A stretch of 64,000 nucleotides of DNA, from the NCBI RefSeq assembly GCF_025602895.1, contig NW_026516205.1, positions 248,001 to 312,000 of the forward strand. Reading direction: 5' to 3'. Shown here piece by piece: positions 1-64,000 of this stretch. How positions within the stretch are numbered: position 1 is the stretch's first letter; each line of letters opens with the position of its first letter. This DNA is from Polychytrium aggregatum (lineage: Eukaryota > Chytridiomycota > Chytridiomycetes > Polychytriales). Made by a program: the position numbers and the translations under genes. Under the pieces are notes generated by a model that was not told the DNA's origin, did no database searches, and saw only the letters and a list, made by a program, of their open reading frames with translations.

Positions 1-223
1 CGCGCTGTTCTCACAAGGCCGCGGCGCGCTCCGGCTGCATGTGCCCCTTGGTGGCTCTTCGGTGGCTCCTCGTCCGTTCGATTGCCTCCTCCCATTTCTC
101 CCTGCCGGTTCCTCGATTGCCGCCGCTCGTCCTCTTCGTCTCTCGACCTCCCAGCACATCCAGTCGGCCCCGCCGTCACCCGCTGCTTATCGCGAGAGCA
201 TCGCTGTTCTCCATTCTGCCGAC
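1..223. other. 5' flank of the permease gene
   Basis: No gene was identified here. The stretch is pyrimidine-rich and TC-rich just before the ATG at 224, as expected for a fungal promoter and 5' UTR. The short open frames crossing it are not supported by any family match. Confidence 0.5.
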
Positions 224-3201
224 ATGTCCGCCGACGAGAAAAAGTCCGATGTCCAGCTGCAGGACGAGCAGCGTCTGAACCAGCTGGGCTACAAGCAGGT
301 AGGTCTTGCACCGATCATCCCGTCCGCCCGGCTGGCGTCGAGGCTCGGCTCGGCTCGGGCGGCTTCAGCATCCACAGCCTTTCCGCCACCTAGCATTTGC
401 GAGGCATCTTGATGCTTTCCCCGGCTGCCATTTGGGTTGGTCTCTCATGCGTCCGTGTTTCGCTCGGATGGACCGCTGACTGCTTGTCCGTTCGTCCGTT
501 TGTCTCTCGGTACATAGGAGTTGCATCGCTCCCTGAGTTCCTTCGCCAACTTTGGCATTGCCTTCACAATTCTCTCGGTGCCGACGGCGCTGCTCCCGCT
601 GATCTACCTGGGCATGACTACTGGAGGTATCAGTGACTGTGTCCGCCAGACTGCCTTGACTTCCGACGCATGAGCAGGGAATGCTGATCGGCAGCATAAA
701 CATGACGATATGTCGATGGCTTCCACCCGGACCCCACAGACCGGCGTTTCGGCTGGCTGCCTCGGCAACCCGATCGCCGCTCAGAGTCACTGCCCGTCAG
801 ACAGATCCAGGCGAAGCCCCGCTGGCGCCTCCGGGCCCTTGCTCCGATCGGCCCAGCATTACAAGGCTGAATTCGCATCCTTTCTCCCTCGCTCCCTCCC
901 TCTCTCTCTCGCTCGCTCTCAGGTCCCGCCAGTTTGCTTATCAGCTGGCCCATTATTGCCGTCCTCTCCTTCCTGGTCGGCCTCAGCATCAGCGAGATTG
1001 TCTCGGCCTATCCCACCAGCGGCGGGCTTTACTATGTACGTTTGACCTGGCTTGAATGCATCGATCATGATATCGGGCCGTGAGCAAATCCAGGATTCTC
1101 AGAGTCCGCGATAACTGTCGGCCACCTTGCCCCATATCTCGGTGGACTCGACTCTCCATGATCGTTTGTTACACCGTCCCCCGTATCAACACAACTCGCC
1201 GCTTGATATCCCTCCTCGTCCAGTGGGCCGCCAATCTCGCCGGACCCAAGCGCGCTCCAATCTTCAGTTACTTTACCGGCTGGTTCAATTTCCTTGGTCT
1301 CTGGGGCATCACTTCCGGAACCGCCTTTGGCTTTGGGCAGATCTTTGCCACCTATCTCTACACCAATGGCAGCTGGAACACCACCGATATCCCGACCACG
1401 GACATGAGGTAGGTGCTGTCCAGATGCATCAATGGCCTTATTTCTGCCACGGAGCGATCCCCAGTCGGCCATGTTATTGCCTGGGTCTGTATTGCGGGTT
1501 CCACGGCGGACTTGCTAATCCACCCATGTTGCTTGCCGAGGTACTGACCCACACGCTTTGCAGATACAAGGGTGTGGTCGTCGCCTCATCGGCAGTTAGC
1601 CTCTTGATCGTTGCTCTCTTGGGCAAGGCCTCTTCCCGAACGCTGAACTACTTTGCCCAAGGTTGTCTCGGCATCAACATTGTCGGATTGCTGGTGATGG
1701 GCTTTGGCACTGCCTTCATGGGCAATGTCCCACGCACTCCACTTCCGACCCTCATCACCACCTGGGTCAACACCACGGGCTTCTCGGACGCTTGGGCGGC
1801 CTTCGTCGGGTGAGTGCCGCATGTGCATTGCCCGAGAGCACAGAGTGAGCCCAGATGCCACGTACGCTGCATCGCAAGCAACTCACGCAGTACATCCTAT
1901 CGGCGATGATGCAGCATCCTCCCGGCCGCGCTCACCTACAGCGGCTATGACTCGGCTGCCCACTTGGTAAGTTGCGAATGCATTCTTGAGGCCGGTTCCA
2001 TTCTACCTCGAGCATCGCTCGCACATCGCCAACTCATATGCCCTTTGCTTGATCCTCGTAGGCCGAAGAAACAGTCGGCGCTGCTCGTGCGGGACCCAAG
2101 GCCATTCTGATTTCCATGGCCGTGACCCTGCCTGTGGGCTTCCTGATGGGCTGGTCGCTGCTGGCTCCCGTGCCTATCGACCAATACTCCAGCTTTGCCA
2201 ACTCGCCCGTCTCGACCTCCACCGTCATTGATATCTTCTTCCTCGTTGGTGGCAATGCCGGTGGCTTGATCATGACCACAACCCTGTTTATCGTGTTTGT
2301 CACTGGTGTATATTCGATGGGTATGTAGGTCGTCGCTCTGCTCTGCTCTCCTCCGCGCCACATGAGTCCCAAGAGCCGGCGATATCTACTGGTTCTGTCC
2401 ACCAGCTCGGCTTGATACATCCTCGCCAACACCGCCGCCCCTTGTGGCTTATACTGACGACATGCATTGTCTCACTCTTCTCAGCAATCACTCACAGTCG
2501 CATGACTTATGCCTTTGCTCGCGACGGTGGCCTCCCGGGCTCAAAGTTCCTCTATGTCCTCGACGCTGCTTCCGAGACCCCCGTTCGCGCTCTGTGGATC
2601 ACCCTCTTTCTGGACTTTATCATCATCATTCCGTCCTTGTACTCATCCGCTCTCTACGCCGCCATCAACTCGGTCGGCACGATCGGAACCTACCTATGCT
2701 ATGCCATCCCCATCTTCTTGCGCATCGTCCGCGACAAGGAGTTCCCTCGAGGCCCATTCAATCTAGGTCGCTTTGGCCTGCCCGTGGCCGTGGTCGCTTT
2801 TATCTGGCTCCTGATTGCCTGTGTGGCCCTGTCTTTGCCCACGGTCAACGTGGTGTCCAGCAACTTCAGCGACTATTCGTCCTTCATTGCTGCATACCTG
2901 TCCAGCTTCAATTGGGCTCCGGTCATGGGTACGTATACGAGAGATGGATATTCGTTTCGCCTGAACTGCATCCTGTGTGGACTCTATGCTCCCGTACTCA
3001 CACCACATGCTGCCCCCCTATCGCTTTATCCACCCCTGCGCTTTTGCTCCAGTCGTTGGTATCTTTTTGATCGCTCTGATCATCTGGGTGGTCTCGGCGC
3101 GACACTGGTTCAAGGGACCCAAGCTGGATATCAAGACCATCGAGGCCTTTAGTCGGCGCAACCGTGGTAGCGCTAGCAGCGCTACCCTGACCTCGCTTTG
3201 A
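224..3201 (+). CDS. APC-family amino acid permease (GABA permease-like)
   Basis: Predicted 12-TM plasma- or vacuolar-membrane transporter of the amino acid/polyamine/choline superfamily, closest in style to fungal GABA-specific permeases such as Uga4. Nine exons: 224-298, 518-626, 923-1035, 1224-1408, 1564-1809, 1915-1966, 2062-2320, 2485-2928 and 3053-3201, giving 543 aa with phase kept at every junction. The first cytosolic segment and TM1 read ELHRSLSSFANFGIAF, typical of the family. Later segments keep the ISEIVSAYPTSGGLYY region of TM2-3, the GYDSAAHLAEET signature and an SRMTYAFARDGGLPGS loop. The start at 224 gives an acidic, hydrophilic N-terminus. Substrate is uncertain: GABA, choline or another amine are all possible. 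The transporter class is secure; the exact exon ends are inferred. Confidence 0.9.
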
Positions 3202-3753
3202 TCGCATCTGGGTGTTGGCTGGACAGTGCACGCCCGACAGCACATGTCGGACAAGCAGTTGGGGCGCACTCAGGCCAGCTGCAATACTTTTCGTTGCTCT
3301 TGTGTGTTTCCTCCGGTGCAATGGCCTCCTCCTTTCCTTCAGCACCGGTGGCGACTCATCCAGTCCCCGCTCAAAAATTCGATTTTTTCTTTGCTCTGCG
3401 AAGGCGTAATGGGTTTGTGTTTCAGGCTGTTCTTCACTGTTGCTGTTGTCTTGGCTTCTGTAACTGTCTTGAAGGAAGACGTCGGCCGCCATCGAAGCTT
3501 GGAGCTGCTCAGATTTGTTCGACGAGATATTGGCGATTCGTGATGGCTTGGCCGACTCTGCTACTCTTGTTGATGTCTTTGTTGCCATTGTCGCCATTTT
3601 CTTACTTTCCTTCTCTCCATGATGTAAACTTTGATGCTTGTTGAGTTGGGATGTATTGTGATTGACAATAACAGGCGAAACAAAGCCCATCCCATCCCCC
3701 TTCGTGGAAGCTGATGCGTTCGTGATTATGGCTGCGACATGGCGCTTTCCTGG
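3202..3753. other. convergent intergenic region
   Basis: Lies between the stop codons of the permease (+) and the ZNRD2-like gene (-), so it should hold both 3' UTRs and terminators. I see no gene, repeat or clear AATAAA signal. Confidence 0.5.
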
Positions 3754-5516
3754 CTACGGCTTGCACGCGCCCTTGCACACTTCCAGCGCATTCACGCAAC
3801 TGGTGACGGTCTCCATCAGGGCATTCAAGCCACCCAAGTCACTCGTCGCCGTGATCGGGTACACTCGAATCAGATCCGTGAGTTCCTGCAGCTTTCCAGC
3901 GAGGACCGATGCTGTGGCCTCGATTCCAGACGAGACCGAGGTGGTGCGAGTGGCGACGGCAGAGGTGGCGTTCACAGTAGATTGCGAAGGTTGACCACTG
4001 TGGGCATGGTTGTCGGCGACAGACGCAGCGGGCTGCTGCTCAATGCATCGGCGACGCTTCGGTGGGCCATCAAAGAACTGGACATGCAGAGACAAGAAAG
4101 AGAGAGCAGTTTCAGGTGCGGTGTTCGAGTGCTGATCATGAATGGCGCCCTGATCTGTGCTGTCCATGTTCCCGGCCTTACCTCGTCATCCGAGTCGATC
4201 TCATCGAGTTCAGGGTCATCTACCTTCTGCTGCATGTGGTACAGCTTGTGCTTATCAGCACCTTGCTTTTGATCGGCGAGACTGTCGACGTTGCTAGGCA
4301 GCTTCTGCGGGGCTGTAGAATCAGCTGCAGTTGTGGCAGATGGAGGAGCGGCCTCTTGGACCAGAAATCGCTTGCAGCCGACGCAGTACTTTTGCTTTTC
4401 CTTGTTTCTCATCAAAGGGATCTGGCCCAAGCGAAAATCAACATCAGCATCTGGCAGATCACGCACGGTCGAACATGGCACTCGATTCCGCGATCTGTGG
4501 TCCTGGTCCCGGACTCACTCCGTAACACTTGGGGTTGGGACAGACTTCGCCGAGCATGGCCCAGCCCTTCAGGAGCAGCTCGCCCATGGCGCTGGTGGCC
4601 GCACTGCTCTGGCGACGGCGCTCTTCGGCCTCTGCGAGATCGACAGCGGAAGGGCGCAGCTCGCTGCCGTCGTCTCGGTCGTCTTGACGGTCTTGGCTAT
4701 CGAGGTAGTTTTGGTCTTCCAGCAGTACGATCCAAACAAAGGGGGATCAATCGATCAGCATTCCGTAGCTCGCCCGAGGTTTGGGGGCTGTAGGATAGAG
4801 GTAGCCCGCAGATTGCCGACTCGACCAGACGCTCCAACCCCAATTCCAGTGAGTCCGATGGCGAAATGCAGCCCTTCGAGTCCCTCAGATTTGCTTACCG
4901 GCACTTGCGTGCTCAGATACATCCTTGGGTTGGCTCAGCGTTTGGGCTGCGGGCACAGTTGGAACAGGAAGGCTCCCCTCATCGTCACAGAGAACGCATA
5001 TGATCCGAGAGCTATCCTTGGTTCTCATCAAAGTCAACTGTTGCGAAACCAATGATCGCCAGGGCCATCGGAAAGCGGCGGAAGGGTTGGATCCGATATC
5101 ATGAGTGCATGCAGAGCAATGTTGACCCGAGCAGCTGTGGAGTACGGGCGGGTGTCGCAGCCAGAGATCACAGCCACAGTCTCGACAGCCAGATCGCAGG
5201 CATTGTACTTCAACGACGAGCTGGAATATTAGACCATCTCCCATCACCGATACATACATCGCATCCGGGCGTGCTGCACACGGCGTCCATCATCACCTAG
5301 AGACGCAGCCAGGTAGAGCGCAGAGCATGTCAGAGTGAGCCCACAGCGAGCCGGGCTTGCTTCCCGGCCAGAAAGCGGCTCGGCTGGACACCGGCGATGG
5401 ACAGGTTGCGATGGCGCCGTCTTTGGAGGCGAAAGCCCAGGACATGATCGGAGACTTGCCCATCCTTTCAGGAGAAGACTGCCGATCTTTTTGATGCCGA
5501 GATCTCTGCGAGACAT
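3754..5516 (-). CDS. Tandem ZNRD2/p27-autoantigen zinc-ribbon protein
   Basis: Six exons on the minus strand: 5460-5516, 5258-5296, 4899-5037, 4519-4715, 4182-4421 and 3754-4077 (331 aa). It carries two copies of the Sjogren-autoantigen p27 (ZNRD2) module. Copy 1 reads GSLLLKGWVMMDAVCSTPGC, then LTLMRTKDSSRIICVLC. Copy 2 reads GELLLKGWAMLGEVCPNPKC, then IPLMRNKEKQKYCVGC. Each supplies two CxnC pairs of a zinc ribbon. A low-complexity linker with a DELDEIDSDDE-like acidic stretch leads to a basic FFDGPPKRRR element and a C-terminal helix like that of human ZNRD2. The first intron appears to be GC-AG (GCAAGT donor). An ATG 15 nt further upstream (5531) is an alternative start. The function of this family is poorly known; a link to mitosis or PP2A has been reported for the animal protein. 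Confidence 0.82.
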
Positions 5517-6040
5517 GGTCGTGGCAAGCATTGGGCTGGCTGGGCGTTGTTCGGGCACGGGGGGTGTGGGGTGTGCTTGATCAGGAAAGGACGGCGCGGC
5601 CAAAATCGGCTGGAAAATGCCGCAGCTGGCCGGACACGGCGCTCGATTCGGTCCGCAACATGGAGGATGGAGGACCGATATCCACAGACCAGCGACTACA
5701 GCCCACCGAAAACGGAATGGGACCCAGCACCGCTTGAGCGAATGGTGTTGATCGATCACTCGGCCGAACCATGTCGATCGGCCCTCACACGACATGGATC
5801 GGAGCACCAGGGAGGCGATTCATCCCACACAGCGGACACTGCTCCCGTGGACAGCGGGGATGTGTTGTCTTGGATTATGCAAAGACGGACCACAATGTAT
5901 TGGAGTCTGCACGGCTTCAAACTTTACTGACAAGGTTCTCCACATTGCAAAATCCGTAACAAAATCCCGAGATCGACCAATTTGCGCATTCGACAGAAAA
6001 TCGTCGCTCTCGCTGCCCTCCGCAGAAGGTAACCACTAGT
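5517..6040. other. promoter side of the ZNRD2-like gene and 3' side of ubiquitin-L40
   Basis: No supported gene. It should contain the ZNRD2-like promoter and the 3' UTR of the ubiquitin-L40 gene. Long open frames here are Arg/Pro-rich and antisense to nothing recognisable. Confidence 0.45.
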
Positions 6041-6659
<619 letters not shown>

Positions 6660-7742
6660 CTTTGCAAGGGACGGACGACTAAATCAATCCACCAGAATGC
6701 TACCTAGCCGTATGTCGGGATTGCGGATGCCACACGCAAAAAAATTGATTAATTCGCGCTCTGTTGGCGATCTGCATCCACGGCCCAGCCATCTTGCTGC
6801 GTCCAGAGGTGTTGTCGGCTCGTCCAGTACTGCCGCAGCGCTGCTCGCCAAGCGTTCAGAAACGCTGCCGTTCGGTCCACGCCTCCGTCGGTGCCCGATC
6901 GTCACTGCCGCTGATCGATTGCTGTCTATCCTGGTTCTTCCAGCATCGTTCCCAAATAAACCCGGTATGGCGAGAGACTGGGTGCCCGAGGGCACGACGC
7001 ATTCTGTCATCCAGTTGTCCAGCGAATGTCGAATCCTGACTTGGCGGTTGCGTCGGCTTGAGCAGACCGAGAATCGTGGAGCTCTGTTGACTGTGCGCTT
7101 CCTGACCGAGGACGAAATGCAAGACAGACACCCCAAAACGTCCACAGGCGGGCCGATGGCTGCATGGATGCGTGGATGCACGGATGGATGGATGCACGGA
7201 TGGATGGATGGATGGATGGATGCCGCTTCGGGCAGCACGTCGGCTCGTCGCTGTGGCATTCGTCCTTCCATGAACATTTACCTTCAAAAGGGTTAGGAGG
7301 GAAGAAAGCGAGCGGATGCAGCGCTCCCGGCGTATTAGTGTGGCCGCCTGGCGACACAGACCGCAACAGGCGAGAAAACACCCACACAGACTGTGTGGCT
7401 TAGACACCCAACGTCGCACAGACACACAGACACACGGGCTGCTGCTGCTGCCCAGGCCGTTCCCAGGCAGGTTACTTTGCGGGGCACTGGCCATCGAGGT
7501 GCATCCGCTGGCCGCCGTCTGGCTGTGCTGTCGCTTGTGCCATCGCCGTGGATGGGCGCTTACTCTGAGTGATACGGAGCTGATCGGCAATGCAGTGGTA
7601 TCGAGATGATCCTGTTGGTGTATTTTCATTGCCGGAGTGGCGAGCCGGGTCGCACTATCTGATTTGCACATCCGTATCCGTTCCAGACACTCCTTTTCTG
7701 CAGGCACTCATCAGCAGACACTCATCATCAACAGACACCCGT
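6660..7742. other. intergenic region, ubiquitin promoter side
   Basis: About 1.1 kb without a supported gene. It holds the ubiquitin-L40 promoter, a GGAT tetranucleotide tract and a short cacacagaca tract near 7410-7435. The open frames crossing it encode only repeat-derived DGWMDGWM or HPSIHPSI runs. Confidence 0.5.
7160..7222. repeat. (GGAT)n tetranucleotide tract
   Basis: Imperfect GGATGGATGCAC-type array that becomes a pure GGAT run near its end. It lies between genes and gives spurious repeat ORFs on both strands. Confidence 0.9.
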
Positions 7743-10446
7743 CTACAGCCTCCACTTGTTGATTTCCCGTTCCTCTTCGAACTTCCGGCGGACTAACGCG
7801 ATGAACTCGGGGCCGTAGTGCTCCTCCAGCTGCTCCGGCGCCAGCAAATCGTGCTTGGCCGCTTCGGTCTTGGAGAGACACACGACGTTACCGAAGCTGA
7901 TGGGCTTTGTGCGGTCCCACCGGCACAACGTGACCTTGTCCATGGCTCCCGAGAGGGCGCTGCGTCCGCGCCAGATCTGGAGCGAATTGCCAGCGAGCGG
8001 CGCCAGACAGATCCAACGATAGCTCGTGAGTCGTCGAATCTAACGGTCTCAATCGCCGCATGCTTCTGGCGATCGTCGTATGTTAGAGTCAGTGGCTTAG
8101 TTGTCCAGCTTACCTCATCAAAGATATATCCAACGTCGGCAATGCTGAGTGGGATGTGGGGGCTAGAGGCAAGGCAAATGCAGAGCGTGGCGGTCAGCAT
8201 TGCCCTCAAGGACAGCAATACTGCATGGATGTCCCATCGCTACCGGTAGCTTGATGGAGGCGCTGCCCCAGCGTCAACGAAAGTCAATATGCCAAGAGCA
8301 TGCATGTCGCTCCCCAACAGCCGAGAGGCAGCGAGCGCCGAGCACTTTGGGCGGCTCGTCTCACCCTCTCTCTATCGATATGCGTACCTGGAAGCATAAA
8401 CATCCTTCTCACGGTTGCAGATGTCGCGATGGATACGAGTGTATGTGGGCTCGCGATTTTTGATCGCCAGCGGGCTTGTCGGGAAGTGTGCCAGCTCCGT
8501 GATGACATACGATGCCATCGCCATGCCGAAGAGGGCGGGAATGGTGCCAAGCACTGCATCGGTGTGTCCAATTGAGGCGACGCTCGTTAGACTCGGATGT
8601 GTGAATCAACCATGTCGCTAAACCTGCTACCATTACTCTGCGATCCCTCGTTACCTGGTAGGATTCTGGAGCGACAAGAGGCACAAGTCAACGTCGGTTA
8701 TGTGTCCAGTAGCAGATCGCACCCCAAGCAATGCACCACCGACTTCATACCTGACTCGGAAGTCTGGGAGCGTAGCAAACTCCTGTGCCGTCGAAACCTT
8801 GTCCTCGTCCAGGGGAAGGAGCTTGACAGTGCCCGGCTTCTCGGTCGAGTAGACCACCTGGACACCAGACTCGATTCCTTCCTTCTTGAGAGCGCGACGA
8901 GTAGTTCTTGCAAGCGGATCCTCTGCGAAAATACGGTATGGCGACATCAGCAAGCCTGGCGCATTCACACATCCGGATTGGTGCGCCTTCACCACAATCG
9001 CGATGCATGAACAAATCCTTTATCAGACCACTCTCTGTCCGCCACGTCGGTATGGAAGTGCCCACCATAAGTTTCGCTGATGTCCGCAATCTGGATGCGG
9101 GAGGGATCCGCCTTGGCACCGGCTCCCATCGATGAAATGACGCGCAGCTTGGATTCATAGCAGTACTTGATCAACTGGATCTTGGTTTGGAGGTTGTCGA
9201 TGCAATCTGAATCCAGAGTCGATCGCCCACACCCAAGCAGAAGCATGCCAATGGTAAATCGACAGGGAGATGGTCATCAGGCTGTTTCCCCGTAGATCGG
9301 GCCAGCCAACTCTGGGGCGATTTGGGCTGAATTGCTCCTTCCCAGATCATCGATGGGCAAATTTGTCTCCCAAACAGCCACAATATGGAGGTGCAAAGTG
9401 CATGGACCAATACACTACCCAAAACAAAGTCTGGGTTGCCATTCAACAGGCCCCCGGCGCTGTTGAGCTGGAACATTTCGACGCAAGCCTCGACCTTCGC
9501 TTTGGGAAAGATCTTCTGGAAATGCCTCTGCAGGCATACGACCTTGGGCGTGCCCACGTCCGCCTGAGTGGCGACGGCATGGCGGTTCAGGCTCGAGAGT
9601 GTGACTTGATCAAAGTCGATCAGCCGAAGACGCTGCCGTCCAGAAGAACAGTATCGAGAATTTAATGGGCTGCGATGGTCTGCAGAGCTGCAATACTGAA
9701 GAGGGGCGATGTTCTGTTGCCAGAACTGAGACATCCTTACCTCCACGCCGGCACGCAGGAGCATATGGGCCTGAGTTTGAGAGATGTGCGAGTGAGCAAT
9801 ATGTCGAGTGTGCCCTGCTCTCGGTGGCCCTCGCATGAGACTTACCGCATGGCTTCCTATTGACATCGAGAGCCGTCGTATCAGCGATTCCAGGGATTTA
9901 GTGTTACGGATTGGAGATTCGGGCTGTGCCGTGCAATCGTAGCAGCCCTGCTGAGCAGAGTAGACGTGCACAAACTTACCAACACCGCCGACTCCAACGA
10001 CGATCACAAACGAGCCCCGAACCCGGGCTGCACCCTGGTGATCGAAAAGAGAAGAAGCACGATTCGGTGCGTGTGTCAGTATCTGCCCGTCGATACCTGC
10101 CAATGTCTGCCGATATCTGCCGATGCCCACGGACAGCCCTGAGCGATCGTATTTGGGCCATGGGCTGATCCAGCCCAGCAGAGCAGCTTACGTTTTCGCC
10201 CAAAAATGCATAGTTACGGGAGAGCTGCTCCCGAACAAGTTCCTCCTCAGCCGCAGGGTCGCTTGCACCGAGCTGCGAGAAGGCCGAGCCAGAGACCGAG
10301 ATTTGCTCCTGGAGCTCTCGCTTGAACTCGCTGATGGCCGCTTTCTTGGTCCACCGCTGGAAGCCGAGGATGGTGCAGGCCGTGACAACCGAGGCTGCCA
10401 GGGCGGTGCCGATCAGCGTGGTCCTGGAGTCTGCAAGGGTCAGCAT
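7743..10446 (-). CDS. TCD1: tRNA threonylcarbamoyladenosine dehydratase (Tcd1/Tcd2)
   Basis: ThiF/E1-like enzyme that cyclises t6A37 of ANN-decoding tRNAs to ct6A using ATP; the yeast homologues sit on the mitochondrial outer membrane. Eleven exons: 10192-10446, 9980-10034, 9846-9856, 9741-9770, 9419-9632, 9066-9206, 8751-8922, 8655-8665, 8388-8553, 8114-8162 and 7743-7976 (445 aa, the usual size). An N-terminal TM anchor (about residues 8-27) precedes the Rossmann motif IVVGVGGVGSHAAHMLLRAG. Further family blocks are LIDFDQVTLSSLNRHAVA, DCIDNLQTK, ISSMGAGAKADPSRI, the DISETYEDPLARTTRRAL linker and a C-terminal WRGRSALSG...VTLCRWD region. Two exons are only 11 nt long, yet both are needed to restore GVGSHA and RILPV. 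It shares a 274-bp divergent promoter with the methyltransferase at 10721. Confidence 0.93.
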
Positions 10447-10720
10447 TGCAGTCGATGTTGCGGATTTACTTGCGGGCTGGCTTGCGGGCTGGCTTGCAGA
10501 CGATGGCTGAGATTGCGATGAGTTCGATCGCTGGGTCGCAGTCGGCCGTCCTTCCGTCGCCTGGGCATTGCGATCCACACAACCGGCTGCTGCGCATGCC
10601 GTTTTTTCTCTGCCTGCCCACCTGCTGGATCCAGCACAAGTCCAGCCCGAGAGTCTGATCCGATCCGACGCTTTGCATCCATCCGCAAGCCTCGCTCGCC
10701 CTGCCCACGACGAGCCAGCC

Positions 10721-11926
10721 ATGAAGACCCCCGGAAACAACAACTGGTACACCGATGCAGCAGACTACTGGGCCAGCGTCGACTCGACCGTCAACGGCAT
10801 GCTTGGCGGCTTTGAGCAAGTTTCGGAGCCGGATTGCCGAGACTCGCTCAAGTTCATCCAAAGCTTTATTGCTGCGCCAGATGCCCCTGTCGCCCCTGCC
10901 GCCAAGGGGCCGCCGACCATCACCCCTGGCCTGGCGTGTGGTACGCATCAGCAGGATCGCCTGCCGTTTCGCCATGGAATCATCGTGGCGATGCTTGCAG
11001 AATGGCGCTCATGCTGCTCGCCATCGTCGCTCGCCATACTCGGACTTGATCTCGGTCCCTGACACTCTCTGGCCGCCCGTCCGACCTATGTCCTCTTAGA
11101 CTGTGGCGCTGGAATAGGCAGAGTGTCAAAGCACTTCCTCCTGCGGGTGTTTGACCGCGTCGATCTCGTCGAGCAGAATGCCCAGTTCCTCGAGACAGCA
11201 CGAACGTCCTACATGGGCCAAGACCTGCAGCGAGTCGAGCAGTTTATTCCGATCGGTCTACAAGATTTTACGCCAGAGCATCAGCGCTACGACTTGATCT
11301 GGTGCCAGTGGGTGCTGGGCCATCTCACGGACGGTATGGATCAGCGTCGCTCGGCTCAATGCAATGTCCTCGTGGAGGATCACCGCCAAGCCGGCACAGC
11401 GATGCAAGCGAAAGAGCGCACCTGCTTGTGTTCCTGGGAGGTGCTTTCTGACCGAGTCTGCTTGCTACAGAGGATCTCGTCAAGTTTTTCAAACGGTGCA
11501 AGGATGGCATTAAGCCGGGCGGGCTGATTGGCGTCAAGGAGAATGTCACCAAAGGGGGTGTTATCGTCGACGACGAAGACAGCAGCGTCACCAGGCATGT
11601 GGTGCCAGAATTGCTGCAGCATTCGACCCGCTGTGGTGCAGCTGAGTCGACGGCCTCCTTGCGCTCCAGCTCCTGTCTGGGCCGGGCTGACCACATGCCG
11701 TGCCGCCGTTTTCCAGATCGGACTATATACTGAAGCAAATCTTTGAGCAAGCCGGACTCAAGCTCCTGAAAGAAGCTACGCAAACGGATTTTCCCGCTGG
11801 ACTATTCACGGTCAAGATGTACGTATATCGTGCCCAGCGGACTCGTCCCCCTGCCAGTACACTGCCATCGACGCTGAACGTCACACATTTGTCTATAGGT
11901 ACATGCTGAAGCCCATCCAGAGCTGA
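10721..11926 (+). CDS. TAE1: N-terminal Xaa-Pro-Lys N-methyltransferase (NTMT1/Tae1)
   Basis: SAM-dependent enzyme that methylates the alpha-amino group of proteins starting X-Pro-Lys after Met removal, including ribosomal proteins in yeast. Exons 10721-10940, 11100-11333, 11471-11594, 11717-11818 and 11899-11926 give 235 aa, matching the family. The N-terminal YWASVDSTVNGMLGGF motif, SAM motif LDCGAGIGRVSK-like (read here as DCGAGIGRVSKHFLL), QDFTPE, YDLIWCQWVLGHLTD and KENV blocks are all present. The C-terminal VTRSDYILKQIFEQAGL and FTVKMYMLKPI segments also match. The third intron uses a GC donor (AG|GCATGT), since no GT donor restores the SSVTRSD reading. Confidence 0.92.
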
Positions 11927-12350
11927 CCCGTTAGGACGGAATGGCATTATTGATTCGCAGCGTTGGACAGACGAACGGGATAGCCTGTGTGCTCGCAATG
12001 GGCGAAGAAACTCCGAGCCGATGCGCGATAAATGCACGACGTCTGGGCACCCATAATAAACGGCACCAGCACCGCCGTCGGGCTTGCTGTCGATGCTTGC
12101 CAGAGTCACCCGCCTTGGCGGCGTAGTATGGCGGACGTGGGAACCGGCCGTGACGGTGTGGCGACGGCCCAAAACCAGGACGTGTCGCCATGTGACCTGC
12201 ACGTGAGTCCTGCTGGCCGATGCGAAAAAGCGAAAAACGCAAGCGGCGTTGCCTCGGCCTCGCCCGTCTCGCTATCCTTGGTTGGGACATCACGATCCAC
12301 TGCGACCCAGCACCCTCCACCGATCTCCCCGACACCTGCAACAGCACAAC
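11927..12350. other. intergenic region
   Basis: About 420 bp between two genes on the same strand. It contains the 3' end of the methyltransferase transcript and the promoter of the complex I gene. No further gene is supported. Confidence 0.5.
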
Positions 12351-13030
12351 ATGGGTCTCGTCAGGTGATTTGTTGCTCCGATGCTGTGCTCCGAGCCATC
12401 TGCCCATGTTCGCCGGGCAACCGACGAAGGCCGATATCGCGAGCGCCGCCATCAAACTCGACCCACAGACCACGACCAGCCAACGATCGCTCCGGCACCT
12501 CACTGATCCGTCTACCTGCTCTGTGTTTCTGCGACATCCAGCTCGTGGCAATACCTCAAGTGGTGCACGTACCACCACCCCGTCATCGTCGCATCCTTCG
12601 CCCTGTCCTTTGCCGGTAAATACCACCATCCCCTGGCTTATTTCTCGCGATGTCAAGTTTTGGGTTGGGTTTTGGGCTTGAATGCATTGCTGCCCTATCC
12701 TCCTGCCTCGTCACACCTACGCTTCTCGGAACCCTCAAGCTACGAACATGCACATTGGTAGCTCGTGGACTGCCGCTGACTCGCTCGTCCTCGACTACCT
12801 CAGGCCCACTCCTCCTCGGTGTTGTATACCCTCTTCGTCGTGAATACGGATACAAGCGCCCCGTGGATGCCCCCAGAAGCTACAAGTGTAAGAATGAATG
12901 CCGATGTCGATCTCTGTGGAGCAGAGACTTTCGTGCATCTGCTTGGTCGTACTGACACTGCCTTTTCTGCTGCTTGGGTGTCGCAGTCCCCGACCGAGAG
13001 CGAGCCGCTACCGTTGGATACGACGATTAG
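12351..13030 (+). CDS. nuo9.5: NADH:ubiquinone oxidoreductase 9.5 kDa subunit (NUO9.5/NDUFA3-like)
   Basis: Small single-TM accessory subunit of mitochondrial complex I. Four exons: 12351-12364 (14 nt, MGLVS), 12542-12615, 12804-12887 and 12987-13030, giving 71 aa. The product reads SWQYLKWCTYHHPVIVASFA, then a TM segment ending GPLLLGVVYPLRREYGY, then RPVDAPRSYKFPDRERAATV and GYDD. Placement of a W..YxKW start, one TM helix, an RR.YGY turn and a terminal P.R....GYDD matches Neurospora-type NUO9.5. The gene is too fragmented to appear as a good single ORF; phase is preserved at all junctions. Its presence implies a lineage that retains complex I. Confidence 0.78.
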
Positions 13031-13571
13031 GCACGCGCACTGTTGATGCAAGCAGCTCGGTTCGCACGGCCGGAAGCATAGACCCTGCCAACTCCGGATT
13101 GATCGCAATAAACCCGATATACAGCATGTCACGGGTCGCCCGTTTCCCGCGCCAGTATGAAGATGGAGACCCGCCGAGCCAGCACTCTCCCCGACGATGA
13201 GAATGCAGCCGCGGCAACAGACAGTTCTCTGCACGATCGTGTATTACGGTGTAGATGCACGATCCAGCGGAACAAAAACCGGGACACGGAACATGCGAAG
13301 ATATCGGGGCAGTCGAGCAGCCCTACGAGCCAAAGGCGGGCATGTGCAGCCGACTGTGGAAATGAAGTGCTGACGATCAAGGCTGGATATGGATGAGATT
13401 GGCATATGGAAAATGGGATTGTCAAGGATGGATGCAGTTGCGATGAGGATGAACGACTGGGATGCAGCATAGGATCGACCGATGGACAATCGTGTACACA
13501 GAGGAGGCATGGCCAAGGAAGAGTCCTGTAGAGCCAAGTCCATGTCCAATGAGACCACACATGCGGCATCA
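13031..13571. other. convergent intergenic region
   Basis: Lies between the stops of the NUO9.5 gene (+) and the chitinase (-). Nothing beyond the expected 3' UTRs was seen. Confidence 0.5.
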
Positions 13572-15755
13572 CTACCATACGCTGGTGATGCTGTTAAGCA
13601 GCTCGTTCTGGTAGTCCTCGCTGATTTCCCAGATCATGACTCCACCAAAGCCGCCGGACATGTAGTACTGCGACTTGGCCTGGATCGACGTGGTATCATC
13701 ATATGCGATGAATCGGGTGCCATCGAAGAGTGTTGACGACTGGGCAAAGTTCCAATAATGGCGGCTCCAGCCCGCGGCAGGCGTTGTCGGAGCCGTGAGG
13801 ACTTGCTGCTTGCGAAGATTGTAGTACATCCACACTCCGGTGACACTCGACGAGCCACAAGGGTCGGTCCAAATCGCATCAAGGGCATCGCCAGTGATGG
13901 GTGGGCAGACTTGCGGATGGTTTGGGTCCTGTGTCTGGCCGTTTGGGAGCTTGCAGAGCTGGAAGAGCCCATTGGTCGAGCCCGCAGCGGACACTGCCCA
14001 AGAGCGTCCATCTGCGATTCAAGGGAGGGGTGGTCAGCGACAGCAACGACAGCAACGACAGCAACGACAGCAACGACAGCAACGACAGCAACGACAGCAA
14101 CGGCGGCGGTGCCTTGCTCCGGACTTTTGGCGACACCCGCTGCAAACAGTTGCGCCGATGACATACAAAAGGACAATCCTCCGACGATGCTCTTCTTGGC
14201 AATTCCAAGATTGACCAGGTCGGTCATGCTTGAGGCGATCGAGAGCTGGGTGCCGAACTGGTAGTTCGCTGATGGTCGCTGGGGATCCGAGGGTCCGGGA
14301 TTGTTGAGCGGTGCGTTGAAGTCGGCGTAGGGAACCCAAGATCCATCTGCGAGGCAGCATTTGCGGGTGAGTGCACAAACGAGCAACCAGCCACCATGGA
14401 GCCTGGCAAGTCAGCACCAAGGAATACGGATCAGTGACGAAGGCTCGTCAAGCCGGCCGTAACCTACAGAGATCGTAGACCATGACTTGCATATAGCTCA
14501 GCTCAGCCACGATGTCCTTGAGATAGTTATGGTTGTTGTAGACATAGTGGGACACGACGCCGGACGATGCCATTGAAATGATACGGTCTTTGCCAAGCGC
14601 CTGTCTGAGCGCCTTGACAAGCTTGACAAAGTTGGCTGGATCCTCGGGGCGATGGGTATTGCACGGCAATCCTCCACCAGCCGGATATTCCCAGTCCAGA
14701 TCGACGCCGTCAAACTGAAATTGGTCCATGAAGCTCTTGATGGAGGTCACGAACGTGGCGATCGATGCATCGCTTGAAGCCATGTCCGAGAAATGCACTG
14801 AGCCCGACCAGCCGCCCACAGAGATGACAGTGCGAAGGTTCGGGTACTTTTCGCGAGCAACGTAGTTGAGATTGTAGATGCCTTTGTGTCCAGACCAAGG
14901 GTCGAGGGCGAATGGGGGATTGGGGCTGGAGCCACCAAAATCGGCCCATGCATCAAAGCTCTGGAGGGTGCCGTCCTTGTTGACGTTGAGGAAAGCGTAG
15001 TTGACGACGCTGACCTTGGACAGATCGAGGACATCAGGATTATGCTCGGGTCGGGTGTACTGGGCCCAATTCGGCCAGTACGCCACGATTCCGACGTTCT
15101 TGCCGTTTCCGTAGTTTGGTGCCGAGCGATAGGCAAAGCCGGTCGAGCTTGAGGGCTAATGACCACCACAAACAGAGAAGCGACATTTAGTCAGTACATT
15201 GAATCGGCACATTGGCCTACTTTGCTGAGCGGATGTATTCTAAAATAGGGGCAAGCAGTACCCCAGTGTTGGTGTTGGTGTTGGTATTGGTATTGGTGTT
15301 GACACTTGATGCCAAAACACAAGCCTGTTATCAAGCCACAATTACAATGTTATCCTCTGCGAACGTTTGAGTCATCCTCGGTCATAGTCTCGGCAGACGT
15401 ACGTAGCGTATCTTCATGCCACTTACGATTGTTTGCTGTATGGTCTGGCATACGGTCAAGGGGCCACACTGCATCGCAATCCAGTTACCACCGGCTGGGT
15501 GCCATCGAATGTGCGGTTTAGTGTCCAAGAGTATAACCCGATAGATTCAGCCTTTGAATGCATTTGCACAGCAGAACCGATGTCCCATGCGTGTAGTTCT
15601 CGCCTCTGCTTACCGGTGCACAGCTCATAGTCTGGGGATTGTCCAGACGAAACGCATTGAATCAGGCCCGGGGTAGTGCACTGACCAGAAACGAGAGTAG
15701 GCAGCGCAAGGAGCGGGCCCAGCGCAACCACAAGCGCAGACAAGCGGGCGAGCAT
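13572..15755 (-). CDS. Secreted GH18 chitinase with N-terminal Cys-rich chitin-binding-like module
   Basis: Extracellular family 18 glycoside hydrolase expected to cut chitin. Exons 15614-15755, 15427-15494, 14468-15155, 14167-14346 and 13572-14011 give 505 aa. A hydrophobic signal peptide (LSALVVALGPLLALPTLVSG) is followed by a six-Cys module beginning QCTTPGLIQCVSSGQSPDYE and ending NWIAMQCGPLTVC. After an SSST linker comes the catalytic barrel: VGIVAYWPNWAQYT, TVISVGGWSGS, the active-site FDGVDLDWEYP (DxxDxDxE complete), MVYDLYGSW, GLSFYGRSWAVSA and GGVMIWEISEDY. Two donors (GTAGGT, GTATGT) were chosen because they restore VYDLYGSW and LSFYGRSW. Intron 2 and intron 4 contain tandem repeats. 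Roles in wall remodelling or prey/substrate digestion are both possible. Confidence 0.92.
14035..14103. repeat. 9-bp tandem repeat in chitinase intron 4
   Basis: About seven copies of CAGCAACGA, nearly perfect, inside the last intron of the GH18 gene. Reading through it gives VAVVAVVAV or CCRCCRC runs, which are artefacts. Confidence 0.92.
15272..15303. repeat. GGTGTT/GGTATT hexamer repeat in chitinase intron 2
   Basis: Short run of ttggtg/ttggta hexamers in the 271-bp intron between exons 2 and 3 of the GH18 gene. Confidence 0.75.
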
Positions 15756-16959
15756 GGTGAATCAAGTTGATATTCCTTTGTAATGCTGGTACTACAAGGA
15801 TGCTTGTATGCGGCGGTGTTCGTGGTGTTCGTGGTATTCGAGGCCGGTGTAAGTTTGGGAACCTGAGCGGAATCGTGTGAGCAAACTGCATCTCCGTGAT
15901 GCCCAACGCCATAATGCCGAACAGCAGACGTGGCGACGTCCAAGATACCTCCGCGCGAACAAGTCTTCAATAGGCTTGTGATGAAAGACTTTGGAGACTG
16001 TTTTTGTGCCAGCGCATGCAGTGCTGCCGAGACGAAGGAGAGCCAAGGCTGCTGGGCTTTTGTACGGCTGGTCAGAGTCTCCATGGAGTCAAGCAGGACG
16101 GCGCCGCAACTGAATCTCTGCATATGTCGACGAATGTTCTCATCGCCAACCTCATCGCTGGCCTCGTCGCTGGCTTCCAAGATATGTTCGTCCTACATGC
16201 TTTCCAACTGCAGCGATCCTCAGAGCTTGTAATAGGCAAGGCGAAGTGTGCGTGCCCTAGCTGATGCAGACTTGCCTCGATCGGCGCTCATATGTCGTTC
16301 ATGATGCGGTGCAGCGATCGCACCTGATAGAGTATCTGAGCCACAATTCGATCGGCTGGATGTCAGAGCAGACACAGGCCAGCACTTTCAACTCCTGCAG
16401 TACCAGACGGCTGCTCTATTGTCGTCATGGATTGATGGAACATATGGTGGCGCCTGAGGCCTGATTCGCCAGACCCCTCACATATTTCGCTGACGCTCAT
16501 GGCGACATATCGCTCGGGCCATATAGCCACACAACATATTGCACCTGGCCCGGGCACATGAGAGTGCTCTGGTCACTCGCATCACCTTTCACTATCTGCT
16601 TGCCTTCCGTAAGCCACCAAGCGACTGCCACAGCGCCACGACTGCGAGTCCTCGATGATAGCTGCACAATTGCACTATTCGTCCGCGGTGCCAACATTGG
16701 CGATATCCATCGATAGTACGTGTGACGGAAGAGCGTGAGTGTATTCAACAGTTGGCGAAAAGGCCCAGGGAAAGCAGCATGACTCAGATGCCGATTTCGC
16801 TTTGAATCGACAGGATTGCGAGACAGAGTGGCGGGCGACACAGATATCGCTGGTGCGGCCTTCTCTCCCAAGTGCTTCATCGACGAATCGACCTTGCCGC
16901 CACAGCCGGATTGAAGTAGCAGAGAACTCAACAGAGGCAACCAAGTGGCTCAGCTTCCT
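15756..16959. other. gene-poor stretch upstream of the chitinase
   Basis: About 1.2 kb with lower GC than its surroundings. Several 80-170-codon open frames exist on both strands, but none shows a recognisable domain or consistent splice pattern. It should hold the chitinase promoter and the TatD 3' UTR. Confidence 0.4.
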
Positions 16960-18111
16960 TTACAGCCCATAGACGAACAGCGTGTTGCGGCGGGCATGCT
17001 CCATCACCAGGTCGATTTCTACTTCCTTGACCTGGGCAATGCGCTCGGCAATGAGCGGGATATGGCCGCAGTGTGCAATCTTGGAGGCAGGTCCCTTGCG
17101 GATGACGAAGCGGGGGTCTTTGCACAGCGGCATCATATACGGAGCGTCGGTCTCGAGCAAGATCTTCTCGAGCGGCACAACCTTGACGGCTTCGCGGATT
17201 GGATCGGCCGAGTTGAAGGTGATGACACCCGTGAAGCCGATGTAGAGGTTGTCGAAGCGGCCCAGCAGGCGCTGGGCAAACTCGGCCGAGCCCGTGAAGC
17301 AGTGCACATGAATCTTGTGAGCCTTTGGGAGGACCGAGTCCATGATCTCGAAGGTGTCTTCGTCCGCCTCGCGGGTGTGGATGACCAGCGGCTTGTCGAG
17401 CTGCACGGCCAGCTCAAGCTGGCGGCGGAAGACGGCCTTTTGAGTCTCTTTTGGCGAGAGGCCGTAGAAGTAATCCAGACCCATCTCGCCCATGGCTTTG
17501 GTGCGGGGGTGGGCGAGGGCCTTCAGGAGGTGCTCCTCGACAGTGTCGTTGTACCGGATGGCATTGTGCGGGTGGATGCCGCAGGCCAGATACAGCCATG
17601 GATTGTGCTCAACTAGGGACTCCCAGCGATTGTGCATCGGAGGAACCTCGGCGGCAATGTACTGGGCATCTCGCTCCCCACCAAAGTACTCGGGATCGCA
17701 CATGACATTGATGCAAGCCTCGAAGTTGCTTGGGAAGCTCTGGTGCCGCAGATCCTGGAGGGCCTTGGCGATCTGCTCGTTGTCGGCAAACTCGCCGGCT
17801 CCGCAGTGCGTCTGCGGAAGACGGGTGATGACCATGTCGAGGTGGCAGTGGGTGTCGACATAGGACAGCGACGTCAGTGGATGGGCAATCGTTGAAAACG
17901 GGACCGGTGCGGCCGCAGGTATTTTGTCTTTGGGAGCCTTGGGAGCTTTGGGGGTCTTGGCCGGCTTGGCGGGCTGCTCGATGGGAGCTTCAGCGGATGG
18001 GGGCGGAACTGCAGACATTCTGCGAGGGCGGCTCAATGTGCGGATCTGGGGGCGCAGGAGGACGGGGCAGGCGGCCGATGTGGATCGCAGGAAGCGGGTA
18101 AAGATCATCAC
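16960..18111 (-). CDS. TatD-family metal-dependent hydrolase/DNase
   Basis: Intronless gene for a TIM-barrel metal-dependent hydrolase of the TatD family (nuclease or other phosphoesterase; role in DNA repair or apoptosis reported for some members). The full frame is 383 aa. Metal-site motifs are all present: YVDTHCHLD (HxH), LACGIHPHNA, GEMGLDYFYG, LVIHTREADEDT, HVHCFTGS and LLETDAPYM. Residues 1-31 are Arg/Ser-rich (MMIFTRFLRSTSAACP) and could target mitochondria. However, a TATA-like element directly abuts this ATG, so translation may instead begin at Met32 (18018, MSAVPPPS). A Pro/Ala/Lys-rich stretch of about 45 residues precedes the barrel in either case. Confidence 0.9.
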   Translation of the reverse strand: MMIFTRFLRSTSAACPVLLRPQIRTLSRPRRMSAVPPPSAEAPIEQPAKPAKTPKAPKAPKDKIPAAAPVPFSTIAHPLTSLSYVDTHCHLDMVITRLPQTHCGAGEFADNEQIAKALQDLRHQSFPSNFEACINVMCDPEYFGGERDAQYIAAEVPPMHNRWESLVEHNPWLYLACGIHPHNAIRYNDTVEEHLLKALAHPRTKAMGEMGLDYFYGLSPKETQKAVFRRQLELAVQLDKPLVIHTREADEDTFEIMDSVLPKAHKIHVHCFTGSAEFAQRLLGRFDNLYIGFTGVITFNSADPIREAVKVVPLEKILLETDAPYMMPLCKDPRFVIRKGPASKIAHCGHIPLIAERIAQVKEVEIDLVMEHARRNTLFVYGL

Positions 18112-18121
18112 TTATATACCA
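18112..18121 (-). promoter_or_regulatory. TATA-like element at the TatD gene
   Basis: On the minus strand this reads GGTATATAAG, immediately upstream of the first in-frame ATG of the TatD gene. Such a position would put transcription start inside the first 30 codons and favour the downstream ATG at 18018. Confidence 0.45.
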
Positions 18122-18354
18122 AAGTCGGTTTCGGCGAGGCAAGGATCGCTTTCGGCGGGACGGCTGCCCTTTTGGCTGCTGTCCCACCATCTGCGCTCGC
18201 AGCGAAACGACCGCGACAGGCGGCAGAGTCACTCGTTCGCTGTCCCGTCTGGTGGTGGATCGCTGGCCAAAGGCGAAGCGACGGAGCAATTGCCCGACAG
18301 ATCCGTGTGTCGACTCTGGGAACAGGTCCGTGTGTCGACTCTGGAGGGTCAGCC

Positions 18355-18388
18355 ACATTCGCATTCGCATTCGCATTCGCATTCGCAG
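18355..18388. repeat. (CATTCG)n hexamer repeat
   Basis: About five copies of CATTCG between the TatD and RBM42-like genes. Just upstream, at about 18300-18345, a roughly 19-bp unit ending GTGTGTCGACTCTGG occurs twice. Confidence 0.85.
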
Positions 18389-18479
18389 GCCAAGGCTCCT
18401 GCAGGACAGTACATTCCATCTCCCACACGCTCTGGACTGAGAGTCGTTGGTTTATCTTTGCGACGGCCCAAGACTGAAT

Positions 18480-19725
18480 CTATTTGGTCGCTTTCTTGGC
18501 AACGCCGCCATTGTGGACCTTTTTCAGGGCGGCAATATCCACGTTGCGGTCCGCCCAACTTGACTTTCGCAGCTTGACCGGCCGGTTGCCGATGTATTTG
18601 CCTTTTGCGCCGAGTTTGTCGACGCCGAAGCCAGCCAGCCAGCCAGCCAGCCAGTCAACCAGTCATTGGAGTGTCGGGTGTGCGGAGGCAGCCGAGCAGA
18701 TGCAGATATGAGATCAGCCTTCGCCGAAAATTCGGCACAAGCAAGGCCAAACATGCGCAAGGATATGGACGGCCAACTCGCTCCCTGGCAGTGCAATGAT
18801 GCCAGTGTGGATGAGAGCGGTCCACAGCCCGTTTGCGAGAACAACTCACCGTTCATCTCCTTCAGGGCCTTGACGAAGTCGTTGGGGTCCTTGAAGCTCA
18901 CAAATCCGTATCCTCGGCTCTTTTGCGTTCGCTTGTCCCGGACCACACGCACCTTGACCATCGACGGATACTTCATGAAGGCTTTGGACAGCAGGTCGTC
19001 TGTGACTTCATTGCCGAGATCGCCGCAAAAGAGTCGGAAGTCATCTGGACAGGTATTGTGGGGACAGAAACGAGGGAGAGATTCAGATCGCTGCGGACAG
19101 GCATCGACGGATGAGACAAGATCGCACGGATGGGAGTCGTTGCGCTCTCGAACGGCGCTGCCCAGTTCTGCTTGGAACCTCAGATCATGGCGGGAGACTA
19201 CTTACTGTCGTCCCAGTCCAGAAGCGATTTATCCTCCCAGATCTCGCCTCCAGCGGCGCGAACCAAGGTTGACGGCTGGGGGGCACCCGATGCGTCGTCT
19301 TTCTTGTCTGCGGTGCTTGCCGATGTGCCCGCTGCCGGTGTCGACGTCGAGATCGCATACTTGCTCTCGGATTTGGCCGTCTTTTTCTTTGTGGCCGATA
19401 CGGCCACCCGGGGCACTGGGGGTCGGGCTCGAGGGGTGTATCCTTCGGGGTAGCCGACGCCTCCGCCGCCCTGGCTTGAGCCGCTGGGGGCAGACGATCC
19501 AATGCTGCTGCTCTTGTTCGGGGCTGTTTGCGATCCGACTTCGGTGGGCTTGGGAGGAATCGGTGCCGCAATCGGAGGCATTCCTGGAAGGGCAACGGCA
19601 CTGGGACCGGCGATCGGTCGGTTGATGCTGCCGGGGCGCCGCTGACCGTCGAGGTTGGCGCCTGGTGGCGGATTGAACGGCGCTTGGTATCCGGGAGCAG
19701 GGGGGCGTGGGGGTAGATAGGACAT
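18480..19725 (-). CDS. RBM42-like RRM RNA-binding protein
   Basis: Three exons, 19206-19725, 18850-19044 and 18480-18601, give 278 aa. The first 170 residues are Pro/Gly/Ser-rich and disordered (MSYLPPRPPAPGYQAPF...). They are followed by a single RRM whose RNP2 is RLFCGDLGNEV and RNP1 is SRGYGFVSF, with the RBM42 hallmark DPNDFVKALKEMNGKYIGNR. The tail RPVKLRKSSWADRNVDIAA and a Lys-rich end also match the RBM42 family, which has been linked to hnRNP K, splicing and mRNA protection. Exon 1 ends in phase 1 (A|AT), and the second intron carries a CAGC repeat. Confidence 0.9.
18629..18654. repeat. (CAGC)n repeat in RBM42-like intron 2
   Basis: Run of agccagccagcc units near the 3' end of the second intron of the RBM42-like gene. 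Confidence 0.85.
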
Positions 19726-20227
19726 GGTGCTGGGAGGAGCAGTGGTTGAGATCACGGCGACGTTGGGCAAAGGACGGCCGGGCTGCATCCGAAAGCAAGT
19801 TTGGCTCCGACCCGCGCGGATCTGGCTCGCGGATCTGCTGCGGGGCTCTGGGACAACCCGCACACGGACCAACGGAGCCCATCTGGATGCATCGTCCTGA
19901 GCTGATCCTGCATCGACAGATGCTGAGTCGTGACAGGCGGCAGTTCATACAGTCGACTCCCTTGCAGGGATCGCCCGCGATGCCAAGGAACAGGACAGTG
20001 CCAAGGAAACAGCGCAACTTCGTGACGAGGAGCATCGACGCCCCCTCAACCGATTCAGCCGAGAACAACACCAGATGATGGGTAAACATGGACTGGCTCA
20101 GCGTCGCCAGTATATTTAGGCAAATGGGAATGCGATTTACAGAGCTGTGCCTCGGGAGCAGGGCAGCGCATACTCGGCCGGGGACACAAGGAGAGCGGGG
20201 GGCCGGTTCCACCCCAGCGCCTGTGGC
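19726..20227. other. intergenic region
   Basis: About 500 bp holding the RBM42-like promoter and the 3' end of the ETF-QO gene. No gene is supported. Confidence 0.5.
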
Positions 20228-23125
20228 TTATGTGAGAACGTACTTCGGGCCACCGCCGCCCTCTGGGACTATATAGGAGGGATGTGTGTTAGCTTCAGGT
20301 CGTGAACTAGTGGTGGCTGGATATGACCCGTATGCAGGACGAGGGTGCAAAGGGGACGGATGTCTCTCGTCAGCGTCAGATACGCACCGGTCCAGTCAAT
20401 GTTCTGGCTTGGGTCTTTGATGTCGCAGGTTTTGCAGTGGATGCAATTCTGAGAGTTGATCTGGAATCGCTTCTGGCCGGGGTTCTGTTCGTCATCCAGG
20501 TACTCATAAACACCGGCTGATGCAGCGGATAGGGACGATCCGGTGAGTCAGACAAATTACATCAACAGGCGCATGCAAGCAGCATCGGTCTCATGGAGGC
20601 TCAGGCGAGGCTGCAGCGCTCTTGACTACATGTTCTCACACATACAGGGGCCAACCCAGCAGCGGGCTCGGCAAGGGTAATCGCAGCATCAGTCACGGGC
20701 TTACCAGGACAGAACTTTTGCTCGGGGCCTCCGTAGACGGCATAGTTGGTCTCCAGTTGCTCTTTGGGGCCGCGCTTCAGTCTAAGATGGACGGGCTGGT
20801 TCTCGGCGTGGTTGGTGCCAGTGCGGCTGACGTTCTCAAGGAGCTCGAAGCTTATAACGCCATCGGGCTTGGGGTAGTCAATGGGCTTGGCGTCCTTGGC
20901 GGGAACGAGGCACTCGTGATCGGGTTTGGCGTACTTGAGCGTCCACGGAACACGGCCCTTGAGCAAGAGCGTATCCACGCCAGAGTAGATCAGGCCGCCG
21001 TAGAGACCGAGAGAGGTATGGAACGAGGGGCGGATGTTGCGGACTTCGTACAGCTCCTTGTAAGCCCACGAGTTCTTGAAGGCCTCCTCGTAGCTGTCCA
21101 GCTGGATGGGTCCGGCGCTCTCGGCATCGTCGGCAGTGATCTTCTCGACAATGGCGTCGGCAGCGAGGATGCCTGGACAGTCGGCAAGGGCAGGAGCGAG
21201 GGCATAGAAAGGAGCAGGAGACCGAAGAGAAGACTCAGTGGTCTGGTGGACGAACAGAGACGGAAATTGTGTGCCGTAAGCGGCTACGGTATAGACGGGC
21301 ATTCACATACCACTCTTCATTGCCGTGTGGGTGCCCTTGATCTTGGGCACGTTCATGAAGCCGGCAGAGCAGCCAATCAGGGCACCGCCGGGGAAGCTGA
21401 GCTTGGGAATCGACTGGTATCCACCCTCATTCAGGGCACGTGCGCCGTAGGAGATGATCTTGCCGCCCTCGAGATGCTTCTTGAATGTGGGGTGGTGCTT
21501 GAGGCGCTGCAGCTCGCGGTAGGGGCTCAAGTGCGGGTTGGGGTAGTCCAGACCAATGACGAGACCGACAGCACAGAGGTTGTTGTCGAAATGGTACATG
21601 AAGCTGCCGCCGTATGTGTCGTAGTTGAGTGGCCAGCCGACGGAGTGCATGACCAGACCAGGCTTGTGTTTGGCAGGGTCGATTTCCCAGACCTTGTTGC
21701 GCAGACCATATGGTTAGACGGAGGAAGGGTGGGCGTGTGGGGCGGATGTGTTTTGGAGAGCACGTCCGTCGAAAATCACAAATCCTTTTCATGCTCATCG
21801 ATACAAATCAACGGGTAACACACCTCCTTTACTCCGATGCCGTAGGTCTGGAACTGGCTGTCCTTGCGAAGGTCGAACTTTTGGATGACTTTCTTGGACA
21901 GACTGCCGTGGCAGCCCTCGGCGAAGAGGGTCACCTTTGCGTGGATCTCCATGCCGCGTTCGAAGCTATCCTTGGGCTTTCCATTGCGATCGATGCCAAC
22001 ATCGTTCGTGGCGATGCCCTTGACAGAGCCGTCCTCGTTGTACAGAACCTAGGGACACCAGAGCAAACGGGAATCGATATCAGGCTCTGGCACACGGAAC
22101 TAGGGTGCGCGGGCAGACCAGTCCACCGAGGCGTGGAGCTCCGTTGCTCGGTCCCGCATCGATCCCGCGTCGATCCGACTGGATCCGACCGGATCCCAAC
22201 GCAAGCGAGGAGGCAATGGCAGTCAAGCTACCTCACTGGCGGCAAAGGACGGGTAGATCTCGACGCCAAGCTCCTCAGCCTGCTCGCCGAGCCAGCGGAC
22301 AAAGTTGTTGAGAGAAATGATGTAGTTGCCCTTGTTGTTCATGTGGGGAGGGTGAGGGAGCGGGATCGCGGCCTTTTCCGTCAGGAACAGGACTTGGTCG
22401 TGCAGCGCGGGCTGGTTGAGCGGGGCGCCTCGGTCCTTCCAGTCTGGGATCAGCTCGTTGAGAGCGCGGGGCTCGAGCACAGCACCCGAGAGGATGTGGG
22501 CACCTATCGGCGATGGAGCAGGTCAGATCGCAATTGCAGCCTCGCTGTGGCCATCGCCGCGATCCGTGTTCCAAATGTCGACGATTCGGTAATGACGGAG
22601 GGAGCACAATCGTGGCAATATCCGGAGCGCTGCCAAGACGCATAGACCACGGCTGTGCGAGCATCGCTCATGATGGCGGCGGAACCGGCTCTGGCTGTCC
22701 AACCGCCCCCTTGCAGAGCCGTTGCGATCTCACACATCCTTACCGACTTCGGGGCCCTTCTCGACAACAAAGACCCGAATGTCCTTTCCGGCGGTGGCGG
22801 CCTGCTGCTTGATGCGGATTGCGGCCGACAAACCAGCGGGGCCAGCACCGACGATGCAGACATCGACCTCCTCGGCGAATCTCTCGGCGTTGAGGATGGC
22901 GGCGATTTCATCGTCCTCCTCCGACTCGGCTCGGCGAACGGCGGTAGTCGAGAGAAAGGCGCGGCCGAGGGCTGGACCCAGCGCCGCGGATCGAGGCTGG
23001 ACGGCCAACAACGACGACACAAGCGTCCGAACTTGGGATCGTAACAAGATGGTTGTGGACGATGCCCGGACGAGGCCGACTCTGCGGAGCGAGCCGCAGG
23101 CCAGAGAAACAGGGCGGAGATGCAT
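20228..23125 (-). CDS. ETFDH/CIR2: Electron transfer flavoprotein-ubiquinone oxidoreductase (ETF-QO)
   Basis: Inner mitochondrial membrane flavo-iron-sulfur enzyme passing electrons from ETF to ubiquinone during fatty-acid, amino-acid and choline oxidation. Seven exons: 22744-23125, 22232-22503, 21824-22048, 21311-21692, 20705-21172, 20388-20516 and 20228-20268 (632 aa). A long Arg/Ser-rich mitochondrial presequence precedes the FAD motif [16 protein letters not shown]. Family blocks include [69 protein letters not shown] and the 4Fe-4S ligands in PAGVYEY...[18 protein letters not shown]. The end reads [18 protein letters not shown], as in the family. It lies head-to-head with the gene for its own electron donor subunit, ETFA. 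Confidence 0.96.
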
Positions 23126-24118
23126 GGTGCTCGGGCGTCAAGTCCAGACGAAGGCGAGCGACAGCAGGGGCAGCGATGCTTTGAGGGTCGTGAGGATCTG
23201 AGAGACAGATGCGCAGACAGATGTGCAGACAGATGTGCAGATGGACATGTAGACGGGGAGGCAATGGTGAGCCTGATGGGAGCCATATATGTTGGAGTTT
23301 GTCGGCAGAGTCGGATGCACGGGTGATATGACGCTGGTATGGGAACCCGGAGGGTCCACGATGCAGATCACCGGAGCAGCCAAGGGACGGCATGACTCAC
23401 CGATAAGCAGACTCGGCTGGAACAAGAGCGATAGGATCCAGTTGTGGGGTATGGGGTGGAGCGGCACGGCCCTGGTGAGAACGGCATTCCTGCGCAGCCA
23501 GCGAGCCGATGGTGATGGACGGCCCATCAAAGCAGCGGCAGAAGCAGCGGCGGCAGGACTTACATGGTCGATCGACCCGCAGACGCCGACGAAAACGCAA
23601 AGGCAGATACGAAGGCAAACGCAAACAGCCGGCGGCCAAAGCCCGGCTGGAGGACGATCGGCCGAGCGACGCGGGAAAGCCCGGAAGGCGGTTCCGTCGG
23701 AGCCGCTGCGCAGTCGGCATGTGCGTCTGTGGCAGCAGCGTGCGCCCCGCCGCACTCGAGCCGGATCCAGTGCGCCGCCTCTCCGATGCGCAGCCGTTAC
23801 GTCAGCGTCCCGCTGCTCCCCGCGATGCGCTCCGGTCTCGCGCGAGGCCGCGTGCGTGTGTGTGCTCTCGCGAGGGGCGCGGCGAGGAGGCGTCTCGGCG
23901 GACGAGAGTGCTCCTCGCAGACACCTCGGCTGCTCTCGGCTGCTCTCGGTATGCCCTCGCCTCGCGCCGGCTCTCGCTGGCTCGTGTCTGTGTTGCTCCA
24001 ATCGGTCTTGCGTTCCTCCATCGTCGTCAACATCGTCAACATCGCCAACAGACCAAGGCCGATCCCAACGCACTTCCGTCTGCATCTCGCCGCCGCTGCC
24101 CTGCACTCTGCATCCGCC
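23126..24118. other. divergent intergenic region between ETF-QO and ETFA
   Basis: About 1 kb, very GC-rich, between two genes transcribed away from each other. Long Arg- and Ala-rich open frames span it on both strands, but none shows a domain. An AGATGTGCAGAC-type 12-bp unit repeats at about 23208-23245. The region probably carries both promoters. Confidence 0.55.
23205..23246. repeat. 12-bp tandem repeat upstream of ETF-QO
   Basis: Three to four copies of gacagatgtgca, giving a CADRCADRCAD run on the plus strand. It sits in the 5' flank of the ETF-QO gene. Confidence 0.8.
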
Positions 24119-26453
<2,335 letters not shown>

Positions 26454-26482
26454 CGTCCTCGCGCTTGGCCGAGAATCCCGGG

Positions 26483-26490
26483 CCAATAAA
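26483..26490 (+). terminator. polyadenylation signal of ETFA
   Basis: CAATAAAA about 30 nt after the ETFA stop codon, a canonical AATAAA-type signal. Confidence 0.6.
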
Positions 26491-26761
26491 AGCTCCTCTC
26501 TCCTCACGTTTACGTTGAATAGCCCCTTCCGCTACACTGGCCGTTCTACTTGCCTCTGAACCTTCAGAGCAGACACGATCGCATGGGGCTCGGGAGCACA
26601 TTGTGCATGAGCTGTGGCTTTTTATTGCCGGATCCCCTGCCACAGGATCGGTGGTGGTGGTCGAATGCCGCATCGATGTCGCAAATCGGAATCCTGAGAA
26701 AAACAGGCAGGGCGCGCCGTCTCTTGCTTCGACATTGCCGAGCCCACATTGCCAATCTGCA

Positions 26762-27619
26762 TCACTGCGGCGGCGCCTTTCTCTTCAGGGACTGCTGAAG
26801 CTGCTGTGGCTCCTCCTCCAATGAGGGCTCGTGCCAGACTTGATCAACGAGTCGGAGCACAGCGGCACCGGGAGTGACGCGGGTGCTTTGGCTCGACACA
26901 GTATCCTCGCTGCTTTCGTTTGTTGTGTGATTCAACTCAACGCTGCCTGAAGCACAGACTCGTTCGCCAGTCGCGGTAGCAGCCGGGGCGTCGCTCTGGA
27001 TTCCGTTTGGATCCGTCTCGGTGTCGCAGTCGCTGCCAGCGGTGTTCTTCGGAGCAGCAAGATCGGCGATTCCAACGGCATCGCCTTTGACCATTGCATT
27101 TGTAACAGGATTCTTGTACTGTCGCGTATCAGATTGTTCATTCACTGCCGTCGCATCGCTGTGCCGTTCGGAGGGGACGCTGCTGGGTCCATCGAGACTC
27201 TCGTGGACAACTTGGTCAGGCTCGCTGGCGATAAGGCTGCGGATCGATATCGGGCGGCCGATGGACTCATCGTTGTGGGCACTGTTGACGATCGGAGCGG
27301 AGAGTGCCTCGGCGTTCTCTTGGCTCATCTCCTTGTTCGAGGCCACAGCCGCCGCGATCAGATCGGACAGCAGGTCGTAGCAGACTCGGGCTGCAGATCC
27401 AGTGCGGTTCTCGGCAGCGCCGGGCTTTTGGTCGTGGTCCTGTGCTCGGCCGAGGTTCTGGTCCAGGCTCCGATCACCGGCTCCAGCCTTGTCCTCGCTT
27501 TCACCTTCATCGTCGTTATCACCGTTGTTATAATCGTCGTCCTCATCGTCGTCCTCGTCCTGACATATCCGTCGAGCCGTCCGGCCAAGATGAGCGTTAG
27601 ATGATAAGGAAGGAGCCAT
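26762..27619 (-). CDS. Hypothetical acidic protein, or 3' continuation of the neighbouring gene
   Basis: An 858-nt open frame of 285 aa starting MAPSLSSNAHLGRTARRICQ. It has a strongly acidic stretch (DEDDDEDDDYNNGDNDDEGE), a predicted helix VCYDLLSDLIAAAVASN and a polar tail ending SLKRKAPPQ. No domain is recognised. Its ATG overlaps the 3' end of the upstream minus-strand gene by about 20 nt in another frame. It could be a separate gene. It could also be the last exon of that gene if a weak AAG acceptor is used instead of the CAG acceptor I chose. The length and composition argue that it is real coding DNA in one of these two ways. Confidence 0.4.
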   Translation of the reverse strand: MAPSLSSNAHLGRTARRICQDEDDDEDDDYNNGDNDDEGESEDKAGAGDRSLDQNLGRAQDHDQKPGAAENRTGSAARVCYDLLSDLIAAAVASNKEMSQENAEALSAPIVNSAHNDESIGRPISIRSLIASEPDQVVHESLDGPSSVPSERHSDATAVNEQSDTRQYKNPVTNAMVKGDAVGIADLAAPKNTAGSDCDTETDPNGIQSDAPAATATGERVCASGSVELNHTTNESSEDTVSSQSTRVTPGAAVLRLVDQVWHEPSLEEEPQQLQQSLKRKAPPQ

Positions 27620-29581
27620 GCTTTCTGTCTTTCTTCTGAGGAAGCACCGGGTCACGGGCTGTTGCCCTGCTCCCTTTCGCTCGTTCTAATAGCAACCTCA
27701 ACTCACCAGCGAGCGCAAAAACTCTTCTGTCAAGACAATCTTTTCCCTGCGCTCCGAGAATTGTGGCGTGAACGCTTCGGTCAGGTCGGCGAGCGGCGTT
27801 GGCGTAAACAACATGCTGGGGGCCGCCTCCGCGACGGGGCTCACTTGATCGGCATCCACAACGATTAGCGTTCGGCCGCCGCGGATGCTTGGAGCTTGGT
27901 TCGAGACAGCGCCGCAAAATGCTGAGGAGGAGCCAACACCTCTGTCGTAGCCACTGCCGCCGTAGCTGCAGCCGTCGCCCTTGCTGGAGCTGCCTCCGTC
28001 CAGGTGGATTGTTTTGAGATTCAGCTTGGGTTTCTTGGACTTGCCCGTGCTCCACTGCCGAACTTGCTCCTGGAGGAGGTTCAGGCCCGTGCTGGGGTCG
28101 ATGTTCTCCTTGTCGATGTGCTCCAGGAACGACCGCTTTCGAGGCACCGTCGATTTGCCCTTGCTGGCCAGAATCTGGTTGGCAAGCTGTGCTGCCAGGG
28201 CCATCGGCTTGAGGTGAGGCGCCGGGGCAGTAAACGGCGTGCGGTGTGGCATCGGGCCAGCGGACTCTGCGGCCGTTCCAACAGGCACGCACGATGGGGT
28301 GCTGGGGAAGGCATCGGTGCCATGCCTGCTCGGTACGGTCGAGGGCCGATCCTGCGGGGTCGGCCAGCTCTGCGAGCGAGCGACGGCGGCGGCGGCGGTT
28401 CGGGTGTCGTCGTGCTTTGGTTCGACAGCGGTCTTTCGCAGCTTGGTGGGTCTGGTCAATGGTTCGGCAGCGGTGATCTTGGGGGCTTGCGCGTCTGGTG
28501 CAGAGAAGCGGCTCAGCGGAGTGGCCAGATTATCCTGCAACTCTTCCGAGGACGGGGTGGGCGAGACCACAGGGTCGATCCAGAAGCCCGATCGGGCAAA
28601 ATGAGCCGGGTCGACGCGACTGAGGCCGGGCTGTACAGGATCGGGCTGTACAGGATCGGGCTGCACCGAGGTAGTCCTCTTGAAGGGCGGAAGGATTCTT
28701 GTCGGCACTTTGGCTTTGGGCTTGGCAAACACCGGACGAACTTTCGGGACCAGCCGGAGGTCCTTGGCCTCGATCGAGTCGGGAGTGGGAACGGTTCGCT
28801 GTGGCTCGGCAACGATCGGCGCCGTGGCCGACGATCCTGATCGGGACACCGCACCGGGTTGTGCATCGACATGGGGCGGGGTTGCAATGGCGCTGGGCTG
28901 GGCCACAGGGCGAGTGGGGATCTTGGACGGCCGGACTTTCTTGGGTATGAGCGACGGACGGGTAGCGACCGGCAGGGCAGATGGAGGCGCTTTGTGCGGA
29001 TTGGTATCGGCAGCCGCGGCGGTGGGCTCAGGAGAACGATCCGTTGCCTCGGGAGAGTGATCTGTGGCCGTCTCTGGCTCACTAACCAGAGCCGTATCCA
29101 CAAATAGATCAACTGGGGCTACATCGGCAGCCTTTGCGTCCGGGATCTCGGCAATGGCGGTGTCGGTGTCGGTGGCCATCACATTGTTGGCGATATCCCT
29201 GGACACATCGAGAGAGGTCGCCGTGGTGGTGGGGGCCTCTTTGGCTGTGAGGGCAGGCGGCTTCCGGGCGACCGAGATCATCGCGCTCTCGTTCAGGGCA
29301 GAGACGAGCGGGGCTGGCTTTGCGGCCTTGGGATCTTTGCCGCCAGTAACAGCATCCCGCTTGGGATCGTCGAGACCCGCGGACTTGCCCAGGGGCTGGG
29401 GTGCCCGCTGTAGATTCCCGGCGGCCGGCTGCAGGGCCTTGCGGACAATATGGTTGACCTTGGCCGCGACAGCCTTTGATGCGACAGCCTTTGATGCGAG
29501 AGCAGCTGGGCGGTTCTCATCGGTCCTCTCGGCAGGGTCGGCAAAGACTTTGAAGGTATCGTGTCGATTGGAGGTGGCCAT
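27597..29581 (-). CDS. Low-complexity protein with a KEN box
   Basis: Unrecognised protein of about 637 aa: exon 27707-29581 joined to 27597-27635 by a GT-AG intron, ending LRSLKKDRKHGSFLII. The chosen start MATSNRHDTFKVFADPAERT lies 95 codons inside the maximal frame, because the upstream part looks like translated 5' UTR. Most of the protein is Pro/Ala/Thr-rich and probably disordered. A VQPDP pentapeptide is repeated near the middle. Near the C-terminus, FLEHIDKENIDPSTG contains a KEN motif, and a more conserved-looking block FTPTPLADLTEAFTPQFSER follows. This suggests, but does not show, a cell-cycle-regulated protein degraded by APC/C. The downstream acidic frame at 26762-27619 may belong to it. 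Confidence 0.6.
28624..28666. repeat. 15-bp in-frame coding repeat
   Basis: Nearly three copies of a 15-bp unit (CGGGCTGTACAGGAT on the plus strand) inside the KEN-box gene. It encodes repeated VQPDP in the minus-strand protein. Confidence 0.85.
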
Positions 29582-30274
29582 GTTGAGGGGGACTCGGGTC
29601 GAGACTGGTTGCTGTCGGAATCGCGCTCGGTTCGAGGGGGGGGGCAACAGTGGTATTGATGCTTTGGCGAGGAAGGACGATGTTGGTAGCGATGCTTGTA
29701 GTGCGAATAGACGGATCGTTGGATGGATGATGCTTGCTGAGGATGACGTGGGGACAGGCAAGGTTTGGATGTGAGTTCTGGCGAGGACGGGTTCGCCAGC
29801 GATGTGCGATGCTCGCGAGCAGAGCAGGGCTCGTATCGACCTGGGGCTTGTCGAGATGTGTGGCACGCGATGCTGCTGCTAACGGGTCCGCCGATAGATG
29901 TCTGCCAGTAGATGTCTGTTGGCGCGGCAGATGGTCGTTTGGGTTGGATGGGCCGTGGTGTCGACAGATCGTGAGCAAGACTGGTCGAGAAGTGCAGCAT
30001 CAAAGGCCTGTCTCGGATGCGCTCGCTTCTCGCGGTGCCTCTCGCCGCGCTCTCTCCCGCGCTCGGTCTGGACGACATCCCGACCATGGCCCTCGTCGAG
30101 TCGCAACCAGACAACGATGGATGGCGATGGATGGCGATGGCTGCGGCTGTGGGCCCGAGGGATGCACATCTCGCACTTGGCAGTCACCGCTTTGTGCTCT
30201 GTGGACAATGGACATACTATTACTCGCGCTCTGCAGGACAGTGGTATGACGGCGGCAAGGGATCGGCTTCGACT
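29582..30274. other. intergenic region
   Basis: Holds the 5' flank of the KEN-box gene and the 3' end of the EEP hydrolase gene. Apart from a short ATGGATGGCG repeat near 30117-30140, I see nothing specific. Confidence 0.45.
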
Positions 30275-31144
30275 TTATGGCTTTGGCGTCAGGTCCAGGT
30301 CCACAATCACCGGCAAGTGGTCGCTGGTGGGGGTATAGCCAACATAGGCACCCTTGATGCGCCCGCTGTCCTGCAGGCCTTCGCTCACGAGAATAAAGTC
30401 GATGGTCGTGCCCGTCCAGCAGGTAAAGTTGGGTCTGCCTCGAGGATCGTGCAAGGCGTCGAAAACGTCAGAGAATCCGTGGGACCGGGACATGGCCAAG
30501 ACGGGGGAGCTGTACCAGCTGTTGAAGTCTCCGAGAATGAGCTGGAAGGGCCGGGACGAGAGCTCGGCATCGGCGAGCAGTTCGGTGATCTGGTCGAGTC
30601 GCTGGGAGGCCGAGATGACCTCGAGATGCGTGCCGTAGATCTCGAAGGATAGGCCCGGCACGGGCTCCACCGTCACGGCAATCATGCATCGGCGGCGGCT
30701 GGTGAATTGCTTGGAGTGCTGGGCCGTGAACGGATACTTGCTGTAGACGGCATTGCCAAGCTCGAGGAAGCGCTCGCCGCTGAAGACTCTGATCTTGTGG
30801 ACGTAGCCCAGCTGACTCATGCGGAGGTCGAACCTTCGGATCTGCTCGCTTTCGTGGATGGTGCTGGTGATCTCCTGGAAGACGACCAAGTCGGGCTGGA
30901 ACTTGGCCATGTCCTGGTAGATACCTTCTTCGTTGTTGCGGGTTTGGTGGGCCGAGCTGAAAAAGTGGATGTTGAAGCTCATGATACGCAGAGAAGTCGG
31001 ATCCGAAACGAAGTGGTGCTCTGGGATGCTTGCATTGAGCGGCTCGGCAGCTTGGACCGCCTCCAGAAACTCGTTGGGGCTGTTGACCATAGCTCCTTCA
31101 TAATCAACAAAAGTGGGTGGATGGGCAGGAAGTTCGTCGGACAT
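30275..31144 (-). CDS. Endonuclease/exonuclease/phosphatase-family protein
   Basis: Intronless gene for a 289-aa protein with the EEP fold (DNase I/AP endonuclease/sphingomyelinase superfamily). Catalytic and metal-site motifs are in order: RIMSFNIHFF, VVFQEITS (Mg-binding Glu), SKYPF, EIYGTHLEV, LILGDFNSW (catalytic Asp/Asn), TTIDFILVSEG and TSDHLPVIVDLDL (catalytic His). No signal peptide or TM segment is seen. The specific substrate cannot be told from sequence; the compact size and lack of extra domains resemble uncharacterised fungal EEP proteins. Start MSDELPAHPPTF is the first ATG after the upstream stop. Confidence 0.88.
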   Translation of the reverse strand: MSDELPAHPPTFVDYEGAMVNSPNEFLEAVQAAEPLNASIPEHHFVSDPTSLRIMSFNIHFFSSAHQTRNNEEGIYQDMAKFQPDLVVFQEITSTIHESEQIRRFDLRMSQLGYVHKIRVFSGERFLELGNAVYSKYPFTAQHSKQFTSRRRCMIAVTVEPVPGLSFEIYGTHLEVISASQRLDQITELLADAELSSRPFQLILGDFNSWYSSPVLAMSRSHGFSDVFDALHDPRGRPNFTCWTGTTIDFILVSEGLQDSGRIKGAYVGYTPTSDHLPVIVDLDLTPKP

Positions 31145-32029
31145 GGCTCGTGGTGGATGTGGTCGGGCGAAGGTGCAGCGCAGATGGAGGCCAAATATAT
31201 GAACGATGGTCGTGATGGACGAGCAGCCACAGGACCGGCGAAGAGGGCAGGGAGGGCGATCGCCGAGGCCGATGGCGTGGCCGATGGCGTGGCCGACTTG
31301 ACCTCATGCGGCGCAGCCACAGAGTGATACCCGCTGGCTTGAGTATCCTGGTCGCCTGGTCAATGCAGATCCAAGATTCGAGAGCGACGGCCGATGCGAT
31401 CGGCAGTCGAGCCGATCGCGGCTTGCCATGGCCTCTATTTCTGGATCTCGAATGTGCCGATGCTCGCACGTCGGGTGTGGATTGTGCCAGGGCCAACCAG
31501 GGCCAACCAGGGCCCGACCGGCGTGTCTGGCAACACAGCTTTCGGCATCCAAGGCAGAACTCACCGATACTGTGCTCGAGAGAGGTTTCATGCCCCTCAG
31601 ATCGCTTCATATCGGCCCGTATCTCCCGCCTGACCAGGCGATCTGGCTCGCGCAGCAAACCCACCCACCCCGAGACCCAGACGCCAAGCGCGCCGGGCCC
31701 AGCACAGCCATCGCACACGAGCTGTGGGCTGCGGCTGCGCAGCACTGCACAGCACCGGCAGGGTCACGCGCTCGCGTCGCACAGACACACGACCCGCCAC
31801 CCACGGCACACACGGCGCCTGCGCCGATCACGTTCGCGGCTGTGCGATCATGTCACCCGACCCGCGCCACGCACACGGCGGACCCCTTGTCCAGTGACCG
31901 ATCCTTCGCTTCCGCGTCCCGTTGTGTGGATCTGCAGGGGCCAATCGACAGTGGGCAGTTGGGTCGCCAGGGCGAACGTGCACGATCAGCGTTGATGTGT
32001 ATGACGTGTATCACGAGCACATTGCATTT

Positions 32030-32165
32030 GTTATGTGCATGACATTATATCCGTCATGCACATACAATCTGTCATGCACATATACCATATATCATGCAAA
32101 TATACATATATCATGCAAATATACCATTTATCTTGCGAATATACCATTTATCTTGCGCATTCACA
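32030..32165. repeat. AT-rich degenerate tandem repeat
   Basis: Several imperfect copies of a unit like tatcatgcaaatataccat, preceded by cgtcatgcacatacaat-type variants. The AT content contrasts sharply with the GC-rich surroundings. It lies about 0.6-0.7 kb upstream of the GH18 gene start. Confidence 0.75.
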
Positions 32166-32594
32166 CCCCACTCTGCCAGCTGTATTTGCGTCTCGCCCAA
32201 TGCGCCGCTTCCCCCACGCTCGCGAAACCTTGCGGCCCGGGCACCGCGGTCCTTGTCCGCCATGTGGCTTCCGTGCGGCCATGGCCATCTGGTCGCTTGT
32301 CTCGGCCTGCTCTGCCCGCTTCTGTGCGCTCGCGGGGTCGCAGATCCCCGTGCGTGACAAGTCATGCCTCGCATGACCGGCCACAGACGGCCCATGGCAC
32401 GCGCGATCGTCTCGCTCGATCGGCTGGCTTGTCCTTGTTGCCCGGTCGCTCTGGCATTATTGCCTCTGCTTCTCCACACCAGATGCTCAGTCGCCATGGG
32501 CGTCGTTGGTCTGGCTGCTCGTTCGATCCGTGCTGCCCCAGTCCTTCTCCCCGCCCCGCGTTGGTCCTGGCTGGCCGTCCGGCCCCACTCTGGG

Positions 32595-32602
32595 CTATAA
32601 AT
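32595..32602 (+). promoter_or_regulatory. TATA box of the second GH18 gene
   Basis: CTATAAAT lies about 150 bp before the ATG and is followed by a long C/T-rich leader, a typical strong fungal promoter arrangement. Confidence 0.65.
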
Positions 32603-32749
32603 TCATCATCACCCCCGCCTTCTTCCTCTCACGCCACCACCCTTCGCTTAGGTCAATCCGCCGAGGACGATCCAAGCACCCCTCCACCCCTCTCCCTAAT
32701 CCCTTACCCCCCCCCAAAACCCACTAATTTCCTCTAATCTGCCTCGAAC

Positions 32750-35045
32750 ATGAAGGTCACCTCTGCCCTCATCTTTGCCCTCTCGGCCATCACCTCCGTC
32801 CTGGCCGACACCGTCGCCCCCGGCACCAAGCTCGTTGGTGGCTACCTCCTGATCGACCAAGACGGACCCTCCAAGCTCGCTGCTCTTGCTGCCAACGCTG
32901 CCACCCTCCCTGTCAACCGCGTCTGGATCTCCTTCGTCCGCCCTGACTTGGTCTACGTTCCCGGCAGCAACACCCTCGCCAACGTCGGTCTTGGCTATGG
33001 CCCCCAGACTGGTGACTATGGTTTCGCCGAGGTACGTGGTCCTCTCTTTGTCCTGCTGTATACCCGCTTCCCCCTCCCTTTGCGGGACTCAATTGGACGA
33101 CGACCACCAAGACCGGTACACTGCGTCCAATCAACTGATCTCGCTGCTTTGTCCGTCACAGGTCAAGAAGTACGTTGCCCAGCTCCAGGCTGGCGGCGTC
33201 GAGGTCTTCCTCTCCATGGGTGGCTGGTCCTACAACTGCTGGCCCTACACCTACCTCCGCAACTCCATTTCTCCCTACGGCGGCAGCCAGGCGAACATTA
33301 TCAAGCAGTACGGTGGTGGCAACATCAACAACTGTGTTGAAAGCAACCTCTGGTGCTACGCCTGCGACCCCCCGAGCAACGGCGACACCATCAACTCCTA
33401 TGCCGTCTACCCCGAGCCCGCCAACTCGTCCACCTGGCAGCAGGCCATGTCCTATGTCGCCGCCAACGCCGCCAAAGCTGGCTCCGTCGCCCCTGTCTGG
33501 CACCCCAACATCTACGGTGGCCAGCAGTGGACCGATCCCAACACCGGCCTGAGCACCACCGTCGTCGGCAACCCGCTCTTTGCCCAGCTCGGCCGTGATC
33601 CCTACCAGGATCTCATCTACCTCGCCAAGGATCTCGGCCTCGATGGTGTCGACCAGGATTATGAGGAGTTCTGTAAGTTCCTTGCGGCTGCACCCGCTGC
33701 CGTTGTCCGCTGCTCTGATCTGACCTCTACCCTACCCAATCCCTGTGGACCTTCTGGCCGTCGCTTGATCTGACTGACTGACTGACTGACTGACTGACTG
33801 ACTGACTGACTGACTGACTGACTGACCAACTCGATCTTGCTTTCTAGGGCACGCCGATACCTTCAAGGGCGGTGACGCCACCTGTTCCAACGGCTGCACC
33901 AACACCCAGACCATGTACAAGTACTCGGCCATCATCCGCGACACCATGATCAACATCCAGAACATCTACCCCACCCTCAAGCTCTCCACTGCCGGCGCTG
34001 CCACCGGTGCCATGTCCGACACCTGGTGGGGTGGTAACCTCAAGGGCATCTGGTACTTCTCCCACAAGCAGAACCCCGATGTCATCAACTTCATGACCAC
34101 TGGCAACAACGCCGGTGGTGTCAACATCATGTCGTACGATATCTCCACCAACGTCGATGAGTGCCCTACCCAGCTCAACGGCCAGTGCCAGCTGACCGAC
34201 CAGGTCAACTACTACATGTCGACCTTTGCCGCCGCCAACATCCCCGCCAACGTCGGCTACGAAATCGGCACCCCCGCCTACCCCGATCCCACCACCGACC
34301 CCCAGGAGCTGGCCAACCTCACCTTCTCTGCCGCCACCACCCTCCTGACCAACACCCAGCCCAAGTACAACGGTGGCTTCATCTGGGAGCTCTTCAAGAC
34401 TGCCGACTCGAGCGCCAACATTGATGTCACCTCTTTCCTCGATGAGCTCTGCGCCGTTATGCTCCCTGGCTCTCCTCGCTGCTCTGGCAAGGTTCCTCCC
34501 TACACCTCGTGAGTATCGTATGAATGCATTGCTGTTGTGTCGCTGCTGCTATCGCTCTGTCCGATGTCCCGGCTCTGTCCATCTTGATTGATGGGGTGTG
34601 GTCATATTCGCTTCTAACTCTGTCGTCCATGATTGTATTTCCTTTCTCTAGTCAAACCACCACCGCTACCGGCCCTACCACCACCACCACCACCACCCCT
34701 ATCAAGACCACCACCACTACCACCACCACCACTACTACTACTACTACCACCCCTGTCAAGACTACCACCACTACCACCAAGACTTCCTCCACCAAGACTT
34801 CCTCCACCAAGTCTTCCTCCACCAAGTCTTCCTCCAAGCCTCCTACCACCACCACCACCACCACCACCTCGGCTTCCCCCACTGCCACCGGCTCCCTCCC
34901 CAGCCCCGGCCAGCCCTGCACCTCTGGCTATGCTTGCGGTACTGGTAACAGTGTCCTCGTCTGCTCTGGCACCTGGATCTCCATCGGTGTCTGCCCCGCC
35001 GGCACCGCTTGCCAGCCCGGCACCTTTGTCTGCGCCGCCGCTTAA
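32750..35045 (+). CDS. Secreted GH18 enzyme with Thr-rich linker and Cys-rich C-terminal module
   Basis: Exons 32750-33031, 33162-33672, 33848-34508 and 34652-35045 encode 615 aa. A signal peptide (MKVTSALIFALSAITSVLA) precedes a family 18 barrel. LVGGYLLIDQ, VEVFLSMGGWSYNCWPY and the active-site GLDGVDQDYEEF keep the D..D.D.E pattern with the catalytic Glu; INIMSYDI-type and GGFIWELFK segments follow. A roughly 55-residue Thr/Ser/Lys linker from a CCACC-repeat region leads to a six-Cys tail, PCTSGYACGTGNSVLVCSGT... ending CPAGTACQPGTFVCAAA, similar to the tail of the protease at 40919. The barrel is longer and more divergent than in the first chitinase, so the exact substrate (chitin or related glycan) is inferred. 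Confidence 0.88.
33769..33827. repeat. (CTGA)n repeat in GH18 intron 2
   Basis: About 14 perfect copies of a CTGA/GACT tetranucleotide inside the second intron of the second GH18 gene. Confidence 0.95.
34676..34872. repeat. ACC/ACT-rich coding repeat (Thr linker)
   Basis: Threonine codons (ACC, ACT) interrupted by CCTRTCAAG and TCTTCCTCC units, coding for the TTTT/PVKTT/KSSSTKSS linker of the second GH18 enzyme. Likely O-glycosylated. Confidence 0.85.
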
Positions 35046-36031
35046 GCGAGTTCAACCGAATGAATATTTTCGGTAGCTTCTGGCGTGTATGTGTGTACCT
35101 TTCACAACTCTATGGCGCTTCCGTCGTTGCCTGTACTCTTCCCTCTCTACCCGCTGTGAATCCTGGCGAGCCGGGTTCTGTATCTATGCCTCTCAAAGCA
35201 GATCTCGTTCCCTTCCATTCTCCTCTCTCCCCTTCTTTCCTCTGACAGAAGAGCGAGCGGTCGGGTGGCCAAACATCTCTTCCTGGTAAATACAATACGA
35301 TGCTTTTTCGTCCAGAGAACTGTGTTTTCGGCTCCTTCGGTCGTGACAGGGGGGGGGTCATCAAAGCGGTGGATTGCCAGTAGACCAAGACAGCAGCGGA
35401 TTGTGAGTATTCGGCTCCAGAAAGAAACGAGACAGTCCTTCTCTGGCATCAGAGGCCTGAGCCCTGCCGATACTTGGCGAACCTGAGTCTCCGTGGGTTG
35501 GATGCATATCCTTCCCTTGCTTCCAGGAGGCATTTCGATTGCAATGAGTGGGTGGGTGTGCTCAGGTTCCAAAAAAAAACTACTGCCCCAGTCCAAAACG
35601 GAGTGTCTCATTTCATTTTGGGAACGCTATACTATATCTGTTTCCGCGGTTCGATCGTTATTGCAGACGGATGTGTATTCCATTCACTGTTTTTGAGAGG
35701 ACCCGACTTTCACGGCAAACCCTGTGCCCAACAGTCTCCGAGCGCTGTGTCGAGGCAGCGACGGCATTTGCCTTGCAAATCCATCTAAGCACTGCTGTTT
35801 TTTGACCGGCTGAGCTCCTCGGTGAACTCCTTGGGACTGAGGGTTGGAAGCGGCAGCATATTATCCCGTCGAGCAGAGCGAGATTGTAATGGCGTAATCA
35901 GCCAGAGTCCGAGCATGTGGGTGCGATGATACAGGCGCTGCAATTCCCCTCGGGGACTTCAGTGGTCCAGCGCCCAGTTTCTGCTCCAACGCACACCCAT
36001 CCGCTCTCTGTGCCCACGAGCACGATGGCGC
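35046..36031. other. convergent intergenic region
   Basis: About 1 kb between the GH18 stop and the stop of the UQCC3-like gene. It includes an oligo-G run near 35349 and an oligo-A run near 35570. No gene is supported on either strand. Confidence 0.45.
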
Positions 36032-36635
36032 TTACAATTGAACTTCCCACACGGGCCGGTCGCTATTGGCGTTGGCCATGATGGTCTCGTAAATGAGCTG
36101 TTGTCGGCGCTTGGCCTCATCGAGGGTACGGCTGTTGACTCGGCCGGATTCTCGCAGAGTCTGGTAGAAAGCCAGAGGGCACGATGGGTTAGATTCAGAC
36201 GTTTGTGGCCATCCAAGCAATCGACAGCAACGCCAACAATATAACAATAACAATAACAACAACAACAGCAACATTAACACCAACAACATCAACACCAACA
36301 ACCCAGTCAAAACTGCAAGCCAAATCGCTGCACTCGCTCGCTCGAGATGCATTATCCGCTGGACGGACCTGTTCCATATCGCTGGAGAGGTTGAGGGCCG
36401 TCGGAATGAATCGAGAGCAAGGGTTGAGTAGGTGTTGACGTTGGGGCGCTTGGCTCAAAGATCGATGTGATATGGCTTTGGTGCCGGCGTGGGCAGGAAT
36501 CTCTGGAGCGACGAAGCAGCAGCAGCGATCCTACCTCGAATTGGGGACGGTGTAGTTCAGAAACAGGTATCCGGTGCCCATAATGAGGGACACATAGATG
36601 GTCGACTTGATGGCAACGCCGATGAAGCGGGACAT
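36032..36635 (-). CDS. UQCC3/Cbp4-like complex III assembly factor
   Basis: Three exons, 36535-36635, 36369-36381 (13 nt) and 36032-36160, give an 80-aa protein. It begins MSRFIGVAIKSTIYVSLIMG, a single TM anchor ending GYLFLNYTVPN. A polar tail follows with GRVNSRTLDEAKRRQQLIYE and ends DRPVWEVQL. A short N-terminal TM segment, a Pro right after it and a tail with (S/N)R..DEA.R.QQL....M is the pattern of UQCC3/Cbp4, inner-membrane factors that stabilise cytochrome b and complex III. The 13-nt microexon is required to keep phase between TVPNS and QTLRESG. The family call is from pattern alone. Confidence 0.68.
36236..36302. repeat. AAC-rich repeat in UQCC3-like intron 2
   Basis: Run of caataacaacaacaacagcaac-type units in the intron between the microexon and the last exon. 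Read through, it gives Leu-, Val- or Asn/Thr-rich artefacts. Confidence 0.85.
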
Positions 36636-37006
36636 GCGGGGCTGGGTCGATTGATCGCGGAGGTTGTCGGGAGGGAGCAGCGAGCCAGATACCACGAAAA
36701 GCAGGACGCAGAATGCAGCATGTAGCAAACCCAATATTAGACGGTGGGTTTGAGGTTGGCCGTGCGGTGGTGAGCCAGAGTTAAGGCCGCCAGCAGCCAG
36801 CAGCCCGAACCAAGCGGGCCCTGTCGATGGTATCCAGCCACATACCGGTGTGATGGATGGGAGCGGGGGCGAGATCAGGTCGAACCAAAAACCGGACAGA
36901 AACCCGGTCACGTCCGCCCCGCCCTTCTTGCTTCATCGTCTTGCCCAACATCCGCCATCGCCTGTGCCGCCGCATCCACTCCCACGAACCCAAAACCGAC
37001 CCAGCC

Positions 37007-38700
37007 ATGTCCGTCGACGGAGCCATCCTCAGCTCAGACAGCACCCCAAACACCGTTCCTGGCGAAAAGTTTTATTTCAGCCAAGGTCGGCGCCGTTTGC
37101 CGCTCGCCTCGGCTCCGGGCATTGCTCTGACTGCGGGCATACATACATCCGTCCACATGCGTCTGATCGTGATTCCTGCCGGGTCTTTCCCTCTCATCAG
37201 ACAAAGTGAGCTTCAGCTACCTCTCCGGCAAGTGAGTGCCCTTTAATTTCCCTTCAAAGCCATGCGTGGCATCGAACCCACAGCTGCGGGGCAGCCAATG
37301 TCCGTCGCTACTATCCTGTGGCCGAGCCTCAACTCCAGAATGGGCTGGATCAATGGAGCCAATGCCACACCGCTGCCTTTCCTCCAATATCTGGTCCGCT
37401 CACCGTTATGTCGTGCTCGCAGCGGATACCCAGGAAGCGGCGACTGCTTCATGTCGCCAAGCGGAAAGGTCTACGTCTGTGAGTATTCACGAGCCACCAG
37501 ACTGGGTGGGCGGGGATACGCATCTGCCCATCCGTCTACGGGTCCATTCGACCGTCTGCACGACAATGCTAATGACACTTGCGGGACTCGTCAACGAAAT
37601 GCGGCAAACAAAACTGCCGTTTCACTTTATCTGCGCAGGGCAGGGCAGGGCAGGGCAGGACAGGGCAGGGCAGGGCAGGGCAGGGCAGCGCAGGGCGGGA
37701 CTTGCTGTCCTGACTGAAATTGCGGCTAACATTTTTATCCGGCGCTATCGCCCCTCCCCGCCACCACCACATGGTCGTCGATATTGTTGTTATTTTCGCC
37801 ATGTCATCTACCGATGACTCTCGGCATCCTCAGCCAACGTGCGGGTTGTGTATGTGGCCAACCCTTCCCAGCCAAATTTCCATTCATTTTCGGCCCCACT
37901 GCACAACATCAGGTACGGGTTCTGCCGTCAGTCTCTCGTCGCACCACCGGAAAGATCAGCTTCTCCTGAAGCCTGGCCCATGTGCGCTGCCCCTCATCGG
38001 CGACGGCTTGCTGCATGAGGCCCCCGTCTCAATATCGTGGCTACTTGTCACCTCTATCGTCACCAGAAATGGCAAGCTTCAACAGCCCTGGCTTGGTGCA
38101 AACTTCTACGAAGGTAGCGATAGATATCGCACATGGACTGGTGCACAATCGAACTGCTCTTCCCTGGATTCCATGGGGCGGACTACAGTCTCGCCCCGAC
38201 GACCTACGTATCTGCTAACTCTCCATCATATTCATCTCTCTCCCACCCATTGCAACGGTGTGTCTCGGCGATCAGCACATGCCTATCCTGTCCCCTTGAG
38301 CAACCTGAGAAAGCCAGGCGTCGTCAAATTCACCTTTCAGAACGGTGGTGCCTTTGAGTTCTCGACCATATTCAAGGAGCTGAGCGCCCGAATCCCAGGT
38401 ATGACTCGGAGCAACGATCGCTGTCTTGACGAGATCTACCGTTCTGTTGATCGCTCTGGACTTTTTGCAGCGACAGACAAGATTTGGATTTGCTGCATTA
38501 GACGAGATGCCATAGATACTTTGCGACATTGCACTTGCCTCAGCATCGTGTCGCAGCATGTTCAGATGACTAACGCTATGATTTGACCTCCCGCCACCTC
38601 GAATCGCCGGCTTGATGCAGAGGGCGTCAATCCACTCGAGGAGTCGCTTCCGGAGTACCAAGCGCCCCCGCCCCCGCCTGCTTACAGCGCATCCGATTAA
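37007..38700 (+). CDS. WBP2-like GRAM-domain protein with PPxY tail
   Basis: Seven exons: 37007-37085, 37201-37231, 37423-37478, 37834-37912, 38067-38113, 38276-38398 and 38621-38700, giving 164 aa. The product matches the WW-domain-binding protein 2 family: EKFYFSQDKVSFSYLSG, then FMSPSGKVYVSNVRVVYVAN (GRAM core, like GTVYLT.YRVIFL), PSQPNFHSFSAPLHNIR, PWLGANFYE and VVKFTFQNGGAFEFSTIF. The acidic, Pro-rich end LPEYQAPPPPPAYSASD has a PPxY-type motif (PPAY) that could bind WW domains of Nedd4/Rsp5-type ligases. The third exon start is the least certain: an upstream acceptor would add about 31 residues. Intron 3 has a GGGCA repeat. Confidence 0.82.
37634..37698. repeat. (CAGGG)n pentamer repeat in WBP2-like intron 3
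   Basis: About a dozen copies of CAGGG with one or two substitutions, inside the third intron of the WBP2-like gene. Confidence 0.93.
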
Positions 38701-38723
38701 AAACGGGACACTCGTGTTTTTGA

Positions 38724-38894
38724 CCATTCATCGAATATATTGTTACCCAATGTTATCGCGCGCTGGCCATGACCATTCGCCAGACGGTGTGGAATCGCGA
38801 CGTCAATGCGGCGCGCAACATGATCACAGTGTGCAGGTCGATTGTGGAGACCGGAGGGCGACCGGTGGCCTTCACTCGGAGGCTGCCAAAGTGA
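38724..38894 (+). pseudogene. Fanzor/TnpB C-terminal fragment
   Basis: A 56-codon open segment just after the WBP2-like stop. It reads IRQTVWNRDVNAARNMITVC and then SIVETGGRPVAFTRRLPK before a stop. WNRDVNAARN is the C-terminal RuvC-III block shared by TnpB and eukaryotic Fanzor nucleases, and the ETGGRPVAF tail also fits Fanzor proteins. The zinc-ribbon cysteines normally just upstream are mostly missing (only one Cys is seen) and there is no start or N-terminal domain, so this is a broken remnant. A TGA directly precedes the segment in frame. I found no terminal repeats around it. Confidence 0.62.
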
Positions 38895-40918
38895 TTTGAT
38901 TGTATTACTTATGGCTTTGCTTGACGCAAGCACATCACATACTACATGTTCATGGAAGCAGCTGTGTTGTCACGTTTGTTTCTGAATAAAGTGTACTCAG
39001 AGACTCCTAACAGCGAGGAAGAAAGCTCGGCAGTGCCCTCGACGGCTCCTTCAACAGCACCGGAGAAGGGAGGCTCCAGCTCATGATCAAGCGTCTGCTG
39101 GACATGGCTCGGTGAATGCTCGTTGCTGTGACGCTGGTTGAAGGTCTCGGGGCATTTCCCACAATTTTGAGTCGCCTGTTTGTATCTATGTTGTCGTCCG
39201 TCCAGCGACCGCAACCGTACGGCAGGGGGCAAAGTCTTGGCTTGTCGAATTGTACCTGGTCTTCAGCTGCAATTGTACCATGAAGAACACGCTTCCGAGT
39301 ATTTGTGGACGATGTCCGCAGAATATGAGCAAAGGCAAGAGGACGGCCCTATGCCGGCCGCAGATGGGGATGCAGACCCGCAAGACAGCAATGCGGGAAT
39401 GGATGGCGACGTGAACGGCACGCATTCGGGAGCCTGGGGGGAAGGGAGGCAAAGAACGGCCAATGCTCCCCAAAGCAACAAAGCAAGACAGCCGACTTTC
39501 GTTTTGTGACGCCCATGCGCCTGGTCGAGATGAGATCTGCGTGGGCGAGGCGTCGGACCAGGCCCGACCCCACATGCCCTCGCATCCCGCACCGGATCCC
39601 CACACGGTCCCGATTGTGTAGCCCAATATCGGCGAGTGACGAACGCATCTTGGATAGATATTGAGGGGCGCACAAGCAGCGGTAATCGGGAACATGGTCA
39701 AGGCAAGCGATGGAATGGAACAGTCTGCCGCCGGAGGATCTTGGACACGGCCGCAGGATGGGCCGGACGGGGCCTCGAGCGGCATTCGAATGGCCGGGAG
39801 GCAAGTGGTGTGGGTGGCTGGAAGCAGCGGGTCGGAGGGGGCTGGCGATGGTCCATGAATGAATCGGAAGCTCGCCCAGGACAACGCAGCAATCACGCCC
39901 CATGGAAAGTCCCGAGCCAGCAGGATCCGGCTGCCGAAGGAACGCACTCGTTGGGAAAGAAACAATCGACCGAGCCGCAGAGGTGATTCGCCGGAAGCCC
40001 GGCAGGCGGCGGCCCCGAGTCAGGCAGCAAACGCAGACCGGGGGGTGGCTGCTGATCATCTGCCTGCTCACGATGCAAAGAGCCGTTGGCTGTGCGGCTG
40101 CGCTGGATCTGGAAGGGCATGGTGGTGGGGATGGAAGGAGAGCAACAGGGCAACAGACGGGAAAGAGTCGCTGGGTGCTGGCGAAGGGGAAAGGCAATGA
40201 ACGACATAGGGTGGGAAAGTGGACAGGGAACCGTCAAGGACGGCATCTTTAGCGAAAGGGATGGCAGCACGGCCTGGGTGCTCCCAGACATGCAAATGTA
40301 TGTGTTGATAGCCGCCGGCACCCATCCCAGCACAGGCATGAGAGAGTGGTCACGCATGGATCGAGGCGACCAGCATGATCGACTCCCCCCCCCTCGGAGG
40401 CGTTGCGGCCGAGCCACAGGATTCTACAAGAAGAACATCCCTGCCCTGGCCAGGCGAGATGCAGGCGTGCGGGTGGGACCTTTTCGGCGACGCGCCGGGT
40501 CCTGGCCGCTGGGCCATTCGAGAAGGCAGTGCCAGAGCAGCAAGACTGTCATGGGGCTGGTGGCGCGCGGCGCGGCCAGGAACGAAAATGGGAAAGGTGC
40601 GACGGCGGCAGCTGACAGGGTCATCTGATGGAGGGGGACAAGTCGATGCACCAGCCCGAGCCGAACGGGCGCTGTGGTTCGATAGGGGCACTTCGATGGG
40701 GGTTGGTGTGGAGGAGAATGCTGCAAGAAGGCTGCATCGAAGGTGCCGGGGGGGGGGCTGGGCAATGCCGGGCCAAAGTCGAGCATAAAAAGCGCCGCCC
40801 GAGCGCCCTCCGTCTCGGCCACCACCGACCCTGCGCTCAACCCGCTCCAGCGTCCCTCAGTCCTCATCAAAGTTCTCCTCCTTCAATCCCTCCTCCTCCA
40901 CCCGCAACCACCCCAGCC
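38895..40918. other. 2-kb intergenic region
   Basis: No gene supported, although long Pro/Ser/Arg-rich frames run on both strands. It could hide decayed transposon sequence related to the fragment at 38724, but I see no further motif. The right end is the protease promoter. Confidence 0.4.
40783..40790 (+). promoter_or_regulatory. TATA-like element of the papain-like protease
   Basis: CATAAAAA-type element (gcataaaaag) about 130 bp before the ATG, followed by a C/T-rich leader, resembling the second GH18 promoter. Confidence 0.5.
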
Positions 40919-42572
40919 ATGCTCGTCAACGCTGCCGCCGCCGTCGTTCTCTTCCTTGGCATTGCTGCCTCGGCCGATGCCGCCTCTGTCAAGAAAGGTA
41001 CTGCCGCCCGATCTGTTTCCCACACCCCTGGCTGGTGTGTTTGATGAGTGTTCTGATTGCTGTGGGTGTTCTGATTGCTTGGGTGTTCTGTTCCCACACT
41101 CTCCACACTCACTGCCGCGCAACCCATCCAACATACTCACCACCCACTGCCACCCATCCCACAGGCAAGTGGAGCAAGTACGTCAAGAGCCTCGACAAGG
41201 TCATTGGTTCCACCCAGAACACTGCCATCATGGCCTCCGAGTCGAGCCAGCTCCACTCCCAGTACCTTGCTCGCCAGAACGACTCGCAGTTCCAGGGTCT
41301 CGTCCAGCAAGTCCGCAGCCACCTCCACAACGGCATTGATGCCAGCCTCCTCTCGGGTTCCATCGTCTCTGACAAGTCGGTCGAGTCGATCCGCCAGAAC
41401 GTCTTTGTAAGTACTCGGCGCGACAGAATGCTTGTGCATTGGTGCATTGGTGCATTGGTGCATTGGTGCATTGGTGCATTGGTGCATTGGTGCATTGGTG
41501 CATTGGTGCATTGGTGCATTGGTGCATTGGTACATTGGTGCATGCCATGCTCTTGCCATCCACCTCATTCACCCATTCGCTCACTCAATCACTCTCCATC
41601 AACTGCCACCAGGGAAACGGTGCCTCTGCTGAAGACACCCAGACCCAGTCCGAGGCCGTCCTCGCTGCCGTTCTGCCCACTTCCTGGGACTCTCGCAGCT
41701 CGGGATGGGTCTCGCCCATCAAGGACCAGGGTCAGTGCGGCAGCTGTGTCGCCTTCTCTTCGGCCGCCGCCGTCGAGAGTACCTTCTTGAGCCAGGGAAC
41801 CTCCATCATCGTCTCCGAGGCCGACATCTTCTTCTGCCTTGCCGCTGGCCAGGCTCAGTGCAGCACTGGCTGGTACCCAAGCTCGGCCGCCAGCGCCATC
41901 TCCAGCCGCGGTGTTGTCACTGAGCAGTGCTTCCCTTACACTGCCGGCACCGGCCAGGACCAGAGCTGCACCGACAGCAGCTGCTCTCGCACTGGTGGCA
42001 TCTCTGAGAACTCCTTCAGCAGCGTCGACCAGTTCAAGCAGCACATCATGGCCTATGGCGCTGTCTTCACCGCCTTCACTGTCTACAGCGACTTTGAGAA
42101 CTGCTGCAGCAACAACCAAATCTACATGCAGCAGTCCAACCAGCAGCTCGGCGGTCACGCCGTCGCCATTGTTGGCTGGGACGACACCAACCAAGCTTGG
42201 CTCTGCAAGAACTCTTGGGGCCCCTCTTGGGGAACCAGCGGTTTCTTCTGGATCGGATATGGCCAGTCCGGCATTGGCGCCACCAGCCAGACCTTTGGTT
42301 TCACTGTTGCTGGCAACCAGCCCACCACCACCACCAAGCCTGTCAAGACCACCACCACCACCAAGCCCGTCAAGACCACCAGTGGTCCCACTCCCTCCGT
42401 CAACCCTCCTCCTCCTCCTCCTTCGGGCAGCTGCACCGGTGCCGCTCCCAACAGCTATGTCTGCCAGAGCTCCACCAGCTACTTGTGGTGCGTTGGCGGC
42501 AACTCCTATGCCTACAACTGCCCTGCTGGCACCACCTGTGTCTCGGGCGTTAACTACCCCTGCTCCTGGTAA
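40919..42572 (+). CDS. Secreted papain-like (C1A) cysteine protease with Cys-rich C-terminal module
   Basis: Exons 40919-40997, 41165-41406 and 41613-42572 encode 426 aa. A signal peptide (MLVNAAAAVVLFLGIAASADA) and a propeptide precede the mature domain starting near LPTSWDSRSSGWVSPI. The catalytic set is complete: oxyanion Gln and Cys in KDQGQCGSCVAFS, His in LGGHAVAIVGWDD and Asn in WLCKNSWGPSWG. A Thr/Lys and Pro linker (QPTTTTKPVKTT) leads to a six-Cys tail SCTGAAPNSYVCQSSTSYLW...NCPAGTTCVSG. The tail resembles that of the second GH18 enzyme and may bind chitin or another wall polymer. Papain-type proteases are uncommon in Dikarya but known in early-diverging fungi. Intron 2 contains an 8-bp repeat. 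Confidence 0.93.
41407..41431 (+). other. 5' part of protease intron 2 before the repeat
   Basis: GTAAGT donor at 41407 is followed at once by the 8-bp array, so the repeat fills over half of this intron without touching the donor or acceptor. Confidence 0.7.
41432..41541. repeat. 8-bp tandem repeat in protease intron 2
   Basis: About 13 copies of TGCATTGG, nearly perfect, within the 206-bp second intron. Both strands read through it as CIGALVHW or HQCTNAPM runs, which are not proteins. Confidence 0.95.
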
Positions 42573-43688
42573 AGCACTGGAGCAAACTCCTTGATGTGTT
42601 GAGCACTATCTGTTAAGCTCCAAATCCCTCAATGTACTATGTGCTCTCTCTCTCTGTCTGTCTATTGTCCTCGTTATGAAATAAAACCCGACCAGATTGA
42701 AATGGACACGTTCGGTATGGAGCTGAATGATGTTGATAAATTACCTGGCTGAATGATGTTGATACATTATCTGGCTGAATGGTATTGATCGGCATCCGCG
42801 CTGTTGTGATCGACCCGGCTGTTAAATTCTCATGAAACCACCCAATGAAATGAGCTCATCCGCCTGGCCGAGTATATGATGCGATCCAGCTTGAAGTTGG
42901 CCTGTATCTAAAGACGACGACAGGTTTCGTTGCAGCCGTGGCATCCGTGGGTGTCTTGGTCAAGACAGCCTCGCTCATCTCGCGGATGGTATGGGTGCAC
43001 TGCGTGTTCGTATCCATGCTGAAGGAAACGCTTTCGCTGTTGGAGAGCGACACAGCCAACCCTGCATCGCAATGGCAGAAACGGGGTTTCAGGCACCTAC
43101 GCCACACTCTCGAAGTCATGTCTCGCAAGGCAGCGACTGATTCGGCACACCCGCAATGAGTATGCCGAAGGAATGCATTTTTGCACAGGGTGCATATGTC
43201 GGCCTCGTCCAGGAGGGACATCTGGCATCTTGACAAGCCCAGCCAGATTTTCACAGCGTATCATGTTCCGGATCCCAAGTATCCAGTCCGGCTGGTGCGG
43301 CGGTTCTTGGCTATGGACGCTCCGGGTCGCCCCTCCTCTGTAATTCCGCGTCGTCGCTGAGCATCTCGAGCAGCAGGCTCTTGCCCTCCACCCAAACAGC
43401 GACCGCACACAGGTGCCTTGGGTTTGAGCGCAAACGTAGGGCTTTGGACATATGGCACAGTGCACAGCCGCTTCGGCGACATTGCAGACTCAAACCCAGC
43501 ACTCGTAGCCACAGTTGCAACTCCGCGTCAGGATGACGGCAAATAAAGGTCTCGAGGAACACAGACAGTTGACAGTGGATATCGAGAAATATATAGCTCG
43601 GCATGGTGTCGACAGAAGCATTGGGTCGCTAGATCTTCATATCGAAACAATGTATTGGTCACTGATACATACAGATGCATGTCGCTCC
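42573..43688. other. convergent intergenic region with Cys-rich minus-strand frames
   Basis: Between the protease and eS1 stops. An AATGATGTTGATA unit is repeated at about 42725-42775. On the minus strand, around 43150-43235, a frame reads LLDEADICTLCKNAFLRHTH, faintly like the start of a FYVE-type zinc finger. Frames break soon after and no consistent splice model was found, so it is not called as a gene. Confidence 0.35.
42676..42683 (+). terminator. polyadenylation signal of the protease
   Basis: AAATAAAA about 105 nt after the protease stop codon. Confidence 0.5.
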
Positions 43689-45315
43689 TTAGACCTCGGC
43701 GAGGATGGCGGGCTGGATGGGAGAGAGACAGGAGAGACGGGATCAGCTGCTGACACCACAGACGCATCCGACAACACACCCGAGGGCAGCGACTGGACCC
43801 CACAACTTACCTCAACAAAGTCACCCTTGGAGACCTTGGCTCCAGTGTCAGAGCTGAGATCGCCGTGGAGCTCAATGAGCTTGCCAATGTCGAACTTGGG
43901 GGACTTGAGGATCTTGGCCTTGCGAACGTAGACGTTCTGGAGAGGGTAGATGCCCTGGGTGGCCTTCTCGATCTCCTTGCCAATGACCTCGGGAACGAAC
44001 TTCTGGACGAGCTCCTTCAGGTCGCACGAGGAGGCCTCGCGGGTCATGATCTCGAACATCTTCTGGCGAATCTGGCGGATCTGGGCGTGGGTAGCGTAGG
44101 TGGTCTTGCGCTGCTGGTTGGGGCGGCGCTTGGTGAAGGCAATGGCAAAGAGGCGGATCAGGTAGCCGTCGGTGGTCTTGACGTCAACGTGAGCCTCAAT
44201 GAGGGACTGGATGGACCAAGAGAGACTGTCAGAATCGGGCACAGCGGGTGGGGTCGAGACATGCCTCCTCGACACGATCGACACGCGCTCCAGAACCACC
44301 ATGTCGCACTCTCGCCGGCTGCAACACACACCTGCCACTTCTTGACGAGGGAGCGGAGCTTGTCGGTGGTGAAGTCCATGCCGTAGAAGTTGGTGAGGCA
44401 GCTCTTGCCCTGGATCTCCTGAACCTGGAGGCGGATCTTGCGGAAAGAGTCATCCTGGTTCTTGTTGAGATCACAGAGCGACAGTTCGACAACACGGCCC
44501 TTGAGGGCATCGTTGGCGTTCTCTGCAAAGCGGGGGAGAGTTGCAGTCAGCGCCTGGCGCGAGATCCGGACGGCAGCGTCTGCCCGCAGCTACAGACTCT
44601 CGGGCGTCGTGCGGGAGAGCGCGGACGAGGGATGCTACGTACTCAGGCCCTGGGTGCGGTTGACGAGGGTCTTGCCAATGTTGCGGATCTCGAAGAAGCT
44701 GGGGGCCTTAATGTCGTACCACTCCTTGCGGGCGAAGGGGTCGATGCTAGAGACGGAACGAGCCAGAACACACGCATCAGGACACGGCTGCAGGCCTCGT
44801 CGGGGTGTTCCAGTGCACCAAGGATCCAGTTGCCACTGTCGAGTTAGTTGCCTCCGAGTCGTCCATGGCGCCGCAGATCGGCCGGTCCGTGAGTGTACAG
44901 ATGGATTGGGGACGGTGCGCTTGGCCGGTTGTTTTGGAAGTGCGTCTATCCCAGCGTAGTGTCGAAGGCGGTCCGTGGGTCCCCACCGCCAGCCCACAGG
45001 CGAGCACTCTCGATTCCCAGTTGGCGTCGGCGCCGGTCCCTCGACATCTATCCATCCATCCATCCATCTATCCATCCATCCATCCATCCATCTATCCGTT
45101 GGAGCGTTGAGGTGTCCGTGCGGTGCGCTCAAGCCCGAGCCCGCCCAGTCCAGCCGAGCAGCGGACGACCACGTACGTCTTCTTCTTGAGACCCTTCTTT
45201 CCCTTAGAGAGACGCCTGGCGATGACAGTGGGCAGGTTAGCAGCAGCTCGTCGGGGTGTAGCATGGCAGGCAGCCTCGACGGTGCAGACACATACTTGTT
45301 CTTTCCGACAGCCAT
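43689..45315 (-). CDS. RPS1: 40S ribosomal protein eS1 (S3a)
   Basis: Six exons: 45296-45315, 45177-45215, 44643-44746, 44332-44522, 43811-44206 and 43689-43712, giving 257 aa, the normal eS1 length. The protein starts [20 protein letters not shown], continues [20 protein letters not shown] and [20 protein letters not shown], and then has the conserved [20 protein letters not shown] block. It ends EPAILAEV. Tiny first and last exons are typical of fungal ribosomal protein genes. The gene sits head-to-head with spermidine synthase across 385 bp. Identity is firm; splice sites are phase-consistent. Confidence 0.95.
45050..45097. repeat. (CCAT/CTAT)n repeat in eS1 intron 2
   Basis: Tetranucleotide run of ccatccatctatccatcc in the intron between exons 2 and 3 of the eS1 gene. 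Confidence 0.9.
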
Positions 45316-45620
45316 GTTGACTTAAATATGTATCTGCGACTCCGAAGGATTGAGCCAATATGCAGAGTAAGGCAAAGAGGGAGCTTCCAAAAATCCCGGG
45401 AATGTCCATGCTGTTTTGCTGCCCGGCGCCGGCCAGCCACCAGACACGCGCTGTGCCACACTTAGTCAGCGGCCGCCGGCTCGAGCCAGTCCAGCCAGTC
45501 CAGCCAGCCCCGTCCAGCCGGCTCGAGCCGACTCTGCTGCGCACACTTAATTGATCGGCAGAAAAACGCCGCTTCATTTGCGCCTCGTCCTTTGGCCGAT
45601 CAGAACGCAAGTCGCTCCGG

Positions 45621-45628
45621 GTATAAAG
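45621..45628 (+). promoter_or_regulatory. TATA box of spermidine synthase
   Basis: GTATAAAG about 75-80 bp upstream of the ATG in the short divergent promoter shared with eS1. Confidence 0.6.
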
Positions 45629-45700
45629 CTGCCCACTGCCCGCCGCGTCCAGCGCCGCGTTCTTCGTCGCAAGTCCGCGCTGCTCCTCTGTCTTCGCACA

Positions 45701-47130
<1,430 letters not shown>

Positions 47131-47638
47131 TTTTTCACAGAGCTGCCCCTTCCGTCTGGCCCCTGTTTCGATAGCCTCACTGCAGTTTTGCTGACCCCCC
47201 CCCTCCCACGCATTTGCACTTTTGACTCAACCAAATAAACCTCTGCATATCACATCGTCCATTCCTTGCTTGCTCTTCGTGCTGCCGAGTATGCCGACGA
47301 TATAGGGGCTGTTTGTGCTTGGCGTGCGAGCAGCGGATTGAGAAACCACTGCTGCTTGCCGTGCCAGGGTCGCAAGAAGCGGCTGCGGTGGTTCGAAATG
47401 CGGCCGTCGTCTTCCCTTTGGTTCCAATCGCCAGCCTTGCCGATTGGCGGGCCTGGCTGGCTGGCTCGGGCATCCTGCATTGGCGGCCCCATTTCTTCTT
47501 TCGCCGCCTGGTCTTCCTGCCACTCGCTCATCATCCATCCCTCCGCCTCCCGTCCGCCTTCGGTCGTGGAGTCTGCTGTCGCCTCGGCTCCGACCTTTGC
47601 CCACAACACCCCAGCGAACTAGCGATTCTGCTTCCAAA
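47131..47638. other. intergenic region
   Basis: About 500 bp between two plus-strand genes. CAAATAAAC near 47231 looks like the spermidine synthase polyadenylation signal, preceded by an oligo-C run at about 47197-47205. No gene is supported. Confidence 0.5.
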
Positions 47639-49545
47639 ATGAGCGGCACCGGACCAAGACTGGCCATCTTTCCTACGCGAATGTATGTTGCAGGCCATCG
47701 GAGGATTGACGGCCTGGCCCTCCTCGTCCACGCCCAAACGGCTGGCCCTTGCATCTCCAGACCCGAGCGCCTGCAGACCCATTGCAATGCCTCGCTTGTC
47801 GGGCCTCTGCTTCCGCGAATAACTCAACCGCTCGTGTCGGCAGGGCTCTGACCATGCTGAAAAATCGGCTGAAGGGCGCCCAAACAGGACACTCCCTGCT
47901 CAAGCGCAAGAGCGAGGCCTTGACCCGCCGATTCAGAGAAATCATGAAGAAAATTGACGAGGTGCGAACCAGCGATGTCGCGCCCATCCATTGTGCAAGA
48001 CAGCCAAGTCATTCCCAGTCCTGCATGTCCGGGGCCGCTGCTGATCTCGTTGAGAGCTTGCTATTTCGGAGCGTATTCTGAGCCGCCTCGTGATCATCAA
48101 TACGTAGGCCAAGAGAAAGATGGGCAAGGTCATGCAGCTTGCCTCTTTCTCATATGCCGAAGTCAAGTACAGCACCGGCGATATCAGGTTAGCCTCCATC
48201 GCTGCGGGGGGGGGCATCGCGGACTGGCGGCTGAAACGCCTTGAACCGCCAATAGCACCGATTCGCTCGGGGAACTGGGGTGTCTCTCCGACGACGGCAA
48301 AGACACCCCCACAGCCCGCATTCTCATCCTGCCGGCTATGCTGGGTGTCGCTATAGCTACCAGATTCGCGAAGGCGTCAAGTCTGCCCAGCTCAAAGTCA
48401 AGACGAGGCAAGAAAATGTCTCGGGCGTCATGCTTCCCGCGTTCGATTTGATTGTGGACGGACAGAATGGTAGGCACCGTCTGCTGACATGCCCAAAGCG
48501 GTGCGCAACTGGGCTTGAAGCGAGTTCGGGCGGATCGCAGTGGTCGTCGGCATCGGGGCATCGGGGCATCGGGGCATCGGGGCATCGGGGCATCGGGGCA
48601 TTGGAAAGCTGCATGGCTTCGCTGCCGGCGATCGACCACACACATTGCTGCCGCTTCCCTCGCTCGAACTCTTGCGATACACCTCTGGCGCTGGCTCAGC
48701 CTCTTGTGTGCAGTCCCGAGAACCGCCTCTAATACTGGTCTCACTCGGCCACTGGGATGAATAGCGTTTGAATTGACGGGTCTGGGTCGTGGCGGACAGC
48801 AAATCCAAAAGAGTAAGGACACATACAAGAAAGCAGTCGAGGTTCTCATCGAACTGGCATCTTTGCAGGTACGCTTGAGGGGATCATTCACCTTCCGAAT
48901 TTAGTGTGTGGGCGGTTCTTGGATAGATGACACCGTCCCACGGGCCGGCACTGTTGCAATCCCAACTAACAAGCAATCTCGGACACTGCAGACGGCATTC
49001 GTTATCTTGGACGAGGTCATCAAGATCACAAACCGAAGAGTCAACGCGATCGAGCACGTCATTATTCCTCGTATCGAAAACACCATTCGATTCGTCACAA
49101 GCGAGCTGGATGAGCAGGATCGCGAGGAGTTCTTCCGTCTCAAGAAGATCCAGAACAAAAAGAAAGAGGCCAAGGCGCAGGACGAGCAGAGGCGAGTTGC
49201 AACAGATGGTGGGTTTCTTGCGCTGACTCCGACAGACATTCTTGCTTGCACCTTCTCTCTGCGGCGTCAAACAGTTTCCAATTGGCACGTATTGGCAAAG
49301 TGCATCGGTATGCACACGATCGAGCCCATCGATGATGGCAATGCGATTACTCATTGTTGGACTTGCTCCCTTTATCCAACCGGTCGACTGGACCCATTTG
49401 CTCCACCACTCCTCGAAATGCTTGGTTATGTGATGCCTGAACTGAAACAACCCAAAACGCAATCTATGGACACGCAGCCCAAGCCGCAGATGCCCAGCCA
49501 AGCCTACTGGCCGAATACGAGGAAGACCCCGATGTCATATTTTAA
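47639..49545 (+). CDS. VMA8: V-type H+-ATPase subunit D
   Basis: Central-stalk rotor subunit of the vacuolar proton pump. Seven exons: 47639-47682, 47844-47961, 48108-48187, 48357-48469, 48765-48868, 48992-49208 and 49478-49545 (247 aa). The start [20 protein letters not shown] is followed by [49 protein letters not shown] and the diagnostic [20 protein letters not shown] and [20 protein letters not shown] blocks. The end reads [13 protein letters not shown]. The C-terminal joining exon was found by phase and by its acidic DPDVIF-type tail. Intron 4 contains an 8-bp repeat. Confidence 0.94.
48550..48602. repeat. (GGGGCATC)n repeat in VMA8 intron 4
   Basis: About six copies of GGGGCATC in tandem within the fourth intron of the V-ATPase subunit D gene. 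Confidence 0.93.
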
Positions 49546-50101
49546 CAGCGCGCGGGACCGGCACAGCCCATTCGGTTGCTCACGTCGGTCAATCGAGGCT
49601 GACACCGAGCCTGGAAGTGCAAGGTCTGCTCTTTCGATGCAGCACGAACAGATTAGCAATACAGCAGCCCTTCCAATGCAACGAGAGATGTCCTGGAGTC
49701 CCGATCCGCTGCGGCGATTTCTGAGTGGTCCATCAATGAGAATCTTCGGTGGAGGCGATCCATCGTGGTGGACTTGCGGCCATGTCGTAATCGTGGGCTG
49801 TCGCGCGCCAGCTCCATCCGCTGCATCGGGACCAAGCATCAACCAGAGAGTAGCAGTGTCCATGAATGGCCAGAGGCCTAGGAGTGTCCGGGAGTGTCCA
49901 GAGGGCCCAGGAGTATCCATGGCCTGCCCAGGGAATCTCCATCGGAGCTGCATCCTGGTCACGTTGTCGTTTTTCTTTTTGTTGCTGCGCCTGGATACGC
50001 AGCTCCCAACAGGCTCCGTTCTCGACTCGATCTGAGCACGCAGCGACCACCGACACCGTTCCTTCGCCCCAAGGAGTGCACTGCCGACCAGAATTGCGGC
50101 C
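49546..50101. other. intergenic region
   Basis: Contains the V-ATPase 3' end and the helicase promoter. Long frames occur on both strands without any domain. Confidence 0.5.
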
Positions 50102-53100
50102 ATGGACGTGTTTAAACTGCTGGGTGCTGGTGCCAGATTTGACCGCAAGCGGTTCAAGGACGATCTGGGCGTCTTCCAGAAGGTTAGCGCCTCTCTCGCC
50201 GAGGACATCGGTCTGACTTGCATCGCCGGGCTGTCAGGAGTGGCCACTGCCGATCTCTCTTCCAGGCTATCACTCGCTATCCTTGTTGGCCAGCCTCGAT
50301 TGACTTTTACGGTATACCACAGAGAGCGCCTGGGGCCTCTGCTAGCTCATCGACAATCGCATCCGAAAGTGTAGCCGATGAGCTTGATTTCTTCAAGATC
50401 AACGAAAAGGTCGATGAGGGCACCTCTGCACCCTCAGCGGCCGCCAAAAAGCGCAAGGCTGACGACGGTGACGGCGACGACGAGCATAGCTTTGAGACGA
50501 AGCACGATGACTCGGCAACCCATGCGGACGATGACGAGCAGGACGAGCAGGACGAGCAGTCCAGCAGCAAGAAGCACAAGCCCGATGTATCTCAGCTCGT
50601 CACAAAGGAGGAGGTATGCTGGAGCATCGACAATCTGGGATGGCTCGGCAGAGGATGGCATGTATCGCATTCTGTCAGTTGTTTGCCTCGGAACATGCAG
50701 GCCTGCTTTCACGCTGATGATTATCTTTGGCATTCCCAAATCGGCATCCCTCCCCCAGGTCAACGCCTTCCGAAAAGAGCACAAAATCAAAGTTTACGGC
50801 AGCGATGTGCCAACCCCGTTCAGGACCTTCAAGGAGCTCAGCGTGAGGTAGTTGCCACTGCCGCCGTTCTGCATATTAGCCTCGCCGTGCTTCGTAGCTG
50901 TAGACATGGGCCACAGCATCCGGAGTCAGAACCCCTTTCCTCGCTTTGAAAGCAGCTACTAAATGCCGCTTTTCCCCTCGTGGATCTGTTTGGACGGATG
51001 GTCCAGATTCAAGTTCCGTCGCTATCTTCAACAAAATCTGGAGGACGGGCAATACAATGCCCCAACACCGATCCAGATGCAAGCGATACCGATAATGTGC
51101 CATGTACGCTCTCCTGGCCACGCTGTGTTTGGGGCCCTTGTGATCGCATGGTCAAGCGTACTGGACATATGCATCCAGTAGATAGTGCTTGGGGCAGATA
51201 GGATTGCTTACGCCCTGCAATTGTACCCAGGGCCGCGAAGTGATGGCGTGCGCCCCCACGGGATCCGGTAAAACTCTGGCTTTCATTCTGCCGATCCTGC
51301 ATGATCTCAAAGGCCCAGCCAAGGAGGGCTTCCGCGCCGTGATTGTCTCGCCGACTCGAGAACTCGCACAACAGGTGGGTGTCTGCCTCATGGACTCTGG
51401 GACAAGCAGGATTCACCAGTGCAACATCGACGACAACATCGACGACAACATCGACGATCACATCGAGGGCAATATCGACAGCCAACGTCCTCCAGGGGTT
51501 GCGAATCGTCTATGGTTCTGACTCCCCGACGCATGCTTTGCTCGAATCTAGATATATCGAGAAATGAAGAAGCTAGCCAAAGGAAAGCCATTCAAGATCT
51601 GTGTGCTCAGCAAAGCCACGAATGCTACAAACGATTCGATTGCTGCCCAGCTGCAGAACTTTGGTAACCTTTGGACGTGCATCGCCTTCATTCCTCGGCA
51701 TTGGCTCTCTCTTCATGCTTTGCTCCGTGTTGCGCGCCTTAGTCCTGCCTTTAAGACGGCGCATCCAACTACCTGCATCCAACTGCCTGCATCAAACTGC
51801 CTGCATCCAACTGCCTGCATTCAACTGCCTGCATCACTCACCCGTGTCTTTCGCGCAGATGTCCTGATCAGCACACCAATGCGCCTCGTGAATGCCATCC
51901 AGTCCAATTCCATTAATCTTTCAAAGTGCGCGACCCTCGGTGAACCAGCCATCGTCCTGCTCGCGTGCTGATGTCTGCCTTGTATTTACTCTGCGTAATC
52001 CTGACTTTGACGGCGCCATGTTCCAGGGTGCAGCATCTGGTCCTCGATGAGGCAGATAAGCTTCTTGATCTCGGGTTTCTTGAGCAGGTGGACGAAGTCT
52101 TTGCTGCATGCACCTCTCCAAATCTCAAAAAGCATCTGTTCAGTGCCACGATCCCATCAGGCATTGAGGCTCTGGCAAAGACAGTCATGCACGATCCGAT
52201 CCGAATCGTTATCGGCCAAAAGTACGGCGCTTGCCCGTGTGTCAGCACCCGTCCATGTGTCAGCACCCGTCCATGTGCCTATCATTGCCCTTGGCCCGTA
52301 CTCATCTTCTGTGATGCCCTCCTGCAGGAACGCGGCCACCGAGATCATCAATCAGCAGCTGCTCTATGTCGGGCAGGAGGAGGGCAAGCTGATTGCTATA
52401 CGCCAGCTAGTTCAGAAAGGCATCAAGCCACCCGTTTTGATCTTTGTTCAATCCATCGATCGTGCTCGGGAGTTGTTCCATGAGCTCGTCTACGACGGCA
52501 TCAATATTGATGTGATTCACTCCGAGCGCACAAAAGCACAGGTACGTCGCCGCCTCGACAAAGCTCTTATCTCTCGGCTGTCGGAGGCTAACTGCTAACG
52601 GAGCCATCTCGAAATCAACAGAGAGATACCATCGTCCAAAACTTCCGACTTGGCAAGATCTGGGTTCTCATTGCCACTGAGCTGATGGCCCGTGGTATCG
52701 ACTTCAAGGGTGTCAATCTTGTCATCAACTACGACTTTCCGCAAACAGTGCAAAGCTACATTCATCGAATCGGTCGAACAGGTCGTGCTGGCCGACCGGG
52801 CGAGGCTGTTACCTACTTTACAAAGGTACGAATAAAAGCCCGCAGGCCGGCGGCCCGTGTCACCGCTGCAGAGTTTCAATGATGAAGAATGCTGTTTGAC
52901 TCATCTGGCACTCGCTTTAATGACCCCCCCCCTTTGGTAGGAGGATGCGCCGTACCTCAAGAGCATCGTCAATGTTATGCGCGAGTCTGGCTGTGAGGTT
53001 CCCGAGTGGATGCTCAAGCTCAAGAATCCAAGGTGAGTGCCGATGCTCGGCAGTGGAAATGCAGCCTAGTCGTGGTTCCGCTGAATCGGACTGTGACAGA

Positions 53101-53464
53101 CAGGGCTCCAGCACAGCCGCGCTCACTCAGCTCATGTCCATCAGCAAAAACGCAAAGAAGGAGCTGAAGAAGAAGCCGATCGAGCGTGACCAAATCAAGA
53201 CCGTGACGAAGCGCGACGAGCGACAGGCTAATAAGAAAAGGTCCGTACTCGTCTCCCTCCTTCTCTCCCTCCTCCTCTATCCAAAAACGAGTGGGTCTTG
53301 CTCTGAGCATCGTATATTCCGGCGCTATACTCGGCGCCGGACCCCACCGATTGATCCGCTGATGGACTGACGAATGTACATCCTCCTTCGTGTGCAGGGA
53401 GATGGTCGAGGCCTCGAAGCGGAGAAAGAAGGCTCCACGTGAGCCCAAAGCCCCCAGCGAATGA
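50102..53464 (+). CDS. ROK1: DEAD-box RNA helicase Rok1/DDX52
   Basis: Nucleolar ATP-dependent helicase for early 40S ribosome assembly. Thirteen exons: 50102-50182, 50323-50613, 50759-50842, 51014-51103, 51231-51374, 51552-51663, 51859-51925, 52027-52221, 52328-52541, 52622-52825, 52941-53032, 53145-53240 and 53398-53464 (578 aa). N-terminus [18 protein letters not shown] and the [16 protein letters not shown] entry are Rok1-specific. Helicase motifs run in order: [10 protein letters not shown] (Q), CAPTGSGKT (I), PTRELAQQ (Ia), STPMRLV (Ib), [13 protein letters not shown] (II), SATIP (III), [14 protein letters not shown] (IV), [15 protein letters not shown] (V) and [15 protein letters not shown] (VI). 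A Lys-rich tail completes it. An acidic [11 protein letters not shown] stretch lies near residue 100. Confidence 0.95.
51424..51480. repeat. 12-bp repeat in ROK1 intron 5
   Basis: Three to four copies of aacatcgacgac in the fifth intron of the helicase gene. Confidence 0.85.
51768..51837. repeat. 14-bp repeat in ROK1 intron 6
   Basis: About five copies of ctgcctgcatccaa with single substitutions, in the sixth intron of the helicase gene, ending just before the acceptor. Confidence 0.9.
52235..52276. repeat. 18-bp repeat in ROK1 intron 8
   Basis: Two full copies and a partial copy of tgtgtcagcacccgtcca in the eighth intron. Confidence 0.85.
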
Positions 53465-53951
53465 GCAATGGATCCAGTGCAGCCGGTGCTAGAGCACGCT
53501 GTATGCCGCCGTGCGTAGCGGTAAACCTACATGACCGAGAATCCTCGGCAGCACCCACGAAGCGATGAGTCAGCCTGGTTGGATGCCGATGGACATTTCT
53601 TCTGGCTCCTGAATATACACCGTACGCTACCCTAGCTGAGCTTGCAAAGGGAGCGTGACAAGCGTGGGTTGATCGCTGTGTGCTCGGTCAACAAGTTCGT
53701 CACCTCGCGGGAGCGGTTCGCACTGCAGCGCATGGAGTTGGTGCATCACAGTACAGGATCGAAGCGATAACACAGCCAGGATCATGGACACGACTAGCAG
53801 TTGGATCAGTGGCATGACCGGTCTGTGGTGGAGTATGGCGGCCATATATTGCTTTGGGGGACACTGTCGTCTTGGCTTTGCGGATTCAGCGATACATGGC
53901 AGCACGGCCATCCTCAAGTTGGCCGGATAGCATCGAAAAGCATGCCTATGC
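53465..53951. other. convergent intergenic region
   Basis: Between the stops of ROK1 and the ZNG1 gene. No supported gene; open frames here are short and without domains. Confidence 0.5.
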
Positions 53952-56124
53952 TTATGCAATGCAGTAGCTTCTGAAAGCATGTTCGAGGATTCCGCCGTCA
54001 AGCGATCGTCCTGTGAAGCCAGAAGTCAGTCAGACCAGATCCGGGATATTCGGTCAGTGCGCCGGCAACTGATGCACCCTCGACTGCGGTGACTGAGCAG
54101 AATGTCCCCATGACCAAAGCCCGGATTTGCACAGCATGGTACCCACCAATAAAGACTACTTTGCTGTAGCGTTCTTCACCGGCAGCCCAGGGTGCCCCGA
54201 TTTGGCGATCATAGAGCTCCTTGACGGCCTGAACGACGACCTTGGCTGCGCCACCATCGTTGACAATGGCTTTCATGCGCAAAACCTCCATTTGATGCGC
54301 ACTGCTGTTGGTACCAGAGCCGTCGTTACCCAAGAGAGTCTTCTCCCAAAGTAGGGCTTGCAGCCAGCTGTCCAGCTTTGATTGCGAGATAATCTCGGGC
54401 ATTGCGAATACAATTGTAGACACACGCTGACACGCAGAGTTGATGAGAATGCCGTAGAGTTAGCGGGCTGCAGCGACGAGCCTGGCATGCTTGTGGGCAG
54501 CACTCGTTGACACAGGCAGGCATTCGTTGACGCAGACGGGACACTCGTTGAGACAGGCAGGGCACTGTCATCCTCAGCATCCCTGTGCCGTGGGATCTAC
54601 CTTGTCAATGTGTGAACGGCCGCTCTTGCGAGCCTGGGCCGCAGCGCTGGCACTCTCAAACCAATCCACCGAGCGGCCGCTGAAGGCTCCCAGATCAAGG
54701 ATAAAGTCCATGTCGACCTGCGACCTCGTGGTTTTGACGATCGGCGCGATCGAGTTGATGTCACTGCACAGGGCAAATGGGAGTGAGAGATGCACTCGCA
54801 AAGGATCGGTTGGCGCGGCTCAGGCAGATCGCTTCACCCACACCCAACTTACCGGATGGCACTCTCCAGCCGAAGCATTTGGTCGGGCGAAATGAGGTCC
54901 TCCTTGTTGACGATGATTCGGTCTGCCATGGCAATTTGTCGCTCGCACTCATTGACTCCTTGGTCCTCCTTGGTCTCGGCGAGATACTGCGTGTTCCGAG
55001 CGTCAGATACATCGCTGGCATGAGCCTCCTTTGGGTGCGTCCAAGACTGCGGGCTGCATCATACCTCAGGAGTAAACTTGGCATCGACAACTGTCACGAT
55101 ACCTAAGACGACATCGTTGAGGCAGTGCTTTGCCTGTCAGCACACGAAGCAAGTGTTGTCCACTGCATCACAGGGCCCAGCCGAGCTGAACCACAAACTC
55201 ACCATCGAGGTAAACGTCGCTCTGCAGCGCCTCGTCGAGCCAGAACATGGATGCGATCGGACCCGGATCAGCCAGCCCCGTCGTCTCGAGCATGACATAG
55301 TCAAACCGCCCCTTTTGTTTGAGCAGATTTTCAATCGCCTTGACTCCGGCGTCTCTGCGAGCGAGGCACAGGCGAATCAGTCTTGCACTTTGCGTTAACG
55401 AGAGCCTGACGGCTCACGGCTCGGTGCTGCCGACTCTACTCTGTTCAGTCGCAGGGTCTCGGCCCGGCAGCAGCGACTCATATCAACGACGTGACTCACT
55501 TGACAGAGCAGCAGAGACATCCGTTTGCCAGCTCAAGCCACTCCTCAAACATTTCGCCGTTTTTTCCGACCGTCAAGCTCTTGTCGATCCCGGCGCCTGG
55601 CGGTGGTGAGGGCATTAAACTCGTTCGTTTGACAGGCAGCTCAATCTGAGCATTTGCTTCGGCAATGGCGCTTACTCTCTCCGAACTCGTTCAGGATCAC
55701 TGCGATGCGCTTGTGATGAGTCGGGTCGTTCAGCAGACGGGTGATCAGGGTTGTTTTCCCGCTGCCTGTCATGATGAAGGGTCGGTTAGCCCTGGTGGAT
55801 CTGCTCCATTCATCCCAAGCGCGGCTGCTGGGGATCTGAGATTCGGCCCCATACCCAGGAAGCCCGTGACGATCGTCACCGGCACCGGATCGATCTTTGT
55901 AGGGCGGGTCCTAGAAGCACATGCGAGGTCAGTTTGGTCAGGATTCGGAGCAGGCTGGAGCACCAGCGACGCTGGGTCATGCTGCTGCTGCCCAAACCGG
56001 CTCTGCGTCCGAGTCTCTGCAGGGCTTACGGGGCAGGAGCAGGAGCAGGAGCAGGAGCAGAATCGACGTCGTCGCCATCCATGAGCATGGGCGGCTCGTC
56101 ATCGTCCAGAAACTGATTCGACAT
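53952..56124 (-). CDS. ZNG1: Zinc-regulated GTPase metallochaperone ZNG1 (CobW/CBWD)
   Basis: CobW-family GTPase that in other eukaryotes delivers zinc to methionine aminopeptidase 1. Ten exons: 56030-56124, 55855-55910, 55676-55765, 55500-55596, 55203-55354, 55065-55102, 54853-54986, 54601-54763, 54147-54426 and 53952-54010 (387 aa). Motifs: [20 protein letters not shown] (Walker A), VILNEFGE, metal-binding [32 protein letters not shown] (Walker B), [10 protein letters not shown] and [12 protein letters not shown] (NKxD). The C-terminal CobW domain includes [12 protein letters not shown] and a [13 protein letters not shown] end. The N-terminus [20 protein letters not shown] is acidic and has an AP repeat, but lacks the CPELVPI motif of the human protein. 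It is divergent with PEX7 across about 290 bp. Confidence 0.93.
54497..54562. repeat. ~20-bp repeat in ZNG1 intron 8
   Basis: Three imperfect copies of a unit like cactcgttgacacaggcagg in the intron before the C-terminal CobW-domain exon. Confidence 0.8.
56035..56062. repeat. (GGAGCA)n coding repeat
   Basis: Hexamer run encoding the Ala-Pro dipeptide repeat in the N-terminal region of ZNG1. Confidence 0.85.
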
Positions 56125-56414
56125 GGTGCAGGGGTGGGCGGGAGGCTTGCGTGCGTCGGCGGATCTCTGTGCTGTGCTTGGCTGGGTGTGCTGATCAAGG
56201 GCAAGCCGACCAGCAGGGCACCCAGCAGCAACAGAGGACTTTCATGTGCCAGCCATGCCCGCGGCCTGGCCGTGATCGCCTTGGCCGCGATGCCTGTTCC
56301 GGAGCGGCTCGGTCTTCGTCTCCGTCTGCATTCCTGGGCTGGCCGAACAACACCCGGGCCTGCTTCGTTGCCGAGCGAACAACGCCCTCTCTGACTCTGT
56401 CGATCCTCGCAGCG

Positions 56415-57997
56415 ATGAACTGCCGACTCTTCAACACCGCCAAGTTCAACGGCTATGCGGTCGGTGTTCGCTCCTCTGCTCGCTGTCGAGGCGGGTCCTC
56501 CTGATCGTGCCTGCCGCTGCATGCTATCGGATCTGCCTGCTTCCCTTTGCTTGTCCTTTGGTCCGCGAGCAGCGTTGTCAGTGGCTCATGATCTCCAAAC
56601 TGACTCGGATATCGTGTGCAGGTCGAATACAGTCCATACTTTGAACATCGCCTGGCATGCGCTTCGGCCTCGAACTTTGGCATCATCGGCAATGGCCGGC
56701 TCTGGATTCTGAACGTCTCGCCCAACAACGTGGCAGTCGAAAAATTGTATGCTACAACGTTGCCGTAGAGTACTGGGCCTGATCGCTGCCCATTATCCTC
56801 CAGACTGCTTCGTCTGCCCTGACGCCCGTCCGGCAAGTTCCTTCTCTAACCGCACCCACCTGCAACATTCCCGACTCAGCTACGACACTCAAGACAGCAT
56901 CTTTGATTGCGCCTGGAGCGAGCTGCACGAGAACCATATCGCCACATGCAGTGGCGACGGCAGCGTGAAGCTGTGGGATACCACCCTGATGGTATGTGGG
57001 CCGGGCAAGCTCTGGATGGGTGCTGTGTGCTGGGGTGTCTGGATGCTCGTCTCTTGGCGGGTTGCCGGTGGCCGGCATCGAGACAGCGTCGTGGATCGTC
57101 CCGGCTGACGGTTTACCTGCCAATCTGGTTGGCTTCGTTTGCGGCGCCAGGACTTTCCGATCCGCAACTGGTCCGAGCACGGCAAGGAGGTATCGAGCAT
57201 TCACTGGAATTTGGTCAAGAAGGACGTTTTCTTGACGGCGTCGTGGGACCAGACTATCAAGCTGGTGAGTCAGAGCAACCATCCGGCACAGGCACATCGG
57301 CCGAATGCGTAGATGCGAATCGCGGGCTTCGGACCAGTCCGGACTTGCGCTTCTGTTGATCCACGAGGCTGTCCTCGGACATGGGTGACGGCTTTGCTCT
57401 CTCCCGTTCTTCGAACTAATCCGGAGCTCTATCGGGGCTCTGTTCCAGTGGCATCCCGACCAGCCCCACTCGATTGCCACATTCCGCGACCACGCACATT
57501 GCGTATATGCCGCCATCTGGTCGCCTCGGAAGAGCGACGTCTTTGTCTCCGCATCCGGGGATCAGACCGCAAAACTCTGGGATATCCGGACCGCCCCGAC
57601 TGCAGTTCAGACTCTGACGGGGCACAAGGGCGAGGTGCTATCCGTCGACTGGAACAAGTACTCGGAGTTTTGTGTCGTGACGGGTTCGGTCGACCGCACC
57701 ATCAAGGTCTGGGATATTCGGCAGCCCGGACGTATCGTCAACTCACTTCACGGCCATGAGTTTGCCATTCGAAAAGTCAAGTGCAGCCCGCACGACGGCA
57801 GTGTGGTCGCATCAGCGTCGTATGATATGACCATGCGTGTCTGGGACATCAATCCTCCTGGCGGGCGGGTTCGGTTTGTTGACAACAACCACTCTGAGTT
57901 TGTGGTTGGTCTGGACTTTAACATGTACATTCCAGGGCAGGTGGCGACGTGCGGATGGGATGAGAAGATCCAGGTTTTGGATCTCCCCAAGAGCTAA
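56415..57997 (+). CDS. PEX7: Peroxisomal targeting signal 2 receptor (Pex7)
   Basis: Cytosolic WD40 receptor that carries PTS2 proteins such as thiolase into peroxisomes. Exons 56415-56459, 56622-56746, 56880-56991, 57151-57264 and 57449-57997 give 314 aa, the family length. It has the Pex7-type start FNGYAVEYSPYFEHRLACAS and FGIIGNGRLWIL. Successive WD repeats follow: HIATCSGDGSVKLWD, FLTASWDQTIKLW, FVSASGDQTAKLWD, VVTGSVDRTIKVWD, VASASYDMTMRVWD and VATCGWDEKIQVLD. The FVDNNHSEFVVGLDFNMYIP loop is Pex7-specific. All junctions keep phase. Confidence 0.95.
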
Positions 57998-58517
57998 AGG
58001 AGCATCTCGGGCATAACGTAGGGCAATGTCGCCTAGATCGGGAACCGATTCGGTGTTCGCCGGCAATATCCTGACATCAAGTGCGCGTGGTCCGGTCCAA
58101 ACAGTTTTACCGATTTGTATGACCCATTCCAACAACTCTGTTTCTGTGTTGGAAATAGATCGGTTCATCGCGAGCACATGCAGGTTGCTCTCCTCGGACG
58201 GCAGAGCAGCTCCAAGCGTTTGGGGTCAGGGTGTCGATGGCCTGCCCTGTCTCCACGGGAAGGATGGTCATCGCGAATGATGGATGTGCATTCTATTCAA
58301 AGTGGCAAACAGTCAGCTATAAGAATAGGAGTGCTACGTTGCTGTTGTGAGCGCTGCAAGCCAACACGGCCGCGAATTCATCCGACGGCAACGCCGGCAT
58401 GCGAGCGTGCAGCAAGACATGAGTGCATCGAAATCGAAGCCCAGTCGATGGTCGTCGCTCGAACGGCCGCTTTGGAGATTCGAGTGTCGTATTCGCTATT
58501 GCCTATGCCGTCTGCGG
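57998..58517. other. convergent intergenic region
   Basis: About 520 bp between the stops of PEX7 and the TFIIH subunit gene. No gene seen. Open frames that begin here and continue rightwards are antisense to TFB4. Confidence 0.5.
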
Positions 58518-60125
58518 TCACTTTGCGGGGAACTTGGACTGGCATGTGGAACACTCGGAGTGGCTGGTGCAGAACACTGACAGGATGCATCGAGAAGCGT
58601 CCGTGGTCAGTTGTGCGCATTCCATGTCTCCAGAGCTGCTCCAGAGCTGCTCCAGAGTCGAGTTGTTGCTTCTACTTGCCGAGACTCTATGTGGCCTCCT
58701 ACCTGAAAGACACACTGAGCAGACATAGGCAACATCGACAATGTTTTTGTGACAGAAACAGGCGGCGCGGTAGTCGACTTGCTTGTTCCCGGGCAGACAG
58801 AGCGATTTGCGGGTATCGACATCCGAGAGAAACGAGAACTGGTCGTGCATTTGTCGATTTGATCACGAAGGCGGTTCGTACGAACGAGAGCATCATCTGC
58901 CTCAGTACTGCAAGCGCTCCCGAGCCTCTACTGTATCTGGGGCGATCGTATAACAGGCATGTTGTGCTGTTTGGAGTTGCAATCGCATGCTTGGCTTACC
59001 AAAAGATATTGGATCAGACTCCGTGGGTCGGGTACATCCAAGAATACGCCACCTGTCAGCTGGGCGGCTTGCTCCATAAAGATCAGCGACTCGTTGTGCA
59101 GTTTGCAGACATCGATCAGGATGCCCTGCCATTTCGAGGTGTGGGCACCGAAAGAATAAGCTGCGAGATCGCATTGGGGAGGGCCCTGTCAACCACCGAC
59201 ACATCACTGCAATGGCCACCCCCGTCTCTGATACTTGCCGACTTTTGAGCGGAAAATATGCAGTTCATCAACGGAATATACTGGGCCGACGAGTCTGGCG
59301 AGGCTGATATGATCAGCACCCTCGAGCGGACCTGGCGATATTCATTCTCCTTCTGGATGCGGTTGATGTCTTGTGGTGGAGGACGCATGGCACATGAAGG
59401 GACAGCCGTAGATTCAGCGGTGAATATGCGGCCGTGTGAGCCAGGAATCTTCGGGGCAGAGAGACAGCCCGATGGCAGAAAGCAAAGTGCAACCGGCTGC
59501 TTGACGGCGGTGGGCATTACGAAACGTATCCGACCGGGCACTTACATGCCAAGCACATCGACAACGCCGCGGGGACCATGGACGAATCTGAGGAAGCATA
59601 TGCGATCAGTCCACAACTCTGCATCGCCAAGTCGCCCGGGAACCAGGGCAGCTCAAGGTGATCTCGATTTGGGGAGGGGCGAGTAGATCATCATGGGGCA
59701 TACCAACACCCACACGATCGAAGCTGGGTTGTACCTGATCTCGGTTCCGTGGGCTCGGTGCTCCTCTGGGCGAGCTGTCGCAGCCGTTCTGTGATGGTGA
59801 CGTCCGCTTCGCAGAACTGGCGATAGATATTGGCCGGCTTCTTGGATGGATCTACCGATACCAGTGACGACGGAAACAGAAACTCGGCGTGGTCGTTGTG
59901 CGAGGCAATGACGGCAAGCAGGTTGTCGTATTTGAGAGCAAGATGGGCGTTGATGAAGACCAGAATCTGCTCCAGCACGGCGGTGAACTGGACCGGGTTG
60001 GTGGCCCGACGAGAGAGTTTGAGCCAAGCATAGGGGTTGGTATCGATCACGATGGTGAGCAGGTTACGCCCAGAGAGAAACTGCGGCTCTTCCGGCGGAT
60101 CGGGCTTTCCCTGTGTGTTGTCCAT
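58518..60125 (-). CDS. TFB4: TFIIH subunit Tfb4 (p34/GTF2H3)
   Basis: Core TFIIH component for transcription initiation and nucleotide excision repair, partner of Ssl1/p44. Six exons: 59735-60125, 59546-59587, 59239-59369, 59000-59125, 58703-58838 and 58518-58576 (294 aa). A VWA-like domain starts [20 protein letters not shown] and has [20 protein letters not shown], then [19 protein letters not shown] and [59 protein letters not shown] and the C4-type zinc region [19 protein letters not shown] with [11 protein letters not shown] follow. Intron 3 needs a GC donor (GCAAGT) to join FSAQKS to GILIDVCKL. It is somewhat shorter than yeast Tfb4. Confidence 0.93.
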
Positions 60126-60610
60126 CGTGCTGGCCGGCGAGGTGTTGACGGGCTGCTTGACGGGCTGCTTGATGGGCTGCTTGATGGGCTGCGGAGCGGG
60201 TCGAGCGGGGCAAAGCCGAGACGGGCTGGAGATATATTGGCGCCCAAGTCCTGATGCGCTCCATGAACTCGCCACACCCAAGGCAACCAGCGGATGATTC
60301 CCGGTCGCTCTCGATTCCTGGTGCACTCATACCACCTCTTGGCTACCGAGGCCGTCCACGGCGCCCAGTTCGCCGATGCTTCAGCCCCCACTCACTCAAT
60401 GCAATGCCAAGATCCGCAGAGTCATGAACGGCGCTATATCGTAGATTCTCCTGTGTACGAGGGAGCTTTCAGCCGAGCGGACAGCTGTCTACCGCATCTC
60501 CACGAGAGGTGTGGATCAATCATGTTATTTTATAACAACCACAACTCTGCCGCTCCGGACGGCAGTGGCAGAGACTCGCGTGGATACTTGTGCAGATGCC
60601 CATCCGATAA
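60126..60610. other. 5' flank of TFB4 and 3' flank of the TM9SF gene
   Basis: No gene supported. It has a 12-bp tandem repeat at about 60150-60196 directly upstream of the TFB4 start. Confidence 0.5.
60150..60196. repeat. 12-bp tandem repeat upstream of TFB4
   Basis: About four copies of ttgatgggctgc (first copies ttgacgggctgc), within 25-70 bp of the TFB4 ATG, so probably in its 5' UTR or core promoter. Confidence 0.88.
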
Positions 60611-63600
60611 TCAGTCAATCTTGATGAGGCTGTACACCTTGCGGACAAACATAAAGCAGGCATAGAAGCCGATCGATCCCTGCGGAGTAAGGTTGTGGGT
60701 ATGATCGGGTTAGTTTCGATGAAGATGCACATAGCAAACAACGGTAACAACGGCGGCCTTACCGTGAGGATAAAAAAGAGGGCACTGACGACAGCAGACC
60801 AGCCAAAGTACAGGACGGTCGAGGTTGAGTTGCTGATGTTCAAGCGGGTGGCGTAGTAGTATGTGCAGTAGAGGAACACGTAGAGCGCCGAGGAGCCCGA
60901 GGTGAAGAACGATCGCCACCACCAGTGGTAGTTCTGGATTTACCAGTAGCCAGAGCAGAGGAGAAGAGCATAGCAGGGCAAGGCACACAAGTCAGCAATC
61001 ACAGAGGCATATTGGATCTATCGATTCCAGAGCAGAGCCGCCATCAAATCGGGCGCTGTGCAGGATTGGCATTCAGGAAGAAGAGACCAACTTACCTCTG
61101 CGCACAGATGGAAGTAGCACAGCAGGATGGCGACCTCTGCGCAGGTAACCACCAGGATGACAAAGACGAGCGCAAGGAATCCAAAGACGTAGTAGACCTT
61201 GTGGTACCAGATGCTGTTCATGATGAAGTACAGCTCAATGAAGATGGCACCAAATGGCAGGACGCCTCCCATGAGGACCGAAGGCAGGGTTCGCAGATAC
61301 AGCGGTTGCTCGGGGATCTGACGAGGAATCTGGTTGGTGCGAACGGGATGCTCGATTCTCTGCCGGTTGAGGGTCGATCGGGATTAGTAGATCGGCGGCG
61401 CCAAGAGGAGTTCGCATTGGACCAAGGGTGAGATTGAGTGCGACACTTACAGGCTTTTTGAATCCAAAGTAGGCGCCGATGAAGCACAATGGAACCGAGA
61501 CCAGGCACCACATCGACAAGAGTGCAAAAATGGTGCCGAAGGGTACGGCGCTCGATGATTTGGCGGCAATCAGGAAGAAGTTGAGCGTCAAGAACACCAA
61601 AAAGACAACTCTGTTGGAGGTCAAAGACACCTTAGTCACTGCGAATCCATACTCTGACTCGTGGGTTGTCAAGGCAGCCAATGAGTGCAATCGGGAACGG
61701 CAAAATGTCGCTGATCGCGAACGTGCTCGCCGATCGAGATATCTGGCTGCATCGATGGTCTAAATACAAAGTCAAAGCTTTCTCCTCGTAGATACGGAGG
61801 GCCACGTACCCGGGCAGCAGAAATGCCGAAAGCAGCACGTTCTTCTTCCAGTTTTGTCCACCGAACATCTTGTAGAGTCTCGCCGAGTGGTAGCCAGAAA
61901 CGCTTCCAAAGCAGACATACAGGACGAGGATCACGGTGGAGAGCGATCCCCGGCTCGAGGGCGACAGAAAGCCAAGCACAGCAAAGACTTGAGCGGAGAG
62001 TAAATAGCACAGGATGGCCGTGAGTCGAGCCGCCAGTATCACGTCGATCTAGACATATTCTGGAGCACGCCGAATTGAACTCACCGAGGGTCACGGCCGT
62101 CATCAAAAACAGCTGGGCACCGCCTCCAACAGCAACAGCGAGAAACTGGCCATGAATTGGAGAGCGGAACACGTCGCCATGGACGAGCTTCCAGCCAAAA
62201 TCTTCGTGGATATCATCCTGCAGCACCGGATCAGTCAGCGCGCTGCCAAATCGGTGCTCCGCAGAGAACCGAGTCCCGAGAATCGCGCAACCCACCTCGA
62301 TGTCGAGCTGGTTATAGCGGGTGATATCGCGATTGAGAGCACGAAGCATGATCACGCCAACCATGCCGCTCAAGAACAGGACAATCACGATCGAGTTGGT
62401 GAGGCTGCAAGGGCGGTCAGTGTGCGATGAAGAAAATGATGAGCAGATGACGACGGGTAGGGCCAGGGGATCGTGCTGCAGAGCAATCGAAGCAGGATGC
62501 TGTTCGCCATACCTGAACCAATGGATTTTCGGGTCGGTAACCTTAAGGTACGTGTCCCAGCGAGTGGTCCACGAAATACCGGATCGCTTGGGTTGAGACG
62601 AACGGAACTCTGTCAGCATCGAAGAGTGGGCGATACTTCTCGACCAGATGAGACCCCATCGTGATAGGGGGGGGGAGCAACACAACCACGCCGTGTATGT
62701 GCCCGCCAATTGGTCGGATCCAAGCATTGTGAGTCGAAGAAACAGATACATACAATCCAGTAGACGTTGTAGGTAAACGTAATCAAGTTGTCCCCCGTCT
62801 CAGAGAGGGTGAGGGGAGGGGTGCCTGGCTGGATGACGCAGTTGTTTTTCTGGTCAATCTTGAGAACACTGCGAAGTGATGAGGGTTAGGTCAGCGACAA
62901 ACGCTACTTGGGAAGTGCATGACTTGTAGCAATCATGGACGGCACCAACGATGCCGACGGGCTGCGATCGCAAGGCACAGGCTGACTTGGCAACACACCT
63001 GTGAGGATAGACGGTGACACCGACGACTCTGAACTTTCGGGGCGATTTTTTGCCTTCGTCGAGATGGTAGTGGACCTGAATCTCGTAGTGGTTGTTGAGA
63101 TATGTCCGGCTGCCGTCCTAGAAGCGCAGAGCAGGCGGGGCCTAGGTTGGTAACAGCGCCGGGGCAGAGCAGTGGACGATGGGCCGCTGGCTCGACAGAT
63201 GAAGGCGTACCTTGGAAATAAAGCCCAGATTGAAGCCCATGTTGTAGATCAGCTCGTTGGTGGATTGATTGAGGCGGGACATGGCAACCGGGAGTCCGTC
63301 GACCACCCTATGATCACAATTGGAGCCGTCGTGAGCAAAATTGGCGCCATCTGCTGCCCTGGACTTGACGGAGCGGTGGAGCCGGGCGACGAGTCAAACT
63401 CGCTTTCCTCGGCAATCATTCGGCGCACTCACCAATGGACAGTGTATTTTTCACGGATGCGGGAATTGATGAAGGCAGCATCCTCCTTGGGAACCGACTG
63501 TGAGCACAGGGTATTGCAAGATGTGTTTTTGTTCATGTAGAGCTGCGATCCGACCGACGGCAGGAGATAGGATTAGTGCACGAGTTGAGCACTGGGGACG

Positions 63601-64000
63601 ACAGCACAATTGGAGAGGAAGCGATCGGTGCGCAACCAAGGAGTTGTGGGCGAATGGAGGGCGCCGCTAGCCGAAAGCAACAGCCGGCGAGCTGTTGGCT
63701 TGCTGGTACACGGAGGCCAGTCGCCTCATGGTCCGTCGCTCATATTCATCTGGTGCAGAGCCATACTTCGAAACTGGAGTCGTAGAGGCGATCTCCAAAG
63801 AGAATGGATCCAAGCGACTCGGGCTGGGCGACAGGATCGCCCTTGGGCTTGCAAAAGTGGAACTGGTTGTAGTAGTAGTCGAACGGAAGAGCAGTCTCCG
63901 TTGATGATACGGCATTGACCAGGAGGGGGACGAGCTCGCTCTCGGCATAATCGTGGGGAGCGACACCCGGCAAATAGAAGGCCCGGGCACCCAGGGCCAG
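60611..64000 (-). CDS. Transmembrane 9 superfamily (Emp70/TMN) protein, 5' end outside the window
   Basis: Nine-TM Golgi/endosome protein of the nonaspanin family. Thirteen exons lie in the window: 63767-64000, 63433-63542, 63211-63307, 62999-63117, 62754-62868, 62513-62586, 62296-62404, 62085-62217, 61810-61987, 61451-61610, 61096-61359, 60763-60933 and 60611-60679 (610 codons and stop). The luminal domain begins FYLPGVAPHDYAESELVPLL and has ALPFDYYYNQFHFCKP. Later blocks are RWDTYLKVTDPKIHWF, DFGWKLVHGDVFRSP, GFLSPSSRGSLSTVILVLYV, SARLYKMFGGQNWKKNVLLS and SAVPFGTIFALLSMW. The terminal VYSLIKID fits the KxD COPI-binding signal of the family. The signal peptide and first residues lie beyond 64000. 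Confidence 0.93.

Follow-up and report, generated by a model that had tools for sequence, protein, structure and literature searches.

A Fanzor nuclease scrap in Polychytrium aggregatum is the right half of an internally deleted mini-transposon inserted in a host coding sequence

MITEs of the Tc1/mariner type are short, uniform, non-autonomous elements that carry a TA duplication and arise by internal deletion, and their origin from Tc1/mariner elements in this way has been widely reported. Among Fanzor-related elements, 134 ghost loci have been described from Spizellomyces, and assays derived from that fungus showed ghost omega-RNAs to be active together with Fanzor (Saito et al. 2023, PMC10432273). 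Mariner elements bearing Fanzor1 have also been described (Bao and Jurka 2013, PMC3627910), a non-autonomous transposon with Fanzor1 only is known (PMC10711439), and the TnpB-driven retention and drive of bacterial insertion sequences (IS200/605) has been tested by experiment (PMC11870625).

The window, by which we mean the whole 64,000-nucleotide stretch of P. aggregatum DNA that was analysed, contains at 38724-38894 a 56-aa stop-to-stop frame with the C-terminal end WNRDVNAARNMITVCRSIVETGGRPVAFTRRLPK. A preliminary description had seen in it the RuvC-III end of a Fanzor protein whose remainder was missing. Both points stand: the C-terminal part of the peptide matches longer frames in the same genome, one of which, 809 aa long, has a Pfam TNB match above the cut-off (E 6.7e-9), and in place of a full RuvC/TNB nuclease the last ~37 codons are left. 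The profile search that had been proposed for the peptide succeeded by way of this relative, the peptide alone giving a weak TNB match of 13 residues below the cut-off (E 0.081). The frame's first ~17 residues come from the left end of a transposon, not from Fanzor. From the alignment of copies with their flanks, and the match to a long copy (L030), the nuclease scrap is the right half of an internally deleted mini-transposon (a MITE or “ghost” Fanzor element), which forms a structurally complete, non-autonomous element of 309 bp at 38685-38993 on the forward strand, as are all parts of the element and host gene given below. The repeat is sharply bounded and measures ~313 bp when the TA on each side is counted (38683-38684 on the left, preceded by a T at 38682 and so reading TTA; 38994-38995 on the right).

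The left part (38685-38781) comprises a terminal repeat, a leader and the first codons (MTIR) of a Tc1/mariner-type transposase, and matches positions 1-104 of L030 at 90%. The right part holds the last ~37 codons and the stop codon of a Fanzor1 frame (38782-38894, recognized from the same-genome matches, the L030 frame and an alignment with chain 8gkh), followed by a 3' end with the right terminal repeat (38895-38995), a candidate omega-RNA scaffold by analogy with its position in Spizellomyces. Relative to L030, the element consists of positions 1-104 and 3396-3611, that is, the left ~97 bp of the parent joined to the last ~37 Fanzor1 codons and the parental 3' end, with GCC present on both parental sides; this overlap lies at the deletion junction (38779-38781), the right match beginning at 38779 and the left match finishing at 38785. 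Across the junction, the transposase start is in frame with the Fanzor end, giving a predicted 41-aa chimeric frame (MTIRQ-TVWNRD...RRLPK, 38769-38894). TA duplications and imperfect terminal inverted repeats are present in the aligned copies of both the element and its parent; in most copies an imperfect inverted repeat around AAAACGGGACA is common to both ends, relative to which the right repeat of the window copy has several changes. The element is a MITE in being short, uniform, non-autonomous, multi-copy and furnished with the ends of its parent, most fetched copies measuring 311-317 bp with the TAs, and a ghost Fanzor element in having Fanzor-element ends without a Fanzor ORF and a conserved base beside the left TA.

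We searched the organism's own genome (64.7 Mb, 418 contigs) with the peptide and scored the best 150 of 1194 candidates. Matches among these 150, the window's own copy included, reach E 1.9e-32, which rules out a chance match or an unrelated family. At least 47 of the matches listed, again counting the window, cover nearly the whole peptide and have the mini layout in common, and 45 of the 47 lie in a 56-aa open frame. Among the same best 150, 4 more are partial matches to the start of the peptide, and a further 99 cover the C-terminal portion of the peptide within longer or otherwise different frames, of which 55 are at least 750 aa long. The intact relatives that the preliminary description had expected such a whole-genome search to bring out are thus present, in the form of these 55 intact-looking frames. 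A pattern search with at most 3 mismatches found the full-type side of the right breakpoint at 261 places (133 forward, 128 reverse), a figure that is not a count of full-length elements, since it includes paired-contig copies and at least one internally deleted copy.

The parent is a Tc1/mariner-type element of ~3.6-3.7 kb with a transposase gene on its 5' side and a Fanzor1 gene of ~809 aa on its 3' side, L030 being a complete copy of 3611 bp counting the TAs. The 5' frame of L030, which begins ATGACCATTCGCC and is shortened in this copy, gives sub-threshold matches to a helix-turn-helix and to the first part of a DDE domain; in 325-aa frames of other long copies (e.g., C44:67295 and C223:1228335) DDE_3 is above the cut-off. 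Its 3' frame is the 809-aa frame with the TNB match, whose C-terminal 49 residues align to chain 8gkh, a Fanzor of Spizellomyces (E 0.047), and the published Fanzor motif D-X(125,275)-[TS][TS]XX-C4-X(5,50)-RD is found in L030 at D558. The parent therefore combines a Fanzor1 nuclease, by motif and TNB, with a Tc1/mariner DDE transposase. Other mini forms were also seen. In locus L035, a long Fanzor copy ends at 3203, and a second mini-element type (3195-3503, minus strand) adjoins its right end in the opposite orientation; this type matches at 84% at its left end and has a core that looks derived from the transposase gene. Shorter minis (L080/L081, 259 bp; L078/L079, 305/299 bp) have lost part of the Fanzor coding end and kept the far right end.

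Ghost Spu-1 of Spizellomyces punctatus (Saito et al. 2023, PMC10432273) resembles the present element in having two Fanzor-element ends without a Fanzor ORF in many copies, a right end similar to the Fanzor locus, and conserved bases flanking the left repeat on its outer side (CA for Spu-1, T for the present element). It differs in being ~550 bp long with seven repeat differences from Fanzor loci, against 309 bp here, and the passages of that paper on Spu-1 report no transposase within its repeats, whereas the parent here has one. Unlike Spu-1, the element in the window is a plain internal deletion of a resident parent, with Fanzor C-terminal codons fused to the transposase start. The parent belongs with the Fanzor1-bearing Mariner elements, sharing with them a transposase together with Fanzor1, terminal inverted repeats and TA duplications; in contrast to them, the window copy encodes neither protein, and mini-derivatives are not named in the passages on these elements (PMC3627910). 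With Tc1/mariner MITEs our element has in common its shortness, uniformity, non-autonomy, TA duplication and internal deletion, and it departs from them in keeping a nuclease gene end and a candidate guide-RNA region and in showing a one-sided T. TnpB-driven retention is similar in its proposed logic, in which the insertion flank would be the guide, element-free copies would be cut and the element would be kept; it concerns bacterial IS200/605 (PMC11870625), whereas the case made here is eukaryotic, of DDE type and inferred from sequence.

The element sits within a host coding sequence, the frame of which resumes beyond it once the flanks are joined. Reading frame and GT..AG borders place an intron at 38399-38620; the exon that follows, the last as now read (38621-38700, with splice sites deduced likewise), runs to PPPPPAYSASD and a stop, with the end EGVNPLEESLPEYQAPPPPPAYSASD; the stop codon, at 38698-38700, falls inside the element. 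Joining the flanks restores the host end PPPPPAYSETPNSEEESSAVPSTAPSTAPEKGGSSS, the displaced original C-terminus being YSETPNSEEESSAVPSTAPSTAPEKGGSSS followed by a stop (38994-39086). As a result, 28 host residues are cut off, with ASD and a stop in their place, and the PPAY motif is retained because the TA and the first base of the element, C, rebuild the tyrosine codon. The preliminary description had placed the fragment after the stop codon of a WBP2-like gene and suggested that it may serve as the 3' UTR. Its role as a 3' end is correct, the element supplying both the stop and an AATAAA (38985-38990) that is a possible polyadenylation signal of the host gene; its placement is not, the insertion lying in the coding sequence. 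The gene label finds faint support, the host protein being weakly GRAM/WBP2-like (GRAM E 0.11, sub-threshold, from hand-joined exons). Both flanks and the protein piece match this locus only; therefore, no second copy or empty allele of the window site is seen in this assembly. Tandem repeats were also seen in the window: a GCAGG array of 12.4 copies in the host gene region (37635-37696), and a perfect-looking 8-bp minisatellite, GTGCATTG, of 13.8 copies (41434-41543) in an apparent intron of what we take, from its look, to be a papain-like protease gene.

The insertion sites bear a one-sided signature. With repeated flanks removed, 66 left and 62 right ends were scored, from which those lacking a TA at the expected position (7 left, 6 right) were set aside. 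The base immediately before the left TA is T in 54 of 59 left ends (31/34 in minis and 23/25 in the others, a “full” class that includes one left end of a different mini-element, L035, minus strand). The mirror base, an A after the right TA, occurs in 9 of 56 right ends, among which the “full” class includes one of a related element (L055, minus strand); there is no mirror bias against an assumed 21.5% (p 0.42). The empty counterpart of mini-copy L062 in contig C143 reads CTT-TTA-GGGAAAC, which at this one site identifies TA as the duplicated sequence and assigns the T to the target, ruling it out as the element's own terminal base. The right end of L062 is itself cut back by ~70 bp, with the TA still adjoining. 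A symmetric transposase preference would not produce a one-sided T, and an asymmetric target bias could in principle stem from unequal transposon ends. In Spizellomyces, the Fanzor motif is CATA, and CA lies just outside the left repeat of Fanzor and ghost elements (PMC10432273); by analogy, we predict TTA as the Fanzor target motif here. The candidate guide is the flank beside the right end (38996-39011), which would be host coding sequence. With up to 1 mismatch allowed, TTA joined to the right flank of the window copy has no match in the genome other than its own junction, which reads GTA. An omega-RNA at the right end is plausible, a consensus-type copy folding better than shuffles (z -3.35 for 148 nt, z -1.98 for 100 nt). 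For the window copy itself, the 100-nt end folds no better than shuffles (z -0.45), a divergent copy has z -0.84, and the candidate right-end omega-RNA had no match in Rfam.

One insertion site can hold different contents in the assembly. The 51 mini-copy loci that we fetched represent 39 distinct sites, 12 of which have a mini on both of two contigs and one of which is the window's own site, seen once. Among 25 further sites queried with joined flanks, 16 had no second copy, 5 had one with the flanks 3.6-3.7 kb apart and full-type fetched ends, 2 held other internal deletions (about 285 and 1115 bp), 1 was empty, and 1 was matched by the left flank only, beside a full-type left end. With a sixth mini/full pair (L077 versus L045/L104), structural differences are found at 10 of the 22 mini-sites that occur on two contigs: 6 pair a mini with a full element, 2 pair it with another deletion, 1 is the one-flank match to a full-type end and 1 is mini/empty, the second copies being alleles or recent duplicates. 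Mixed sites lie on the contig pairs C172/C190, C156/C223, C364/C301, C404/C21, C368/C312 and C246/C398. Second copies matched on both flanks turned up for 6 of the 16 full-length sites that we queried, every one of them full-sized; 1 further site had a one-flank match and 9 had none; no empty copy of a full-length site appeared among the best 40 of 585 candidates. L119 (C35:834690-835115) is a 285-bp mini at the site of the 313-bp form of L014, with the same left breakpoint (CATTCGCC), a different core and outer variants in common.

In the 12 mini/mini pairs, the flanks show 15 differences in 13668 bases and the elements 9 in 3699, an excess that is not significant (p 0.076); L026/L066 alone shows a patch, with 7 differences in the element and 1 in 1300 flank bases. 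Unusual end variants are common to mini and full at L073 (both ends), L022 (left), and L012 and L076 (outer right), and each of these pairs therefore goes back to one insertion; L077 has no special end-sharing with its full counterpart, and L056 says nothing either way. Summed over the six pairs, 22 differences fall in the junction-side part of the right end and 6 in the outer part, opposite to L022 taken singly (2 junction-side, 4 outer), and the alignments show one flank substitution each at L056 (left side) and L022 (right flank). Five full/full pairs show much greater divergence in the element than in the flanks: L031/L047 has 148 differences in ~3.2 kb of element versus 7 in 2370 right-flank bases, and the four others have 9, 8, 9 and 23 per ~800 bp of element versus 0, 1, 0 and 0 per ~300 bp of flank, unrelated copies showing 12-31 per ~800 bp. 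These full/full substitutions lie mostly away from the outermost ~90 bp. We rejected the idea that full copies at mixed sites, by their mini-type right ends, had been filled in from full templates, because the supposed mini base is the commoner one in full-type right ends (89 exact matches with T, the supposed mini-type base, and 24 with C in a pattern search); the 20 full copies behind the idea had been picked by similarity to the window peptide and are a biased set. A single recent birth of the mini form was rejected as well, since the right ends of minis are more diverse among themselves (mean 10.4 differences) than those of the full copies in that biased set (4.6). The same junction-side variants occur in mini and full right ends, and mini diversity would fit independent formation and later conversion equally.

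As the best explanation of these findings, to which we give an even chance of being right, we propose a mini element moved in trans, whose site is subject to omega-RNA-guided Fanzor cutting and gap-repair exchange. The transposase of the parent would move the mini-transposon; its right end would be transcribed into an omega-RNA with the flank as guide; the parental Fanzor would use this RNA against element-free copies of the site (TTA followed by the guide); and template-directed gap repair would exchange full, mini and other-deletion contents there. We infer guide-RNA production and the part of Fanzor in the exchange from sequence features. This explanation is supported by the sharp ~313-bp repeat, the parental frames, the T bias, the TTA of the empty counterpart, the mini/full and mini/other-deletion sites, the end variants common to mini and full, the uniqueness of TTA plus guide and the activity of ghost omega-RNAs in the Spizellomyces work, and it is weakened by the window 3' end folding no better than shuffles, the unshared ends of L077, the reversed pattern of L022 and there being one empty counterpart. 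No report of same-site exchange appeared among the open-licence papers on Fanzor that were listed.

An ordinary MITE is an alternative explanation. It would have formed by an abortive-gap-repair deletion and been moved in trans, with no omega-RNA or nuclease at work, the Fanzor coding end being retained merely as the neighbour of the right terminal repeat and the exchange being ectopic gene conversion after transposase excision. The GCC overlap at the junction and the weak fold of the window copy agree with such an origin, which we hold to be quite possible, if somewhat short of an even chance; it leaves unexplained the one-sided T (54/59 versus 9/56) and the rarity of empty counterparts (1 of the 10 structural differences). 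Ectopic conversion following excision by the transposase accounts for the exchange with no part for Fanzor. Gap repair without Fanzor is a serious rival that could well turn out to be correct. Assembly artefacts, whether collapsed or mis-joined repeats or polishing with mis-mapped short reads, are an improbable source of the same-site differences. Second copies do lie on separate and sometimes short contigs (39-44 kb: C172, C156 and C143), and mis-polishing would likewise put full/full substitutions away from the outermost ~90 bp; but the other contigs involved measure 140 kb to 1.4 Mb, and polishing errors, which could inflate substitutions, do not yield 3.3-kb differences with near-identical flanks, common end variants or two other deletions at the same sites. 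The preliminary description's decayed Fanzor fragment, 3' of the host stop codon and now a 3' UTR, has next to no chance of being right: the element does supply 3' sequence with AATAAA, but its boundaries, with both transposon ends and TA duplications, its layout common to sister copies and the resumed host frame rule out a remnant after the stop.

Under Fanzor cutting followed by gap-repair exchange, a further step can be put forward tentatively, and we think it rather unlikely: Fanzor would make insertion sites permanent, elements supplying guides to their own sites, empty alleles being cut and refilled from whatever copy is at hand, minis being short refills and the window copy aiming Fanzor at the intact allele of the truncated host gene. 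If this were true, sites would persist while their contents churn, minis would keep the guide RNA as they arise and spread, and the right end in the window would escape cutting, TTA having become GTA. This family is a natural test of what Fanzor does for the transposon that carries it, with at least 47 mini-copies beside 261 full-type 3' ends in a single genome and a sharp one-sided signature that predicts TTA. The window adds a concrete case in which a Fanzor-derived element rewrites a host C-terminus, with host coding sequence as its predicted guide, and the two-form sites show how ghost elements may arise.
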